NCBI RefSeq assembly: GCF_024643285.1
Contig: NZ_JAMSLW010000006.1
Location: 186,001 to 250,000 of the forward strand
Source of the DNA: Parapedobacter lycopersici
Lineage (GTDB): Bacteria; Bacteroidota; Bacteroidia; Sphingobacteriales; Sphingobacteriaceae
DNA length: 64,000 nt
Reading direction: 5' to 3'
Shown here: positions 1 to 64,000 of the stretch, in pieces
How the letters are laid out: the number at the start of each line of letters is the position of its first letter
Numbering within the stretch: the stretch's first letter is position 1
Translations under genes and position numbers: made by a program
Notes under the pieces: model-generated
Seen by the model: the letters and a program-made list of their open reading frames with translations, nothing else
Database searches by the model: none
What the model was told of the DNA's origin: nothing

Positions 1-29
1 GAACGCAATGCATTGCACACCGAGCAGCC

Positions 30-139
30 CCGAAGCGCGGTCGAAGCGGAGTCGAACCCGACTCGAACAAGGGTCGAACAAGTCCCGAAGCGGACTCGAA
101 CAACACTCGAACAACACTCGAAGAACGCTCGAACACAGG
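30..139. repeat. Degenerate 11-bp tandem array, TCGAA-phased
   Basis: The pentamer TCGAA starts at 41, 52, 63, 74, 96, 107, 118 and 129, and a one-base variant (CCGAA) fills the phase at 30 and 85. This makes ten units with an exact 11-bp period. The cleanest unit is TCGAACAACAC (96 and 107). Units differ mainly in their last five bases. Any reading frame through it gives only repetitive Arg/Glu/Asn peptides, so I do not call a gene. It lies downstream of the lipoprotein gene at 201-908. Its function is unknown. Confidence 0.85.
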
Positions 140-200
140 AAGGGCAGCAGGCCATACATGCCCACTGCCCGGAATCCAAACAAACACAACTAACACTACG

Positions 201-908
201 TTAATGTTCATGCCCGTGCTCGGCATGAATCTCGAATTTCAGTTCCAGCACATTGTTGCCGGCGAATGTTTCAGCGTAATCGCCGCGGTTCCAGTCGGTC
301 CGTTCGATCGTTCCCTTTACTCCCGGATCCAGCTTGCGCAGCACATACGTCACCGCTTTGGTGCCGCCTTTATTGTCGTGGCCAATGACGAAGTAACTCA
401 GGATGCCCGTTGTTTCATATTTCCCGTCCACGGCCGTGCCGTTTCCATAGGTCTGTTCACGGGGTTGGAAAATAGCGCCGCTCTCATCATCCGAATCAGG
501 ATTCAATGTGAAGTCTCCGCCAATGAGGAAGGCTTTATACTGGTCGGCCGTTGCCTTATCGGTTAGAAAATCCGGCTGGACTTCCCGGCCGTCGTAATCC
601 CAAGCTTTTAGCCCGATCTTGTAAACGGCGTCTGCTTCGAGGTGCAGGTGGCCATTGGAAGTGGCATTTCCCTGTTCGTCGAATGTAATGCGGATGGATT
701 CACCCTCGGTACCTCCATCCAGGCCATGGAAATGATCGCCATGCGCTTCAACCGCTTCGCCACTCACCTCAGTGAACGTTAATTCCGCCCGTTGGATACC
801 TTCGGGAATGGGGCTGCCATCGTCATCCTTGTTGCAGGATGCCAACGCAAAAAGCGTGATTGTAAATAAGGAAAGTACCGCAAGTCTGTTTCGTTTTTTC
901 ATTGTCAT
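201..908 (-). CDS. His-rich lipoprotein, possibly metal-related
   Basis: A 235-residue protein. Its N-terminal hydrophobic stretch ends in LASC, a lipobox, so it is probably a periplasm-facing or surface lipoprotein. After an Asp/Ser linker comes an Ig-like or beta-rich body with His clusters: AHGDHFHG near residue 55, NGHLHLEA near 85 and a C-terminal AEHGHEH. Such clusters suggest binding of Zn, Cu or Ni, but no ligand is proven. The general plan recalls lipoproteins found beside TonB-dependent metal receptors in Bacteroidota; no such receptor is adjacent here. ATG codons at 908 and 902 are both usable. The 5' region carries repeated TGCAT boxes (941-981) that may be an operator. The gene is divergent from msrAB. 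Confidence 0.75.
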   Translation of the reverse strand: MTMKKRNRLAVLSLFTITLFALASCNKDDDGSPIPEGIQRAELTFTEVSGEAVEAHGDHFHGLDGGTEGESIRITFDEQGNATSNGHLHLEADAVYKIGLKAWDYDGREVQPDFLTDKATADQYKAFLIGGDFTLNPDSDDESGAIFQPREQTYGNGTAVDGKYETTGILSYFVIGHDNKGGTKAVTYVLRKLDPGVKGTIERTDWNRGDYAETFAGNNVLELKFEIHAEHGHEH

Positions 909-940
909 TTACATTTAATTTATAGTTTATGGATTTAATA

Positions 941-981
941 TTGCATCTTAGTTGCATTTGATTAATGCCACAAAGATGCAT
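941..981 (-). promoter_or_regulatory. Repeated TGCAT boxes, candidate operator
   Basis: TTGCAT occurs at 941-946 and again 11 bp later at 952-957, and ATGCAT follows at 976-981. All lie 35-75 bp upstream of the His-rich lipoprotein. The layout fits a site for a dimeric regulator. A Fur/Zur-type protein is an inference from the His-rich product only; I cannot match the boxes to a known consensus with certainty. Confidence 0.35.
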
Positions 982-1108
982 TTAAGTTTTTATTCCAGCA
1001 ACTTTTTTTCAATGGATTTATTTTTTCTTTTTGGTATGTCGCATCCGTCCATGTCCGGGCAGGCCGGAAGGCCATTTTTTTGTCACCTTATATCCCGTTT
1101 GGTGTTTG

Positions 1109-1142
1109 TTTGTGGAATTACGCGGATAATACCCTAAATTTG
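1109..1142 (+). promoter_or_regulatory. Promoter of msrAB (TTTG-N22-TAAATTTG)
   Basis: TTTG (1109-1112) is followed after 22 bp by TAAATTTG (1135-1142), matching the Bacteroidota -33/-7 pattern. It would give a leader of about 75 nt before the ATG at 1223. Confidence 0.65.
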
Positions 1143-1222
1143 TATATGAAGCCACCGCTTCCGGGCACCGGCCGGTAGTTGGCTTTGCATGGAGTAAAAC
1201 GAGTTAATTAAACAGCAACACC

Positions 1223-2398
1223 ATGAAAAAAACAGTCAGCACATCGATCTTATTGGTATTGGGCATGGCCGTAATGGGCAGTGTGCTTTATCATACATTA
1301 AACAAAAAAGAGGTTATGGAAACGGAAGCGAATCAACCAATGGGCAACATCGATTTAACCGCCAATAGCAATACGGCCAACCTGCCGCCGATCAGCCGGT
1401 CTTCAGACGTCATCTATTTTGCGGGGGGGTGTTTCTGGGGCACGGAATATTTCTTCCAGCAGGTCCGCGGTGTTTCGGCCACGGAAGTGGGGTATGCTAA
1501 CGGGAATACCAAAAACCCGACCTATGAAGAGGTTGTGCGCCATAACACCGGTTTTGCCGAAACCGTCAAGGTTACATATGATCCCCGGCAGGTGGACCTG
1601 AACCTGCTGCTCGACCTGTATTTTAAGGCGATTGATCCGACGAGCCTGAACCGGCAGGGAAACGATATCGGTACGCAGTACCGCACAGGCGTTTACTATA
1701 CCCACGAAGACCAGCTGCCCTGGATACAGGCTGCCGTCAAAACGGTGTCGGGTTATTACGATAAACCCGTCGTGGTGGAGGTGCTGCCATTGAAGAATTT
1801 CTACACCGCGGAAGAATACCACCAGGATTACCTGGTGAAGAACCCGAACGGATATTGCCACATCAGTCCAGCGCTGTTTGAATTCGCCCGAAAGGCGAAC
1901 GAAGCGAAAAAGCAGGCGGAAACAACAGCCTATGAAAAACCGGATGATGCTACGCTGCGTAAAGTGCTTTCCCGCGAACAATATGCGGTAACACAGCAAA
2001 ATGCAACGGAAAAGCCATTCGAGAATGAATATTGGAATGAATTCCGCGAGGGGATTTATGTGGATGTAACGACGGGCGAACCGCTGTTTGTATCTACCGA
2101 TAAATTTGAGTCAGGATGCGGCTGGCCCAGTTTCTCCAAACCCATCGATGAAGCATTGATCGACGAAAAAAGTGATAATTCCTTCGGTATGCGGCGTACG
2201 GAAGTCCGCAGCAAGGCCGGTGACGCCCACCTCGGGCACGTGTTTAACGACGGCCCCAAAGACCGGGGCGGTCTCCGATACTGCATCAACAGCGCTTCAT
2301 TGCGTTTTATTCCCAAAGAAGAGATGGAACAGGAGGGATACGGCCGGTACCTGGCATTGGTAAAACCCAGCGATTCCGCCCTGGCCAGCCATAAATAG
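1223..2398 (+). CDS. msrAB: Bifunctional methionine sulfoxide reductase A/B
   Basis: A 391-residue fusion that reduces both S- and R-methionine sulfoxide in oxidised proteins. A hydrophobic segment at residues 8-24 is a signal peptide or membrane anchor, so it should act outside the cytoplasm. The MsrA domain (about 62-225) has GGCFWG with catalytic Cys70 and a GYCH motif with Cys212 as the likely resolving residue. The MsrB domain (about 243-375) has SGCGWPSF and RYC with catalytic Cys353. It lacks the CxxC pairs of zinc-type MsrB, having VTTGEPLF where the first pair would lie. A monocistronic unit with its own promoter. Confidence 0.95.
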
Positions 2399-2716
2399 AA
2401 CCGGTGTCATTGCCGGTATACACAGCAGCCGCACGTTATTGCACAACTAGGCATCAACGGGCGGCTGTTGCGTTTAAGAATGTCATAATAAACCGCACTC
2501 GCTAAGGGGGTGGGGTTGTCAATGTGCCGCCGGGATCAAAAAATTGACACCTATCTGCGATAGGAACAGCAGCAGGACGATTGCAATTGTTTTCATTGGT
2601 GTAATTTTAAAATAACAACACTTTCATCGCTCATTTTTTGCGGTATGTGTGTAACGGGTTTCATCGCTCCATATGTTGGTCATGTCTTACCGTGTTCCGT
2701 AAAACCCAGTTCCTGA
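2399..2716. other. Intergenic region, msrAB / amidohydrolase
   Basis: About 318 bp between the 3' ends of two convergent genes. Apart from a possible 25-codon reading frame on the minus strand (2519-2596) and a weak 5-bp hairpin just after msrAB (ACCGG ... CCGGT), I see no structured element. Confidence 0.6.
2519..2596 (-). CDS. Possible small hydrophobic peptide (25 aa)
   Basis: A short frame from ATG at 2596 to TGA at 2519. It encodes a Lys at position 2 followed by a strongly hydrophobic run (IAIVLLLFL), then SQIGVNFLIPAAH. It looks like a single membrane segment or a signal peptide remnant. It stands alone in a convergent gap. No promoter element is obvious, and a chance frame or the remnant of a larger gene is equally possible. 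Confidence 0.25.
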   Translation of the reverse strand: MKTIAIVLLLFLSQIGVNFLIPAAH

Positions 2717-4453
2717 CTATTCCGGCCTTTTGTATACGGATACACCTGCTTTTATCGTTTCCAACACAGTGATGTCCTTTAGTTTATCAGGTGCTACCGA
2801 CAGTGGGTCCTGATCCAGAATAACGAGGTCCGCAAGCTTGCCTTCCCTGATCGATCCTTTGCGGTCTTCTTCATGGTATTGGTAGGCAGCATTAATGGTA
2901 ATGGCTTTAAGGGCCTCCAGCGGCGGAATCCGCTCATCCGGGCCCAGTATGCGGCCCGAACGCGTGCGCCTGTTAACCGCAGCATATACGGCAGTAAGCA
3001 GGTCCGGGGGTGTTACGGGGGAATCGTGGTGAATGGTAAACAGGATACCTGCCGTTAAGGCGGAATGGGCGGGACTGATAAACGCGGCCCGTTCCGGACC
3101 AAAAACACTAGCGTAATGCCAATCGCCCCACAGGTAGGTATGCGTGGAAAAATAGGAGGGGATGACCCCGATTTCCTTGATCTTCGCAATGTGGTCCGGC
3201 CGGCTGTTCTGCACATGGATCAATGTGGCCCGTAGCTCGGGTTTATAGTAGCCTTCGTCTTTCAGTCTGCCAATCACCCGGATGGCCTGGTCGATGGCTG
3301 CATCGCCATTTACGTGCAGCTGTGCCGCAATGCCATGCTCGAACAACGTTTTGAGGTCGGTGTACAGGGCCGAGTCCGTAAAAATAGGAAAGCCCTTATA
3401 GTCCGACCCCTGGCCTTCCGGTGGGATAAGGTAAGGTTCGGTAAGCCAGGCGGTCTTTCCCTGCGGGGAACCGTCGTCCGAGAATTTAAAGCCGCCCAGC
3501 TTGAGGTGATTATGATATTTCATGTACGCGGGCCGGAAAACTTCCAGGCTGTCTTTGAAGTACTCGTAGTCGGGAAAATAAACGACATCCGCCTTTAATA
3601 GCCGTTTATCCGCGGCTTCTTTCAGGAGGGCAACGCTCCCGCCCATGGTTCTGCCATCACAGATGGTGGTTTGCCCGTAGCTTAACCATTCTTCCTGGGC
3701 TTTTAGTAGGTTTTCCAATGCCGTTTCCGCGGCGGGCTTAGCTCCTGCAGTTTGTTCGCCTGCCATTCGCTCGGTCAGGGCTACCAGTGCTCCGAAGCTG
3801 GCATTTTCCTCCAGTTTTCCGTTGAGCCTGCCAGTTGAGCTGTCGCGGCCGAAATGGCCCCCTTCGGGTTCGGGGGTTGTTTCATCAATCCCGAGAAGGC
3901 GGAGCATGGCCGAGTTTGCCACGCTGGCATGACCGGAAGCATGAATGACAATGATCGGCCGGACCTGGCTGACTACATCCAGCTCGGCCCTCGTAGGGTG
4001 ACGGTGTTCCGCCATGATGGCGTCATCGTACCCATTCCCGATAACAGGAAGTGTTTCGGGAAGCTGATGTGCCGCAATATAAGCTGCTAATGCCCGTTGC
4101 AGGTCGCTTATGGTGTTGACCGTACCATAGGGTTCGGGAGAAAGATCCACCGCCTGCATCATTCCTGCCCTGGAAGTCAGATGGCCGTGGGCATCGATGA
4201 AGCCCGGCAGCATGGTTTTCCCACCCAGGTTGTGCCTTACGGTACTCTCGCCTATATACGCCGCTGCGTCGGAACTGTCGCCGGCAAATAGGATTTTTCC
4301 ACCGCCTACCGCTACCGCCTGCACAACGGGAGTCTCCGCCTCCATGGTCAAAATGGTGCCTCCGGAATAAATAATGTCGGCGGTTTCACGGTTGGCACAA
4401 CCGTGGCTGCCAAGGAGGACGGCCGGCAACAGGTAACGGATTATGCGTGTCAT
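2717..4453 (-). CDS. YtcJ-type amidohydrolase lipoprotein
   Basis: A 578-residue metal-dependent hydrolase of the amidohydrolase-3 (YtcJ-like) family. The ATG at 4453 is preferred over one 36 bp upstream because it directly starts a signal sequence (TRIIRYLLPAVLLG) ending at Cys19, a loose lipobox. A small beta domain precedes the first metal motif, DAHGH (His89, His91). Further histidines lie in IHASGHAS and LIHVQNSRPDH. The C-terminus has the typical GSIREGKLADLVILDQDPL segment. Family members hydrolyse C-N bonds of amides or cyclic ureas; the substrate cannot be read from the sequence. It is divergent from the Pr6Pr gene. Confidence 0.85.
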   Translation of the reverse strand: MTRIIRYLLPAVLLGSHGCANRETADIIYSGGTILTMEAETPVVQAVAVGGGKILFAGDSSDAAAYIGESTVRHNLGGKTMLPGFIDAHGHLTSRAGMMQAVDLSPEPYGTVNTISDLQRALAAYIAAHQLPETLPVIGNGYDDAIMAEHRHPTRAELDVVSQVRPIIVIHASGHASVANSAMLRLLGIDETTPEPEGGHFGRDSSTGRLNGKLEENASFGALVALTERMAGEQTAGAKPAAETALENLLKAQEEWLSYGQTTICDGRTMGGSVALLKEAADKRLLKADVVYFPDYEYFKDSLEVFRPAYMKYHNHLKLGGFKFSDDGSPQGKTAWLTEPYLIPPEGQGSDYKGFPIFTDSALYTDLKTLFEHGIAAQLHVNGDAAIDQAIRVIGRLKDEGYYKPELRATLIHVQNSRPDHIAKIKEIGVIPSYFSTHTYLWGDWHYASVFGPERAAFISPAHSALTAGILFTIHHDSPVTPPDLLTAVYAAVNRRTRSGRILGPDERIPPLEALKAITINAAYQYHEEDRKGSIREGKLADLVILDQDPLSVAPDKLKDITVLETIKAGVSVYKRPE

Positions 4454-4668
4454 ATTAAAGGTTTGTCTTAAAACACGTTGGGGTGTCATTTGTTTTGGTA
4501 TATGGGAATTTGTATGCCAGACCGGCTTCTTCCAGCATGTTTTTCCGCTTTAACGTGATTTTACCGCCAAATCGGACGGCGGTTCACCTGTTTTTATGCT
4601 ATCCTAAATTGCTGGATAATAGTTGCTTATGGACATATGTGGGGCCATTACCAGACCGGATTTTATTG

Positions 4669-4676
4669 TATATTTG
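4669..4676 (+). promoter_or_regulatory. -7 element TATATTTG, 4 nt before the start codon
   Basis: TATATTTG matches TAnnTTTG and ends four bases before the ATG at 4681. Transcription would start at or next to the start codon, predicting a leaderless or nearly leaderless mRNA. Confidence 0.6.
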
Positions 4677-4680
4677 ATAA

Positions 4681-5343
4681 ATGGATCAACACAGAACGGC
4701 TCGCGTTATCGCAATCATCGGTGCCCTGCTCACGTGGACTGCGGTAATTTTGCAGTTTAGCCTTAGCCTTCAACATCGTATACGTCCCGTCCCTGAAGTT
4801 GTTGTCCAGTTTTTCAGCTATTATACCATTCTTACCAATATCCTGGTGGCCTGCTGTTTTACGGCAGTGGCGGTTAGGCGTACATCGACTCAACGCAGTT
4901 TTTTGAATAATCCAGGTGTCCTTGCGGCCACCACGGTGTATATTATTGTTGTAGGCAGTGTTTACAATCTCCTGTTGCGCGCGTTATGGACACCTACCGG
5001 CGTTCAGGTACTGGTTGATGAATTACTGCATACGTTCATCCCGCTTTACTACGTCGTATTCTGGCTTGCTGTCGCCCCAAAAACCCGTCTCCGCTGGCAC
5101 AATGTGTTTCTTTGGTTGCTTTATCCACTGGGTTATTTCCTATTTACCCTAATCCGGGGTACATACTCGGGATTTTATCCCTATCCGTTTATCGATGTAA
5201 CGGAACTGGGATGGCCCCGGGTCATCGTAAATAGCGGGCTCATTGCCGGTGTATTTGTCATGCTGTCCCTGCTGATCATCCTTTTTTCGAATATCAGAAG
5301 CCGGAACCACGAATCCGATCCCAGCCAGTCTTTATCGGCCTGA
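4681..5343 (+). CDS. Pr6Pr-family integral membrane protein
   Basis: A 220-residue protein with about six membrane helices: near residues 10-28, 38-60, 78-98, 108-125, 138-156 and 182-200. The first loop has FFSYYTILTNILV and a later loop WRHV/WHNVFLWLLYPLGYF-like features, which are typical of the Pr6Pr (FAR-17a/AIG1-like) family. That family has no established bacterial function; eukaryotic relatives include hydrolases of fatty-acid esters. It has no clear operon partner, and the GH95 gene downstream starts about 130 bp later. Family assignment is by motif memory. Confidence 0.7.
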   Translation: MDQHRTARVIAIIGALLTWTAVILQFSLSLQHRIRPVPEVVVQFFSYYTILTNILVACCFTAVAVRRTSTQRSFLNNPGVLAATTVYIIVVGSVYNLLLRALWTPTGVQVLVDELLHTFIPLYYVVFWLAVAPKTRLRWHNVFLWLLYPLGYFLFTLIRGTYSGFYPYPFIDVTELGWPRVIVNSGLIAGVFVMLSLLIILFSNIRSRNHESDPSQSLSA

Positions 5344-5472
5344 AAGGCAATAAAGCGGGCCGGACCGATCGATATTTCAGGCAGAATTCCCTATAATTGT
5401 GTTGGCTTGCCCAAAGGACAGCCTGAAATAGACCTTCAGACGTATTTCGGACCAGATCCAATAAATCGTAAC

Positions 5473-7869
5473 ATGAAAACGGACACGATTAATCGCAGAC
5501 TGCTCCTGGTAGCAGTTTTCAGCGTGATGTTAGGTGGTGGCGCCAATGCATTCCAGGACTTCCCATCCGGCATCCCACCGGAAGATGGAGCACATATACT
5601 GATGTTTAATCAGCCGGCAGAAACATGGCTTGAAGCCCTGCCGGTGGGTAACGGCAGGCTGGGGGCCATGGTGTTCGGGAATCCGCAAAAGGAACATATC
5701 CAACTGAATGAAGATAGCCTGTGGCCGGATGAGAATGGCTGGGACCTGGCCGAGGGTAATGCGGCCGACCTGCAGGTTATCCGTGAACTGCTGATTGCCG
5801 GTGAGAACCGGAAGGCGGACGCGCTGTTTGAACAAAAATTCCTGACTAAGGACATCATCCGGTCGCACCAGACACTGGGCGACCTGTGGATTGATTTCGG
5901 GGACGTGACGTATACCGGCTACCGCCGTACGCTGGATCTGCGGAATGCCTTGGCCACCGCCTCCTTTGAAGATGAGCAAGGCAGCAGGGTGAAGCAACAG
6001 GTATTTGCGTCGTATCCGGACGATGCGTTAGTCATTACTTATACGACGGAAAGCGAAGCGGGATTAACGGCGTCGATTTCGATCGGCCGGCCGATGGATG
6101 CGGGTCATGAAACAGCCCGCTGGTTTACCGAACGGGACTGCCTGGTTATGCAGGGCGAGGTGACGCAGTATAACGCGGTGTTTAAAGGCGGGAAAGACCC
6201 GATTACCTCGGGGGTGAAATTTGATGCACGGGTGAAAGTCAGGCATACCGGCGGTACGGTTGAATATACCCCGCATACAATCGAACTGACAGGGGTAAAG
6301 GCATTTACCGTATTCCTGGTGGTGAACACCTCATTTTATCACCGCGATTATGCGCAAAGAAGCAGGGCACAACTGGAAGCGGTTGTCCGAAAAGACACGG
6401 AAACGCTGCGTGATGCACATATACGGGATTACCAGGCGCTTTATTCAAGGGTGCAGCTGGATATCGACCATGAGCCGGTCAGCCTGCCGACAGATGAGCG
6501 GCTGGAGCGGGTGAAAAATGGTGCCGTGGATGCCGGCCTGGAAACGTTGCTGTTTGATTACGGCCGATACCTGCTGATCAGCTCATCGCGGAAGGGGAGC
6601 CTTCCAGCCAATCTGCAGGGACTGTGGAATAACCAGATTGAGGCCCCCTGGAATGCCGATTACCACCTGAATATCAACCTGCAGATGAATTACTGGCTGG
6701 CGAATGTCACCCAGCTGGATGAACTGAACGAATCGATGTTTGATTACATCGACCGGCTGGTTGAAAACGGGAAAGTGGCCGCAAAACAGAATTATGGCGG
6801 CGAAGGGAGTTTCCTGCCCCATGCCACGGATATTTGGGCAACGTCGTTTTTACGTTCGCGCACGGCCTACTGGGGTGCATCGTTTGGTGCGGGCGGCTGG
6901 ATGATGCAGCATTATTGGAATCATTACCTGTTTACGCAGGATGAGGCTTTCCTGAGAGACCGTGCATTCCCTGCCATGCAGGAGGTGGCTAAGTTTTACA
7001 GCAGTTGGATTATTGAAAACCCCCATACCGGCAAGCTGGTTTCGGCACCTTCATCATCCCCCGAAAACCGGTTCATTAACGAAAAGGGCGATACGGTTGC
7101 CCTGTGCCTGGGCAGCGCCAAGGACCAGCAGGTGATCCATGAACTGTTTACGAACTACCTCCGGGCTGCTGAACTGCTGTCGGTAGCGAATACGTGGACG
7201 GCCACCATCGCTGCACAGCTTCCGCGATTGCGGTTGGGTATCCAGCTCGGTGCAGACGGGCGGATACTGGAGTGGGATAAGGCCTACCGGGAACCGGAGC
7301 CGGGACACCGGCACATGTCGCATTTGTATGCATTCCATCCCGGTAACGCAATTACGCAGTATGAAACGCCGGAGCTGATTGATGCCGTACGGAAATCAAT
7401 GGATTACCGGATGGAACATGGCGGCGGCCATACCGGCTGGAGCCGGGCATGGTTAATAAACCTCCAGGCCCGCCTGCTCGACGGCGAACTGGCACATGAG
7501 AACATTCAGCTGCTGTTTCAGAAATCCATTGGTCCCAATTTGTTTGACCTGCATCCGCCCTTTCAGATTGACGGCAACTTCGGATACACCGCCGGGGTGG
7601 CTGAGATGCTGATTCAATCGCATGAAAACCGGGTGGTCCGTATTCTGCCGGCATTGCCCGCAGCATGGAAAGCCGGCACGGTAAAAGGCCTGAAAGCACG
7701 CGGTAATATTACCGTTGATATCCGCTGGGAAAATGGCCGGGCAGTAGCCGTCCGGCTGGAAAGCCCTATCGCCCAAACACTGACTATGATCATTAACGGC
7801 GAGGAAAGACAGGTGGTATTGCAGGCAAACCGGCCCATTGTGCTGGGTGAGAACCTGCATGCGGCTTAA
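5473..7869 (+). CDS. GH95 alpha-L-fucosidase, secreted
   Basis: A 798-residue glycoside hydrolase family 95 enzyme, which removes alpha-1,2-linked fucose or related L-galactose from glycans by inversion. A frame-extending TTG at 5407 is rejected because ATG 5473 starts a good signal peptide (MKTDTINRRLLLVAVFSVML..ANA). Family residues are present: the Asn pair in LNINLQMNYW (Asn400, Asn402), Glu531 in SSSPEN and the general-base Asp700 in QIDGNFG. The N-terminal beta domain (about 35-290) precedes the (alpha/alpha)6 barrel. There is no SusC/SusD pair nearby, so it is not part of a classical polysaccharide locus. Cargo could be plant xyloglucan or mucin-type glycans. Confidence 0.93.
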   Translation: MKTDTINRRLLLVAVFSVMLGGGANAFQDFPSGIPPEDGAHILMFNQPAETWLEALPVGNGRLGAMVFGNPQKEHIQLNEDSLWPDENGWDLAEGNAADLQVIRELLIAGENRKADALFEQKFLTKDIIRSHQTLGDLWIDFGDVTYTGYRRTLDLRNALATASFEDEQGSRVKQQVFASYPDDALVITYTTESEAGLTASISIGRPMDAGHETARWFTERDCLVMQGEVTQYNAVFKGGKDPITSGVKFDARVKVRHTGGTVEYTPHTIELTGVKAFTVFLVVNTSFYHRDYAQRSRAQLEAVVRKDTETLRDAHIRDYQALYSRVQLDIDHEPVSLPTDERLERVKNGAVDAGLETLLFDYGRYLLISSSRKGSLPANLQGLWNNQIEAPWNADYHLNINLQMNYWLANVTQLDELNESMFDYIDRLVENGKVAAKQNYGGEGSFLPHATDIWATSFLRSRTAYWGASFGAGGWMMQHYWNHYLFTQDEAFLRDRAFPAMQEVAKFYSSWIIENPHTGKLVSAPSSSPENRFINEKGDTVALCLGSAKDQQVIHELFTNYLRAAELLSVANTWTATIAAQLPRLRLGIQLGADGRILEWDKAYREPEPGHRHMSHLYAFHPGNAITQYETPELIDAVRKSMDYRMEHGGGHTGWSRAWLINLQARLLDGELAHENIQLLFQKSIGPNLFDLHPPFQIDGNFGYTAGVAEMLIQSHENRVVRILPALPAAWKAGTVKGLKARGNITVDIRWENGRAVAVRLESPIAQTLTMIINGEERQVVLQANRPIVLGENLHAA

Positions 7870-7916
7870 TGCTGTCGCCGATAGTTCCGTGTACCCCGTC
7901 TTTGTTGGTTTACCGA

Positions 7917-7924
7917 TACATTTG
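7917..7924 (+). promoter_or_regulatory. -7 element TACATTTG upstream of the TonB receptor
   Basis: TACATTTG at 7917-7924 matches TAnnTTTG and lies 60 bp before the receptor start. The upstream TTTG at 7901 is too close for a -33 element, so this is a partial promoter match. Confidence 0.45.
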
Positions 7925-7984
7925 TTCATACTGACTTAACGGTAAGGCAATATCCATGTAATAGTATTGCAAAAAAATAAACGC

Positions 7985-10837
7985 ATGAAGCAATACTTTT
8001 ACTCTTTCCTGTTGTTAACGTTCATGTCGGCCAGCGCATTTGCCCAGCAAAATGGCGTAATCTCCGGCAAGGTGGTGGATGCATCCACACAGCTTTCGCT
8101 CCCCGGGGCTACACTCCGGTTTAATACGGGCAACCGCTATACGGTTTCTACCCAGACGGGCGAATTTGAATTCCTGAATGTGCCTGCGGGCCGCTACGAA
8201 GTGTCCATTAATTACCTCGGCTACGGGCCGCAGACGAAAACGGTAACCTTAACTGCCGGCGAGAATGCCGTACTGGATTTTTCGCTGGAGGCCGGAGGTA
8301 CTGAACTGGGCGAAGTCGTGGTGATGGGCGACCGCCTCCGTGGGCAGGCCAGTGCGCTGAACCAGCAGAAGAACAATGCAAATATTACCAATGTGATCAG
8401 TTCCGACCAGGTTGGCCGCTTTCCGGATGCCAATATCGGGGATGCGTTGAAGCGGGTGCCGGGCATTACCATGCAGAACGACCAGGGGGAGGCACGCAAT
8501 ATTATCGTGCGCGGACTGGCACCGTCGCTGAACTCGGTCACATTGAACGGCGACCGGATCCCATCTGCTGAGGGCGATAACCGCAACGTGCAGATGGACC
8601 TGATCCCTGCGGATATGATCCAGACCATTGTGGTTAACAAAACGCTGACGCCGGATATGGATGCCGATGCCATCGGTGGTTCCGTCAACCTGATTACCCG
8701 CGCGACACCGCACGGCCAGCGGATATCGGCCACACTGGGCGGCGGATATAATCCCATCCGCGGCAAAGCGGCTTATACCGGTGCGTTTGTATACGGCAAC
8801 CGGTTTGCCAGCGATCGCATTGGCATGGTGCTGAGCGGCTCGTATAACGATAATGATTACGGATCGGACAACGTGGAAGCGGTATGGGCGAAAGACGATT
8901 TCGGCAATGTTTACATTGAAGAGCAGGATATCCGTAAATATGACGTGCGCCGGGCACGGCGGAGCATCGCGGCAGCATTCGATTTCCAGCTGAGCCCGAG
9001 CCACTCGCTCTATCTCAATGGCATGTATAACTGGCGCGACGACTGGGAGAACCGCTTCCGCTGGAACGCCAAGGACATTGAGCCGCTGTATGATGGCAAT
9101 AATAACATCACGGGCTACCAGGGGGCGATGTCGCTGGAAACCAAAGGTGGTATTGATAACAATCGCGTGAAGCAGCGCCGCCTCGAAGAGCAGCGGGTAC
9201 AGAATTACAGCATCGGCGGTAATCACCTGTTCGGAGCCGCAGTGGATATGGACTGGTCGGCCAACTTTGCCCGTGCCAGTGAATATCGCCCGCATGAACG
9301 GTATATTGAATATGAGATTCCCTATGATGCGGATGAACCCGATGAACCGGGTGTGGCCTTCAACCGCGATTTTGGGCCTTCCCGCCAGCCGCTGCTGACG
9401 TTCGTCAACACGCCTGGCCTGGCCGACTATGATTTTGACAAGGTAACGGAACAGCATGAAAAAACGGTGGAAGAGGAGTTTGGTGCGAAGCTGAATTTCC
9501 GGGTGCCGCTCAGTGTGGTGTCCGGACAGAAAGGACGGCTACGCTTTGGCGCGCGGCTCCGGCTGAAATCCAAGGACCGCAATAATGTGTTTTATGAATA
9601 TACGCCTATCGGCGGCATCAACTTCGGGCTCGACCAGATTGCGGTAAACGACCTGAGGGGCATGCACTGGAACCCAAGCGATAAATACGCCATTGGCATC
9701 CTGCCCTCGCGCGACTTCGTGGGTGGGCTTCCGCTGTCCGATGCCAGCCAGTTTGAGCAGGAAGCGGACCCGGCTGAGTTCCTGGCGGCAAACTATCATG
9801 CGAAGGAGCGGATTGTGGCAGGATACTTACGCTGGGACCAGGATCTGAGTACCCGGCTGTCGATGATCGTCGGTGCCCGCGTGGAACGCACGGGCATCAG
9901 CTACACCGGTAATATCCTGCAGGATGAGGAAGAACTGGATGGTACGCGCGAGGTGGAAAACAGTTACGTCAATGTATTGCCGAACCTGAGCTTCAAATAC
10001 AACGCGACATCCGATCTGGTGCTGCACGCCGCATTTACCACAGGCATTGCCCGCCCGAATTATTATGCATTGGCGCCCTACGTGGATTCGCGCCCGTCCG
10101 ATGGCGAGCTGTTTGCCGGGAACCCTAACCTGTCGGCCTCCTATGCCTGGAATTTTGACCTCATGGGTGAGTATTACTTCCAGTCGGTGGGCCTGATATC
10201 CGGTGGCGCATTCTACAAAAGCATCAATGATTTCATCTACAGCCAACGCGACGAGCAATACACCACAGCTAAATTTGCTCGGGATTTCGGCAACCTCAGT
10301 AACCCGATACCGACAGGTGAAAACTGGACATTTGTGCAGGCACAGAACGGCGATAATGTGCAGGTATATGGTTTTGAAGTGGCCGTACAGCGGCAATTGG
10401 ATTTCTTTACCAGCAATTTCCTGAAAGGCTTTGGTGTGTATGTCAACTATACTTTTACCGAGTCGGAAGCCAAGGGCATCACCAACGAAGACGGCGAAGT
10501 GCGGACAGGCTTGAGCCTGCCGGGTACTGCGCCGCACATGTTTAACGCTTCGCTTTCGTGGGAGAATACACGCTTCAGCGCGAGGCTGTCGCTGAATTAT
10601 GCGGCCGCATACCTCGATGAGCTGGGCGGAAATGATTTTGAGGACCGCTACTACGATCAGCAGACATTCCTGGATGCGAATGCGGCTTACCGCATTACCA
10701 AGGGGTTGCGGGTGTTTGCCGAAGCGAACAACCTGACCAACCAGCCGCTGCGGTATTATCAGGGCCTTGCGTCGCGGACCATGCAGATGGAATATTACCA
10801 GCCGCGGTATAACCTGGGCGTGAAACTGGATTTGTAA
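7985..10837 (+). CDS. TonB-dependent receptor (TonB-Xanth-Caul type)
   Basis: A 950-residue outer-membrane receptor that imports a substrate using TonB energy. ATG 7985 begins the signal peptide MKQYFYSFLLLTFMSASAFA; an in-frame TTG at 7967 is less likely. Residues about 23-105 form a carboxypeptidase-regulatory-like beta domain (GVISGKVVDAST). The plug has RFPDANIGDALKRVPGI and IVRGLAPSLNSVTLNGDR, typical of the TonB-Xanth-Caul group rather than SusC. The barrel ends in an aromatic-poor NLGVKLDL. The phytase lipoprotein starts 20 bp downstream, which suggests co-transcription and a phosphate-ester or inositol-phosphate ligand. The ligand is an inference from context. Confidence 0.92.
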   Translation: MKQYFYSFLLLTFMSASAFAQQNGVISGKVVDASTQLSLPGATLRFNTGNRYTVSTQTGEFEFLNVPAGRYEVSINYLGYGPQTKTVTLTAGENAVLDFSLEAGGTELGEVVVMGDRLRGQASALNQQKNNANITNVISSDQVGRFPDANIGDALKRVPGITMQNDQGEARNIIVRGLAPSLNSVTLNGDRIPSAEGDNRNVQMDLIPADMIQTIVVNKTLTPDMDADAIGGSVNLITRATPHGQRISATLGGGYNPIRGKAAYTGAFVYGNRFASDRIGMVLSGSYNDNDYGSDNVEAVWAKDDFGNVYIEEQDIRKYDVRRARRSIAAAFDFQLSPSHSLYLNGMYNWRDDWENRFRWNAKDIEPLYDGNNNITGYQGAMSLETKGGIDNNRVKQRRLEEQRVQNYSIGGNHLFGAAVDMDWSANFARASEYRPHERYIEYEIPYDADEPDEPGVAFNRDFGPSRQPLLTFVNTPGLADYDFDKVTEQHEKTVEEEFGAKLNFRVPLSVVSGQKGRLRFGARLRLKSKDRNNVFYEYTPIGGINFGLDQIAVNDLRGMHWNPSDKYAIGILPSRDFVGGLPLSDASQFEQEADPAEFLAANYHAKERIVAGYLRWDQDLSTRLSMIVGARVERTGISYTGNILQDEEELDGTREVENSYVNVLPNLSFKYNATSDLVLHAAFTTGIARPNYYALAPYVDSRPSDGELFAGNPNLSASYAWNFDLMGEYYFQSVGLISGGAFYKSINDFIYSQRDEQYTTAKFARDFGNLSNPIPTGENWTFVQAQNGDNVQVYGFEVAVQRQLDFFTSNFLKGFGVYVNYTFTESEAKGITNEDGEVRTGLSLPGTAPHMFNASLSWENTRFSARLSLNYAAAYLDELGGNDFEDRYYDQQTFLDANAAYRITKGLRVFAEANNLTNQPLRYYQGLASRTMQMEYYQPRYNLGVKLDL

Positions 10838-10857
10838 TTTTAACCACTAACAGTATA

Positions 10858-11928
10858 ATGATGAATGTAAAACAGACCATAACCGGGTGGACGGGTGCAG
10901 CCCTTGCGGCGCTGTCGCTCGTTGCCTGCCAGGAGGGGCTCGCCCCCGTAAGGGAAGACGCGCTGACACCTGCGGTGATCACCGAGCCCACACCACACGA
11001 CACCGATGACCCGGCCATCTGGATCAACGCTGCCGACAGTTCGAAGAGCCTGATCATCGGAACGGATAAGGATTCGGACGGCGGGTTGTATGCCTATGAC
11101 CTGGAAGGCCGGATCGTAAACAAGGTCACGGGCCTGCAGCGGCCGAATAATGTGGATGTGGCCTACGGATTAGCCTATGGGGATACGGTGATTGATATTG
11201 CCGTGCTGACGGAGCGCGAAACGAATAAGCTGCGCGTATTCCGGCTGCCCGACCTGGCGCCGGTAGACGCCGGTGGAATTCCGGTATTTGTGGATGAGGC
11301 GGAGCGCGCTCCCATGGGGATTGCGTTGTATACTCGTGCTGCTGATTCGGCTATCTTTGCCATCGTAGGGCGCAAATCGGGTCCAAAGGAGGGTTACCTC
11401 TGGCAGTATCGCCTGGAGGGCACTTCCGGTCGGGTTGACGCAAAGCTGGTACGGAAATTCGGTACTTACAGCGGTGAAAAGGAAATCGAGGCAATCGCGG
11501 TGGACAATGAGTTGGGCTATGTGTATTATTCAGACGAAGGGGTGGGGGTGCGCAAATACCAGGCGGACCCTGAACGCAATGATAACGGGGAGTTGGCGCT
11601 GTTTGCACTGACTGGCTTTGCCGACGACCACGAGGGAATAGCCATCTATAAAAGCAGCGACAGCACGGGCTATCTGCTGGTATCCAACCAGCAGGCTAAT
11701 ACGTTTATGGTATATCCGCGCGAGGGTGCTGCCGGTAAGCCACATGAACATACGCAGCTGGCCGATATTCCGGTGTCGACGGTGGAGTGTGATGGCGCGG
11801 ATGTAACGGCCGTAAACCTGGGTCCCCAATTTCCGGAGGGCGTGTTTGTGGCCATGAGCAACGGTATGGTCTTCCATTATTACGACTGGGCGGTATTCCA
11901 GCAGTGGATCGATAAAAGCAACCGGTAA
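10858..11928 (+). CDS. Beta-propeller phytase lipoprotein
   Basis: A 356-residue calcium-dependent 3-phytase that releases phosphate from phytate. The signal sequence ends at LVAC (Cys24), so it is a lipoprotein, probably at the outer membrane. Signature motifs of the six-bladed propeller are present: DTDDPAIW (48-55), GTDKD (68-72), RPNNVDV (95-101) and later EIEAIAVD and DHEGIAIY. Two adjacent ATG codons start it. It follows the TonB receptor by 20 bp, a pairing seen in other Gram-negative bacteria and consistent with uptake of phytate breakdown products. No phosphate-starvation box is evident. It is convergent with the metal transporter operon. Confidence 0.95.
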   Translation: MMNVKQTITGWTGAALAALSLVACQEGLAPVREDALTPAVITEPTPHDTDDPAIWINAADSSKSLIIGTDKDSDGGLYAYDLEGRIVNKVTGLQRPNNVDVAYGLAYGDTVIDIAVLTERETNKLRVFRLPDLAPVDAGGIPVFVDEAERAPMGIALYTRAADSAIFAIVGRKSGPKEGYLWQYRLEGTSGRVDAKLVRKFGTYSGEKEIEAIAVDNELGYVYYSDEGVGVRKYQADPERNDNGELALFALTGFADDHEGIAIYKSSDSTGYLLVSNQQANTFMVYPREGAAGKPHEHTQLADIPVSTVECDGADVTAVNLGPQFPEGVFVAMSNGMVFHYYDWAVFQQWIDKSNR

Positions 11929-11955
11929 GGCGCCAGCAGGTGCTGCCGATGGCCG

Positions 11956-12825
11956 CTATGCGGCGGACGTCAACACTGTTTTTGCACCCGTTGTAACCCG
12001 GTAACGGACGAACGCCGCTAAAAAGCAAACGCCAACGACCATAGCCATGCATCCGGCTATGGATGCGTTGAGCCAATAGGCCAGCCAGTAGCCGGTAAAA
12101 GCGATGAACACACCCAGTCCGGTGGTAATCCACAGCATCTGACGGAGATCCCGGGTGAGCAGGTAGGCCGTGGCTGGCGGCCCGATAAGAAAGGCGATAA
12201 CGAGGATGGCGCCGACTGACTCAAAAGAGCTGACCGTGGTGAGTGATACGGCTCCCATAAGCAGGTAATGCCAGAGACTTGTGGAAATACCGATTGCAGC
12301 AGCAAACTCCGGATCGAATGAAGTTAGTTTTAGTTGTTTGTATCCCAGTGTAATAAATAGTATTACCAGTAGTAATACACTAGAAAGAATGTATACCGGG
12401 CGTGGTCCCAGATGCGTGCCGCTTGCCGTGATCCACAGGTCAATCGGTACGTAGGCGATCTCTCCATAGAGTACACAGTCCTGGTCGATATCTACCTGGC
12501 CGGCGAATGCGCTGATGAGGATGATGCCGATGGCAAACAGAAAAGTAAACGTGACGCCGATAGCAGCATCGGTTTGCAATTTGGCTCGCCGGTGGAAATA
12601 CGCAATGAGAAACGTGGCTACTAACCCCGTAGCGCCCGCTCCCAGCAACATGGGCAGCGGTTCGCGGCTGCCGCTCAGCAGAAAGGCAATAACAATACCG
12701 GGCAGTACGGCGTGACTGATGGCATCACCCACCATGCTCATCTTGCGGAGCACAAGGAAACAGCCCAGCAGTCCGCATGTAATGGCCACCAGGGCCCCTG
12801 TTAATATAATCCAGAATGCAATCAT
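11956..12825 (-). CDS. Metal ABC transporter permease (YtgD/TroD-like)
   Basis: A 289-residue inner-membrane permease of the ABC-3 family, which imports Mn, Zn or Fe with a TroA-type binding protein. About eight hydrophobic helices are visible. The GDAISHAVLPGIVIAF segment (residues about 34-49) and AILVIAFLIGPPATAYLL are family hallmarks. It is the last gene of the operon, 275 bp beyond the repressor-fused permease, with an unusually AT-rich gap in between. It has no fused domain. Metal specificity cannot be read from the permease. Confidence 0.92.
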   Translation of the reverse strand: MIAFWIILTGALVAITCGLLGCFLVLRKMSMVGDAISHAVLPGIVIAFLLSGSREPLPMLLGAGATGLVATFLIAYFHRRAKLQTDAAIGVTFTFLFAIGIILISAFAGQVDIDQDCVLYGEIAYVPIDLWITASGTHLGPRPVYILSSVLLLVILFITLGYKQLKLTSFDPEFAAAIGISTSLWHYLLMGAVSLTTVSSFESVGAILVIAFLIGPPATAYLLTRDLRQMLWITTGLGVFIAFTGYWLAYWLNASIAGCMAMVVGVCFLAAFVRYRVTTGAKTVLTSAA

Positions 12826-13100
12826 ATTTTTAATTAGCTATTAGCCGTTCTTTTTTGTTTTTACTGGCTGCATGTTCACCGGTTACTTCCCGTTGACCAT
12901 GGGCTCCCGGTATTAGTTAATGACCGGATATTTCTATTTATTATTATTTATGAGGTAATTGTGTAATATAACTTCATTAACTGTGTTTATATGCAAACAC
13001 AATAATATGATAATCAATTTTTTACTATTTACTAATAGTCCAAATACCTGTCGTTTGATCTCATGTTATTAATTATATAACTTCCTTTACTGTCTGTTTA
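12826..13100. other. AT-rich intra-operon gap
   Basis: A 275-bp non-coding stretch between two permease genes of one operon. Positions about 12930-13085 are strikingly AT-rich compared with the genome around them. No TAnnTTTG element or DtxR-type box is clear on the minus strand. The part next to the ATG at 12825 contains CTAATAGCTAATTA, a motif type found upstream of several other genes here. Confidence 0.6.
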
Positions 13101-14390
13101 TTAACCTTTTGGTATTTCAGTGTCATGCGGATCCTTATCCGGATAGCCCAGCTGGTGTTCGAGTTCCCGTTCCAGCTCGGGAGTGAGGATATGTTCAATG
13201 GTTTCCGCATCGTCGTGCACATGATCGGCGGCGATGGCCATGTACTGGGTGAGGTACAATTCCCAAAGACGGTGTAGCCGGACAACCTTAGCAGCCTTAC
13301 CGACACCGTCGTCAGTAAGGCTCCACTGGCCATGTTGCACGGTAACCCATCCCTTGGCCTGCAGCCGGTGCAGTGCCGCCCGGAGATTAGCCGCACCCAT
13401 ATCGCGCTGACCCATCAAAGCCTGAAGATTATGTTGGCCCGTGAAGTTTCCACCCTGCTCACCCAGGTGATAGAAGACTTTCATCGCATTTTCCTCGGCA
13501 ATGACCCGCTGGTTTTTGCGCTGCCGGTAAAGCTTGGGTACGATGCCCCGCCTGGGGGCAAAGAAAAAGGAGAAAAAGGCAATGAGGGAGGAAACTACCA
13601 CCATCCATGGACCCGTGGGCATGGCGGGAGCAACATAGGAAATATAGGCACCGGCCAACCCGGCAAAAGTGCCGAACAGGACAGCAATCAGTACCATACG
13701 CCGGATGTTGTCTGTCCAGTACCGCGCGGCGGCGGGTGGCGTAATGAGCATGGCAGCCATGAGAACAACACCTACTGCAGTAATGCCGGTGACCACAGCC
13801 AGTACTGTAAGACTGGTAAGCAGCAGGTCCAGCCGGCGTACCGGATACCCAAGCGCTTGTGCAAAAGCACGGTCGAATGCAATGAGTGCGAAGGTCTTGA
13901 AAAACAGGCTGACGGTGATTAAAATGACCATGGCAAGGATGCTGAACACCAGCAGGTCGCTGCCAACCAGTGCAGCGGCCTTGCCAAAGATAAAGTGATC
14001 CAGACCGCTTTGTGCGGCGTTGCCTGATTGCTGGATATAGGTCATCATCACGATGCCCGTGCCGAAAAAAACAGACAGGACCAGCCCGATGGCTGCGTCT
14101 TTTTTGATTTTGGAATGTGCGGTAAGGTAATCAATAGCCACCAGCGCCAGCCATCCGGTAGTGAATGCCCCCAGCAGCATCAGCGGGATGCTCTTGGTGC
14201 CCGAGAACAGGAAAGCTGCACAGATGCCGGGTAATACGGAATGGGCCACGGCATCACCTACCAGTGCTTTCTTCTGCAGCAGGATAAACGACCCGACCAT
14301 CGCTGCGCTGGCCGAAAGCAGGATGGTGCCCAGCACAACATACCGTACGTTAGGATCGGAAAACGAAAAGAAAGTGAGGAAGTTTTCCAT
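13101..14390 (-). CDS. Metal ABC permease fused to a DtxR-type repressor
   Basis: A 429-residue fusion. Residues 1-275 form an ABC-3 permease (GDAVAHSVLPGICAAF at 45-60, MLITPPAAARYW at 214-225). After a basic linker (280-296) comes a winged helix (about 297-362) and a DtxR dimerisation/metal domain (366-426) with VRLHRLWE, VHDDAETIEH and the terminal PDKDPHDTEIP. Equivalents of DtxR His79, Glu83, His98, Glu105 and His106 are His373, Glu377, His392, Glu399 and His400; Glu396 replaces DtxR Cys102, as in MntR. The same fusion in Chlamydia (YtgCR) is cleaved to free the repressor. It is likely to control its own operon through the box at 16253-16271. Confidence 0.93.
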   Translation of the reverse strand: MENFLTFFSFSDPNVRYVVLGTILLSASAAMVGSFILLQKKALVGDAVAHSVLPGICAAFLFSGTKSIPLMLLGAFTTGWLALVAIDYLTAHSKIKKDAAIGLVLSVFFGTGIVMMTYIQQSGNAAQSGLDHFIFGKAAALVGSDLLVFSILAMVILITVSLFFKTFALIAFDRAFAQALGYPVRRLDLLLTSLTVLAVVTGITAVGVVLMAAMLITPPAAARYWTDNIRRMVLIAVLFGTFAGLAGAYISYVAPAMPTGPWMVVVSSLIAFFSFFFAPRRGIVPKLYRQRKNQRVIAEENAMKVFYHLGEQGGNFTGQHNLQALMGQRDMGAANLRAALHRLQAKGWVTVQHGQWSLTDDGVGKAAKVVRLHRLWELYLTQYMAIAADHVHDDAETIEHILTPELERELEHQLGYPDKDPHDTEIPKG

Positions 14391-14394
14391 AATA

Positions 14395-15183
14395 TCAATT
14401 TTCGCGTGCGGGAAATTCCCGTTTTTCCATCAGGTCGCCCACCTGCGACAGCAGATTGAGCCGGCCGCCGTATGCCTGTTGTACAAGGACTTCGGTAAAA
14501 ACCTGTTCGGTAGGGCCAGCGGCTACCAGCCGCATGTTGAGCAATACTATCCAATCGAAATACGTGCGGGCCGACTGGAGGTCGTGATGTACCACCACAA
14601 TGGTTTTATGCGCTGCTGCCATATCCTTGAGCAGGTCGATGATGGCCTGTTCGGTAGCGGCATCCACACCCGCAAAGGGTTCATCCATAAAATAAAAATC
14701 GGCTTCCTGTGCCAGTGCCCGGGCAAGGAAAACCCGTTGCTGCTGCCCGCCCGAAAGCTGGGAGATCTGCCGCTTCGCAAAGGCCGACATACCCACCTTT
14801 TCTAGGCAATGAAGTGCCATGTCACGGTCGTGACGACCCGGATTTCCCAGCAGCCCCATTTTTCCATAGCGGCCCATCAGCACGACATCCAGTACCGAAA
14901 CCGGGAAGTCCCAGTCGACGGATTCGCGCTGCGGTACGTAACTGATGCGGTTCCTGACGGTATCCAGGGGTTCGCCAAAGAGTTTCACATACCCGCTTGA
15001 AAGTGGGATGAGCCCCATAATGGCTTTCAGCAATGTGGATTTACCTGCACCGTTCGGACCAACGATGCCTGTGATGCTACCCGCGGGTAACGTAAAATCG
15101 ATACCCCAAAGCACGGGTTTTCTTGCATAGCTTACCGTCAGGTCGTGAACCTCCAGTACAGGATCCGGTGTTTGTATAATCAT
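14395..15183 (-). CDS. Metal ABC transporter ATPase (YtgB/TroB-like)
   Basis: A 262-residue cytoplasmic ATPase that powers metal import. The Walker A motif GPNGAGKST is at 42-50, followed by the Q-loop region, signature LSGGQQQR and Walker B FYFMDEPFAGVD, then the H-loop VVHHD. The DxE-type start of the D-loop (DEPFAGVDAATEQ) is typical of the ZnuC/MntA subgroup. The stop is only 4 bp before the permease-repressor gene, so the two are translationally close. The upstream gap to the binding protein is 117 bp and holds no obvious promoter. Confidence 0.95.
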   Translation of the reverse strand: MIIQTPDPVLEVHDLTVSYARKPVLWGIDFTLPAGSITGIVGPNGAGKSTLLKAIMGLIPLSSGYVKLFGEPLDTVRNRISYVPQRESVDWDFPVSVLDVVLMGRYGKMGLLGNPGRHDRDMALHCLEKVGMSAFAKRQISQLSGGQQQRVFLARALAQEADFYFMDEPFAGVDAATEQAIIDLLKDMAAAHKTIVVVHHDLQSARTYFDWIVLLNMRLVAAGPTEQVFTEVLVQQAYGGRLNLLSQVGDLMEKREFPAREN

Positions 15184-15300
15184 TTCTTTATTAATTGTGA
15201 GCTACCCGCATTAGCCCTTAGTCCTTAACGCTAGTGTTTAAGTTCAGCGATCGCTGTTGCCCTCATTTTTTATTCCGCTTCCCCGTTCACAGGCGACCGG

Positions 15301-16230
15301 TCACTGTTCACTGACCGCCCCCAATGCTTCGACAATCGTCCGCACATTATGTTTCACCATACCGATATAGGTGCCCTCCGGTGTTCCGGCTTCTCCCATG
15401 GCATCGGAATATAGGTTGCCCCCGATGCGTACATGGCCGCCGCGCTCGCGGACGCCGGCCAGCACAGCCTTCAGCGACTTGTCGGACACCGAGCTTTCCA
15501 CGAATACCGCCGGTATCCGGTGCGCCGTAATGTATGTCACCAGGTCGGATACGTCGCGTAACCCAAATTCGGACATGGTGGATATGCCCTGCAGGCCCCT
15601 GACCTCGACACCGTACGCCCGACCGAAATAGCTGAATGCATCGTGGGCCGTAATCAGTACGCGTTTCGACGGTGGAAGCGTGTTGATCTGGGCCTGAATC
15701 CATTGATCCAGGGTGTCGAGCTGTGCCTGGTAACGTGCGGCATTTGCCTGGTAGTAGGATGCGTTGGCGGTATCCAGCCGGCTTAACTCCCGCGTAGCAT
15801 TGGTGGTGGCCGCTTTCCATAGTCGGACATCAAACCAGATGTGGGGATCGTACGTGTGTTCATTAAGGCGGATCAGGCCCGGGAGCCCGTCGCCAACCGG
15901 AAAGACAGGTTTCACCCGCTCCTGCTTGGCAAAGATGCCGGCCAGTTTGCCCTCCAGGTGCACGCCGTTATAAAACAGGTAATCGGCATCAATAATTTTC
16001 CGTAGATCCCCCTGGCTTGCTTTATACAGGTGTGGGTCGACCCCGGGACGCATCAGTGCCTCCACGGTGGCAGAATCACCTACAATATGCTGCACCATAT
16101 CAGCAACCATGCCGGTGGTGGCCAGGATGTGGGGATGCCCAGGGAAGCCTTTGGGATTCCCGGACGATGTACAGGATAGGCAACCAAACAGGATGCCCAG
16201 GGAAAGCAGCATATGAAAAATAGGACGCAT
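15301..16230 (-). CDS. Metal-binding lipoprotein of ABC transporter (TroA/YtgA-like)
   Basis: A 309-residue cluster A-I substrate-binding protein. The signal ends at LFGC (Cys17), so it is a lipoprotein. Expected metal ligands are His67 (DPHLYK), His130 (DPHIWFD), His196 (TAHDAFSYF) and Asp276 (YSDAMG). This is the H-H-H-D set of TroA, not the H-H-E-D set of PsaA-type Mn proteins. There is no His-rich loop as in ZnuA. Mn, Zn and Fe all remain possible. It is the first gene of the operon, with a -7 element 7 nt before the ATG and a DtxR-like box just upstream. Confidence 0.94.
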   Translation of the reverse strand: MRPIFHMLLSLGILFGCLSCTSSGNPKGFPGHPHILATTGMVADMVQHIVGDSATVEALMRPGVDPHLYKASQGDLRKIIDADYLFYNGVHLEGKLAGIFAKQERVKPVFPVGDGLPGLIRLNEHTYDPHIWFDVRLWKAATTNATRELSRLDTANASYYQANAARYQAQLDTLDQWIQAQINTLPPSKRVLITAHDAFSYFGRAYGVEVRGLQGISTMSEFGLRDVSDLVTYITAHRIPAVFVESSVSDKSLKAVLAGVRERGGHVRIGGNLYSDAMGEAGTPEGTYIGMVKHNVRTIVEALGAVSEQ

Positions 16231-16237
16231 ACCAATG

Positions 16238-16245
16238 CAAAAGTA
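16238..16245 (-). promoter_or_regulatory. -7 element TACTTTTG of the metal transporter operon
   Basis: Read on the minus strand, TACTTTTG matches TAnnTTTG and ends 7 nt before the ATG at 16230. The adjacent DtxR-like box would block polymerase at this promoter. Confidence 0.65.
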
Positions 16246-16252
16246 TGAAAAA

Positions 16253-16271
16253 TTAGATTAACCTAACATTT
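16253..16271 (-). promoter_or_regulatory. DtxR/IdeR-like operator
   Basis: TTAGATTAACCTAACATTT (plus strand) matches the DtxR consensus TTAGGTTAGCCTAACCTAA at 14 of 19 positions; its core TTAGATTAACCTAA is a near-palindrome. It sits between the expected -33 and -7 positions of the operon promoter. The operon encodes a DtxR-type domain, so autoregulation by metal is the simplest reading. Confidence 0.7.
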
Positions 16272-16472
16272 TTTGTTTTGTTATTTTTATCACTGCTTAA
16301 GGAGTGGGTGCTGTGGCTTTAAGAAAATGCATAACGTTGCCCAGCCATTGAAAATAGTTGTTTTACAGCTTTACGTTTTTCCGTAAATCGATGCTGTATA
16401 AGGCGATTAATGACAAGTGGTGATGGCCATTGTACGAGTGGCTGCCGGATGTAGGCATTCCGTGATTTTTCG

Positions 16473-16480
16473 TAGCTTTG
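16473..16480 (+). promoter_or_regulatory. -7 element TAGCTTTG of the thiolase gene
   Basis: TAGCTTTG matches TAnnTTTG and lies 25 bp before the ATG at 16506. No clear TTTG is found at the expected -33 distance. Confidence 0.5.
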
Positions 16481-16505
16481 TTGGAACGCTAAGGAACATT
16501 GTGCC

Positions 16506-17693
16506 ATGGAAAAAGTATACATTGTCTCGGCCGTACGGACACCCATTGGGAGTTTCGGGGGTGCACTTTCATCCCTAACGGCCACGCAGTTGGGTGGAAC
16601 TGTGATTGCGGAAGCGGTAAAACGGGCGGGCCTTTCGGCCGATAAGGTAGAAGAGGTATATATGGGTAATGTGTTGTCGGCCAACCTGGGCCAGGCGCCG
16701 GCCACGCAGGCGGCCAAATTGGCTGGATTGCCTGATATTCCGGGAACCACAATAAACAAGGTCTGCGCATCGGGTGCCAAAGCCATCATGCTGGCCGCGC
16801 AGAGCATAGCCCTGGGGCTGAATGACATTGTGGTAGCGGGCGGCATGGAAAGCATGAGCAACGTGCCGTACTACCTCGGCCACGCGCGGCAGGGGTACCG
16901 GTTGGGACATGGTGAGGTGATCGATGGCCTGGTGAAGGATGGGCTGTGGGATGTGTACAATGACTTCCATATGGGCATCGCCGCCGAACACTGCGCCGTG
17001 GAATGCAACATCAGCCGGGAAGAACAGGATGCCTATGCAATAGCATCCTACCGGCGTGCGCAGGCTGCCCAGCAATCAGGGAAATTCAGACGGGAGATAG
17101 TACCCGTTTTGGTGAAGGGCCGAAAGGGCGACGAACGACTGGTGGAGGACGATGAAGAAGTAGCTGCGGTTAATTTTGAAAAAATCCCCGATCTGAAGCC
17201 GGTTTTCCAGTCCGGAGGGACCGTAACAGCGGCCAATGCTTCAACACTCAATGATGGTGCGGCGGCGTTGGTGCTGGTCAGTGAATCCAGGGTCAGGGCG
17301 TTGGGACTGACACCCTTGGCATGCATTCTGGGTTATGCTGACAGTCAGCAGGAACCCGAACGGTTTACAACTGCACCGGCAAAAGCAATCCCGCGTGCGC
17401 TGCAGCGGGCCGGGATCGAAGCAGATACCGTGGATTTCTATGAAATCAACGAGGCGTTTTCAGTTGTTTCAATCGCCAACAACCAATTGCTGGATCTTTC
17501 TCCCGACCGGGTAAACGTGCATGGCGGCGCAGTATCGATGGGTCATCCACTGGGCGCTTCGGGTGCGCGTATTGTGGTGACGTTACTTTCGGTACTGGCT
17601 GAATATGATGGGCGTATCGGCGTAGCAGGCATCTGCAACGGGGGCGGGGGAGCAAGCGCGCTGGTGGTGGAACGGATGGCGGGTGCGCTGTAA
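16506..17693 (+). CDS. atoB: Acetyl-CoA C-acetyltransferase (thiolase)
   Basis: A 395-residue thiolase that reversibly condenses two acetyl-CoA to acetoacetyl-CoA, or cleaves 3-ketoacyl-CoA. The nucleophile is Cys87 in NKVCASG. EINEAF, the GHPLGASGA loop with His347, and Cys377 in GICNGGGGAS complete the active site. Length and motifs match the biosynthetic/degradative thiolase II group. It stands alone with its own promoter and no visible beta-oxidation partners, so the pathway direction (ketone or polyhydroxyalkanoate metabolism, or fatty-acid breakdown) is open. Confidence 0.94.
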   Translation: MEKVYIVSAVRTPIGSFGGALSSLTATQLGGTVIAEAVKRAGLSADKVEEVYMGNVLSANLGQAPATQAAKLAGLPDIPGTTINKVCASGAKAIMLAAQSIALGLNDIVVAGGMESMSNVPYYLGHARQGYRLGHGEVIDGLVKDGLWDVYNDFHMGIAAEHCAVECNISREEQDAYAIASYRRAQAAQQSGKFRREIVPVLVKGRKGDERLVEDDEEVAAVNFEKIPDLKPVFQSGGTVTAANASTLNDGAAALVLVSESRVRALGLTPLACILGYADSQQEPERFTTAPAKAIPRALQRAGIEADTVDFYEINEAFSVVSIANNQLLDLSPDRVNVHGGAVSMGHPLGASGARIVVTLLSVLAEYDGRIGVAGICNGGGGASALVVERMAGAL

Positions 17694-17819
17694 AGGGTGG
17701 TAGGTGATTCGCGAGAAGGGGACCGGTGAAGCGCCATAATAAAAACCAAATCGTTGATGACTGATGGCCAGGAGCAGGAAAGCCAGTGCCTCACGGCTGA
17801 TAGCCAATAACGGATAAAA

Positions 17820-18719
17820 ATGACAAAATTTTTCTTTTTTTTTATTGCCTGGGCCGGATTGGGATGGTCGCTAATCTATGCCCAGTCAAACGACCACAGC
17901 CGGATCCTTGCGCTGCAGGACAGCCTGGCGGGACTTGGCCGGACCATGTATAACAACCCCAGTGAACCGGAACGGTTACAGGCTAATTTTACTTTTATTA
18001 AAACTCTCGTTTCGGCACTGCAAACCCCACATTCGTATGACTTTGCGTTTGATTCGCTGAATATGGTGTCGCTGTTGCGGTCGCCGGACGACCGGTTCCG
18101 CATATTTACCTGGCACCTTCCGCTGAACGACGGGTCTTACCTCTATTACGGCACCATTCAGCTGAATACCCCCGATGGCAACCTTCGGATGATTCCGCTC
18201 CTGGATAAAACCTATGAGATTGACACACCGGAAACAGCGGTTACTTCGGCGGCAGACTGGTATGGTGCGCAATATTACCGGATCATCCCCCTGGGTGGCG
18301 ACTACGTGCTGTTGGGATGGAAGGGGTATACACCGGAGGTTACCCAGAAGGTGATGGAAGTGCTCCGGTTTTCGGATAGCGGTGCGCAACTGGGCGGCAC
18401 GGTTTTCAGTGGCGGCGAAGGCGACCGGCACACCCGCATAATCTACCGGTATAACCGGCAGGCCAGTATGTACCTGGACTACCAGCCTGCGCAGCAGCGC
18501 ATCGTGCTGGATCACCTCGCGCCGGCAGATCCACGGGATCCGGATAATTATGCACAATACGGACCGGATATGACCTACGATGCCTGGGAGCTGAACAATG
18601 GGCGGCTGGTATTGTCTCCGGACGTGGAATTCACCAATGCACCGGACGGAAATGACGCGTTTTACAACGATCCAATGAAGCCTTCGACCCACCCAAAAAG
18701 CGGTTTTCCGGAAAAATGA
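17820..18719 (+). CDS. Secreted protein of unknown function
   Basis: A 299-residue protein with an N-terminal signal peptide (TKFFFFFIAWAGLGWSLIYA, then QSND). The mature part starts with a helical segment (about 28-75) followed by beta-rich sequence with many aromatic residues (RIFTWHLPLNDGSYLYYG, near 98-115) and an acidic, Pro/Asn-rich end. I recognise no catalytic motif. The general look is of a periplasmic or surface protein common in Bacteroidota but unnamed. Its 5' side carries a degenerate GCTGATAGCCAATAACGG motif like those before several other genes here. No operon partner. Confidence 0.8.
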   Translation: MTKFFFFFIAWAGLGWSLIYAQSNDHSRILALQDSLAGLGRTMYNNPSEPERLQANFTFIKTLVSALQTPHSYDFAFDSLNMVSLLRSPDDRFRIFTWHLPLNDGSYLYYGTIQLNTPDGNLRMIPLLDKTYEIDTPETAVTSAADWYGAQYYRIIPLGGDYVLLGWKGYTPEVTQKVMEVLRFSDSGAQLGGTVFSGGEGDRHTRIIYRYNRQASMYLDYQPAQQRIVLDHLAPADPRDPDNYAQYGPDMTYDAWELNNGRLVLSPDVEFTNAPDGNDAFYNDPMKPSTHPKSGFPEK

Positions 18720-18901
18720 ATACCGGCCCGGTAGGGTAATTATTTTAGCTAACTTTCGGAAAATTCCCAAAAAGTTTATTTTATTTGCAACTACCGACCC
18801 AACGATCAGACGTTATGCAGTATCGGTTTTTTGTCTGATTTTGAATGGTTTATGAAGATAAAACATAATCAACCCGTATTCTTTCACGCAACAAAGCGGA
18901 T

Positions 18902-20506
18902 ATGCAAGTATCACAAGAAGATCAACAACTAAAAGATCACCTGGTTAAATATGAGGTGAATACAAAAACGGTGTTTCAGCACCCGGTAGGATTATTTGTG
19001 CTTTTTTTTACCGAAATGTGGGAGCGGTTCAGCTACTACGGCATGCGTGCCCTGCTCACTCTCTTTCTGGTTACCGAATTGCTGGACGGTGGCTGGGCCT
19101 GGTCACGCGAAGACGCCATGCAGTTGTACGGCTGGTATACCGGACTGGTATATCTCACCCCGCTGATCGGAGGCATGATCGCCGACCGGATCATGGGCTA
19201 TCGCAAGGCCGTAATCTGGGGTGCATTAATTATGACCCTTGGCCATGCAGCGATGGCCCTTGAGGGTGCGGGCAGCAACTTTTTTTACCTTGGCTTGGGT
19301 CTGATGATTCTGGGCAATGGCCTGTTTAAACCGAATATCTCATCCATAGTGGGCCAATTGTACCCCGACAATAGCAAGAAAAAAGACTCTGCCTACACGA
19401 TTTTTTATATGGGCATCAACGCGGGAGCATTCCTCGGGATGCTGCTCTGCGGTTATATCGGAGAAAGGATCGGCTGGCATTACGGCTTTGGCCTGGCGGG
19501 CGTGTTCATGTTTTTTGGTATGCTGCAGTTCTACTTTGCGCAGCGCGTTTTTGGGGTATTGGGAGAATCACCGAAAGAGACACGGCTGCGTGAGGGGGCA
19601 ACGGACCGCACGAAACAGTCGTCTTCGGACGTTGCAGAGGAGGAAAAATCGTCGCACGTGGTGCGTGACCGTATTATAGTCATTGTAGTGCTCTCCCTTT
19701 CCAGTATTTTCTTTTGGATGGCTTTCGAACAGGCGGGCGGATCGATGAGTATTTTTGCTCGCGACTATACCCAGCGGATATTGGAAGGCAATGCTGCCAC
19801 TACTTTTAAATGGGTGGATGCGATACTGACCCTCTTCCCGCTGGTCATTGTATCGTGGGTGCTGGTTTCATTGGCACGGAAGATTTTCAGGGAATACCCG
19901 GTGTCTATTTTTTTTACGGCGCTTAGTTTCCTGATCATCTGGGGACTGGGCATCTGGAAGATCAACCGTGAGTTTTCGGCACTGGAAACAGAGGTAGCCG
20001 CTTCCTGGTTTCAGATTCTCAATTCCTTTTTTATTATCACCCTGGCCTCGCTCTTCAGCCGGATCTGGGAGCGGGTGTTCAATCCCAGCGGCCCCATTAA
20101 GTTTGCGCTGGGACTTATTCTCCTCGGTATCGGTTTTGCCGCACTGGCCTATGGCAGCCGGAATATTCCCCAGGGTGCCGCCACGGCACAGGTAAGCATG
20201 ATCTGGCTGGTGCTGGCGTATTTCTTCCATACATCCGGCGAGCTGTGTGTTTCGCCGGTGGGACTCTCCTACATGAGCAAACTATCGCCCAAGAAGTTCG
20301 TCGGGCTGATTTTTGGATTTTGGTTCCTCTGTTCGGCGATCGCCAATTGGCTGGCCGGCATGTCCGGCAGTTTAATCGACCGGATCAGCGAAACGTATTC
20401 GATGTCGGCATTCTTCCTGATTTTTGCGGTATTGCCCGGAATTGCGGGACTGATATTGATTGCATTTTCACCGCTGCTGAAGCGGATGATGCATGGTATT
20501 CATTAA
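18902..20506 (+). CDS. POT-family proton-coupled peptide transporter
   Basis: A 534-residue inner-membrane symporter of di- and tripeptides. Helix 1 contains the ExxER signature FFTEMWERFSYYGMR (Glu38, Glu41, Arg42), required for proton coupling. The conserved GLFKPNISSIVGQLY and FYMGINAGAF segments follow. A soluble loop of about 35 residues near 235-260 is rich in charged residues (TRLREGATDRTKQSSSDVAEEEKS begins it; only part quoted by position). Roughly 12-14 helices fit the DtpA-like layout. It is monocistronic or weakly linked to the glycosyltransferase 40 bp downstream. Confidence 0.93.
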   Translation: MQVSQEDQQLKDHLVKYEVNTKTVFQHPVGLFVLFFTEMWERFSYYGMRALLTLFLVTELLDGGWAWSREDAMQLYGWYTGLVYLTPLIGGMIADRIMGYRKAVIWGALIMTLGHAAMALEGAGSNFFYLGLGLMILGNGLFKPNISSIVGQLYPDNSKKKDSAYTIFYMGINAGAFLGMLLCGYIGERIGWHYGFGLAGVFMFFGMLQFYFAQRVFGVLGESPKETRLREGATDRTKQSSSDVAEEEKSSHVVRDRIIVIVVLSLSSIFFWMAFEQAGGSMSIFARDYTQRILEGNAATTFKWVDAILTLFPLVIVSWVLVSLARKIFREYPVSIFFTALSFLIIWGLGIWKINREFSALETEVAASWFQILNSFFIITLASLFSRIWERVFNPSGPIKFALGLILLGIGFAALAYGSRNIPQGAATAQVSMIWLVLAYFFHTSGELCVSPVGLSYMSKLSPKKFVGLIFGFWFLCSAIANWLAGMSGSLIDRISETYSMSAFFLIFAVLPGIAGLILIAFSPLLKRMMHGIH

Positions 20507-20546
20507 GTAATATTCCTTACCTTTACCAGATAAATTTTGCCAGTCA

Positions 20547-21278
20547 GTGTCAGATAGCATCGTCATTATCCCTACATACAACGAAAAGGAAAATATCGAA
20601 AAGATTATCCGGAAAGTGTTTTCACTTGCGGTTCCTTTTCATGTGCTGGTGGTTGACGACAGCTCCCCTGATGGTACGGGCGCCATTGTCAAGCGATTAC
20701 AGACGGAATTTGCTGACCGCCTGTTTCTAGAGGAACGTGCAGGGAAATCGGGACTGGGAACGGCGTATATCTATGGCTTTCAATGGTGCATTGCCCGCCC
20801 TTATGCCTACATTTTTGAAATGGACGCCGACTTTTCCCACAATCCGGAAGACTTACCCCGCCTGCGGGAAGCCTGCCTGACGGCCGATATGGCTATCGGG
20901 TCGCGCTACATCAAGGGAGTTAACGTGGTCAATTGGCCGATGAGTCGGGTGCTGATGTCGTACTTTGCTTCGGCTTATGTCCGTTGGATTACCGGAATAG
21001 GTGTGCAAGATACGACGGCGGGCTTCGTGGGCTACCGACGGCAGGTGCTGGAAACCGTTCCTTTGGATAAGATCCGGTTTGTTGGCTATGCGTTTCAGAT
21101 CGAGATGAAATTTACTGCCGTTAAATATGGCTTCCGGGTAGTGGAGATACCAATTATTTTCACCGACCGGACGGAGGGAACCTCTAAAATGAGCACCCAT
21201 ATTTTCCGGGAAGCCTTTTTTGGGGTCATCCAGATGAAAATAAGCAGCTGGTTCAGAAAATACCAGCGTGAACAGTAA
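20547..21278 (+). CDS. Polyprenol monophosphomannose synthase-like GT2
   Basis: A 243-residue family-2 glycosyltransferase resembling Dpm1, which moves a sugar (mannose in characterised members) from a nucleotide to a polyprenyl phosphate. It starts at GTG 20547; no ATG is available upstream in frame. Motifs are IIPTYNEKENI (7-17), VVDDSSPDGT (35-44) and the metal-binding DAD at 93-95 in FEMDADFSHNP. There is no membrane domain at the C-terminus, as in short Dpm1 forms. The product may feed glycoprotein or lipid glycosylation in the envelope. Sugar specificity is not proven. Confidence 0.85.
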   Translation: MSDSIVIIPTYNEKENIEKIIRKVFSLAVPFHVLVVDDSSPDGTGAIVKRLQTEFADRLFLEERAGKSGLGTAYIYGFQWCIARPYAYIFEMDADFSHNPEDLPRLREACLTADMAIGSRYIKGVNVVNWPMSRVLMSYFASAYVRWITGIGVQDTTAGFVGYRRQVLETVPLDKIRFVGYAFQIEMKFTAVKYGFRVVEIPIIFTDRTEGTSKMSTHIFREAFFGVIQMKISSWFRKYQREQ

Positions 21279-21488
21279 GGCCTACCGTTGGTCCGAGGCT
21301 GATCGGTAATAATTGGCCCGTAGAAGGGTAACGCCGGCAGACGGATGATGACAGGACAAAAGTAGGGTTAATGAAACGGGGGGCGGCCATGGGTGCCAAT
21401 AGCTGGTCGCGCAGCGTAACATAAGCATAAATCGTATCATGTTGATGGCCTGGTAATTGCTAAAGGCCCGGTAACTGATAACTAAAAA

Positions 21489-22511
21489 ATGAACGAGCAT
21501 TTAGATCCGGATCCGAATAGAATGTCAAATACCGAGCGGGAGCTGGAAAAAGTATTGCGCCCGCAGGCTTTTGCCGATTTTACGGGGCAACAGAAAATCC
21601 TGGATAACCTCAGGGTGTTTGTGCAGGCGGCAAAGTTACGCGGCGAAGCATTGGATCATGTGCTGTTGCATGGCCCGCCTGGACTGGGGAAAACTACGCT
21701 TTCGCACATCATTGCCAACGAAATGGGCGTGGGCATCAAAATTACGTCGGGCCCTGTGCTGGACAAGCCCGGTGATCTGGCCGGACTCCTCACGAACCTG
21801 GAGGAGGGTGATATCCTGTTTATAGACGAGATCCACCGGCTGAGCCCGCTGGTCGAGGAATACCTCTATTCGGCGATGGAGGACTTTAAGATCGACATCA
21901 TGCTGGAAACGGGGCCTAATGCACGGTCGGTACAGATTACGCTGAACCCGTTTACCCTGGTGGGGGCCACCACCCGTTCCGGCTTGCTCACGGCACCGCT
22001 CAGGGCCCGATTCGGCATCAATGCACGGCTGCAGTATTACGACGCGAAACTGCTTACCACCATCGTGCTCCGGTCCGCCGATATCCTCCGTACGCCAATT
22101 ACCGATGACGGCGCCTTTGAAATTGCCCGCCGCAGCCGGGGAACGCCACGTATTGCAAATGCGCTGCTTCGCCGGACGCGTGATTTTGCCCAGATTAAGG
22201 GGAATGGCAACATTGATACGGCCATTGCCCAATACGCATTGAATGCTTTGAATGTAGACGAGCATGGCCTGGATGAGATGGACAACCGGATATTGCTGAC
22301 AATTATCGATAAATTTAAGGGCGGGCCGGTTGGACTGAAGACCATCGCTACCGCGGTGGGTGAGGATGAGGGTACCATCGAAGAAGTTTACGAGCCGTTC
22401 CTCATCCAGGAGGGCTATTTGATGCGGACATCGCGCGGGAGGGAATGTACCGAATTGGCGTACCGGCATCTGGGAAAAAACAATTATACCAAGGGAAATA
22501 CACTGTTTTAG
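21489..22511 (+). CDS. ruvB: Holliday junction branch-migration helicase RuvB
   Basis: A 340-residue AAA+ motor that drives RuvA-bound Holliday junctions. Walker A GPPGLGKT is at 62-69 and Walker B DEIH at 112-115. Sensor and arginine-finger regions ([18 protein letters not shown]) and the C-terminal winged helix with [17 protein letters not shown] are intact. The usual RVRPL-type opening is present as [15 protein letters not shown]. ruvA and ruvC are not in this window. The 210-bp upstream gap ends in a GGTAACTGATAACTAAAAA motif immediately before the ATG. Confidence 0.97.
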
Positions 22512-22533
22512 TCAGAAAATACATCATATTCGT

Positions 22534-23271
22534 ATGCAAAGACGTTATTTACCAGGGCTGATGCTGGCGTTGTTAATACCGGTGTCGCTAATGGCCCAAT
22601 CCGAGCAGGAATCACCTATCCCTTATTTTCGTTATTCGGTAACTGCCGGGATCGGCGCTACCCAACTGTACAGCGACCTGGATCAGGCACAGGTTGGTCC
22701 AGGCGGATACTTACGGGGGAATTATTTCCTTCGGCATGGACTGAGTGTCGGACTGGAGCTGCAGGAGGGATTGTTGCGCGGAGTTGATGATGGGGCGGAG
22801 CGGGGACTGACGCGCCGGAGCCTCAATTTTTACCATGCGGCAACGCTGGGCTTCCAGTTCCAGCCGATCAAATTTTTACAGGACGACCACCTGCGCCGCA
22901 TTGAATACCGTGACTCATGGGGAAAGCGCGCGCTGAGCAGCGCTTATATCGGGGCAGGTATCGGGGCACTATATAGTTTGCAATGGAACGTGCGGCGGGT
23001 CCAGGATGTAGATGGCCGGGCGTTTCCGGAATTCTCCGGCAAAAACCATGGGCTGAGTTACCTGGCCAATGCCAACGTGGGGATTGAATTACCGCTCCAT
23101 AACTTAAAACCCAATCTGCTCGATTCGTACGTGTGGAACCTGGTGGTTAATGCGCAGCTGAATTTTGCGTTTGATGACGAACTGGATGGCTATAGCGGTG
23201 AATCCCCGGCTAATAATACCAAGAACGACACCTATGGATTCCTGTCTCTGGGTATTAACCTGCGGTTTTAA
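22534..23271 (+). CDS. Outer-membrane beta-barrel protein, unknown role
   Basis: A 245-residue protein with a signal peptide ending at SLMAQ and alternating hydrophobic/aromatic strands consistent with an eight-stranded barrel. It finishes in INLRF, a C-terminal Phe typical of barrel proteins inserted by BamA. Loops such as RRIEYRDSWGKR and DDELDGYSGESPANN would face outside. It follows ruvB by 22 bp and may share its transcript. Its 3' end overlaps the convergent gene at 23255 by 17 bp. No specific function can be assigned. Confidence 0.8.
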   Translation: MQRRYLPGLMLALLIPVSLMAQSEQESPIPYFRYSVTAGIGATQLYSDLDQAQVGPGGYLRGNYFLRHGLSVGLELQEGLLRGVDDGAERGLTRRSLNFYHAATLGFQFQPIKFLQDDHLRRIEYRDSWGKRALSSAYIGAGIGALYSLQWNVRRVQDVDGRAFPEFSGKNHGLSYLANANVGIELPLHNLKPNLLDSYVWNLVVNAQLNFAFDDELDGYSGESPANNTKNDTYGFLSLGINLRF

Positions 23272-23827
23272 GTTTCTTCAGCTTCCCGATTATTTTCCTG
23301 CCCCGGCTTTGCAATGCCGCTGATCCGTCGCGCAGCAAAAACTCCACCTGGTTTTGCAACTCTTCGCCGATCCATCCGAATTCAGCAGTGAGGTTAAAAA
23401 GGATATCCATGCAATTGACCTGCACGGCCACGGGGGTCTGCGGATTAATCAGCCATCCGAAAACGGTTTCTACCAATTGCTCCTTATCGGTTGTCGCATA
23501 AGCATCCTGATAGGCTGGAGGTGCTTTTGGTCCGGTAATAACCATCAGTATCTTGGTAAAATGGCGCTGGCAGCTGGGATTTCGCTGGTCTGGTAATCGA
23601 GTCATAAACGCAGCAAAAACGGGAAGAAACCGTTGGGGAGCACGTGTGGCGATGTATTCCAGTACCCAGGCTGCTCGGAAAGCCACCGGACTGCGCTCCG
23701 GGGTATAACACAACCGGTGTAGGGTGGTAACGGAAAGGGTGCCGGTTTCCCCCAACGCTACCAGTTCCGGAAGGTAGTGTTTAGTAATTACGCCCGATAA
23801 TCGTTTGATAAGTTCGTTTTCTTCCAT
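23255..23827 (-). CDS. Helical (HEAT-like) hypothetical protein
   Basis: A 190-residue, largely alpha-helical cytoplasmic protein. ATG 23827 is chosen because upstream sequence in frame reads through a strong hairpin and has no coding character. A -7 element (23877-23884) precedes it. Repeated helix pairs (FRAAWVLEYIATRAPQRFLP, VQVNCMDILFNLTAEFGWI) look like HEAT-type repeats used for protein binding. The basic tail GRKIIGKLKKLKTAG may touch nucleic acid. No catalytic residues are evident. The gene overlaps the 3' end of the barrel gene. Confidence 0.75.
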   Translation of the reverse strand: MEENELIKRLSGVITKHYLPELVALGETGTLSVTTLHRLCYTPERSPVAFRAAWVLEYIATRAPQRFLPVFAAFMTRLPDQRNPSCQRHFTKILMVITGPKAPPAYQDAYATTDKEQLVETVFGWLINPQTPVAVQVNCMDILFNLTAEFGWIGEELQNQVEFLLRDGSAALQSRGRKIIGKLKKLKTAG

Positions 23828-23876
23828 GCTTTTCGAAGGCTCAAATAGCCGGTGACGGCCCGGTTTTACCGCCAAA

Positions 23877-23884
23877 CAAAAATA
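23877..23884 (-). promoter_or_regulatory. -7 element TATTTTTG of the HEAT-like gene
   Basis: TATTTTTG on the minus strand matches TAnnTTTG and would give a leader of about 45-50 nt before the ATG at 23827. Confidence 0.45.
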
Positions 23885-23898
23885 CGGATAAAACAATG

Positions 23899-23942
23899 CC
23901 CCATGGATGGTATTCCGGATAAAAAAGAATCCATCCATGGGG
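23899..23942 (-). terminator. Strong hairpin downstream of xylA
   Basis: A perfect 12-bp inverted repeat (CCCCATGGATGG and its complement) with a further ATTC/GAAT pair encloses a short AT-rich loop. It begins 36 bp beyond the xylA stop. The minus-strand downstream sequence (CATTGTTTTATC) has only a weak T-run, but the stem is stable. It probably ends the xylBA transcript. Confidence 0.65.
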
Positions 23943-23977
23943 CTATATGAAAGGTATGCCCAATAGTGGTTTTACGG

Positions 23978-25309
23978 CTAAATGAAGCGGTTGATCAGGT
24001 TTTCGAGCAACTCCTGCTTACCGCTGATCGTTTCCGGTTCCCCCGAAGCTGCTGCCAGGTCACGGAGGTCGGTGAGGCGAAGTTCGCCCTGTTCGAAAGC
24101 CTTTCCACGGCCTCCATCAAATGAAGCATAGCGTTCGGTGCGGATTTTTAAGTAGTCGGATTCCTGCAGGATGCGGTCAGCCGTGATGAGTGCCCGGGCA
24201 AATGTATCCACACCACCGATATGCGCATGGAACAGATCGGCCCGGTCCGTGGAATTCCGACGTACTTTGGCGTCGAAATTGATACCCCCACCGGCAAATC
24301 CGCCAGTTTCGAGAATAATGAGCATGCATTCAGTCAGTTCATTGATGTTTGTCGGAAACTGGTCTGTATCCCAGCCGTTCTGATAATCCCCCCGGTTGGC
24401 ATCCATGGAACCGAGTAATCCAGCGTCAGCCGCAACCTGTAACTCATGCTGGAACGTGTGCCCTGCCAGCGTCGCATGGTTTACTTCAAGGTTCAGCTTG
24501 AAATCATCGAGCAGGTCGTATTGCCGTAAGAAGCCGATGACGGTCGCTGCATCGTAATCGTACTGGTGTTTGGTGGGTTCGCATGGCTTGGGCTCAATCA
24601 GGAAGGTGCCGGTAAATCCCTGTGCCCGCGCATAATCCCTGGCCACGTGCAGCATCCGCGCAAGATGTTCCTGTTCGCGCTTCATGTTGGTGTTAAGCAG
24701 CGTCATATAGCCTTCGCGCCCGCCCCAGAAGACGTAGTTCTCACCGCCAAGCGCGATGGTGGCATCCAGGGCTGCCTTAATCTGCGCACCGGCATGAGCT
24801 ACCACAGCGAAATCAGGATTGGTTGCCGCGCCGTTCATGTAGCGTCGATGGGAGAACAGGTTGGCGGTTCCCCAGAGCAGCTTGACGCCGCTCGCCGCCT
24901 GCTTTTCCCCGGCATATGCTACCAAAGTCTGCAGCCTGCGTTCGTTCTCGGCTACGTTGTCGCCATAATCAACGAGATCCACATCGTGGAAGCAGTAGTA
25001 GGGCAGGCCCATTTTGGTGATGAATTCAAAAGCCGCATCCATCTTGTCCTTCGCCCGTTGGATGACGTCGGTATGTTCGTCCCACGGGAAATACAGCGAG
25101 GGCCCACCAAACGGGTCACTGCCGTTGCCATTGAACGAATGCCAGTAGGCGACGGCGAACCGCAGGTGCTCTTCCAGTGTTTTTCCTGCCACCACTTTCC
25201 GGGCATCATACCAGCGATACGATAGGGGATTGTCCGATTCGGGCCCTTCGTAAACTATTTTTTCAATTCCTTTGAAGTATTCCTGGTTTCCGATCAACGT
25301 GCTTGCCAT
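23978..25309 (-). CDS. xylA: Xylose isomerase
   Basis: A 443-residue class II xylose isomerase, converting D-xylose to D-xylulose in the cytoplasm. Active-site histidine His108 and Asp111 lie in YYCFHDVD; metal-binding motifs [38 protein letters not shown] and NFDAKVRR are intact. Length is typical of the class. It lies 45 bp downstream of xylB in the same direction, so xylB-xylA form an operon, opposite to the more frequent xylA-xylB order. Control by the divergent LacI-family regulator is likely. No xylose transporter is adjacent. Confidence 0.97.
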
Positions 25310-25354
25310 AGCTATTTGATGTATGTAATGAGTAAATTATTTTGCCAATTGGAT

Positions 25355-26857
25355 TTATGAGGTTGGGATTGATAAGTTGCTGAGCCGGTCGTCCAGGAGC
25401 TGTTTCCATTCCTGGTATAGCGACTCATACGTCCTGTCCTGTGTCGGTTCCACCGTTTTCAGCGGTTTGATTCCCTCGAATGCATCGTCTGGGGAGGTAA
25501 AGATACCTGCTCCAATGCCGGCACCAAGTGCGGCCCCTACACTGCCGTCATTGTCATATAATTCCACAGCGGTTTGCGTGACGTCGACGAAAATGGTGGT
25601 CAGCAGATCGCTGAGGAACAGGTTGGACCTGCCTGCCCGGATTACCGCGGGCGCTAACCCGTTTTCACGGAGTACATCCAGGCCATAGCGGAACGCATAG
25701 GCAATGCCCTCCTGAGCTGCCCGGAATACGTGGGCCTGACCATGTGTATTAAGATCGATTCCGAGAAATGCTGCACCCGGTATCCGGTTGTGAAGCATCC
25801 GTTCAGCACCATTGCCAAAAGGAAGGATATGCAGGCCATTGCTTCCCGGGTCTATCGTGCTGGCCAGCGCATTCATCCGGTTGTAGTCCAGTCCGGCACC
25901 CAGCTGTGATTTCACCCAGCGGTTCAGGATGCCCGTTCCGTTGATGCAGAGCAGGATGCCGGTTCGCGGGTCTTCGGGTGTATAATTCACATGTGCAAAG
26001 GTGTTGACGCGGGATTCCGGATCGTAAACCAGCTGGTCGCTCACTGCGTAGATCACACCCGATGTACCTGCCGTGGCGGCCACTTCGCCCGCCCGCAGCA
26101 CATGGAGCGACAACGCATTATTGGGTTGGTCACCCGCCTTATAGCTAACCGGGATATCCGGTGGCAGTCCCAGTTCAGCGGCGACGTCATGTCGAAGCAT
26201 GCCATGAACGCCAAATACGGGCACAATATCCGGAAATACCGCCTCGTCAAACCCGAAGTGGCTGACGATGTCCGGCGAGATGCTGTTTGCTTTAAAATCC
26301 CAGAATATGCCTTCGGAAAGGGCGGAAATAGTGGTGGTTGCACTGCCCGTTAATTGCAGTGCGATATAATCACCCGGAAGCATAATGTGATGCGCCTTCC
26401 GGTAAATATCGGGTTCATTGGCTTTTACCCAAGCCCATTTGGCGGCCGTGAAATTGCCGGGTGAGTTTAGTAAATGAGCCAATGCGTGCTGTTTGCCGAT
26501 GGCTGAAAACGCCTGTTCGCCGATGGCGACGGCACGGCTGTCGCACCAGATGATCGAATCGCGGAGCGCATTTCCGTTCCGGTCGACCACAACCAGCCCA
26601 TGCATCTGGTAGGCGATGCCGATGGCCGCAATAGCCTGCGCGTCAAACGAGCCGGGGGCGGTGAGCTGGCGGATGGCCAGCCGGACCTGTTCCCACCAAA
26701 GATCGGGGGATTGCTCTGCCCAGCCCGGAAAGGGGGCGAGGATGTCATTCTCCCGGTGATCGGGGTAACGTACCGCGGCAATACAGCGTCGGGTATCCGC
26801 ATCGACCACGGAAACTTTGATGGAGGAAGTACCTATATCAATGCCTAGTAATAACAT
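25355..26857 (-). CDS. xylB: Xylulokinase
   Basis: A 500-residue FGGY-family sugar kinase that phosphorylates D-xylulose to feed the pentose phosphate pathway. The N-terminal phosphate-binding loop is GIDIGTSS (5-12). QMHGLVVVD and WCDSRA form the sugar site, and catalytic Asp243 lies in KAGDQPNNALS. The second actin-like domain has FGNGAERMLHNRIPGA and IRAGRSNLFLSDLL. It is the first gene of the xyl operon. A palindrome at 26879-26898 lies just upstream, next to an atypical -7 element. Confidence 0.95.
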   Translation of the reverse strand: MLLLGIDIGTSSIKVSVVDADTRRCIAAVRYPDHRENDILAPFPGWAEQSPDLWWEQVRLAIRQLTAPGSFDAQAIAAIGIAYQMHGLVVVDRNGNALRDSIIWCDSRAVAIGEQAFSAIGKQHALAHLLNSPGNFTAAKWAWVKANEPDIYRKAHHIMLPGDYIALQLTGSATTTISALSEGIFWDFKANSISPDIVSHFGFDEAVFPDIVPVFGVHGMLRHDVAAELGLPPDIPVSYKAGDQPNNALSLHVLRAGEVAATAGTSGVIYAVSDQLVYDPESRVNTFAHVNYTPEDPRTGILLCINGTGILNRWVKSQLGAGLDYNRMNALASTIDPGSNGLHILPFGNGAERMLHNRIPGAAFLGIDLNTHGQAHVFRAAQEGIAYAFRYGLDVLRENGLAPAVIRAGRSNLFLSDLLTTIFVDVTQTAVELYDNDGSVGAALGAGIGAGIFTSPDDAFEGIKPLKTVEPTQDRTYESLYQEWKQLLDDRLSNLSIPTS

Positions 26858-26878
26858 GGTTAATTCCGTACAGTGTCG

Positions 26879-26898
26879 TTATGCTAACGTTGGCATAA
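26879..26898. promoter_or_regulatory. LacI-type operator of the xyl operon
   Basis: TTATGCTAACGTTGGCATAA is a 20-bp palindrome centred on AACGTT with one mismatched pair. The central CG flanked by symmetric arms is typical of LacI-family sites. It is 22 bp upstream of the xylB ATG and overlaps the -7-like TACCTTTA (26896-26903), so bound repressor would block initiation. Confidence 0.75.
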
Positions 26899-26903
26899 AG
26901 GTA
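26896..26903 (-). promoter_or_regulatory. -7-like element TACCTTTA of xylB
   Basis: TACCTTTA on the minus strand differs from TAnnTTTG only in its last base. It lies 38 bp from the xylB start and abuts the operator. Confidence 0.45.
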
Positions 26904-26935
26904 GCGCATTCCTTTCCTTTTTCAAAACGTATCAT

Positions 26936-26943
26936 TACTTTTG
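26936..26943 (+). promoter_or_regulatory. -7 element TACTTTTG toward the LacI-family gene
   Basis: TACTTTTG on the plus strand matches TAnnTTTG. If used, the regulator mRNA would carry a leader of about 180 nt before the ATG at 27131. Confidence 0.4.
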
Positions 26944-27130
26944 AAACAGTTTTTTCGCCGTAGGCATTGGCATATGGAGAAAGCCTGATCAGTTGAAACC
27001 TGCTTGAACTGCCGCTACAAGCCGACAGATAACACAGTGGCTATACCAGTTTCATTGCCTTTAAACGCAACGAGGCGATCCTGGCGATGTCACTGAATAC
27101 AGGAAGCACATCGGTAAATACGTGATTCAG

Positions 27131-28153
27131 ATGAAAAAAGTAACCATATTAGATATTGCAAAGGAACTCGGTATTACGTTTTCGACGGTAGCCCGTGCAC
27201 TCAATGACCATCCCGCGATCAGCGCTGCAACGAAGCAGTCGGTGCGCGAAACCGCCGATCGACTGGGGTATCAGCCTAACAAGCTGGCATCTTCGCTGCG
27301 CTCGGGGCGAACGAAGATTATCGGGGTGCTTGTGCCGCGGTTGGATGTCAGTTTTTTCAGTTCCGTGGTACATGGCATTGAAAGCGTAATGAATGAGCAG
27401 GGGTATGCTATTCTCCTTTACCAATCGCAGGAATCGGTCCGGCACGAACAGAAAGGCATCGAAACCTTTTTGCGGTCGCGGGTAGATGGCATTATTGCAT
27501 CCATTTCGCTGGAGACGGAAATCGCTGCCGGTTACGAGGAAGTCAAGGCACGGAACACACCGCTGGCCTTCTTTGATCGGGTACTGGAGCAGCTGGATGT
27601 ACCTTCCGTAACGATAGACGATTACCGTGGTGGGTTTATGGCCACCGAACACCTGATCCGGGCCGGTTACCGCCACATTGTGCACATCAGCCAGTATCGG
27701 GACATCAACATCTTTAATGAACGGTTGCGGGGTTACCTCGATGCACTGAAGCAGTATGGATTGCCGGTTGACGAACGGCTGATCATCAAAGGCGACTTTT
27801 CCCTGGATTTCGGGCGGCAATGTGTCCGCGACCTGCTGGCCGAAGGGGTGACTTTCGATGCGGTTTTCACACTGGAGGATTTTACAGCCATGGGTGTGGT
27901 GCAGGAACTGCAGCACGCCGGAAAGCGTATACCCGATGAAGTGGGTGTGGTCGGTTTTGCAAATGAGGCATTTACCAGCCTGGTTAGTCCCGCGATCTCT
28001 ACGGTAGACCAGCGGACGGTGGAAATGGGGGAAGCGGTTGCCCGGCTGTTTCTGCGACTGCTTAAGCAAGGTGATTATTACCACCATAAGCCCGAGAAAC
28101 TGGTGCTGCAGCCCCGACTGCTCATCCGCGCGAGTTCCGACCGGAGGGTTTAA
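27131..28153 (+). CDS. LacI-family transcriptional regulator, probable xyl repressor
   Basis: A 340-residue regulator. ATG 27131 is preferred over GTG 27122 because it starts the canonical helix-turn-helix MKKVTILDIAKELGI. The DNA-binding domain (1-60) ends in the hinge helix YQPNKLASSLRSGRT. Residues about 60-335 are a periplasmic-binding-protein-like sensor domain (TKIIGVLVPRLDVSFFSSVV, GVVGFANEAFTSLVSPAIST). It is divergent from xylBA and faces the palindrome at 26879-26898. The inducer is presumably xylose or a phosphorylated intermediate, inferred from position. Confidence 0.9.
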   Translation: MKKVTILDIAKELGITFSTVARALNDHPAISAATKQSVRETADRLGYQPNKLASSLRSGRTKIIGVLVPRLDVSFFSSVVHGIESVMNEQGYAILLYQSQESVRHEQKGIETFLRSRVDGIIASISLETEIAAGYEEVKARNTPLAFFDRVLEQLDVPSVTIDDYRGGFMATEHLIRAGYRHIVHISQYRDINIFNERLRGYLDALKQYGLPVDERLIIKGDFSLDFGRQCVRDLLAEGVTFDAVFTLEDFTAMGVVQELQHAGKRIPDEVGVVGFANEAFTSLVSPAISTVDQRTVEMGEAVARLFLRLLKQGDYYHHKPEKLVLQPRLLIRASSDRRV

Positions 28154-28156
28154 GGG

Positions 28157-28948
28157 TTATAAGCCATTGGCACGTGCCGTTACTTCGGCAATGTCCAGCA
28201 CTTCCACTTCCGTTTCTTTTTCCCTCGCTTTTATCCCGTCGCGCAGCATCAGCATGCAGAACGGGCAGGCGGCAGCAATAACCTGCGGTCGGGTTTCAAG
28301 CGCTTCGTCGACACGTTCGACATTGATTTCCTTATTGCCGGCCTCGGGCTCCTTGAACAGCTGGGCGCCCCCTGCACCACAGCAGAGCCCGTTGCTGCGG
28401 CAGCGCCTCATTTCGACCAGCTGCGCATCGAGGTGCTCCAGTACTTTACGCGGTGCCTCATAAACCCCATTTCCGCGGCCCAGATAGCAGGGGTCATGGT
28501 AGGTAATGCGTTTGCCCCTGAACGATTCGCCGTTGGCAGCAACGAGCTTGCCCGCGTCAATCAGCTGTTGGATCAGCTGGGTATGGTGGATGACCTCATA
28601 ATGACCGCCCAGGTCCGGATACTCATTTTTCAGCGTATTGAAGCAGTGCGGGCATCCGGTAACGATCTTACGGATACCATACCCATTGAGTGTATCGATA
28701 TTGGCGATGGCCTGGAGCTGGAAGAGGAACTCGTTGCCGGCACGTTTGGCCGGGTCACCCGTACAGCCTTCTTCGGTGCCCAGTATGGCGAACCGCAGGT
28801 CGACATGGTGCAGTATCCGGCAGATAGCCCGTGTAATCCGTTGTGCACGCGCATCGAAACTGCCGGCACAGCCTACCCAGAAGAGAATATCGGGAACCTC
28901 GTTTCGGGCAGCCAGTTCGGCCATGGTGGGAATGTGTTGTTCGGTCAT
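28157..28948 (-). CDS. CCG-domain Fe-S oxidoreductase subunit (HdrB/GlpC-like)
   Basis: A 263-residue cytoplasmic protein with two cysteine-rich CCG modules. The first is around FWVGCAGSFD, GCTGDPAKR and VTGCPHCFNT; the second is around YHDPCYLGR, NGLCCGAGG and AACPFCMLM. Such modules hold a [4Fe-4S] or noncubane cluster and pass electrons to or from a bound partner. ATG 28948 is chosen: it follows the upstream stop by 2 bp and has an unusually good Shine-Dalgarno sequence (GGAGG). It is translationally coupled to the membrane Fe-S protein. The electron donor is unknown. Confidence 0.88.
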   Translation of the reverse strand: MTEQHIPTMAELAARNEVPDILFWVGCAGSFDARAQRITRAICRILHHVDLRFAILGTEEGCTGDPAKRAGNEFLFQLQAIANIDTLNGYGIRKIVTGCPHCFNTLKNEYPDLGGHYEVIHHTQLIQQLIDAGKLVAANGESFRGKRITYHDPCYLGRGNGVYEAPRKVLEHLDAQLVEMRRCRSNGLCCGAGGAQLFKEPEAGNKEINVERVDEALETRPQVIAAACPFCMLMLRDGIKAREKETEVEVLDIAEVTARANGL

Positions 28949-28950
28949 TT

Positions 28951-30234
28951 TTACCTCCAATTCGCGCGGTCCGCCTGCGCATATTTCCACGGGGCGCCGT
29001 TGTTTTCAATATTGCTGAACATCGTATTTAAGGTAGCCGGTGCCTGCGATTCTTCCATAACGGTATATTGTCGCAGCGCCATGATGATGTCTAATGGATT
29101 GATCAGCACCGGACAGGCTTCGACGCAGGCATTGCAGGTAGTGCACGCCCAGAGTTCTTCGCGGGTGATGTAGTCGTCGAGCAGCGATTTCTCATCGCCG
29201 GCTTCGGTATGCTTACCGCGGTTCCCGGCCTCCACCATACGGTCGCGCGTATCCATCATGATCTTTCGCGGCGACAGGCGTTTGCCCGTCAGGTTTGCAG
29301 GACAAACCGCGGTGCATCGTCCACACTCCGTGCAGGTGTAGGCGTCGAGCAGGTTTTTCCAGGTAAGGTCAGTCACGTCTTTTGCACCGAAGCGGAGCGC
29401 CTCATCCGATGATTCAGAAACAGCGGCCGGGTCGAGCATGGCTTTTACCTCCCGGGTAACCTGGGACATATTGGCAAAACGGCCGGGGCTGTCCAGGTTT
29501 GAAAAGTAGGTATTTGGAAATGCCAGTACGATATGCAGGTGCTTGGAATAGGGGAGGTAATTCATAAAAGCCAGTACACCGGCAATGTGGAACCACCACG
29601 CGAAACGCTCCACGAAGATCAGCGCCGGAATGCTTTCCGGTAGCAGCGGCTGTATCCATACGCTGACGGGGAATGAACCCGCTGTGGAATAAGGGGCTGC
29701 ACCCAGTAACTGCAACTGGTGATCGGCTGCATTCAGTGTAAGGAAAGCGATCATCAGCAAAATTTCAGCAAACAGAATCAGGTTGGCGTCCGTTTTGGGC
29801 CAGGCCGTCATTTCCCTGCCGGAAAAACGGCGAAGGTGTGCAATGTTGCGCCGGGCCAGGAAAATGACACACCCGATGAGTACGGCAAACGCCATCCACT
29901 CCAATATGGCAATCAGTACATTATAGGTACTCCCCAACCCACCAAATGCACGGTGAGTGCCAAACAGCCCATCGATTGTGATTTCCAGCAGCTCGATGTT
30001 AATGATGAAAAAACCCAGGTATACGAATCCGTGCAGTAATGCAGCGAATGGCCTTTTAAACATTTTCCGCTGACCGAAGGCCACCAGCAGCATGGTCCGG
30101 AACCGTCGGGCAGGCTGATCAGTCCGACGTTCCGGGCGGCCCATCCGGATGTTCCGGATGATGCGCCGGGCATTGTAGGCGGCTAACGTGACGGCGACCA
30201 GTAAAAGTATACCAAAAATAAGCTGGCTTATCAT
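28951..30234 (-). CDS. Membrane Fe-S electron-transfer protein
   Basis: A 427-residue protein. ATG 30234 (MISQLIFGILLLV) is chosen over a farther upstream start because it begins directly with a membrane helix. About five helices span residues 1-250, resembling the cytochrome-b-like gamma subunit of nitrate reductases. The soluble end has two 4Fe-4S motifs: CTECGRCTAVCP and CTTCNACVEACP. With the CCG protein downstream it forms a membrane quinone-linked electron module like HdrDE or an ETF-dehydrogenase substitute. No dehydrogenase gene is nearby. Confidence 0.87.
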   Translation of the reverse strand: MISQLIFGILLLVAVTLAAYNARRIIRNIRMGRPERRTDQPARRFRTMLLVAFGQRKMFKRPFAALLHGFVYLGFFIINIELLEITIDGLFGTHRAFGGLGSTYNVLIAILEWMAFAVLIGCVIFLARRNIAHLRRFSGREMTAWPKTDANLILFAEILLMIAFLTLNAADHQLQLLGAAPYSTAGSFPVSVWIQPLLPESIPALIFVERFAWWFHIAGVLAFMNYLPYSKHLHIVLAFPNTYFSNLDSPGRFANMSQVTREVKAMLDPAAVSESSDEALRFGAKDVTDLTWKNLLDAYTCTECGRCTAVCPANLTGKRLSPRKIMMDTRDRMVEAGNRGKHTEAGDEKSLLDDYITREELWACTTCNACVEACPVLINPLDIIMALRQYTVMEESQAPATLNTMFSNIENNGAPWKYAQADRANWR

Positions 30235-30410
30235 CCGATAGTGGGTTAACGATCCAATGGCTCCCATGCGGCGAATCCGATACCGGCTGCGATACACCGG
30301 AGCAGCTGCGGGCACTCCGTGCGCAGCAAGCTGCGGCGAAGGGGCCATTGTACGAAGTTAAGGAATTTCGATGATTCTCCAAGCCGGTGCCCTGCGAACG
30401 GTATATTCGG

Positions 30411-30451
30411 AGAAATAAAAAACGCGGAATGTATTTTCATACACTCCGCGT
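30411..30451 (-). terminator. Rho-independent terminator after the ompH genes
   Basis: On the minus strand a 13-bp stem with one G-T pair (arms ACGCGGAGTGTAT and ATACATTCCGCGT) closes a GAAA tetraloop and is followed by TTTTTATTT. It lies 24 bp past the second ompH stop and ends the envelope operon. Confidence 0.9.
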
Positions 30452-30474
30452 CGCTAATTTCGTTACCGGTCCGG

Positions 30475-31032
30475 TTACGGATTCGCCGGTGCTGCAGTAG
30501 CCGAAATGCCCAGCTTGGTTTTCACCGCAGCTGTCAGGTCGTCACCACCCTGAAAATACGGAATGGCTGAGTTGGCAATATCGAATACATAAGCATAGCC
30601 CTGTTCTTTGGCTACAGCTTGTACAGCTGTATTGGCTTTCTGGAAAATAGGAGCAAATAACTCTTCTTGTTTTTTACCCAGCTCATCCTGCGCCAGTTGC
30701 TGTACTTCCTGGATTCTCCGTTCAATTTCCTGGATTTCTACGCCAAGTGACTGTAATTTAACATCGGTAGAATCACTATTGGCTGCGCTACGGTTCCGTT
30801 GCAAATCCTGGGCTGTTGTTATTTTTTTCTGATATTCAGCACCCATCTGCTGCAATTCCGCTTCTTTGCCTTTCTGCAGGGTTTCAAATTCTGCGTTTGC
30901 CGTTTTGAATTCCGACATGGCCTGTATAATTTCATTTGAATTGATGTGGCCGATCTTCTGTTGAGCACTTACGGTTACGGTTGATAAAAACAGTAGCGCT
31001 ACTATCCCTATCCCTTTAAACAAATTTTTCAT
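30475..31032 (-). CDS. OmpH/Skp-family periplasmic chaperone (copy 1)
   Basis: A 185-residue Skp-like chaperone that keeps unfolded outer-membrane proteins soluble. The signal peptide MKNLFKGIGIVALLFLSTVT..SA starts at ATG 31032; ATG 31041 would add three residues. The mature protein begins QQKIGHINSNEIIQAM and has a long coiled-coil (about 45-120), as in the Skp tentacles. It ends in an Ala/Pro tail. It is the last gene of the bamA operon, 98 bp after a second ompH, and is followed by a clear terminator. Confidence 0.92.
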   Translation of the reverse strand: MKNLFKGIGIVALLFLSTVTVSAQQKIGHINSNEIIQAMSEFKTANAEFETLQKGKEAELQQMGAEYQKKITTAQDLQRNRSAANSDSTDVKLQSLGVEIQEIERRIQEVQQLAQDELGKKQEELFAPIFQKANTAVQAVAKEQGYAYVFDIANSAIPYFQGGDDLTAAVKTKLGISATAAPANP

Positions 31033-31139
31033 GCGATCCATTTAGTTTTCTTGTTGTTTGCGGCAATGCAGATGCAATGCCCTTGTTTTCGTTATTTGTT
31101 ATTGTTTATCGTTTAAATTTCGCAATGATACGAAACGGA

Positions 31140-31691
31140 TTAATTTTCCGCAAGTGATGGATCAGGTTTATAACCCAGCTGGGTAATTATGGCATCACTT
31201 TTATCCAGATTGGGATTGGCATAGAGGAAAGTCACCTCACTGCCTTTGTCCAGTACAATATCCAGACCCTGATCCTTTGCAATGCGCTGTATGGCGGCAG
31301 CTACCTTATCCTGGATAGGTTTAACCAGCTTTACCCGTTCCTGAAACAGGTCCCCTTCGAACCCGAATTTTTGCCGTTGGAATTCGCGGGCTTCCTGCTC
31401 CTTATTGACAATCTCATCTTCCCTTTTTCGGCGCATGGCTTCGCTGAGCAGCACCTGGTCTTCCTGGTACGACTGATAGAGTTTTTCAATTTCAGCGAAC
31501 CGGTTGTCCACTTCTTCCTGCCATTGTACCGATAACGCATCCAGCTGTTTCTGTGCTGACAGGTACTCTGGAATATGTTTCAGGATATATTCCGTATCCA
31601 CATAGGCAAACCGTTGCGCAAATGCAGTAGTGGTAGTCATGACGAGCAGCGTCACCACGCCGGCATAACCCATATATCTGTTGATTTTCAT
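31140..31691 (-). CDS. OmpH/Skp-family periplasmic chaperone (copy 2)
   Basis: A 183-residue Skp-like protein with a signal peptide ending at TTAFAQ. RFAYVDTEYILKHIPEY opens the mature part, and a charged coiled-coil follows (about 45-125). It is diverged from the neighbouring copy in the coiled-coil and C-terminus, so the two may serve different clients. It lies 75 bp downstream of bamA. Possible -7 elements at 31731-31749 suggest it can also be transcribed on its own. Confidence 0.92.
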   Translation of the reverse strand: MKINRYMGYAGVVTLLVMTTTTAFAQRFAYVDTEYILKHIPEYLSAQKQLDALSVQWQEEVDNRFAEIEKLYQSYQEDQVLLSEAMRRKREDEIVNKEQEAREFQRQKFGFEGDLFQERVKLVKPIQDKVAAAIQRIAKDQGLDIVLDKGSEVTFLYANPNLDKSDAIITQLGYKPDPSLAEN

Positions 31692-31730
31692 AATTCAAAA
31701 ACTGTTAATATTTCCAAATCTGTTATTTGT

Positions 31731-31749
31731 CAAATGTACTGCAAAAGTA
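31731..31749 (-). promoter_or_regulatory. Two overlapping -7 candidates for ompH copy 2
   Basis: Minus-strand TACATTTG (31731-31738) and TACTTTTG (31742-31749) both fit TAnnTTTG and lie 40-58 bp before the ATG at 31691, at the bamA 3' end. Confidence 0.4.
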
Positions 31750-31766
31750 ATTCCATTTTTTCCACG

Positions 31767-34322
31767 CTAATTGAACCCACCCATCTGTTGCATGATGCTG
31801 AAGGTGAAGTTCTGACGCCATTGGCTGCTCGGTACCCCGGGTATCGGATCGAACGCATGGCCATAGTCGATTCCCAGCAGACCGAAGATCGGCAGGAAGA
31901 TCCGTGCACCCACACCCACTGAACGGCGTACTTTGAATGGATTGAAATCGCGGAAATTGTTCCATGTATTACCACCCTCGGCAAAAGCCAGCACAAACAC
32001 CGTTGCCTGATCGTTGAGCATCACAGGGTGCCGCAGCTCCAGCTGATACTTGTTATAAATCGGGCTGCCTGAATTGCGGGCAATATTGACATTGGCCCCG
32101 TCAGGAATCACCATGCCATTGGCGTAGCCCCGCATGGCAATAATTTCCGAGCCCTGCAGGAAGTCGAAGCCCATCATCCCGTCGCCACCGAGCTTAAACC
32201 GTTCAAATGCCGATTGGCCGGTTACGTTGCTGTATGTGCCGAGGAAACCGAATTGAGCCTGGGCTTTGAGTACCAGTTTTCCGGTAATCCGGGTAAACCA
32301 CTGTGAATCAAATTTCCATTTATGGTATTCGGTCCATTTATACCGCACATTATCAGGTGCGGTCGGGTAATTGATGTTGTTCATTAATGAGTACGGCGGT
32401 GTCACCTGGACGGTAAACCGGATGTGCGACCCTGACGTCGGATAAATCGGGGCATCTACGGAGTTACGGCTAATTTCCTGGGTCAGGTTGATGTTGTATG
32501 ACGTACCGTTCTCGAACAGGAAGCCGGGGTAATTCTGCAGTTTGTACTGCTGCACACCCAATGAATAATTAAGCTGGAAATAGTTGTCGGGCCATTGCAG
32601 CCGTTTACCCAGGCTCACCGTAACACCATTCATCCAGATCCGGTTCAGCTTATCGTCCGAAACCGTCTGCCGGCCGGTCCAGTAATCGAAGCCGCCGTAT
32701 GATGAAGAGGAAGTAAAGGCACTTACACCAAAATAGATTGGCTTCTTGCCCCCGAGCCACGGTTCGGAGAACGAAAAGCTATACGACTGGTAACGCTTGC
32801 CGCTTGTCTGTCCGCGGATACTCAGCTTTTGGCCGTCGCCGCGGGGGAGGGGTTTCCAGGCATTTTTGTCAAAAAGGTTCCTTGTTGAGAAGTTGTTGAA
32901 CGACAACCCCAATGTGCCGATTACCTGCCCCGCACCGAATCCGCCCGAAAGCTCGACCTGGTCAGAGGGTTTTTCCGCTACGTTGTATTCAATATCCACG
33001 GTACCTTCGGAATGGTTCAGGTTTGTCGGTATCGGGTTGGTCTTTTGCTCATCAAAGTTACCCAGCTGGGCAATTTCACGCGTACTCCGCATGATCAGGT
33101 CCTTCGAGAATTTCTGTCCGGGCTTGGTGTAGATCGACCGCAGCAGCACCCGGTCATTGGTAACGTCATTCCCCTTCAGGATGATGTTGTTAATCGTGAA
33201 CTGGGCGCCTTCGTAAATCCGCAGATCGAGATCGACCGTATCGTTGTAAATACGGGTCTGTACCGGGTCCACGGTGAATGTCAGATACCCGTCGTTCAGG
33301 TAAAGGGAAGAAATATCATCGCTGTTGCGTGTTGGCCCCATCAGTTTGGTGTTCAGCTTTTCCTCGCTGAATACCTCACCTTTTCCGATACCCAGAATCA
33401 CGTTAAGGATCGAGTCGGGGTATTTGGCATTTCCCTGCCACGTGATGTTACCGAAATAGTATTTGGGTCCCTCGTAAAGATCGACATCAATAATGACATT
33501 CCGGTCGTTATACTTATACACCGTGTCGTTCAGGATGGTGGCATCGCGGTAACCCCGGTCGCGCATCTTGGCAACGAGGTTATCTTTGGCCTCTTTGTAT
33601 TTTTCGTCTTTGAATTTTCCCGGTCCGGTAATCCGCCACCAGGTACGCTGCCGTACACCCTTGAAGAATTTGCGGAGCTGACGCTGTGAAAACGCTTCGT
33701 TGCCTGTGAAGTTGATGCGGTGGGCCCGGACCTTCCGATTGCGGTCGACGTTAACAACCAGAATCTGGTTGTTCGCCTGGCTGGAATCCTTGACGGCGGC
33801 CATGGTGATTTCCGGATACAGGTAGCTCTTTTCCCGTAGGTAACGCGTAATGGTATTGCGCGTGGTGTTCATCAGGTTTTCGTTGACGATTTTACCCGTG
33901 TTTTCATTCAGCTGCTTACGTACCTCCTCGGTCTGTGTTTTGCTCAGCCCCTCAATGTCAATGCGGGTAAGCCGGGGGCGTTCCACCACATGGATGTTGA
34001 AGAAGATCGAATCACCCCTTACGGCATCGGCATATAGCTTCACATCGTCAAACAGCCCCTGGTCCATTAAGTTTTTGACTACATTGGACGTTGCATCGCT
34101 GGGTACCTCGATCCGGGTACCCACCACCAGCTTGGAAATGGTGATCAGCACGTCGTTATCCAGGTATTCGGTGCCGCTTACGGTAATTCCGCCGATGATA
34201 AAATTCTTGGGATTCAGGTAACTGAACTCATCGGATTCACCGATGGGGAGTCCCCGTTGCTGGGCCCGGGCGGCACCTGCTGCCAATATCGTTATAAGTG
34301 CAATAAATACTATCCGCTTCAT
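31767..34322 (-). CDS. bamA: Outer-membrane protein assembly factor BamA
   Basis: An 851-residue Omp85 protein that inserts beta-barrels into the outer membrane. The signal peptide ends at ARAQQ. Five POTRA domains occupy roughly residues 35-450 (for example RLTRIDIEGLSKTQTEEVRK and FTINNIILKGNDVTNDRVL). The barrel follows, with MRGY at 730-733 in place of the VRGF/Y loop-6 motif. It lies between uppS and two ompH chaperone genes, the standard Bacteroidota order. No promoter fully matching TAnnTTTG is visible upstream. Confidence 0.97.
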   Translation of the reverse strand: MKRIVFIALITILAAGAARAQQRGLPIGESDEFSYLNPKNFIIGGITVSGTEYLDNDVLITISKLVVGTRIEVPSDATSNVVKNLMDQGLFDDVKLYADAVRGDSIFFNIHVVERPRLTRIDIEGLSKTQTEEVRKQLNENTGKIVNENLMNTTRNTITRYLREKSYLYPEITMAAVKDSSQANNQILVVNVDRNRKVRAHRINFTGNEAFSQRQLRKFFKGVRQRTWWRITGPGKFKDEKYKEAKDNLVAKMRDRGYRDATILNDTVYKYNDRNVIIDVDLYEGPKYYFGNITWQGNAKYPDSILNVILGIGKGEVFSEEKLNTKLMGPTRNSDDISSLYLNDGYLTFTVDPVQTRIYNDTVDLDLRIYEGAQFTINNIILKGNDVTNDRVLLRSIYTKPGQKFSKDLIMRSTREIAQLGNFDEQKTNPIPTNLNHSEGTVDIEYNVAEKPSDQVELSGGFGAGQVIGTLGLSFNNFSTRNLFDKNAWKPLPRGDGQKLSIRGQTSGKRYQSYSFSFSEPWLGGKKPIYFGVSAFTSSSSYGGFDYWTGRQTVSDDKLNRIWMNGVTVSLGKRLQWPDNYFQLNYSLGVQQYKLQNYPGFLFENGTSYNINLTQEISRNSVDAPIYPTSGSHIRFTVQVTPPYSLMNNINYPTAPDNVRYKWTEYHKWKFDSQWFTRITGKLVLKAQAQFGFLGTYSNVTGQSAFERFKLGGDGMMGFDFLQGSEIIAMRGYANGMVIPDGANVNIARNSGSPIYNKYQLELRHPVMLNDQATVFVLAFAEGGNTWNNFRDFNPFKVRRSVGVGARIFLPIFGLLGIDYGHAFDPIPGVPSSQWRQNFTFSIMQQMGGFN

Positions 34323-34462
34323 CTATATTGTTTATCGCTGCTAAAGTACATTAAACAGTTGTTAATTTTTGTTAAAAGGCATTTTTTTGTCGGATTACAC
34401 CTGTTTGGCCTGATGGATGCTGCCCGGAAATTGCAGGGATTGTGCATGGCTCGGCTGTGCTG

Positions 34463-35212
34463 TTACGAATTCAGTTGCTCGCTGGTCATGCCGAACCGGC
34501 GCTCCCGTTTCTGGTACGCCGCAATGGCCTCAAATAGGTCGGCTTTCCGGAATTCGGGCCACATTTTGGGCGTAAAATACAACTCGGAATAGGCCAGTTG
34601 CCACAGGAGGTAATTGCTGATGCGCTGCTCACCGCTGGTACGGATCAGCAGTTCCGGATCGGGCATGTCCCTGGTCGACAGGTATTGGCTAAACAGTTTC
34701 TCGTCAATTTCATCCGGTTGGATAGACCCTTCCAGCGCCGCTTTCGCCAGCTGTTTTGCCGCCTCAGTAATTTCCCAGCGGGCGCTGTAGCTCAACGCCA
34801 GTGTGAGTGTGCTGTTGGTGTTGTTCCCGGTTTGTGCAATGACTTCCTGGAGGCCTTTGTAACACCTGCCGGGCAGCTGCGCCAGATCACCGATGGCCTG
34901 AAGCCTGACACCGTTTTTCATAAGCGTTTTGGTTTCTTTGCTGAGGGTGCTGACCAGCAGCTCCATCAATGCAGACACTTCCAGTTTGGGACGGTTCCAG
35001 TTTTCAGTTGAAAAAGCGTACAGGGTGAGGTACTTAACGCCGATTTCGACGGCACCCTCCACGGTATCACGCACCGCCTTTACTCCGTTTTTGTGACCGA
35101 ATACGCGCAGTTTGCCTTTTTCCTTTGCCCACCGGCCATTTCCATCCATAATGATGGCCACATGCTGTGGCAACCGCAACGGGTCTATCGTGTCTTTACT
35201 ATCTATTGTCAT
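34463..35212 (-). CDS. uppS: Isoprenyl (undecaprenyl diphosphate) transferase
   Basis: A 249-residue cis-prenyltransferase making the lipid carrier for cell-wall and O-antigen synthesis. ATG 35212 is chosen since upstream in-frame sequence crosses the promoter. The diphosphate-binding loop is IIMDGNGRWA with catalytic Asp23; FSTENWNRP and RTSGEQRISNYLLWQLAYSE complete the site. It has its own -7 element 7 nt upstream although it sits inside the nadK-DUF6089-bamA run. The gap to DUF6089 is 26 bp. Confidence 0.96.
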   Translation of the reverse strand: MTIDSKDTIDPLRLPQHVAIIMDGNGRWAKEKGKLRVFGHKNGVKAVRDTVEGAVEIGVKYLTLYAFSTENWNRPKLEVSALMELLVSTLSKETKTLMKNGVRLQAIGDLAQLPGRCYKGLQEVIAQTGNNTNSTLTLALSYSARWEITEAAKQLAKAALEGSIQPDEIDEKLFSQYLSTRDMPDPELLIRTSGEQRISNYLLWQLAYSELYFTPKMWPEFRKADLFEAIAAYQKRERRFGMTSEQLNS

Positions 35213-35219
35213 TTTGCTG

Positions 35220-35227
35220 CAAAGATA
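35220..35227 (-). promoter_or_regulatory. -7 element TATCTTTG of uppS, 7 nt before ATG
   Basis: TATCTTTG on the minus strand fits TAnnTTTG and ends 7 nt before the uppS ATG (35212). It predicts an internal operon promoter with almost no leader. Confidence 0.6.
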
Positions 35228-35238
35228 ACAGAAAAAAA

Positions 35239-36081
35239 TTATCGCCATTCCGGGCATCCGCCCTTGAAGATCGTGTATGATAGGGTGATCCCTGCGGTCA
35301 TGTACGAATCGTATGGTCGTCCATCGCCGCGCTGGCTGCCGGGAACCGCGTTAGGTGTATGGCGGTACGTCAGGTTAAACCAGTCGACAGCCGATGCTCC
35401 CGATGGCAGATCACTGGGGGGTACCCGGTTTGGATAAACCCCGCTTACATCATCGAGGTAGTCCGTCAATGCCAATCGGTAGCCGACCTCCACCCCCACG
35501 GACCACGGGCCGCGCAGGTTATATTTGAAGCCCACCCCAAATGGGATGGCCAGCGCATATTTTCCGTACCCGGTTTGGTTAAACAGTGTATCAACCTCGG
35601 TCTGCATTTCCCGAAGTTTTACCTTTTCGCCGGAGGAAGGCAGGTAATTTTTCGGTTCGAACTGCATCCCCGCAATACCGGCGAAGATATATGGGGTATA
35701 GACCACCCGACCGCGCTGCGGCAACCACCTGAAGAAATTGAAATCAGCCACCAGCGAGGCCTCCTTAATGTTTCCGAAGAAGTCCAGGTCGCGCTCCCGC
35801 CGTTGCGCCACACGCGAGTTGCCGTCGGCAGCCCAGATATTGGCATAGGTAAAATTGGCCCGTATCCCCCAGGTATGATCGAAATTGTATTTAACCATAA
35901 AGCCAGCCGCCCAGTCGTTATACGCCACGGGATTCTCCGGGTTCAGGTCGCCCATATAACCCGATGCGCCACCCTGTATACCCACTTCGAATTCCTGCGC
36001 GCGCGCGGAATTAGCCATCAGGCCCAGCAGGACAATTAATACGGCGATACCCTTATGCACAATGGTTACTGGTTTTTCCAA
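35239..36081 (-). CDS. DUF6089 outer-membrane protein
   Basis: A 280-residue barrel-like protein with a signal peptide ending in ANSARAQ. The frame opens at TTG 36081; GTG 36060 (HKGIAVLIVLLGL...) is an equally good start. FEVGIQGGASGYMGDLN and VVYTPYIFAGIAGMQFEPKNY are hallmarks of the DUF6089 family, which is nearly always found between nadK and uppS/bamA in Bacteroidota. Its function is unknown, but position suggests envelope assembly. Confidence 0.88.
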   Translation of the reverse strand: MEKPVTIVHKGIAVLIVLLGLMANSARAQEFEVGIQGGASGYMGDLNPENPVAYNDWAAGFMVKYNFDHTWGIRANFTYANIWAADGNSRVAQRRERDLDFFGNIKEASLVADFNFFRWLPQRGRVVYTPYIFAGIAGMQFEPKNYLPSSGEKVKLREMQTEVDTLFNQTGYGKYALAIPFGVGFKYNLRGPWSVGVEVGYRLALTDYLDDVSGVYPNRVPPSDLPSGASAVDWFNLTYRHTPNAVPGSQRGDGRPYDSYMTAGITLSYTIFKGGCPEWR

Positions 36082-36119
36082 AGGGGGTAAATATAATAGA
36101 AATCACGCAATTATCGTGT

Positions 36120-37004
36120 TTAATAATTGCGTGCATCGATTCCCCAGAGCAGTTTGTTGCGCAGGGTGGCGAAAAAGCTGTGGTTCTTCAGCCGGATGAG
36201 GTTGATGTCAAACGCAGCCCGCTTGATTTTCAGCCGTGTATCGGTGGAAACCGTTTCCGTTTTCGAGTCACACGAAAGGAGAAATTTTCCGGTGCGGCTT
36301 TCGATTTCCAGGTCGAGTTCAAAATCGTTTGAAATAACCACGGGCCGCACGTTAAGGTTGTGGGGTGATATCGGGGTAATGACAAAATTTCCGCTGCCCG
36401 GCATAATGATGGGTCCGCCGCAACTCAGCGAATAGGCGGTCGAGCCGGTAGGGGTGGCCACGATAATGCCGTCGGCCCAGTACGCATTGAGCAGCTCACC
36501 GTTGAGGTGGGCCTGTACCGTAATCATGGCCGAACTGTCGTATTTGAAAATGGTAATGTCGTTAAGGGCAAACGGGTTACCGTCAAAAAGGGGCGTGTCA
36601 CCTGCCACCACGGAAAGCAGTGCCCGCTGCTGAATATCATAGGCACCATCCAGGATCGCATCCAGCGCATCTTCGATCTCCCCCTTATTGATGCTGGCCA
36701 GAAACCCGAGGCGCCCAAAGTTGATCCCGGCTACGGGAATGCCCGAAGGCCCCACAATAGACACTGCCGCCAGCATCGTGCCGTCGCCACCCAGACTTAA
36801 CATGAATCCGGTATCTTCCGGCAGCTGCTCCCTGGAATGGTACGTGCGGAACTGGTGCGGACAGGTAATCTGCTCCGTCAGAAAACGATGGAAACTGTCA
36901 TAAATCCATAATTCGGCCTGCCTGGATATTAAATGGTCCAGCAACTGCCGGACATACGGAATGACGGACGGGTGGAACTCCCTACCGTAAATTGCAATTT
37001 TCAT
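36120..37004 (-). CDS. nadK: NAD kinase
   Basis: A 294-residue enzyme making NADP from NAD and ATP or polyphosphate. The GGDGT motif is at 72-76 with catalytic Asp74; ALNDITI and TPTGSTAYSLSCGGP form the NAD pocket. The N-terminal part is Rossmann-like and the C-terminal part is beta-rich, as in the family. It lies 50 bp after the CBS-domain gene and 38 bp before DUF6089, in the same direction. Confidence 0.96.
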   Translation of the reverse strand: MKIAIYGREFHPSVIPYVRQLLDHLISRQAELWIYDSFHRFLTEQITCPHQFRTYHSREQLPEDTGFMLSLGGDGTMLAAVSIVGPSGIPVAGINFGRLGFLASINKGEIEDALDAILDGAYDIQQRALLSVVAGDTPLFDGNPFALNDITIFKYDSSAMITVQAHLNGELLNAYWADGIIVATPTGSTAYSLSCGGPIIMPGSGNFVITPISPHNLNVRPVVISNDFELDLEIESRTGKFLLSCDSKTETVSTDTRLKIKRAAFDINLIRLKNHSFFATLRNKLLWGIDARNY

Positions 37005-37054
37005 AGTTGGTTAGCTGGTGATGATCTGTTCGTCTCCATGGGCTTCATACCGCA

Positions 37055-37717
37055 TTACATATTGATGTAATTCATCAGCTGTTCGTAGCGGTCGTGCGTA
37101 TTGTCGCGGCTGTTTTCATCATTGTACGTCGCCTTTACCTGGTAGTCATACCGCAGCAGCGTAGCCACGATGGACGATATTTCCAGCTTATTGACCTTGA
37201 TGGTGACTTCCAGCCTGGAGGAATCGGAAAAGGACTGTACATAAGAATTGAGTATCTGTGCGTTGTCCGACTCTACGATGTGCGCAATATGTGAAAGGGC
37301 ATTATCGCGCTGTCCCATTTCCAGCACAATGATTGCGCCCGGCTGTTGCAGCGACATGGTCCGGCTCAGTGCATCCGCTAACTGCAGTGGTGTTACCGCG
37401 CCCAGGTAACCGTGCTGGTTATCAATTACCGGCATCAGGGAGATGGGGTGGATGTGGAAAAAGAGCACGCCATCATAAATGTGCTGCGTGCCATAGACAT
37501 ATACCTGCTGGTAGGAGAGGGAGGCCTGTTGCAGGCTATGGTCGGCCTGCGGGTATTCGGTCAGTGCCTCGTCCGATACCAGTCCGAGAAAAATCCCGTC
37601 TTTTACCACGGGCAGCCGGATAAGGCGAAACTCCGCCATTTTATCCAGTACGGATGCGATCCGGTCTGCGGGGTCTACCGCGTAGTCCTGTTCAGTGATG
37701 ATTTGGCCGATGTTCAT
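37055..37717 (-). CDS. CBS-domain protein
   Basis: A 220-residue cytoplasmic protein. Two CBS domains (about 6-60 and 75-135; VDPADRIASVLDKMAEFRLIR shows the first) form an adenosine-nucleotide sensor module. The last 70 residues (LEVTIKVNKLEISSIVATLL) resemble an ACT-like regulatory fold. A Shine-Dalgarno-like AGAAGGGAGA precedes the ATG. It opens the conserved CBS-nadK-DUF6089-uppS-bamA series. What it regulates is not known. Confidence 0.88.
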   Translation of the reverse strand: MNIGQIITEQDYAVDPADRIASVLDKMAEFRLIRLPVVKDGIFLGLVSDEALTEYPQADHSLQQASLSYQQVYVYGTQHIYDGVLFFHIHPISLMPVIDNQHGYLGAVTPLQLADALSRTMSLQQPGAIIVLEMGQRDNALSHIAHIVESDNAQILNSYVQSFSDSSRLEVTIKVNKLEISSIVATLLRYDYQVKATYNDENSRDNTHDRYEQLMNYINM

Positions 37718-37861
37718 AGCGTTGATCTCCCTTCTACTTATTAAACAGTCCGAAAAGCCAATCGTTTAATCTGCTGTTCAAAATTACTGGGTTTTGATGA
37801 GATGAACGATTATTTTGTGTTTTTTTTACACATCAGGGAAAAATGTGATATTCCCGATTCA

Positions 37862-37895
37862 TTTGCACGAGCAACCATAAGTTTTGTTACTTTTG
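37862..37895 (+). promoter_or_regulatory. Promoter of the glsA-like gene (TTTG-N22-TACTTTTG)
   Basis: TTTG (37862-37865) is followed after 22 bp by TACTTTTG (37888-37895). This is the same spacing as the msrAB promoter and a full -33/-7 match. Confidence 0.7.
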
Positions 37896-37952
37896 GCTAC
37901 GGTTTCCGAAATGCGGCGCCATGCCAAAAGAAGGAACGGCTAAGCTACTGTT

Positions 37953-38798
37953 TTGGAAGATAAAAATAAATACATTGTCATCCGGGATGTCATCGGGCGG
38001 AAGAACCCGGCCCTGCTGCGTTGGCTCCCCCGGTTTGTGCTCCGGTATATTGAGCGGGTGGTCCACGAAGACGACATCAACGGGATCATGTCCCGGATCG
38101 GGCACCTGCACGGACTGGCTTTCGTGGATGCCCTGATCGGCGAGCTGGGCGTTAACGTCGAGCTGCGGGGAGCGGAGCATATACCACCCTCGGGCGGTGT
38201 CATCTTCGCTTCCAATCATCCGCTGGGCGGGCTCGATGGGGTGGCCTTTATGCACGCACTTGGTAAATACCGTAAAGACATTAAATTCATTGTGAATGAC
38301 ATCCTGCTGAACATCAAAAACCTTGAACCCCTGTTCGTGGGCGTAAATAAGCACGGCACGCAGGGGCGGAAAGGAATGGAACAGATTGAGGCGGCATATG
38401 CAGCGGACCATGCCCTGCTCGTGTTTCCCGCCGGCCTGGTATCGCGCAAACGGCAGGGACGGGTGGCAGACCTGGAATGGAAAAAAAGTTTCATCAACAA
38501 AGCAAAAAAATATCAGAAAGATATTGTACCCGTTTATATCCAGGGCGAAAATTCAAGCTTTTTTTATAATTTTGCTCGTTGCAGGGAACTACTGGGCATT
38601 AAAGCCAACCTGGAGATGTTTTATCTGCCCGACGAGATGTTTGCACAGAAAAACAAGACGGTGACGATATGCGTAGGAAAAACAATCCCCTATGCCGATT
38701 TTGACGACTCCAAAAGCGAGAAGGAATGGGCGGCGGCGGTCAAACAACTGGTTTACAATTTAGCTCCGGAAAACGAAACTATATGCAAGAAATTATAG
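37953..38798 (+). CDS. glsA: O-acyltransferase, GlsA-like (PlsC family)
   Basis: A 281-residue PlsC-type acyltransferase. TTG 37953 is the start: an in-frame stop at 37941 excludes anything longer and the next Met is at residue 46. The acyltransferase site reads SNHPLGGLDG (His89, Asp95), a one-residue-longer version of HX4D. FPAGLVSRKRQGRV binds phosphate or acyl carrier. It overlaps an N-acyltransferase gene by 16 bp. The pair matches the glycine/ornithine-lipid synthesis genes of Bacteroides (GlsA adds the second, O-linked acyl chain). A general lysophospholipid role is the alternative. Confidence 0.8.
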   Translation: MEDKNKYIVIRDVIGRKNPALLRWLPRFVLRYIERVVHEDDINGIMSRIGHLHGLAFVDALIGELGVNVELRGAEHIPPSGGVIFASNHPLGGLDGVAFMHALGKYRKDIKFIVNDILLNIKNLEPLFVGVNKHGTQGRKGMEQIEAAYAADHALLVFPAGLVSRKRQGRVADLEWKKSFINKAKKYQKDIVPVYIQGENSSFFYNFARCRELLGIKANLEMFYLPDEMFAQKNKTVTICVGKTIPYADFDDSKSEKEWAAAVKQLVYNLAPENETICKKL

Positions 38799-39748
38799 CC
38801 CCTGTTGATAAGAATCTGATAAAAAAGGAGCTTACGGAAGAAACATTTGTGCGTTATACCAATAACGGCAATAATGAGGTTTACCTGGTAAACCACCGGA
38901 GTGCACCCCATACTGTGCTGGAAATCGGCCGGTTAAGGGAAGTCACGTTCCGGGCAGCGGGCGGCGGAACGGGCCTGCCCTACGATGTGGATGACAACGA
39001 TATGGGTGAGGACGCTTATGACCAGCTGATCGCCTGGAATCCGGAAGACGAAGAGATCATTGCCGGATACCGGCTGATCAAATGCCGGGATGTAGGCGCC
39101 AACAGCCACGGGGAGATCAACCTGTCTACCGCGCATTATTTTCATTTTTCCGAAAAATTCAAAACGGCCTACCTGCCGTATACCATTGAGCTCGGGCGGT
39201 CATTTGTGCAGCCCCGCTACCAGCCGGCAAAGGATAACCGCAAAGGATTGTTTTCGCTTGATAACCTGTGGGATGGCCTTGGGGCTGTCGTGAAACTCAA
39301 CCCCGATGTCAAATACCTGTTCGGCAAGGTCACCATGTATCCGCATTACAATAAGGAGGCGCGGGATCTGCTGCTGTATTTTATGAATTATTATTTCCCC
39401 GATATGGAACGGCTGGTATGGCCTATCCGGCCACTTGGCTATCATAGCGATACCGAAACGTTCCACGGCCTGTTTGAGGGATTACCCTATAAAGAGGGTT
39501 ATAAAGTGCTCAACAGCCGGGTGCGGGCACTGGGAGAGAATATTCCGCCGCTGATCAATACCTACATGAACCTGTCATCAACAATGAAGACCTTCGGTAC
39601 GGCCATTAACGATGAATTCGGCGAGGTGGAGGAGACCGGAATCCTGATTACTATTGATGATATCTTCGAGAGTAAAAAGGAACGCCATATCTCCACCTAC
39701 GAACGCGATCGGGATGCACACCTCCGGAGAGTGGGCCGGGAGGATTAG
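38783..39748 (+). CDS. glsB: N-acyltransferase, GlsB/OlsB-like (GNAT)
   Basis: A 321-residue GNAT-fold acyltransferase. ATG 38783 lies inside the glsA-like gene and is preferred over a start 57 bp upstream, which would extend further into it. EIGRLREVTFRAAGGGTG (near 47-64) and IAGYRLIKCRD, FSEKFKTAYLPYTIELGRSFVQP are typical of OlsB/hemolysin-like enzymes. It should attach a 3-hydroxy fatty acid to the amino group of glycine or ornithine, the first step of an amino-acid lipid. The head group cannot be told from sequence. Confidence 0.82.
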   Translation: MQEIIAPVDKNLIKKELTEETFVRYTNNGNNEVYLVNHRSAPHTVLEIGRLREVTFRAAGGGTGLPYDVDDNDMGEDAYDQLIAWNPEDEEIIAGYRLIKCRDVGANSHGEINLSTAHYFHFSEKFKTAYLPYTIELGRSFVQPRYQPAKDNRKGLFSLDNLWDGLGAVVKLNPDVKYLFGKVTMYPHYNKEARDLLLYFMNYYFPDMERLVWPIRPLGYHSDTETFHGLFEGLPYKEGYKVLNSRVRALGENIPPLINTYMNLSSTMKTFGTAINDEFGEVEETGILITIDDIFESKKERHISTYERDRDAHLRRVGRED

Positions 39749-40194
39749 CCGAGCAGTGCCTTTACGACCGCCGAGACGGTCTTTCCATCTGCTTTTCCGG
39801 CCAGCTGCTGATTGGCGGCGGCCATCACTTTTCCCATGTCTTTCATGCTGGAGGCACCTGTGTCGGCGATGATTTGCCGGACAGCCTGTTCGATTTCTGC
39901 CTGGCTGAGCTGCTTGGGCAGGAAGCTTTCGATTACGGTCAGCTCCTCCATCTCAATCTGGTATAGGTCGCTACGGTGCTGCTGTTCGTAGATTTCGGCC
40001 GATTCCCGCCGTTGCTTGGCGAGTTTCTGCAATACCTTGATCTCGGTTTCCGCGGTAAGCGCCTCTGCAGGTCCCTTTTCGGTTTTGGCCAGTAAGATGG
40101 CTGCCTTGATGGCCCGCAGTCCCCGCAGCCGGGCATTGTCCTTGGCCAGCATAGCGGTTTTTATTTCCTGGTCGATCTGTTCCTGTAATGCCAT
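39745..40194 (-). CDS. GatB/YqeY-domain protein
   Basis: A 149-residue, all-helical protein of the YqeY family, related to the tail domain of GatB, the tRNA amidotransferase subunit. ALQEQIDQEIKTAMLAKD opens it, and VLQKLAKQRRESAEIYEQQ plus DMGKVMAAANQQLAGKADG are conserved. It probably touches tRNA, but its role is unsettled. Its 3' end overlaps the convergent GNAT gene by 4 bp. The SDR gene lies 45 bp upstream in the same direction. Confidence 0.92.
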   Translation of the reverse strand: MALQEQIDQEIKTAMLAKDNARLRGLRAIKAAILLAKTEKGPAEALTAETEIKVLQKLAKQRRESAEIYEQQHRSDLYQIEMEELTVIESFLPKQLSQAEIEQAVRQIIADTGASSMKDMGKVMAAANQQLAGKADGKTVSAVVKALLG

Positions 40195-40239
40195 TTCGTT
40201 ATTTTTTGGTAAACATGTAATTTCAAACCCCGATGCTTC

Positions 40240-41013
40240 TTATTTGTTGCGGACCACCGTGGTGGCGTTGGCCTGGGCGGTGGGCATGATCAGCATATCG
40301 TTGATGTTAACATGCTTCGGCCGGGAGGCGGTAAACCATACGGCTTCGGCAATATCTTCGGCCACTAGCGGCTCCAGGTTGAGGTAAACGGATTTCGCCC
40401 GCGTTTTATCGCCTTTGAAGCGTACCTCTGAGAACTCCGTTTCCACCATGCCCGGATGGATAGCGGTAACCTTAATGCCTTTGTCCAGCAAATCGATGCG
40501 CATGCCCTGGCTGAGGGCATCCACCGCAAATTTAGTGGCGCAATACACACCGCCGTTGGCATACACCTGTTTGCCGGCAATGGAGCCAACATTGATGATG
40601 TGCCCGCTCTGGCGCGCCGCCATACCGGGTGACACGGCGCGGGTAACATACAGCAGCCCTTTGATATTGGTGTCGATCATGCGGTCCCAGTCACCGATAT
40701 CCCCTTCGTGGATTGGATCCAGCCCCTGGCTGAGGCCTGCATTATTAACCAGTACGTCGATTTTTTTCCAGGCGGCCGGCAGGTTTTCAACTGATGAGAA
40801 AACGGCGTCGGCATCGCGGACGTCAAGTGAAAGCAGGTGGGTGTCTATCCCGTATGCGGCGTGGAGCCGGGCAGCCAATTCCTCGATGCGATCTACGCGC
40901 CGGGCAGCAAGCAGCAGGTTATACCCCTCGCGGGCAAATACTTCGGCGCAGGCCGCTCCGATGCCGGCACTCGCGCCGGTGATAAACGCTATTTTATTGG
41001 ATGTGGATGACAT
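40240..41013 (-). CDS. SDR-family NAD(P)-dependent oxidoreductase (YdfG-like)
   Basis: A 257-residue classical short-chain dehydrogenase. The nucleotide-binding TGASAGIG is at 12-19, NNAG at 90-93, and the catalytic triad is Ser144, Tyr157 and Lys161 (YCATK). AARRVDRIEELAARL suggests NADPH preference through the basic RR pair. It resembles YdfG, which oxidises serine and 3-hydroxy acids; the substrate here is not proven. It precedes the YqeY gene, possibly on one transcript. Confidence 0.9.
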   Translation of the reverse strand: MSSTSNKIAFITGASAGIGAACAEVFAREGYNLLLAARRVDRIEELAARLHAAYGIDTHLLSLDVRDADAVFSSVENLPAAWKKIDVLVNNAGLSQGLDPIHEGDIGDWDRMIDTNIKGLLYVTRAVSPGMAARQSGHIINVGSIAGKQVYANGGVYCATKFAVDALSQGMRIDLLDKGIKVTAIHPGMVETEFSEVRFKGDKTRAKSVYLNLEPLVAEDIAEAVWFTASRPKHVNINDMLIMPTAQANATTVVRNK

Positions 41014-41049
41014 ATAATTGAATTTAACAGTTAAAATTGGTGTTATGCG

Positions 41050-41817
41050 TTATTCAAAAAACAAACTGACCTGAAAATTGCGCAGCATAAGCCGCTCAAT
41101 CGGGTGATTGTACATATTAGGTTCACGGGCATCAAGCAGGTTGCCCACGCTTTGTACCCACCGGATTTCAGGCGACATTTTAAAGTAATCGAAGTACAGG
41201 TCGAACCCGATACCGGCTTCATAGGAAAAGTATCCCGGTTTGGTTTTTAAGAGCTTCTCGAGCGGCACCTTATCGCGATCGTTGTACCGTTTGCCCGAAA
41301 CCACGTTGAGGGAATATTTGCCGCCGCCGATGAGGTAGCCCCGGTAGTTGCCCTTGCGGTCCGATTTGAACTTGAACAGCAACGGCAGGTCAATATAGGT
41401 CGCGCGCACCAGCGCCGACAGGTCGCGCTCGTGACTATTAACGATGGTATTAGGTGTATACCGATAATCCACCGTTTTGTTGGAGAATACGAGATTGGGG
41501 GTAAACCGGAGGTTGGCATTTTCGGAGAGCTTCAGGTCGGCCAGCAGCCCCAGGCCCAAGCCCTGCTGGAAAGGTGCACGGACACCGTACAGCGAGTCGG
41601 CCACCGGTACGCCACCCTCCTCATACGGTTGTTGCCAGTCGGGTTTCAGCGTGATTTTATAATCGGCGCTGAGGTAGTGGAAGCTAAAGCCAAAATGGAG
41701 CCGTTCGTCATCTACCCCGCCGCCCCAGCGCTGCGGGCGCCGTTGCTGCTGGGCAGTTGCGGTAGCGGATACCAGCAATGCCAGTATGAAGGTATATGCG
41801 AAAAAAGCCGGTTTCAT
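41050..41817 (-). CDS. PorT-like outer-membrane beta-barrel protein
   Basis: A 255-residue barrel protein. ATG 41817 starts a clear signal peptide (MKPAFFAYTFILALLVSATA). It shares the ATGA overlap with the menG stop, so translation is coupled. Conserved strands such as LHFGFSFHYLSADYKI and FSYEAGIGFDLYFDYFKMSPEI match the PorT family, whose founding member is needed for type IX secretion in Porphyromonas. It ends in FQVSLFFE. The menG-porT adjacency is seen in many Bacteroidota. A direct secretion role here is inferred. Confidence 0.8.
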   Translation of the reverse strand: MKPAFFAYTFILALLVSATATAQQQRRPQRWGGGVDDERLHFGFSFHYLSADYKITLKPDWQQPYEEGGVPVADSLYGVRAPFQQGLGLGLLADLKLSENANLRFTPNLVFSNKTVDYRYTPNTIVNSHERDLSALVRATYIDLPLLFKFKSDRKGNYRGYLIGGGKYSLNVVSGKRYNDRDKVPLEKLLKTKPGYFSYEAGIGFDLYFDYFKMSPEIRWVQSVGNLLDAREPNMYNHPIERLMLRNFQVSLFFE

Positions 41818-42551
41818 TTGGTGCCTACGTAGATGGTACAGATGCCAAACGTCTGGGGCAGGCACCGTGTTTCCCTGAAACCGACACGCTGCAGCAGTTC
41901 AGTGAACGCCCGCCCGTCCGGAAATGCGGCAACCGATTCGGGAAGGTAGCCGTATGCGCGTTTGTCTTTGGAAAAAAAACGGCCGATGAACGGGGTAACG
42001 TGGTTAAAATAAAAGCGATACAGTTGTTTTACGGGGAACACCCGCGGTTTGGAAAATTCCAAAATGATCGCTTTTCCTCCGGGTTTAAGCACCCGGCAGA
42101 TATCGGTGAGCCCCTTTTCGAGGTTTTCAAAGTTGCGTACGCCGAAAGCCACTGTTACGGCATCGAAAGTGGCATCGTCAAAATGCAGGTGTTCCGAATC
42201 GCCCAGCTGCACTTCAAACCGGTCGCCAAGTCCTTTTTTGGCTATTTTTTCCCTGGCTACATCCAGCATGCCCTGGGAAATGTCGACCCCGATTATTTTT
42301 GCGGACTTTAACTGGCGGAGTGCTTCCAATGCAAAATCGCCGGTGCCGGTCGCGACATCCAGCAGGTGCCCGGGGGCGGAAGGCTTTAACAGACGGATGG
42401 CCTTTTTGCGCCAGATGATGTCGATGCCAAGCGACATAAAATGGTTGAGGAAATCATACGTGCCCGAAATGTTGTTGAACATATCGGCTACCTGCTGTTT
42501 TTTGCTTACTTGGTCGTCCTGGTAAGGCTTTATCGTATCGGATGTTGCCAT
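41814..42551 (-). CDS. menG: Demethylmenaquinone methyltransferase
   Basis: A 245-residue SAM-dependent methyltransferase of the UbiE/MenG family, the last step of menaquinone synthesis. The SAM loop is LLDVATGTGDFALEAL; VTVAFGVRNFENLEKGL and GGKAIILEFSKPRVFPVKQLY are family motifs. ATG 42551 is preferred to an in-frame TTG nine bases upstream because a -7 element ends 6 nt before it. No ubiquinone genes are present, so menaquinone is the likely product. Confidence 0.95.
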   Translation of the reverse strand: MATSDTIKPYQDDQVSKKQQVADMFNNISGTYDFLNHFMSLGIDIIWRKKAIRLLKPSAPGHLLDVATGTGDFALEALRQLKSAKIIGVDISQGMLDVAREKIAKKGLGDRFEVQLGDSEHLHFDDATFDAVTVAFGVRNFENLEKGLTDICRVLKPGGKAIILEFSKPRVFPVKQLYRFYFNHVTPFIGRFFSKDKRAYGYLPESVAAFPDGRAFTELLQRVGFRETRCLPQTFGICTIYVGTK

Positions 42552-42557
42552 GGTACG

Positions 42558-42565
42558 CAAAGATA
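42558..42565 (-). promoter_or_regulatory. -7 element TATCTTTG of menG, 6 nt before ATG
   Basis: TATCTTTG on the minus strand fits TAnnTTTG. It would drive menG-porT with almost no untranslated leader. Confidence 0.6.
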
Positions 42566-42745
42566 CAATTTTATAGCTACGGCAGGTGTATCGTAGCCGA
42601 TTTTACGTAGATTCCGCGTGACGGTTGCCCGGCATCGCGCATAGGTCGGTTCCGCACCGCATGTGCGTCTGCCCTGATACGTAGCCCAACCGTATTGCGG
42701 CGGTACTGCGTGCGGGGTGCGTCCATGTTTTTTACGGAAAAAGGT

Positions 42746-42800
42746 GGACTCACCCTGGACTCACTATGGACTCACCCTGGACTCACCCTGGACTCACGTC
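42746..42800. repeat. 11-bp tandem array (GGACTCACCCT)n
   Basis: GGACTCA starts at 42746, 42757, 42768, 42779 and 42790, giving five units with an exact 11-bp period. Three units are GGACTCACCCT; one has GGACTCACTAT and the last diverges after GGACTCAC. The period equals that of the array at 30-139, but the unit sequence differs. Confidence 0.9.
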
Positions 42801-43227
42801 AAGCCGGCCCCGACAAATACCCGGTCCATATGCATCCCCGTCCCGGACCCTCATCCCGACGGAAGCTTACGGGACACTGCGGAAGAAAGGGCAGGAAAAA
42901 ATGACAGCCCGTTACCGCCGTCATCGGCGGTTACTGATCTGCTTTAAATTGATTATCAATGCGTAGAAATTATGTTCCGGATTTTTGCCTAAAAGGGCGC
43001 GGTTTTTGTGTTCTAAATTAAAGCAATCCACAGGAAGGTAAATTATTAACGTCACGTAACTCGTTGATAAACAGTTTATTTTTGCTGTTTTGCACATGTT
43101 TTTAACATTTGGCCCTTTGCGTTCCGGCGGGCTAACTAAGCCAGTTTCAAGCGGTAACATTTTTCACACGGTGGGTGCTGTGAAGAGGTTGTTCAGAACT
43201 TGCCGGAAATATGGGTGCCAAAATGTA

Positions 43228-43235
43228 TACATTTG
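43228..43235 (+). promoter_or_regulatory. -7 element TACATTTG of dnaB
   Basis: TACATTTG fits TAnnTTTG and would give a leader of about 75 nt before the dnaB ATG at 43313. Confidence 0.45.
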
Positions 43236-43312
43236 TTTGGCTGTTTTAAATACAGCTACCGGTTAGTAACCATTAACGATTAGCAGATCCTTTTACCGTA
43301 TTAGTAAGTACA

Positions 43313-44890
43313 ATGAGCCAAGAGAACGAATACACCTCCCAACAGACCAGTAACCCCTCGCGCGGAACATTTGCGGAACGGCGTACACGGTTGAATAACC
43401 TGGTCAGCGGGCTGGGCAAGCTCCCTCCGCAGGCGGTGGATCTGGAAGAGGCGGTGCTGGGTGCATTGATGCTGGAAAAGAATGCGCTAAGCGAGGTTAT
43501 TGACATCCTGAAGCCGGAAACGTTTTACACCGAGGCCCACCAGAAAATTTTTGAGGCAATTTATAACCTGTTCCAGAAAACTTCTCCCATTGACCTGCTC
43601 ACCGTAACCGCCGAGTTGCGGAAGATGGGTGCCCTGGAGCTGGTAGGGGGGGCATATTACATTACCCAGCTGACCGACCGCGTGGTATCTGCCGCCAACA
43701 TTGAATACCATGCGCGTATCGTTTCGCAGAAATACATCCAGCGTGAACTGATTAAGGTATCCACCGAAATCATCAACAACGCATATGAAGATACCACGGA
43801 TATTTTTGATTTGCTGGACCATGCGGAAAAGAGCCTGTTTGACATTGCCCAGAACAACCTGAGGCGTGATACACGCAAGATGGACGACATCATGCGCGAG
43901 GCGGTGGAAGCGCTGGAAACACTGCGCGACCGTACCGATGGCCTGACAGGAGTCCCTTCGGGTTTTACCGAGCTGGACCGGATGACCTCGGGCTGGCAAC
44001 CTTCCGACCTGGTGATTGTGGCTGCGCGCCCCGCCATGGGTAAAACGGCTTTCGTTTTAAGCTGTGCCCGCAATGCGGCGGTTGATCACGGAAAGCCGGT
44101 GGCGGTGTTTTCGCTGGAAATGTCGTCCGTGCAGCTGGTTAACCGGCTTATCGCGGGCGAAACCGAAATCGAGCAGGAGAAGCTGCGCAAAGGCAACCTG
44201 GCCGATCATGAATGGACACAACTCCACTCGCGTATCGGCCGGCTTACCCAGGCACCCCTGCTGATCGATGACACCCCCGCGCTCAATATCTTTGAGTTCC
44301 GCGCGAAATGCCGGCGACTGAAAGCCCAGTACGATATCCAGATGGTGATTGTGGATTACCTGCAGCTCATGCATGGCAAGAACGATGGTAAAGGCGGAAA
44401 CCGCGAACAGGAGATCGGCAGTATATCGCGGTCGCTTAAATCGGTGGCCAAGGAGTTGAACATTCCCGTGATTGCACTTTCGCAGTTGAGTCGTGCGGTG
44501 GAAAGCCGCCCGGGCGGAAGCAAGCGCCCCATGCTGTCGGATTTACGTGAATCGGGATCTATCGAACAGGATGCTGATATGGTGCTGTTCCTTTACCGTC
44601 CCGAATATTATGGCCTCACGGAAGACGAAGCCGGCCAGTCTACGGCCGGTGTGGGAGAGGTCATCATCGCCAAGCACCGGAACGGTGAAACCGGTACCGT
44701 ACAGCTTCGTTTCATCGGTAAGTATGTGAAATTTGCCGACCTGGAGAATGACTTTTCTTTTGGTGGCGGTGATTTTCCGGCTTCCGGTTCGTTCAGCGCC
44801 GGCCTGGGTCCCTCCGCATCGTTTGACCAACCTGGCAGTATTACGCGGCAGTCGCGCATGAATGACATGAATGACGATGCACCTTTTTAG
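43313..44890 (+). CDS. dnaB: Replicative DNA helicase DnaB
   Basis: A 525-residue hexameric helicase that unwinds DNA at the fork. The N-terminal collar domain opens with LPPQAVDLEEAVLGALMLEK (near 37-56). The RecA-like motor has Walker A ARPAMGKT (Lys244, Thr245), Walker B VIVDYLQLM and the Arg-rich LSRAVESRPGGSKRPMLSDL. The C-terminal tail (GGGDFPASGSFSAGLGP) is long, Gly/Ser-rich and probably disordered. There is no intein. It lies alone, with large gaps on both sides. Confidence 0.97.
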   Translation: MSQENEYTSQQTSNPSRGTFAERRTRLNNLVSGLGKLPPQAVDLEEAVLGALMLEKNALSEVIDILKPETFYTEAHQKIFEAIYNLFQKTSPIDLLTVTAELRKMGALELVGGAYYITQLTDRVVSAANIEYHARIVSQKYIQRELIKVSTEIINNAYEDTTDIFDLLDHAEKSLFDIAQNNLRRDTRKMDDIMREAVEALETLRDRTDGLTGVPSGFTELDRMTSGWQPSDLVIVAARPAMGKTAFVLSCARNAAVDHGKPVAVFSLEMSSVQLVNRLIAGETEIEQEKLRKGNLADHEWTQLHSRIGRLTQAPLLIDDTPALNIFEFRAKCRRLKAQYDIQMVIVDYLQLMHGKNDGKGGNREQEIGSISRSLKSVAKELNIPVIALSQLSRAVESRPGGSKRPMLSDLRESGSIEQDADMVLFLYRPEYYGLTEDEAGQSTAGVGEVIIAKHRNGETGTVQLRFIGKYVKFADLENDFSFGGGDFPASGSFSAGLGPSASFDQPGSITRQSRMNDMNDDAPF

Positions 44891-45126
44891 GTGTGCTGCG
44901 GTAAGCCAACCGGCTTTCGGATAATTCCCTTCGTTTTCCGTCGGATGCCTGATTATTACGGGTTTATATCGGCTTCCGCATTTTCTTAACCGCGCCATTA
45001 GTCTTCCGGCTTTTGCTTTTCCAAAATATTATCAAAAAATGACATGATCCGTCGGGGTTATGGCATGATTTTGTACCACGTCTTTCCAGTATTCATCCGT
45101 TCCTTTGACGTTATTTTGATTAGTTT

Positions 45127-45813
45127 GTGGAAGCGTTGCTCGATTTTTTAAATAATTTAACCAATCCTGACTGGATTGTTGCCCACGGCGGCCTGTATTT
45201 ATTACTGTTTATTGTTTTTGCTGAAACCGGTATTCTCATTGGTTTTTTCCTTCCGGGTGATCCCATCCTGTTTATTGCAGGTATTATCATTGCCAATTTG
45301 ACATTGGGGCCGGTGGATTCCGTGCTTACCCTGCTGTATTGGATTGCCCTGATTTCGGCGGCCGGTATATTGGGTAATTTCGTGGGGTACTGGTGCGGGA
45401 AATATTTTGGACATCGGCTGTTGCGGATGAAAGACAACTGGCTGTTTAAGAAGGAATATATTTTCCGTGCGCAGGAATTTTATGACAAACGTGGCGGGAT
45501 GGCCATTATTCTGGCTCGTTTCCTTCCTGTTGTACGGACATTTGCCCCCATTGTGGCCGGTATCGTGAAGATGGATTTCAAGAAGTTTGCGTTCTACAAT
45601 GTGGTGGGCGGCATTCTTTGGGTAGGCAGTCTGGCAACCCTGGGTTACCTGCTCGGCGAGAACGCCTGGGTCCAGCGCAACCTCGAATATGTCATCATGG
45701 GGATCGTGTTCATCGCTACGGCGCCGGTGCTGGTCAAGCTGGGTACCGGTGCAGGGAAGCGGAAACAGGCAACGGCTGCGGTGGAGACGGAGACTGTGGA
45801 GGAAGAGTGTTAG
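45127..45813 (+). CDS. DedA-family membrane protein
   Basis: A 228-residue integral membrane protein starting at GTG 45127. It has about five helices. ETGILIGFFLPGDPILFIAG and ARFLPVVRTFAPIVAGIVKMDFKKF carry the DedA/VTT signature, with the conserved basic residues in the second segment. Family members act in lipid-carrier recycling (undecaprenyl phosphate flipping) and envelope homeostasis. The soluble tail ends acidic (VETETVEEEC). It has no close operon partner. Confidence 0.9.
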   Translation: MEALLDFLNNLTNPDWIVAHGGLYLLLFIVFAETGILIGFFLPGDPILFIAGIIIANLTLGPVDSVLTLLYWIALISAAGILGNFVGYWCGKYFGHRLLRMKDNWLFKKEYIFRAQEFYDKRGGMAIILARFLPVVRTFAPIVAGIVKMDFKKFAFYNVVGGILWVGSLATLGYLLGENAWVQRNLEYVIMGIVFIATAPVLVKLGTGAGKRKQATAAVETETVEEEC

Positions 45814-46053
45814 TGGGTGACTGGACTGTGGCCGGTAGCTGGTGAGGAGTGGTCTGTGGTCAGTGGAGGGCGGTTGGTGAAGTGTGTAGGCAGTAGGCTA
45901 TAAGCATTAAGCGTTGCGCGCCAGCGTGTTCATGAGCCTCCCGGCAGTGAGCAGGCCGGTTTGGGTACTTTTGCGGTCAGGGGTACCGAAGAACTCACCT
46001 AAATTCGTACCTTTACGGCACGATCACGAAACAGAAAAAGACAGGAATAAATT

Positions 46054-48324
46054 TTGGATTATTTAGCTGGATTGAACCCCTCGCAGCGGGCGGCCGTGGA
46101 ACAGACAAACGGCCCGGTCATGATTGTGGCCGGTGCTGGGTCCGGAAAAACGCGCGTCATTACCTACCGGGTAGCCCACCTGATCAAACAGGGCGTAGAC
46201 CCCTTTCAGATTCTGGTGCTTACCTTTACCAATAAGGCAGCAAAGGAAATGCGCAACCGCATCACCGCGGTGGTGGGCGATGAGGCGCGGAACATCTGGA
46301 TGGGGACATTCCACTCGGTTTTTGCCAAGATACTGCGTGCGGAAGCCGAACACATCGGCTATCCGCGCAATTTTACCATATATGACACGGACGACAGCAA
46401 AAGCCTGCTCCGGACCATTCTGAAGGAGATGCAGCTGGATGATAAGCTGTATAATGCCAATTTCGTGTACAATCGCATCTCTTCGGCCAAGAATAACCTG
46501 ATATCGGCCACGGAATACAGCAGCAACGAACAGATCCAGGCGGATGACTTCTCCAACGGCAGGGGCCAGCTGGGCCAGATTTACCTGACCTACACGCAGC
46601 GCTGCTACAAAGCCGGCGCCATGGATTTTGACGACCTGCTGTTCAAGACGAACGTCCTGTTCCGGGAGTATCCGGAGGTGCTGCACAAATACCAGCACAA
46701 GTTTAAATACCTCATGGTGGATGAGTATCAGGATACCAACTTTTCACAGTACCTGATTGTACGGAAACTGGCGGCAATTAACGAGAACATCTGCGTGGTG
46801 GGCGACGATGCCCAGAGTATTTACGCGTTCCGCGGCGCGAATATCCAGAACATCCTCAATTTTGAAAAGGATTATCCCGACCTGCGGGTGTTTAAGCTGG
46901 AGCAGAACTACCGTTCGACACAGAATATCGTTAATGCAGCCAACAGCATCATCGCCAATAATAAGGACCAGCTGAAGAAAAATGTCTTCTCCGAGAATGA
47001 GCAGGGCGAAAAAATCCGGGTGAACCGGGCGTTCAGCGATAACGAGGAGGGGAAGATTGTTGCGGAGGCTATTGCCCAGGAACGGGCACTGCACGGCGGT
47101 AAATACCTCGATTTTGCCATTCTGTACCGGACCAATGCCCAGTCCAGGGCGATGGAAGAGGCACTCAGGAAGATCAATATCCCCTATAAAATTTACGGGG
47201 GTACCTCGTTTTATCAACGGAAGGAGATTAAAGACCTGATCGCGTATTTCCGGCTGGTATTCAATCCCAGTGATGAGGAAGCCCTGAAACGGGTGATCAA
47301 CTACCCCCGCCGGGGAATCGGCGACACCACGGTCGACCGCATCCTGGTGGCGGCCGATCAGCAGCAGATCACGCTGTGGGATGTGATCGGCAATGCCGCA
47401 TCCTACCTGGACGGCCGGAGTGCGGGTGCGGTCGGCGCATTTGCTGTCCTGATACAGGGCTTTCAGGTGGTGGCAAAAAACCATTCGGCATTTGACGCCG
47501 CCATGCATATTGCACAGCATTCGGGCATACTGAAAGACCTGTATGCGGATAAATCCGTGGAAGGCCTCAGCCGCTATGAAAATATACAGGAGCTGCTCAA
47601 CGGGATCAAGGAGTTCAGCGAACGCGAGGACATTGCCGAAAAGGGACTTGATGTTTTTATGCAGGACGTGGCGTTGCTGACCAATGATGACAATGACAAG
47701 GACCCCAATGCGGATACTGTTTCGCTGATGACTATCCACTCTTCCAAGGGACTGGAATTCCCCAATGTATTTATTGTGGGACTGGAAGAGAACCTCTTTC
47801 CTTCGCAGCTCTCGCTCAATTCGCGCAGCGAGCTGGAGGAAGAACGGCGGTTGTTTTATGTGGCTGTCACCCGGGCGGAAAAGAAACTGTTTCTCAGCTA
47901 TGCTACTTCACGCTACCGCTGGGGCACGCTGAATAACTGCGAGCCCAGCCGGTTCCTGGACGAACTGGACCCGAAGTACCTGGAGCTCGATTTCAGGGCC
48001 AAACCGGCACCGCAGCCGGGCAGTACGTTTGAAGGTGAACGCACGGCATGGCAGCAACGGGATGTTTTTACTAAACCCAAACCCAAGATCGCGCCGAAGA
48101 CAACCTCCATATTGCCCAAGGCACATACCCCGACTCCCGGCTTTGCCCCTTCGGATACGAGCAACCTGCAGGTAGGTATGGAGGTGGAACATGAGCGCTT
48201 CGGCTTTGGCAAGGTGCTGAACCTTGAAGGGGGAAAAGGAGAGGTCAAAGCAACTATTTTCTTCAAAGAATTGGGACAGAAGCAATTGTTGCTTAAATTT
48301 GCAAAACTGAGAATCGTAGGATAA
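46054..48324 (+). CDS. UvrD/PcrA-type superfamily I DNA helicase
   Basis: A 756-residue ATP-dependent 3'-5' helicase for repair and removal of blocked polymerases. It starts at TTG 46054; no ATG lies near. Walker A AGAGSGKT is at 26-33, Walker B is MVDEYQDTNFSQY, and motifs QNYRSTQNI, MTIHSSKGLEF and VAVTRAEKKLF follow in order. The C-terminal Tudor-like domain (VGMEVEHERFGFGKVLNLEG) is the RNA-polymerase-binding fold of PcrA. The DUF4290 gene starts directly after the stop. Confidence 0.94.
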   Translation: MDYLAGLNPSQRAAVEQTNGPVMIVAGAGSGKTRVITYRVAHLIKQGVDPFQILVLTFTNKAAKEMRNRITAVVGDEARNIWMGTFHSVFAKILRAEAEHIGYPRNFTIYDTDDSKSLLRTILKEMQLDDKLYNANFVYNRISSAKNNLISATEYSSNEQIQADDFSNGRGQLGQIYLTYTQRCYKAGAMDFDDLLFKTNVLFREYPEVLHKYQHKFKYLMVDEYQDTNFSQYLIVRKLAAINENICVVGDDAQSIYAFRGANIQNILNFEKDYPDLRVFKLEQNYRSTQNIVNAANSIIANNKDQLKKNVFSENEQGEKIRVNRAFSDNEEGKIVAEAIAQERALHGGKYLDFAILYRTNAQSRAMEEALRKINIPYKIYGGTSFYQRKEIKDLIAYFRLVFNPSDEEALKRVINYPRRGIGDTTVDRILVAADQQQITLWDVIGNAASYLDGRSAGAVGAFAVLIQGFQVVAKNHSAFDAAMHIAQHSGILKDLYADKSVEGLSRYENIQELLNGIKEFSEREDIAEKGLDVFMQDVALLTNDDNDKDPNADTVSLMTIHSSKGLEFPNVFIVGLEENLFPSQLSLNSRSELEEERRLFYVAVTRAEKKLFLSYATSRYRWGTLNNCEPSRFLDELDPKYLELDFRAKPAPQPGSTFEGERTAWQQRDVFTKPKPKIAPKTTSILPKAHTPTPGFAPSDTSNLQVGMEVEHERFGFGKVLNLEGGKGEVKATIFFKELGQKQLLLKFAKLRIVG

Positions 48325-48993
48325 ATGGATAATATGGAATTCGACTATAACAGCACCCGGCCTAAACTGATTTTGGCGGAATATGGCCGCAACGTACAGA
48401 ATATGGTAAACTACATCTGCACGTTGCCAACCAAGGAAGAACGCAACCGCCATGCGCAGGTTGTGATCGATATGATGGGATTCCTGAATCCACATCTGCG
48501 TGACGTGGCTGACTTTAAGCATAAGCTGTGGGACCACCTGCACATCATGTCCGATTTTCAGATCGATGTGGACTCGCCGTATCCCATACCGGAACCGGAG
48601 GCTATCCATCCGAAGCCGGACCCGCTGGGATACCCCCAGCACCGCATCCGGTATAAGCATTACGGACACACCATCGAAAGCATGATCGAGAAGGCGAAAG
48701 CCGTACCTGATTCGGAGAAGCGCCAGCACATGACCCTGGCCATCGCCAATTTCATGAAAATGGCTTACCTGACATGGAATAAGGATTCCGTGGATGACGA
48801 GCTGATCATCGGCGACCTCCGGGAATTATCCGGAGGCGAGCTGCAGCTTAAGTCTGACGTGAGCCTGACGAAACTCGATTTCAAAACCCCGCCTCCCGGT
48901 AACCGGACCAAAGGCGGTACCAACCTCCAGAACGGAAACGGAAAAGGTAAAAAAGTCCAGAACCAGAAGAAACAGAAAGGCAAGCGGCACTAA
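48325..48993 (+). CDS. DUF4290 protein
   Basis: A 222-residue cytoplasmic protein whose ATG follows the helicase TAA with no gap. Residues 1-185 (EYGRNVQNMVNYICTLPTKE, MMGFLNPHLRDVADFKHKLW) match DUF4290, a Bacteroidota family of unknown function. The C-terminus is Gly/Asn/Lys-rich and strongly basic (KGKKVQNQKKQKGKRH), suggesting nucleic-acid contact. The same order helicase-DUF4290-murA recurs in relatives by my recollection. Confidence 0.87.
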   Translation: MDNMEFDYNSTRPKLILAEYGRNVQNMVNYICTLPTKEERNRHAQVVIDMMGFLNPHLRDVADFKHKLWDHLHIMSDFQIDVDSPYPIPEPEAIHPKPDPLGYPQHRIRYKHYGHTIESMIEKAKAVPDSEKRQHMTLAIANFMKMAYLTWNKDSVDDELIIGDLRELSGGELQLKSDVSLTKLDFKTPPPGNRTKGGTNLQNGNGKGKKVQNQKKQKGKRH

Positions 48994-49038
48994 CGTGCGA
49001 AACGCCAACGGCGTGCAGGCACATTTCATGGGTCAACG

Positions 49039-50364
49039 ATGAATGCATTTGAAATATACGGCGGGAAACCACTGCGTGGCACTATTGTACCGCAGGGAGC
49101 CAAAAATGAGGCCTTACAGGTACTGTCGGCCGTGCTGCTGACGGACGAGGAAATCACCATTAGCAACATCCCGGACATTAAAGACGTTAATAAGCTCATT
49201 GAGCTGCTGGGCGAGCTGGGCGTGGAGGTTAACCGCGTGAATGGGGACACCTATACGTTCCGGGCACACGAAATTGATCTCGATTATTTCACATCGGAAG
49301 AATTTAAGGCCAAAGGGGGCGGCCTGCGCGGATCGATCATGATCGTAGGCCCGCTGCTGGCCCGGTATGGCCGGGCGGCAATTCCCAAACCGGGTGGCGA
49401 TAAGATTGGCCGGCGGCGGCTCGATACCCATTTTCTGGGTTTTGAACGGCTTGGCGCCAAGTTTCACTACGATCCTGACACCCATTTTTTTAATGTGGAT
49501 GCCACCAACCTGAAGGGTGCTTATATCCTGATGGATGAAGCATCGGTAACGGGCACTGCCAACATCGTGATGGCAGCGGTACTTGCCCAGGGTACAACCA
49601 CGCTGTACAATGCGGCCTGTGAACCTTACCTTCAGCAACTTTGCCACATGCTGAACCGCATGGGCGCAAAAATCAGCGGCATTGGCTCCAACCTGCTGAC
49701 CATCGAAGGGGTGGACAGTTTGGGCGGTACCACACACCGCATGCTGCCTGATATGATCGAAGTGGGTTCATTTATCGGACTGGCGGCCATGACCGGCTCC
49801 GAGATCACCATCAAGGACGTCCGCTTTAACGAGCTGGGTATTATTCCTTCCGTCTTTTCCAAACTTGGTATCCGGTTCGAGCTGCGGGGCGATGATATTT
49901 TCATCCCTGCCCAGGATAGTTATGCCATCGATACATTCATTGACGGCTCCATCCTGACCATTTCGGACGCACCCTGGCCGGGTTTTACACCCGACCTGCT
50001 CAGTATCGTGCTTGTTGTGGCTACACAGGCTAAAGGCAATGTGCTGATCCATCAGAAGATGTTTGAGAGCCGGCTGTTTTTTGTGGACAAGCTTATTGAT
50101 ATGGGCGCGCAGATCATCCTTTGCGATCCGCACCGCGCTGTCGTGATGGGCCTGGACAAAGCGTTTAAGCTGCGGGGCATCGAAATGACCTCACCGGATA
50201 TCCGCGCGGGGGTTTCACTGCTCATTGCCGCGCTTTCAGCGCAGGGAAAATCCGTGATCCATAATATCGAACAGATCGAGCGGGGATATCAGCATATTGA
50301 GGCCCGGCTGCAGGCGCTGGGAGCCAATATCCGGCGGATAGAAGCCGATCCGAAAACGGGTTAA
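49039..50364 (+). CDS. murA: UDP-GlcNAc 1-carboxyvinyltransferase, Asp-type
   Basis: A 441-residue enzyme of the first committed peptidoglycan step, adding enolpyruvate from PEP to UDP-GlcNAc. Lys22 and Asn23 (GAKNEAL) and the two-domain inside-out barrel repeats are present. The catalytic loop reads PKPGGDKIGRRRLDTH: Asp121 stands where most bacteria have the fosfomycin-target cysteine (Cys115 of E. coli). Enzymes with Asp here, as in Mycobacterium and Chlamydia, stay active but resist fosfomycin. It is 45 bp after DUF4290. Confidence 0.95.
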   Translation: MNAFEIYGGKPLRGTIVPQGAKNEALQVLSAVLLTDEEITISNIPDIKDVNKLIELLGELGVEVNRVNGDTYTFRAHEIDLDYFTSEEFKAKGGGLRGSIMIVGPLLARYGRAAIPKPGGDKIGRRRLDTHFLGFERLGAKFHYDPDTHFFNVDATNLKGAYILMDEASVTGTANIVMAAVLAQGTTTLYNAACEPYLQQLCHMLNRMGAKISGIGSNLLTIEGVDSLGGTTHRMLPDMIEVGSFIGLAAMTGSEITIKDVRFNELGIIPSVFSKLGIRFELRGDDIFIPAQDSYAIDTFIDGSILTISDAPWPGFTPDLLSIVLVVATQAKGNVLIHQKMFESRLFFVDKLIDMGAQIILCDPHRAVVMGLDKAFKLRGIEMTSPDIRAGVSLLIAALSAQGKSVIHNIEQIERGYQHIEARLQALGANIRRIEADPKTG

Positions 50365-50382
50365 TCCACCTGCATTTCTCTT

Positions 50383-51744
50383 TTATCCGGAAATAGCATT
50401 GATAATGTCGTATTGCGTAATGATCGCAATCTGTCCGTATTCGTCTTCCACGAGCACTGCCTGATTGTCTTTGTGGATCAATGAGGAAATCTTATCAATT
50501 GACGTACGGAGGTCAACGAAAGGGAAGGGAGGCGTGCTGATTTCCTGGACCTGGGCGGATTTCAGCGCAGGGTTGTCCAGCAGGGCATTCAGGATATCCG
50601 ATTCCGTGACCTTACCGATTACCATGCCCTGCTGCGTTACCGGAATCTGGGAAATATTGAGCGTTTTCATGGTGTTGAACGTTTCCTGGACGGATTGCTC
50701 CACATCGGCCATGACGAGCGGTACTTCACCCCGTTTTTTCAGGATGCTTTGCGCGGTCAGCTTTTCGTCAGCGAGGAATCCGCGTTCGCGGAGCCAGTCT
50801 TCATTGAACATTTTTCCCATGTAACGTGAGCCATGGTCGTGCAGAATAATCACCACTACATCGTTGTCGGTAAGCCGGTCGGCAAGCTGCAGTAATCCGG
50901 CTACGGCTGCCCCCGCTGAATTTCCCACGAAGATACCTTCGCGGCGGGCAATTTCGCGGGTCATTAATGCCGCGTCCTTATCGGTTACTTTCTCGAAGTG
51001 ATCAATCACCCCGAAATCGACATTTTTCGGCAGGAAATCCTCACCGATTCCCTCCGTGATGTACGGGTAGATTTCGCTTTTGTCAAAAATTCCCGTTTCC
51101 TTGTATTTTTTGAATACCGAGCCATAGGAATCGATACCCCAGACCTGTATGGCCGGATTCTGTTCCTTCAGGTATTTGCCGGCACCGCTGATGGTGCCAC
51201 CGGTACCTACACCAACCACCAGGTGGGTGATCTTTCCTTCAGTTTGTGTCCATATTTCGGGACCGGTCTGCTCATAGTGGGCCTGTGTGTTGGAAAGGTT
51301 GTCGTATTGATTGGCCTTCCAGGAGTTGGGGATCTCACGCGCCAGCCGGCTGGACACCGAATAATAGGAACGCGGGTCTTCCGGGTCGACGTTGGTAGGG
51401 CATACGATTACCTCCGCGCCAAAAGCGCGCAGGGCGTCGATCTTTTCCTTGGACTGTTTGTCCGTTGTCGTGAAAATACATTTGTACCCCTTAATTACCG
51501 CCGCGATGGCCAGCCCCATACCTGTATTGCCCGATGTACCCTCGATGATTGTGCCGCCTGGTTTCAGCAGGCCTGCTTTTTCGGCGTCTTCAATCATCTT
51601 TACGGCCATGCGGTCTTTGATGGAATTACCGGGGTTCGTGGTCTCCACTTTCACCAGGATGGTACCGCTGACGGCCTTGGTGATGCGGTTGAGCTTCACC
51701 AGCGGCGTATTGCCGATGGTTTCCAGGATGTTGTTGTACCACAT
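50383..51744 (-). CDS. Cystathionine beta-synthase / cysteine synthase with CBS pair
   Basis: A 453-residue PLP enzyme. ATG 51744 (MWYNNILETIGNTPLVKL) is correct; a 156-bp in-frame extension runs into the tandem repeat. The PLP lysine is Lys43 in NPGNSIKDRMA; EGTSGNTGMGLA and GVGTGGTISGAGKYLKE bind substrate and phosphate. Two CBS domains (about 335-453) resemble the regulatory tail of cystathionine beta-synthase. It joins serine with homocysteine or makes cysteine; the exact activity is not proven. A -7 element lies 26 bp upstream. Confidence 0.92.
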   Translation of the reverse strand: MWYNNILETIGNTPLVKLNRITKAVSGTILVKVETTNPGNSIKDRMAVKMIEDAEKAGLLKPGGTIIEGTSGNTGMGLAIAAVIKGYKCIFTTTDKQSKEKIDALRAFGAEVIVCPTNVDPEDPRSYYSVSSRLAREIPNSWKANQYDNLSNTQAHYEQTGPEIWTQTEGKITHLVVGVGTGGTISGAGKYLKEQNPAIQVWGIDSYGSVFKKYKETGIFDKSEIYPYITEGIGEDFLPKNVDFGVIDHFEKVTDKDAALMTREIARREGIFVGNSAGAAVAGLLQLADRLTDNDVVVIILHDHGSRYMGKMFNEDWLRERGFLADEKLTAQSILKKRGEVPLVMADVEQSVQETFNTMKTLNISQIPVTQQGMVIGKVTESDILNALLDNPALKSAQVQEISTPPFPFVDLRTSIDKISSLIHKDNQAVLVEDEYGQIAIITQYDIINAISG

Positions 51745-51769
51745 GATGCTATTATGTTGGTGATTAGTA

Positions 51770-51777
51770 CAAAAATA
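51770..51777 (-). promoter_or_regulatory. -7 element TATTTTTG of the CBS-type synthase
   Basis: TATTTTTG on the minus strand fits TAnnTTTG and gives a leader of about 20 nt. The tandem repeats begin immediately behind it, so they flank or form the upstream promoter region. Confidence 0.55.
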
Positions 51778-51782
51778 GGAAT

Positions 51783-52347
51783 AATTGGTGATAGGGGTGA
51801 TTGGTGTTACTTTCTTCCGCAGAAAGTAACCAAAGACTCGCCGCTTGGATCTCTTGCTACAGCGGTAGTGCATCCCACTGCAAGCCGCAAGATCTCCCAT
51901 GCGGCATTTTAAGCGGAACGGAGGGCTGGTGCTTCCTTTCTCGGTAATATAACCTGTTTATTCTTTTTTCTATTTGCTACTCGGGTTTAATTGGTGATTG
52001 GGATAATTGGTGTTACTTTCTTCCGCAGAAAGTAACCAAAGACTCGCCGCTTGGATCTCTTGCTACAGCGGTAGTGCATCCCACTGCAAGCCGTAAGATC
52101 TCCCATGCGGCATTTTAAGCGGAACGGAGGGCTGGTGCTTCCTTTCTCGGTAATATAACCTGTTTATTCTTTTTTCTATTTGCTACTCGGGTTTAATTGG
52201 TGATTGGGATAATTGGTGTTACTTTCTTCCGCAGAAAGTAACCAAAGACTCGCCGCTTGGATCTCTTGCTACAGCGGTAGTGCATCCCACTGCAAGCCGT
52301 AAGATCTCCCATGCGACATTTTAAGCGGAACGGAGGGCTGGTGCTTC
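51783..52347. repeat. 206-bp tandem repeat, 2.7 copies, with nested hairpins
   Basis: Three copies start near 51783, 51989 and 52195 with an exact 206-bp period and only a few base changes; the third ends abruptly at 52347. Each copy has a perfect 10-bp hairpin (arms GTTACTTTCT and AGAAAGTAAC around TCCGC) at 51806-51830, 52012-52036 and 52218-52242. Each also has a 66-nt region (51840-51905 in copy 1) whose ends GCCGC/GCGGC and inner CTTGC/GCAAG and GGATCT/AGATC segments can pair. Copy 3 has GCGAC at the outer arm. It is not coding: the frames encode only translated hairpins. Confidence 0.92.
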
Positions 52348-52582
52348 GTCCGGCTATGGCCATGCGCGGAGGTAAACGGCCTTGAAGCATCGGGAAGCAG
52401 CGAGCAGCAACGCATGTGCAATGACGTGCGGACCAGCAATAACCAAGCGGATTGAAAAAGCGTAGCGGCTGCAATCCGCGCAATAAATGCTTTGCAATCA
52501 GCTGCAACCGGAGCTTCATAGCCTTGATTTTTTGGTTACTTTTTTATCAAGAAAAAAGTAACGCCCCCCCGGCGAGGCTAAA
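52348..52582. other. Non-coding tail of the repeat element
   Basis: Unique sequence following the third repeat copy, up to the hairpin at 52535-52562 and the poly-C run at about 52563-52569. It contains GGCTATGGCCATGCGCGG and short inverted segments, but no gene. I read it, together with the repeats, as one interspersed element bounded by GTTACTTT-type hairpins. Confidence 0.45.
52535..52562. terminator. GTTACTTTTTT hairpin after AMP nucleosidase
   Basis: A perfect 11-bp inverted repeat (GTTACTTTTTT and AAAAAAGTAAC) around a 6-nt loop. It lies 20 bp beyond the AMP nucleosidase stop and could terminate in either direction. Its ends match the GTTACTTT arms of the tandem-repeat hairpins. Confidence 0.55.
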
Positions 52583-53404
52583 TCAGAATTGCAGGTGTTT
52601 TACGGTAAGGCCGTTATTAATCAGCTGTTTCAGCGAATCAATGCCGATTTTGAGATGGGTCTCCACAAACCTGGCTGTTACGCTGGAATCGCTTTCCACG
52701 GTTTTCACCCCTTCGGGAATCATGGGCTGGTCGGACACCAGCAGCAATGCGCCTGTGGGAATCTTGTTGGCAAAGCCGACGGAAAAAATGGTCGCCGTTT
52801 CCATGTCGACCAGCATGGCGCGGATACTTTTGAGGTATTTTTTAAATGCTTTATCGTGTTCCCATACCCGGCGGTTGGTGGTGTAGACCGTACCTGTCCA
52901 ATAGTCCAATGAATAATCGCGTATGGTGGTGGAAATGGCTTTCTGGAGGGCGAATGCGGGCAGGGCGGGTACCTCCTGGGGGAAATAGTCATTCGATGTA
53001 CCTTCACCCCGGATGGCTGCAATCGGCAGCACGAGGTCGCCGATCTTGTTTTTCTTCTTGAGTCCGCCCGCTTTGCCGAGAAAGAGGACCGCCTTCGGCG
53101 CAATGGCCGACAGCAGGTCCATAATCGTAGCTGCCATCGGGCTGCCCATGCCAAAGTTGATGATGGTAATGCCTGCGGCTGTAACGCTCTGCATCGGCTT
53201 GTCGAGCCCCAGGATGGGCGCGTTGTCATGCATCTCCGAAAACAGCTTGACATAATTAGAGAAATTGGTGAGTATAATATACTCACCAAATTCATTCAGT
53301 GGCCGACTGGTATACCGGGGCAACCAGTTGTTTACGATATCTTCCTTCGTCTTCAGTCCGGGTCTAATCGGGCTTTTAACCGGTTTTATTTTCTCGTCGG
53401 CCAT
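52583..53404 (-). CDS. amn: AMP nucleosidase (short form)
   Basis: A 273-residue enzyme of the PNP/UDP phosphorylase fold that splits AMP into adenine and ribose 5-phosphate. TIINFGMGSPMAATIMDLLS, LFLGKAGGLKKKNKIGDLVLP and VDMETATIFSVGFANKIPTGALLLVSD mark the nucleoside and phosphate sites. It lacks the large N-terminal domain of E. coli Amn, as is usual in Bacteroidota. It lies 24 bp downstream of clpX and may be co-transcribed. Confidence 0.92.
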   Translation of the reverse strand: MADEKIKPVKSPIRPGLKTKEDIVNNWLPRYTSRPLNEFGEYIILTNFSNYVKLFSEMHDNAPILGLDKPMQSVTAAGITIINFGMGSPMAATIMDLLSAIAPKAVLFLGKAGGLKKKNKIGDLVLPIAAIRGEGTSNDYFPQEVPALPAFALQKAISTTIRDYSLDYWTGTVYTTNRRVWEHDKAFKKYLKSIRAMLVDMETATIFSVGFANKIPTGALLLVSDQPMIPEGVKTVESDSSVTARFVETHLKIGIDSLKQLINNGLTVKHLQF

Positions 53405-53428
53405 TCTGATCGTGCATTTGCCGTTTAT

Positions 53429-54673
53429 TTACGCTGCTTTCAGCTTTTTAAGATCGGACTTTTCAAACTTGCGCTTGGCATATTCCAGCGAGATGTACAA
53501 TTCCTTCTGTTCGCCTTTTTTGGCTGACGGAATCTCGAACATGGCATCCAGCATAATGGCCTCGCAGATGGAACGCAGGCCACGGGCGCCCAGTTTAAAC
53601 TCATCGGCCTTATCCACGATAAACTGAAAGACATCCTCTTCGAACTTAAGCTCGATGTCTTCGTAATCAAACAGTTTTTTGTATTGCTTAACCAGTGCGT
53701 TTTTCGGTTCGGTAAGGATACTCAATAAGGTTCCCTTATCCAGTGGGTTGAGGTACGTCACCACCGGAAGACGGCCGATCAGCTCGGGAATCAGGCCGTA
53801 GTTTTTCAGGTCCTGCGGCGTAATGTACTTATATAGGTTATTCAGGTCGATGTCCGTATCTTCCGCATTCACCTTGTACCCGATGGTCTGCGTACGCAGC
53901 CGGTTGGCAATCTTCTTCTGTATACCGTCAAACGCACCGCCGCAGATAAACAGGATGTTCTGGGTGTTTACCGCGATCATTTTCTGGTCGGGGTGCTTGC
54001 GTCCGCCCTGTGGCGGAACGTTGACGATGGTGCCTTCCAATATCTTCAGCAGGGCCTGTTGTACCCCCTCGCCGGATACGTCGCGCGTGATTGACGGATT
54101 GTCACTCTTGCGGGCGATCTTGTCAATCTCGTCGATGTAGATGATGCCACGCTCAGCGGCGGTTACATCGTAATCGGCCGCCTGCAACAGCCGTGTCAAT
54201 ATGCTTTCGACATCCTCGCCCACATAACCTGCTTCGGTCAGCACCGTAGCGTCACAGATGGAGAACGGTACATTAAGTATCTTGGCGATGGTTTTGGCCA
54301 GCAGGGTTTTGCCGGTGCCGGTTTCACCCACCATGATGATGTTGGATTTCTCGATTTCGATCTCGTCCTTTTCCACCTTCTGATTGAGCCGTTTGTAGTG
54401 ATTGTATACTGCTACTGCCATCACCTTTTTGGCGTCGTCCTGGCCAATTACATATTGATCGAGGTGTTCCTTGATTTCCACGGGGCGGATCAGTTTCAGT
54501 GTCGTCTGCAGTGCCTTGCTTTTGCGCAGGTTCAGTTCCTCGGCCAGTATTTCACCGGCCTGCGTGATGCAGCGGTCGCAGATGTGCGCACCCTCGCCTG
54601 CGATGAGCATCATCGCATCCTGCTTGCGGGTGCCGCAGAATGAACAGGCCACTTCCCTGGTAGTCTTTGCCAT
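53429..54673 (-). CDS. clpX: ATP-dependent Clp protease ATPase ClpX
   Basis: A 414-residue AAA+ unfoldase that feeds proteins to ClpP. The N-terminal zinc-binding domain has Cys10, Cys13, Cys32 and Cys35. Walker A GETGTGKT is at 116-123, Walker [11 protein letters not shown], and the pore loop GYVGEDVE and the [19 protein letters not shown] sensor region follow. The start codon is 1 bp from the clpP stop, giving a tight clpP-clpX operon. Confidence 0.97.
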
Positions 54674-54674
54674 T

Positions 54675-55370
54675 TTATTTTTGTTTTTTGGAATTCAGTA
54701 CCTCATCCACCATGCCGTGTTCCTTGGCTTCCGATGAAGTCATCCAATAATCCCGGTCCGATGATTTCTCCACCCATTCGTAGGGTTTGCCCGAATGGTG
54801 GGAGATAATTTCATATAATTCTTTTTTCAGTTTCAACATTTCCCGGAGGTTGATTTCCATATCGGAAGCTACACCCTGTGCGCCGCCAGAAGGCTGGTGG
54901 ATCATCACCCGGGAATGGTTCAACGCAGCACGCTTACCTTTGGCCCCGGCACATAACAGTACGGCCCCCATGGATGCAGCCATGCCCGTGCAGATCGTGG
55001 CCACGTCGGGTGTGATGTACTGCATGGTATCGTAAATGCCCAGGCCGGCGTATACGCTGCCACCCGGTGAGTTGATGTAGATCTGGATATCCCGGTTGGC
55101 GTCGGCAGATTGCAGGAAGAGCAACTGTGCCTGGATAATGTTCGCTACCTGGTCGGTTACCGCGTCACCCAAAAAGATGATCCGGTCCATCATCAAGCGC
55201 GAAAATACGTCCATCTGCGCAACATTCAGCTGCCGTTCTTCAATAATGTACGGCGTGAGTGAAGTGGGCATTTTATTTTCCACGCGTGAAATAAAACCAT
55301 CTACATGCTGGCTGCCAATCCGGTGGTGTTTGATTGCGTATTTCCTGAATTCGTTTTTATCTATGCTCAT
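54675..55370 (-). CDS. clpP: ATP-dependent Clp protease proteolytic subunit ClpP
   Basis: A 231-residue serine protease subunit that forms the Clp barrel. The triad is Ser133 ([11 protein letters not shown]), His158 ([12 protein letters not shown]) and Asp207 (SSDRDYWM). An N-terminal stretch of about 30 residues precedes the usual start of the fold; such extensions are normal in this phylum and may be processed. Trigger factor, a common upstream neighbour, is absent here. An HsdR-N-like gene lies 113 bp upstream. Confidence 0.96.
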
Positions 55371-55483
55371 GGTTTCTGGTGTTTTACTCGACTAATATAA
55401 CGTAAACCATCCAATGTTCTTGTGTGCTGGATGTCATATTCGTTTTACAAACATCACGCCAGTGCGGTTTACCTGTCAAAATG

Positions 55484-55939
55484 TCAAGCCCCGTAGTGCG
55501 GTAGTTCGGGAAGGAATTCGAAATCATTCCGGTCGAAATGGATCCGGCAATAATGATGCTGGAGGCCATTGCTGATGAGCAGCAGTGGAATCCGGTGCAC
55601 GGTGTTGTAGCGGGCAATCTGCTCGAAAGTTGCCTGGTTAATGGTCACGTAGGGTGATTTAAATTCAGCAAGCAGGATTTTCTCGCCATCGGTGTTGTAC
55701 ACCACAAGGTCGCTCCGTCGCTGCATGGCATTGAGCCGGAGCCCGCCCTCGATACGGATCAGGGAGCCCGGGTATTTTTTCTCGCGTATGAGGTGCTGGA
55801 TCCAGTGCTGCCTCACCCATTCTTCGGGGGTAAGCACCAGGTGCTTCTTCCGCAACTCATCGAAAATGAACAGCTTACCGCTTTCTTCCCGGAGTTTCGC
55901 CGGATAAGCCGGTAAATTGAGCGGTATGGGGCTAAACAT
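55484..55939 (-). CDS. HsdR-N-like PD-(D/E)xK protein
   Basis: A 151-residue protein covering only the N-terminal nuclease-like domain of type I restriction subunits. GLRLNAMQRRSDLVVYN supplies the Asp and LLAEFKSPYVTINQATFEQI the E-x-K of the PD-(D/E)xK core. No helicase, methylase or specificity gene is near, so this is not a restriction system. It is divergent from holA, a pairing that recurs in Bacteroidota, suggesting a role in DNA maintenance. Its -7 element ends 4 nt before the ATG. Confidence 0.83.
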   Translation of the reverse strand: MFSPIPLNLPAYPAKLREESGKLFIFDELRKKHLVLTPEEWVRQHWIQHLIREKKYPGSLIRIEGGLRLNAMQRRSDLVVYNTDGEKILLAEFKSPYVTINQATFEQIARYNTVHRIPLLLISNGLQHHYCRIHFDRNDFEFLPELPHYGA

Positions 55940-55943
55940 GCTG

Positions 55944-55951
55944 CAAACTTA
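55944..55951 (-). promoter_or_regulatory. -7 element TAAGTTTG of the HsdR-N-like gene
   Basis: TAAGTTTG on the minus strand fits TAnnTTTG and ends 4 nt before the ATG at 55939, predicting a leaderless transcript. Confidence 0.55.
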
Positions 55952-56034
55952 CTTAACTTTTACGGATGAAACATAATGTTTAATTTGGCGACCTGGAAGG
56001 TGGATGCCTAGCATGCCGCCGGACATTGAACGAT

Positions 56035-57039
56035 ATGGATGCCAATACGATCATAGCCGATATTAAAAAGCGGAAGCTACTGCCTGTTTACCTGTTGCAT
56101 GGCGAAGAGCCCTATTACATTGACCTGGTGAGCGACAGCATCGAGGCACAGGTGCTGGACGAAGCGCAGAAAGGGTTTGACCAGACGATCCTGTACGGTA
56201 AGGATACTGATTTTGTTACCATTGTCAATGCCGCGAAACGCTATCCGATGATGAGCGATTTTCAAGTGATCATTGTCAAGGAGGCGCAGCATTTGAAATG
56301 GAAAGACGACGGACTGCTGCTGCAATACCTGGAAAACCCAATGAAAAGCACGGTGCTGGTGCTGGCCCATAAGTACGCAAAATTTGATAAGCGTAAAAAG
56401 CTGTATAAAGTTGCCGAACGGGCCGGTGCGGTGCTTGAATCGGCAAAGCTGTACGACGACAAGGTAGCCCCCTGGATTACCGGGTTCCTGAAAAATGAGG
56501 GACGGCAGATTCATCCCCAAGCGGCAGCGATGATGGGTGAATACCTGGGAAACGACCTGTCAAAAGTGGTGAATGAACTGGAGAAGCTGATGCTGAATGT
56601 TCCGGCGGAGCGGGAAATCAACGCGCAGGACGTTGAACAGCATATCGGGATCAGCAAAGATTTTAATGTCTTTGAACTGAATACTGCGCTGGCTAAGCGG
56701 GATACCGTCAAAGCGTTCCAGATTGTCAACTATTTTGCTGCGAATCCGCGAACCAACCCCATACCCGTGGTGCTGGGCGCGATGGGGGGATATTTCATCA
56801 AGGTGCTGAAATACCACTACCTGGCCGATAAATCACCACAGACCGTGGCGAAGGAACTGGGTGTTCATCCTTTTTTTACCCGGGAGTATGAGGTGGCCGC
56901 ACGCAATTATAACCGGCAGAAGACTTTTGCCATCGTCCATCACCTGCGGATGTATGACCTGAAATCCAAAGGGGTGAATGCATTGAATGTTCCGCACGGA
57001 GAGTTACTTAAGGAATTGGTTTACAAAATATTATACTGA
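56035..57039 (+). CDS. holA: DNA polymerase III subunit delta
   Basis: A 334-residue clamp-loader subunit that opens the sliding clamp. ATG 56035 is preferred to the TTG nine bases upstream because it starts the conserved ADIKKRKLLPVYLLHGEEPYYID. The three-domain layout, with the AAA+-like core lacking a real Walker A, KYAKFDKRKKLYKVAE and LGNDLSKVVNELEKL, fits HolA. It is followed after 3 bp by a small secreted barrel gene. Confidence 0.92.
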   Translation: MDANTIIADIKKRKLLPVYLLHGEEPYYIDLVSDSIEAQVLDEAQKGFDQTILYGKDTDFVTIVNAAKRYPMMSDFQVIIVKEAQHLKWKDDGLLLQYLENPMKSTVLVLAHKYAKFDKRKKLYKVAERAGAVLESAKLYDDKVAPWITGFLKNEGRQIHPQAAAMMGEYLGNDLSKVVNELEKLMLNVPAEREINAQDVEQHIGISKDFNVFELNTALAKRDTVKAFQIVNYFAANPRTNPIPVVLGAMGGYFIKVLKYHYLADKSPQTVAKELGVHPFFTREYEVAARNYNRQKTFAIVHHLRMYDLKSKGVNALNVPHGELLKELVYKILY

Positions 57040-57042
57040 TCT

Positions 57043-57600
57043 ATGATAAAGTATGTCCTATTATTGGCTGTTTTGCTCGGGTGCTCGGGTGCGACGCGGG
57101 CTCAGCAGCGTCCGACCTATACTCTGCTGGAAGCGGGGGGAATCCTGGGACTGCGCCATTCGGGCGGTTTGGATGCGATGAACGGTTACCAGTTCCATTT
57201 CGCATTTGGGCGGAATTTCTATGACAAGGCTTACCTGGGCCTGGGTATCGGTAATGATGTATACCGTGGGCGGTCCACTACAATTGAGGGTACCCGTACG
57301 ACCAGCCGGGTCAATACCCTGCCCATATTTGCGGATTTCCGGGTGCCCCTGGCAGCTGTTTCAATGCTTGGAAGACTCAGTGCGATGGCAAATGTGGGTT
57401 ATGCACCGGGTATTGGCGGCGATTATTTCAAGGGATTCCTGGCGAAAGGTGGACTTACCTACAGTCATCTGCTGGGCGAAGGCTCGGATCTCCTGTTCAG
57501 CTTCGGCTATGGTTTCCAGCAGTTCGACTCGCGGTTTCCCGGTTACCCCACCTTTCATCAGCATAACCTGTTCCTGACCGTTGGCCTGTTTGTGCACTGA
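57043..57600 (+). CDS. Small secreted beta-barrel-like protein
   Basis: A 185-residue protein with a signal peptide ending at GATRAQQ. The mature part has Gly-rich amphipathic strands (YQFHFAFGRNFYDKAYLGLGIG, near 44-65) and closes with HNLFLTVGLFVH, like a small outer-membrane barrel. Its start lies 3 bp after the holA stop, so the two share a transcript. No function is evident. Confidence 0.75.
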   Translation: MIKYVLLLAVLLGCSGATRAQQRPTYTLLEAGGILGLRHSGGLDAMNGYQFHFAFGRNFYDKAYLGLGIGNDVYRGRSTTIEGTRTTSRVNTLPIFADFRVPLAAVSMLGRLSAMANVGYAPGIGGDYFKGFLAKGGLTYSHLLGEGSDLLFSFGYGFQQFDSRFPGYPTFHQHNLFLTVGLFVH

Positions 57601-57669
57601 TGGGCCCGACGAAAGGTTGTCGCGGGCTTACGCCCCAATCCTGTTAAAACGAATGTGCAGCATCTCAGC

Positions 57670-57732
57670 GAGTTGAATTCGGCTGTGGTCCGCGTCGCGC
57701 TGCCGCGACTCAGCAAGGCCGGAATTTAACTC
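57670..57732. terminator. Large hairpin between convergent genes
   Basis: Outer arms GAGTTGAATTCGGC and GCCGGAATTTAACTC pair with one mismatch and one bulge; a perfect inner hairpin GTCGCG-CTGC-CGCGAC sits inside. It lies between the convergent barrel and ABC-F genes and may stop transcription from both sides. No T-run follows on the plus strand. Confidence 0.5.
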
Positions 57733-57747
57733 CCGGAGGTGATTGAG

Positions 57748-59424
<1,677 letters not shown>

Positions 59425-59499
59425 TTATTTGATTTGCCCGTGCCGGCATGGGTACGAAAATTTTATTACTTTTATCGATACTAACCAGTTGAATCTTTT

Positions 59500-60897
59500 A
59501 TGACGACACCTCCCATCCGCATAGGCCGGTATCGATGGACCATCTGCGCCCTGCTGTTCTTTGCCACGACCGTCAATTACCTCGACCGCCAGGTACTTAG
59601 TTTGCTGCATCCGATGCTGGAGGATGAATTCGGCTGGTCATATACCGATTATTCCAATATCCTGGCCGCTTTTCAGCTGGTTTACGCGCTATCCATGCTG
59701 TTTGCCGGGCGCATTGTCGACCGGCTTGGCACCAAATGGGGCTTTGCGGTATCCATCGTGCTGTGGTCGGTGGCCGCTATGCTGCACGCATTGGCCATCC
59801 CGGTCGGGGAGGCGGGTGTTGCCGTGCTGGGGATATTCGGAATCACGGGGGTTTCGGTATCCGTGGTAGGCTTTGTTATCGCCCGTGCGTTACTTGGCTT
59901 CGGCGAATCCGGCAATTTTCCGGCGGCCATTAAGGCTACGGCGGAATATTTCCCGAAGAAAGAGCGTTCCTTTGCCACGGGTATTTTTAATTCAGGTACC
60001 AACGTCGGCGCTATTCTGGCGCCTCTTACGGTACCTTGGCTGGCATTGAACTGGGGGTGGCAGAGTACGTTTCTGATTATCGGCGCGGTGGGGTTTCTCT
60101 GGCTGGGATTCTGGTTTACGCTGTACGAGAAGCCGGCTCGGCAACGGCGGCTGTCTGCGGCGGAACGGGCTTATATCCAAAGCGACGAACAGGCTATGGA
60201 GGTGCCTGCCGACCAGGAGGAGGTACAGGCGGAACGGGTGCCGTGGATCCGGCTGCTGGGTTACCGGCAGACCTGGGCGTTTGCGCTTGGCAAGTTTTTG
60301 ACGGACGGCATCTGGTGGTTTTTTCTTTTCTGGCTGCCGGCGTACCTGAAAGCCCAGTACGGCATGGAGGGAACGACCATCATGCTGCCGCTGGTTGTGC
60401 TGTATAGTATGACGATGTTTGGCAGTATCGGAGGTGGCTGGTTTCCGGTATATTTTATGCGGAAGGGATATGCGCCGTACGACGGGCGGATGCGCGCGAT
60501 GCTGGTTATTGCGCTGTTTCCGCTGGTGGTGCTGGCCGCACAGCCACTGGGCCATATCAGCTATTGGATTCCCGTGGTGCTTATCGGCATCGGGGCTTCG
60601 GCACACCAGGCCTGGTCGGCCAATATTTTCACTACGGTGTCGGACATGTTCCCGAACTTTACGGTTGGCTCAGTTACCGGAATCGGTGGTATGGCCGGCG
60701 GCATGGGGGGCGTGGTGGTCAGCAAGCTCGGTGGAGCGGTATTCGACCATTACGATGCACTGGGGAAGCTTGAAACCGGGTATACGATTATGTTTTCTAT
60801 CTGCGCGGTCGCTTACCTGGTTGCATGGGTGGTCATGAAATCGCTGGTTCCCCGGATGAAACTGGTGCGGCTCAGTAACCGACGCAGTACTTCGTAA
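59500..60897 (+). CDS. MFS hexuronate-type transporter (ExuT-like)
   Basis: A 465-residue inner-membrane transporter of the anion:cation symporter group, which carries hexuronates, galactonate or glucarate. The opening RWTICALLFFATTVNYLDRQVLS (residues about 9-31) is diagnostic, followed by GLGTKWG-type loop GRIVDRLGTKWG and GFGESGNFPAAIKATAEYFPKKERS. Twelve helices fit. A TACTTTTA element lies about 35 bp upstream. No uronate catabolic genes are adjacent, so the substrate is open. Confidence 0.9.
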   Translation: MTTPPIRIGRYRWTICALLFFATTVNYLDRQVLSLLHPMLEDEFGWSYTDYSNILAAFQLVYALSMLFAGRIVDRLGTKWGFAVSIVLWSVAAMLHALAIPVGEAGVAVLGIFGITGVSVSVVGFVIARALLGFGESGNFPAAIKATAEYFPKKERSFATGIFNSGTNVGAILAPLTVPWLALNWGWQSTFLIIGAVGFLWLGFWFTLYEKPARQRRLSAAERAYIQSDEQAMEVPADQEEVQAERVPWIRLLGYRQTWAFALGKFLTDGIWWFFLFWLPAYLKAQYGMEGTTIMLPLVVLYSMTMFGSIGGGWFPVYFMRKGYAPYDGRMRAMLVIALFPLVVLAAQPLGHISYWIPVVLIGIGASAHQAWSANIFTTVSDMFPNFTVGSVTGIGGMAGGMGGVVVSKLGGAVFDHYDALGKLETGYTIMFSICAVAYLVAWVVMKSLVPRMKLVRLSNRRSTS

Positions 60898-60914
60898 CCG
60901 GGGTTAGCGTACGG

Positions 60915-63245
60915 TTAGGATCCATCGTCATCCGGTGACGGCTCCGGTGTTTCCGGAGGGGCTGTTGCCGGTTGTTCCGTTGGTGGGGCTTCCGCCGGTG
61001 CTGCATCAGGTATTCCGGCCTCGTCCGGTTCATCGGTGATTGCGCTTTCGCCTTCCCGTGTGCGCCTGCGGATCAGCAGGTCCGCTTTAGAGGTTGGCCG
61101 GTCGCCCGGTTTCCATACAAAGCCGTCGAGGATTTCGGCTTCCTGCGGAATCAGGCGCAGTGGATATACTTTGCCATCAACACCACTGATGGGAATAAAA
61201 TGGGTAATTTCGTTGCTGTCTACCAGTATCTTGATCCTGCTGCTGCGGTTATGATACATGTCGGTAAACACCTGTTTCTCTTCGTCGACATTGTAGTAGA
61301 TGCTTTCGGCATTGCCGTCAACGAACAGCCGTTCCAGTGCATTATTTGCAAAGAATCCGGTAATGCGCCGCCCTTTTATCTGGTTGAACCTGCTTGAATC
61401 AAGCTGGGTATTAACCAAAAAAGCATTTCGTACCATCAGCATATTGTCCAGTTTTTCATTGCGGATCTGCATGTAAATGGTGTCGGAGGTAAGCTGCGAG
61501 CCCTGCGCCCAGATCATCGGGTGGCCGAAAAAACGCATCATGGAATCCGGATATCCGTAATACAGCGAATCGGCTACGGCCTGCAGGTCGGATTTATACA
61601 GCCGTACATTGTAGTACGCTTTCACGATCCGGGTTTTTGACGTATCGCTGGCCAGGGAATCTTTCGCCAGGGTGTCCGTTATCCCGCGCGTTGAGGCGGC
61701 TACCGCATCGGCCATGAGGCTGTCTGCTTCGCCGCCTACGGGGATGATCGCCTGCGCACGCAACGTACTATCCGCTGCAAGCTGCTCCAGCTGGGATCTG
61801 TCTTTGGGAGGGGCCGCCACGGCTTCCACACGCCTGCGGTGTGTTTCAAGGAGGGCCTCTGCAGTTTTTGCAGTTGTATCGGCATTCAACGAGTCGGGTC
61901 TATTAGTCAGTGTATCCGTAATTTGCGGTGCGGAACGGCTGGTGTCAGCACGTTGTTCCGACGGAGCGGCGGGTGGTAATCCGAGACTGTCCGGTAAAAC
62001 TTGCAGGCTGTCTGCACCCAGGCTGTCCGTGCCGTCGATGAAGCCGGTGTCATCGATGAAATCTGTATTGCCGAGGCTGTCCACCGTAAAATCCTGGCGT
62101 TCGTCGTCAACCACCACGAGGTCGCCGCCTTCGCGGTCGAGGTTAAACTGCAGTGGGATATATGCCTTCAGCGGAATAAGCTGGGAGAAGAGCGTATCGG
62201 CCGTCAGGTAAAGGGAATCCACCGCCGGGCGTTCCGAAAGCAGGGTGTCCCTGGCAACGGAGTCCTGCCGCAGGCTATCCGGCTGTGAAGGTAATCGGGT
62301 AAGGCTGTCAACCGCCAGGCTATCTCCGGGTACCGCAACTGTGCTGTCGGGAGGGGAAGGGTCGTTCCGTGTCACCGTGATTACCAGCGGATTCTTGGTC
62401 ATGGTAATCGATTCGTTTTCGCGCTGATAGATGCCAATGCCGCCATAGGCAAAAAACTGATCGGCCGTATCGATAAACAACACATGATCCACTGCCCGTC
62501 CATTGCCCGATTTTCCATCGTAATAGAGGCTGTCACCCCGCAGGAACCGGCTGCCTTCCGTGTACAGGTTGTTGCTGTCAAACCAGGCCTGTTCGGTCTG
62601 CGTATTGTATTGTCCCCGCTCGGTATAGAGGTTTTCCCCGTCGTGGCCCTTGATATTGGTTGGCCCGTAAAAATAAGTCATCTTCGACGCGGAATTATAT
62701 CGCATCGTGTCGGTGAAGATGTTTACATTAGGTGTACGGACGACGACATCATGCCGGAAATAAGCATCTTTCGTGTTATCAAAATAATAGGCGTTCTGGC
62801 TGGTGATGGTATCGGTGGCATTGACGATCCGGCCTCCGCCGGTGTAGGTGCCAATGCTGTTTTTCATGTTGTAGGTCAGGAAATTGGTAGTCAGCACCGC
62901 ATCGTCGTCTACCATCCGTACATTGTTGGTGAGTGTGGCCAATTGGGTTTCCGCTGTGTAATGCAGTTTGTCGGCATAGATGACCGTACCATTCGGCTGG
63001 GTGATAATCACCTTTCCGAAGGCATCAAAAAACTGCCGGCCCAACTCATCGTTGTAAATGTATCCGCTATCCGCTGAAAGGGTAGAGCCCTGATGCTCGT
63101 ATACCGGACGGTAATTCATGATGTTGCCCGTGGAGGCGTTGAGCCGGCTATGCGAAGAGGAGATGAGCCGAAGCTGATCGTCCTGTGCATGCCCGTACGC
63201 GCACACCAGGGTAACGAGAATCAGGAGCAACGGAAACTTTTTCAC
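60915..63245 (-). CDS. OstA-like (LptA/LptD N-terminal type) protein
   Basis: A 776-residue exported protein. GTG 63245 starts the signal peptide KKFPLLLILVTLVCAYGHA; any longer start would run through tilS. Residues about 25-290 contain OstA-type beta-jellyroll repeats that bind LPS. A segment of about 245 residues (295-540) is rich in Asp-Ser-Leu triplets, low complexity and probably disordered, before another jellyroll-like part (about 545-730). The C-terminus is Pro/Glu/Thr/Ala-rich. It likely helps carry LPS across the periplasm. Confidence 0.88.
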   Translation of the reverse strand: MKKFPLLLILVTLVCAYGHAQDDQLRLISSSHSRLNASTGNIMNYRPVYEHQGSTLSADSGYIYNDELGRQFFDAFGKVIITQPNGTVIYADKLHYTAETQLATLTNNVRMVDDDAVLTTNFLTYNMKNSIGTYTGGGRIVNATDTITSQNAYYFDNTKDAYFRHDVVVRTPNVNIFTDTMRYNSASKMTYFYGPTNIKGHDGENLYTERGQYNTQTEQAWFDSNNLYTEGSRFLRGDSLYYDGKSGNGRAVDHVLFIDTADQFFAYGGIGIYQRENESITMTKNPLVITVTRNDPSPPDSTVAVPGDSLAVDSLTRLPSQPDSLRQDSVARDTLLSERPAVDSLYLTADTLFSQLIPLKAYIPLQFNLDREGGDLVVVDDERQDFTVDSLGNTDFIDDTGFIDGTDSLGADSLQVLPDSLGLPPAAPSEQRADTSRSAPQITDTLTNRPDSLNADTTAKTAEALLETHRRRVEAVAAPPKDRSQLEQLAADSTLRAQAIIPVGGEADSLMADAVAASTRGITDTLAKDSLASDTSKTRIVKAYYNVRLYKSDLQAVADSLYYGYPDSMMRFFGHPMIWAQGSQLTSDTIYMQIRNEKLDNMLMVRNAFLVNTQLDSSRFNQIKGRRITGFFANNALERLFVDGNAESIYYNVDEEKQVFTDMYHNRSSRIKILVDSNEITHFIPISGVDGKVYPLRLIPQEAEILDGFVWKPGDRPTSKADLLIRRRTREGESAITDEPDEAGIPDAAPAEAPPTEQPATAPPETPEPSPDDDGS

Positions 63246-63250
63246 AGGGG

Positions 63251-63258
63251 CAAAAGTA
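63251..63258 (-). promoter_or_regulatory. -7 element TACTTTTG of the OstA-like gene
   Basis: TACTTTTG on the minus strand ends 5 nt before the GTG at 63245. It supports the GTG as the true start. Confidence 0.65.
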
Positions 63259-63271
63259 CATAAATATCGCG

Positions 63272-63279
63272 TACCTTTG
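63272..63279 (+). promoter_or_regulatory. -7 element TACCTTTG of tilS
   Basis: TACCTTTG fits TAnnTTTG and ends 5 nt before the tilS ATG at 63285. It lies back to back with the OstA-like promoter within 40 bp. Confidence 0.65.
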
Positions 63280-63284
63280 ACAAT

Positions 63285-64000
63285 ATGAATATACAGGAAC
63301 GGTTTGTTCATCAGCTGCGCACGCAGGCACTGTGCACACCGGCTGACCGCATTTTGCTGGCGGTAAGCGGGGGCAGGGATTCCGTTCTGATGGCCACCCT
63401 GTTTGTGCAGGCGGGGTACCGCGTTGGGATTGCTCACTGTAATTTTGGCCTGCGGGGGGAGGCCTCGGATGCCGATGAGGTACTGGTGCATAACCTGGCC
63501 CGGGAATTTGAAGTACCCTTTTACCGGGCTGCGTTTCCTACGGCGGACTATGCCAGCCAGCAGGGCATTTCCATCCAGATGGCTGCCAGGGAATTGCGTT
63601 ATGAATGGTTTGAAACTACCCGCGCTACGCAGGGGTATGATTATATCGCCGTCGCCCAGCATCAGAGCGACAGCACGGAAACGGTACTGTTAAACCTGGT
63701 GCGGGGCACCGGACTGGCCGGGTTGGGAGGGATTCAGCCGAAACGGGGGCGGATCATCCGGCCGTTATTGTTTTTAACAGGCGCGGAAGTGACGGAAGCC
63801 GTAGCGCAGCTGGGTTTGGCCTATCGCGATGACGAATCAAATTACGCCACCAAATACGCCCGTAACAAGATCCGCCTGGAGGTGGTTCCCCGGTTAAAGG
63901 AACTGAATCCGGAGCTGGACCGCACCTTTGGTGCAAATATGACGCATTTTGCGGCGGCTTACGAAGTGGTACAGCATCATGTGGAGCAGTTGCGTAATGA
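63285..64000 (+). CDS. tilS: tRNA(Ile)-lysidine synthase, 3' truncated by window
   Basis: The first 238 residues of TilS, which converts the C34 of the tRNA(Ile) CAU anticodon to lysidine so it reads AUA. The P-loop SGGRDS lies near residues 29-34, followed by CNFGLRGEASDADE, AVAQHQSDSTETVLLNLVRGTG and IIRPLLFLTGAEV, then YARNKIRLEVVPRL. All these match the family. The reading frame is open to the window end; the C-terminal tRNA-binding domains lie outside. Essential in most bacteria. Confidence 0.94.
   Translation, partial: MNIQERFVHQLRTQALCTPADRILLAVSGGRDSVLMATLFVQAGYRVGIAHCNFGLRGEASDADEVLVHNLAREFEVPFYRAAFPTADYASQQGISIQMAARELRYEWFETTRATQGYDYIAVAQHQSDSTETVLLNLVRGTGLAGLGGIQPKRGRIIRPLLFLTGAEVTEAVAQLGLAYRDDESNYATKYARNKIRLEVVPRLKELNPELDRTFGANMTHFAAAYEVVQHHVEQLRN

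Follow-up and report, generated by a model that had tools for sequence, protein, structure and literature searches.

Between a PLP enzyme gene and an AMP nucleosidase gene of Parapedobacter lycopersici lies an array of long, almost identical tandem repeats. What kind of element is it, and how did it come to be there? The initial annotation of the 64,000-nucleotide stretch analysed here (referred to as the window) offered three readings: a structured RNA, a regulatory array or a non-autonomous mobile element.

The array and the element that contains it

Tandem Repeats Finder reports a repeat at 51782-52347 with period 206, 2.7 copies, 98% matches, 0% indels and a score of 1097, which bears out tandem amplification. 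The repeat is real, and "exact", as it was first described, overstates it slightly: the matches are at 98% and the third copy covers only 154 of the 206 bp. All three units contain the perfect 10-bp hairpin GTTACTTTCT/AGAAAGTAAC that had been noted, and the 66-nt nested inverted structure (51840-51905 in unit 1) is likewise found in each of them, with its pairing supported by the copies of relatives. On the upstream side of the PLP enzyme gene, 38 bp separate its start codon (51744) from the array, with the promoter-like motif TATTTTTG in between, in agreement with the initial placement of the array directly behind the promoter of this gene. At 51770-51777, TATTTTTG fits the Bacteroidota promoter -7 consensus.

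The span first assigned to the feature, 51783-52347, does describe the tandem array, but the larger element was overlooked, and its right end at about 52523-52578 lies outside that span. It is the left module of this element that has been amplified in the array; the element measures about 770 bp and has a right-end module too (Table 1). The left module consists of a hairpin and a cloverleaf, the right module of two overlapping hairpins, one of which has an arm of the other as its loop, and the two modules are mutually inverted. In inverted orientation, the right-end hairpin (52535-52562) matches the unit hairpins imperfectly (76% over 29 nt). The 24-bp flank is copied in units 2 and 3 as well, therefore the amplification probably took place after insertion. 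No transposase gene was seen among the ORFs listed for the window copy, which are all short or overlap a neighbouring gene. A scan for terminator-like structures gave a single match, the hairpin at 52563..52578, against a shuffle mean of 1.3.

Table 1. Features of the tandem array, the surrounding element and the flanking genes (positions in the window).
Feature	Position	Strand	Remarks
PLP enzyme gene, cystathionine beta-synthase-like	50383..51744	-	best NCBIfam match TIGR01137, 485.5 bits, below the cut-off of 510.25
Promoter-like motif TATTTTTG of the PLP enzyme gene	51777 to 51770	-	between element and gene
Tandem unit 1	51782..51987	+	24 bp flank, end hairpin, cloverleaf, body segment
Tandem unit 2	51988..52193	+	98% to unit 1
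Tandem unit 3	52194..52347	+	154 of 206 bp; departs from the unit after 52347 and continues into the right half
Left-end hairpin, copies 1/2/3	51806-51830, 52012-52036, 52218-52242	+	
Cloverleaf core P1-P4, copies 1/2/3	51836-51912, 52042-52118, 52248-52324	+	covariance model R1: 94.1, 90 and 85.8 bits
Whole inserted element as delimited	51806..52575	+	absent in 8/8 congeners; further matches in the P. lycopersici genome; outer borders may be off by a few bases
Right half of element body	52348..52522	+	matches in the P. lycopersici genome and congeners
Right-end motif S1	CTTGAT 52523-52528 / ATCAAG 52546-52551	+	
Right-end motif S2	GTTACTTTTTT 52535-52545 / AAAAAAGTAAC 52552-52562	+	motif overall 52523..52562
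Outer G+C-rich hairpin, then T-rich stretch	52563..52578	-	terminator-like, directly past the AMP nucleosidase stop codon
AMP nucleosidase gene	52583..53404	-	NF005500, 422.8 bits, cut-off 264

Empty sites and dispersed copies

An orthologue of the PLP enzyme is present in all nine genomes of the genus that were compared, P. lycopersici included. In 8/8 of the other genomes the AMP nucleosidase gene adjoins the PLP gene and the element is absent. The gap, calculated by subtraction of coordinates with the stop codon left out, is there only 10-161 bp (10, 72, 10, 19, 14, 10, 65 and 161 bp for L050 to L057 in order), compared with 838 bp in the window. The TATTTTTG motif is found in three of these eight empty sites (L051, L056 and L057). 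A target-site duplication could not be demonstrated at any of the eight, as the flanks are too diverged.

By DNA search, the P. lycopersici genome has four more matches, spread over three other sites and 70-85% identical, and matches to the element occur in 21 of 41 genomes, P. lycopersici included. Using the cloverleaf covariance model R1, eight matches are found in the P. lycopersici genome, three of them being the array, while 20 of 151 genomes in the family have matches, two genomes from a different genus having 31 and 27 copies. Unit 1 and the C18 copy share an identical 77-nt core, and their right halves match at 70% only; therefore, the copies look mosaic. Because the copies within its own genome are diverged, the movement of the element in P. 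lycopersici may be old. The proposed genome-wide search for the unit thus finds diverged copies at other places in the genome and not a single locus. Together with the eight empty sites, the dispersed copies support the reading as a non-autonomous mobile element.

The array might instead have arisen when ordinary intergenic DNA at this site was duplicated in tandem, with no mobile element taking part. Tandem duplication as such is possible in this way, and the units do include local flank; however, the duplicated DNA has relatives elsewhere in the genome and in many others, and it is missing at the site in the congeners. The dispersed copies refute this explanation, to which we assign practically no chance.

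Fold of the left module

The left module is predicted from its covarying copies to fold as a small cloverleaf, the two main stems of which are kept paired. An alignment of 82 matches, 74 of them distinct, was fitted to the covariance model, which favours the modelled pairing. In it, 97.6% of the P1 cells and 98.0% of the P2 cells are paired; the other two helices pair in 81.5% (P3) and 83.7% (P4) of cells, with no double change in P4. The covariance analysis of relatives' copies that had been called for uncovers compensatory changes: the whole structure has 115 double-changed cells versus 30.9 in shuffles, and 0 of 500 shuffles reach 115, with the reservation that the copies are related by descent, so that these counts are not independent events. 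When the partner is slid by 1-3 columns, pairing is 24-47%, compared with 91.3% in register. In a MAFFT alignment that was not model-fitted (17 of 18 rows), P2 pairs in 145/170 cells, whereas 20,000 permutations never give more than 122; P1 is found in several paired variants.

By folding energy, one unit (135 nt) is moderately better than shuffles, with z -2.54 as DNA and -2.24 as RNA. Its minimum-energy RNA fold contains P1 and most of P2, while P3 and P4 are absent in the form drawn from relatives. Whether the loop of the left hairpin pairs with a GCGGAA further downstream was also considered. This pairing is perfect in the window and in L009 but, judged by eye, not in most other copies, and it was rejected.

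Folding as DNA or as RNA

Of the cells in the four helices, 1042 are Watson-Crick, 21 G-T, 27 A-C and 74 of other kinds. When only P1 and the inner four pairs of P2 are counted, the numbers are 644, 7, 5 and 10, respectively. In the tRNAs of P. lycopersici, 565 Watson-Crick pairs stand against 43 G-T pairs (of 40 tRNAs found in the genome, 30 served as loci, and the 29 distinct ones entered the count); their A-C count of 0, which probably stems from the ARAGORN brackets themselves, was excluded from the comparison. Since G-T pairs are scarce in the element and not preferred over A-C, the pattern suggests that the pairing is preserved in the DNA itself, favouring folding as DNA over folding as RNA. 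Rfam 15 gives no match in the window and none for the element up to E 5; on 13 other loci it finds only two tRNAs, both in L183.

These observations bear on the possibility of a structured RNA. Under this reading, a small RNA or riboregulator would be transcribed and retained for what it does as RNA, and its copies would have spread only secondarily. This would fit the strong covariation (115 double-changed cells versus 30.9), as well as the folding of unit 3 with the right half (382 nt), which beats 100 shuffles on both strands (z -3.38 on the plus and -2.78 on the minus strand). However, the helices have few G-T pairs, no more of them than of A-C, and neither the window nor the scanned element types match Rfam. 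In addition, the same site is empty in 8/8 congeners, and the gene context is not conserved among the 119 listed loci with the right-end motif. This part of the initial annotation is therefore disfavoured, and we regard a structured RNA as rather unlikely.

The right end

A script that chooses the best-pairing register listed 57 rows of candidate right ends on the fetched loci. S1 (CTTGAT/ATCAAG, the last pair of which varies between C-G and A-T) is complete in 52 of these 57 rows, among which one end is counted twice (L017 = L030) and the first L046 row is a left-type hairpin. S2 varies in sequence and is broken by inserts in a few rows. The order of S1 and S2 fits a full H-type pseudoknot, but there is no linker between their 3' arms, so this candidate was rejected. 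Because of the missing linker we judge that the two stems could not both form fully, and they are treated as alternatives. Possible resemblances are to a tyrosine-recombinase core site (11-6-11 spacing), an integron attC site and the TTGAT site of ISDra2.

The right-end pattern is found in 15 of 41 relatives, P. lycopersici included, compared with 0 of 41 for the reversed control. A scan of one genome per species gives at least 119 stretches with the pattern. Among the 80 matches listed, 73 are from Bacteroidota, 4 from Balneolota and 3 from Fusobacteriota, assigned by title and general taxonomy; the motif thus appears, among these sequence matches, to recur mainly in Bacteroidota. In several other genera a hairpin with differing yet complementary arms can be seen by eye just upstream of S1. 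With a strict test, an inverted partner hairpin lies upstream of 24/109 right ends versus 41/383 random places in the same loci.

Called genes flank 89 right ends on both sides, 56 being co-directional, 23 convergent and 10 divergent; 42 right ends too near the locus end and 5 inside a called ORF were left out of this count. Divergent gene pairs are mildly under-represented, from which we do not conclude a terminator or promoter role. As a separate observation, the right-end motif is found six times within 8 kb of a Parabacteroides MAG (L178, 1046-7364), always on the minus strand, with a similar hairpin before each and a promoter-like TTTG stretch after several.

Recurrent arrays, nested repeats and outer repeats

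Tandem units with element ends occur at four other loci. L268 (223 bp, 3.0 copies) is like the window in that the cloverleaf is repeated and there is a single right end, while in L034 (381 bp, 2.9 copies) each unit has a right end. For L269 (344 bp, 2.8 copies) and L270 (324 bp, 2.3 copies, and 474 bp, 2.0 copies) the right end was not seen in the stretch fetched. Inverted cloverleaf doublets, with the two copies on opposite strands within 200 bp, are found at six places, two of them weak.

The larger element also harbours, in its end hairpins or in A/T runs, a 45-60-nt mini-insert (CCG, a small hairpin, GAGCTCATGAACACC-like, then GAATAAA), found in both orientations. It occurs in L003 (about 1973-2017), L032, L035, L037 and L046 and, by eye, in L007, L095, L271 and many G083 loci. 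It looks like a second, nested repeat family. Beyond the hairpins, an additional outer inverted repeat (AAAGGAACGTTTTT-like) can be seen by eye in the G083 copies (L273-L285 and L305-L307), and in some places its two ends carry changes that match; a stricter search for it in G083 and G092 gave one match only.

Search for the mobilising enzyme

PF01797 (Y1, the RAYT family) is absent from the P. lycopersici genome and from 9/10 carrier genomes, including those with 31, 27 and 20 copies. It is present in 12 of the 15 relatives that have the right-end pattern, versus 10 of the 26 that do not (41 relatives in all). Element ends are near 2 of 40 Y1 loci, one of the two having been picked for its end. 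Three RAYT-like genes in related genomes carry different palindromes on their flanks, as judged by eye.

Could the copies be REP/REPIN-type repeats that are moved in trans by a Y1 (RAYT) transposase? The inverted cloverleaf doublets at the six places (two weak) and the excess of PF01797 in relatives with the right-end pattern (12/15 against 10/26) would agree with this, as would the "atypical" structures that the accessible text of PMC6006769 describes beside RAYT genes of Bacteroidetes subclass 2.6. However, the domain is missing from P. lycopersici and nine of ten carriers, the high-copy ones included, the ends adjoin only two Y1 loci, and the three RAYT-like genes are flanked by other palindromes. 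On presence, proximity and flanking palindromes, and in spite of the counter-evidence from the relatives, we reject a RAYT/Y1 enzyme as mover in most carriers and consider this explanation very unlikely. The three RAYT-like genes (L102, L105 and L106; NH[IL]H, YIHNNP) have short flanking palindromes of their own, which are possibly "atypical" repeats of subclass 2.6.

Other candidates were sought near the motifs. No linked gene family was seen among 990 ORFs within 2.5 kb of the motifs at the 119 listed loci, and the widest ORF clusters span 4 loci (25 widest clusters, judged by eye). A mobilising enzyme or an autonomous copy was found neither near the listed motif loci nor, as Y1, in 9/10 carriers. 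Two variants of the end hairpin were searched in the P. lycopersici genome and occur at element copies only.

The latter results concern the alternative of a classical MITE, with IS-derived ends recognised through their sequence by a transposase acting on double-stranded DNA. The end modules are inverted and the copies intergenic, as this would have it, and the outer inverted repeat seen by eye in the G083 copies points the same way. Such MITEs are reported from Bacteroidota, according to the accessible parts of the papers on BrickBuilt (PMC4596501) and on a Cardinium MITE from IS982 (PMC9769881). However, the two end-hairpin variants lie only at element copies, no transposase-like cluster is seen near the 119 loci (25 widest clusters, by eye), and the end stems differ in sequence among copies yet stay complementary. 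A classical MITE is, in our judgement, unlikely.

A possible origin of the array

We suggest, as the fairly probable explanation, that the array is the left module, amplified in place, of a non-autonomous, hairpin-ended mobile DNA element. The element would have inserted between the stop codon of the AMP nucleosidase gene and the region where the PLP enzyme gene has its promoter. It could have moved as folded DNA, either single-stranded or as a cruciform, handled in trans by a putative enzyme that reads the structure. After insertion, the left module and 24 bp of flank would have been duplicated in place by slippage or unequal recombination, in parallel with the units with element ends at the four other loci. 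Any effect on the neighbouring genes would be a putative side effect.

Several observations count against this explanation. The target-site duplication could not be shown, neither a mobilising enzyme nor an autonomous copy was found, P3 and P4 are the weaker helices (81.5% and 83.7% paired, P4 with no double change), and the strict partner-hairpin test gives 24/109 right ends versus 41/383 random places.

It can be speculated further, and quite tentatively, that the Bacteroidota as a whole share a class of mobile DNA whose identity lies in shape more than in sequence. Its members would have overlapping-hairpin or cloverleaf ends, stems that drift by paired Watson-Crick changes and a putative non-Y1 enzyme reading the folded DNA, and the ends would be prone to tandem amplification and serve as insertion sites for the 45-60-nt mini-element. 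We regard such a class as possible but doubtful.

Relation to known repeat elements

No description of this repeat was found in the open-access literature (most subscription papers were outside the search). By analogy, the element would work like BOX, MITE or REPIN repeats. It is MITE-like in the broad sense, with dispersed copies, empty sites and no transposase gene among its listed ORFs. In comparison with the terminal inverted repeats of MITEs, the end hairpins of the window copy are 76% complementary over 29 nt, while those of G083 are clearer by eye. As far as the accessible parts of the cited papers describe them, the nearest elements are BOX in behaviour and the BrickBuilt MITE within the phylum.

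BOX elements of Streptococcus pneumoniae are described in the accessible text as strongly folded and interspersed, with two different end modules around a module present in tandem in variable number; changes in array size are ascribed to slippage or unequal crossover, the repeats insert into one another, target-site duplications occur and an IS is proposed as mover (PMC3049150). The likeness, which is one of description and not of sequence, lies in the modular ends and the tandem module, the window and L268 having a repeated left module and one right end. In contrast to BOX, the Parapedobacter element belongs to another phylum, its end module itself is repeated, the unit is 206 bp long where that of BOX is short, and neither a target-site duplication nor an IS mover has been shown for it.

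BrickBuilt of Porphyromonas gingivalis is, in the text accessible, an intergenic MITE with a leader, tandem 23-nt repeats and a tail, has no transposase inside and carries end repeats (GAGACCTTTGCA type) that were matched to IS5-family elements (PMC4596501). It shares with our element the phylum Bacteroidota, the intergenic location, the tandem repeats and the absence of an internal transposase; however, the ends of the Parapedobacter element show by eye no resemblance to the GAGACCTTTGCA-type end repeats.

REP/REPIN (BIME) repeats with RAYT are palindromic, intergenic, arranged in inverted doublets and devoid of an internal transposase, and are thought to move as folded single strands (accessible parts of PMC6006769 and PMC3733652). 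The Parapedobacter element is likewise palindromic, intergenic and found in inverted doublets, the repeat itself having no transposase, but its modules are larger, no GTAG-type foot was noticed and the Y1 gene is missing in 9/10 carriers. The Cardinium MITE is similarly a non-autonomous element in a Bacteroidota genome; unlike ours, it derives from a resident IS982 element and is reported, in the part of the paper available, as unique to one strain (PMC9769881). The accessible text of that paper and of a MITE review (PMC10969869) treats other elements.

Bacteroidota is a large and much studied phylum, yet for this repeat neither an Rfam match nor a description was found. If the reading as folding DNA is true, the covarying copies are data already at hand with which the enzyme recognising them could be sought. 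The recurrent arrays indicate that the end of a mobile repeat can turn into a tandem array beside a promoter. Two shorter tandem repeats are also seen in the window: an 11-bp repeat, TGGACTCACCC, with 4.8 copies at 42745-42797, outside the long ORFs listed there, and an imperfect 11-bp repeat, ACTCGAACAAC, with longer multiples at 41-135.
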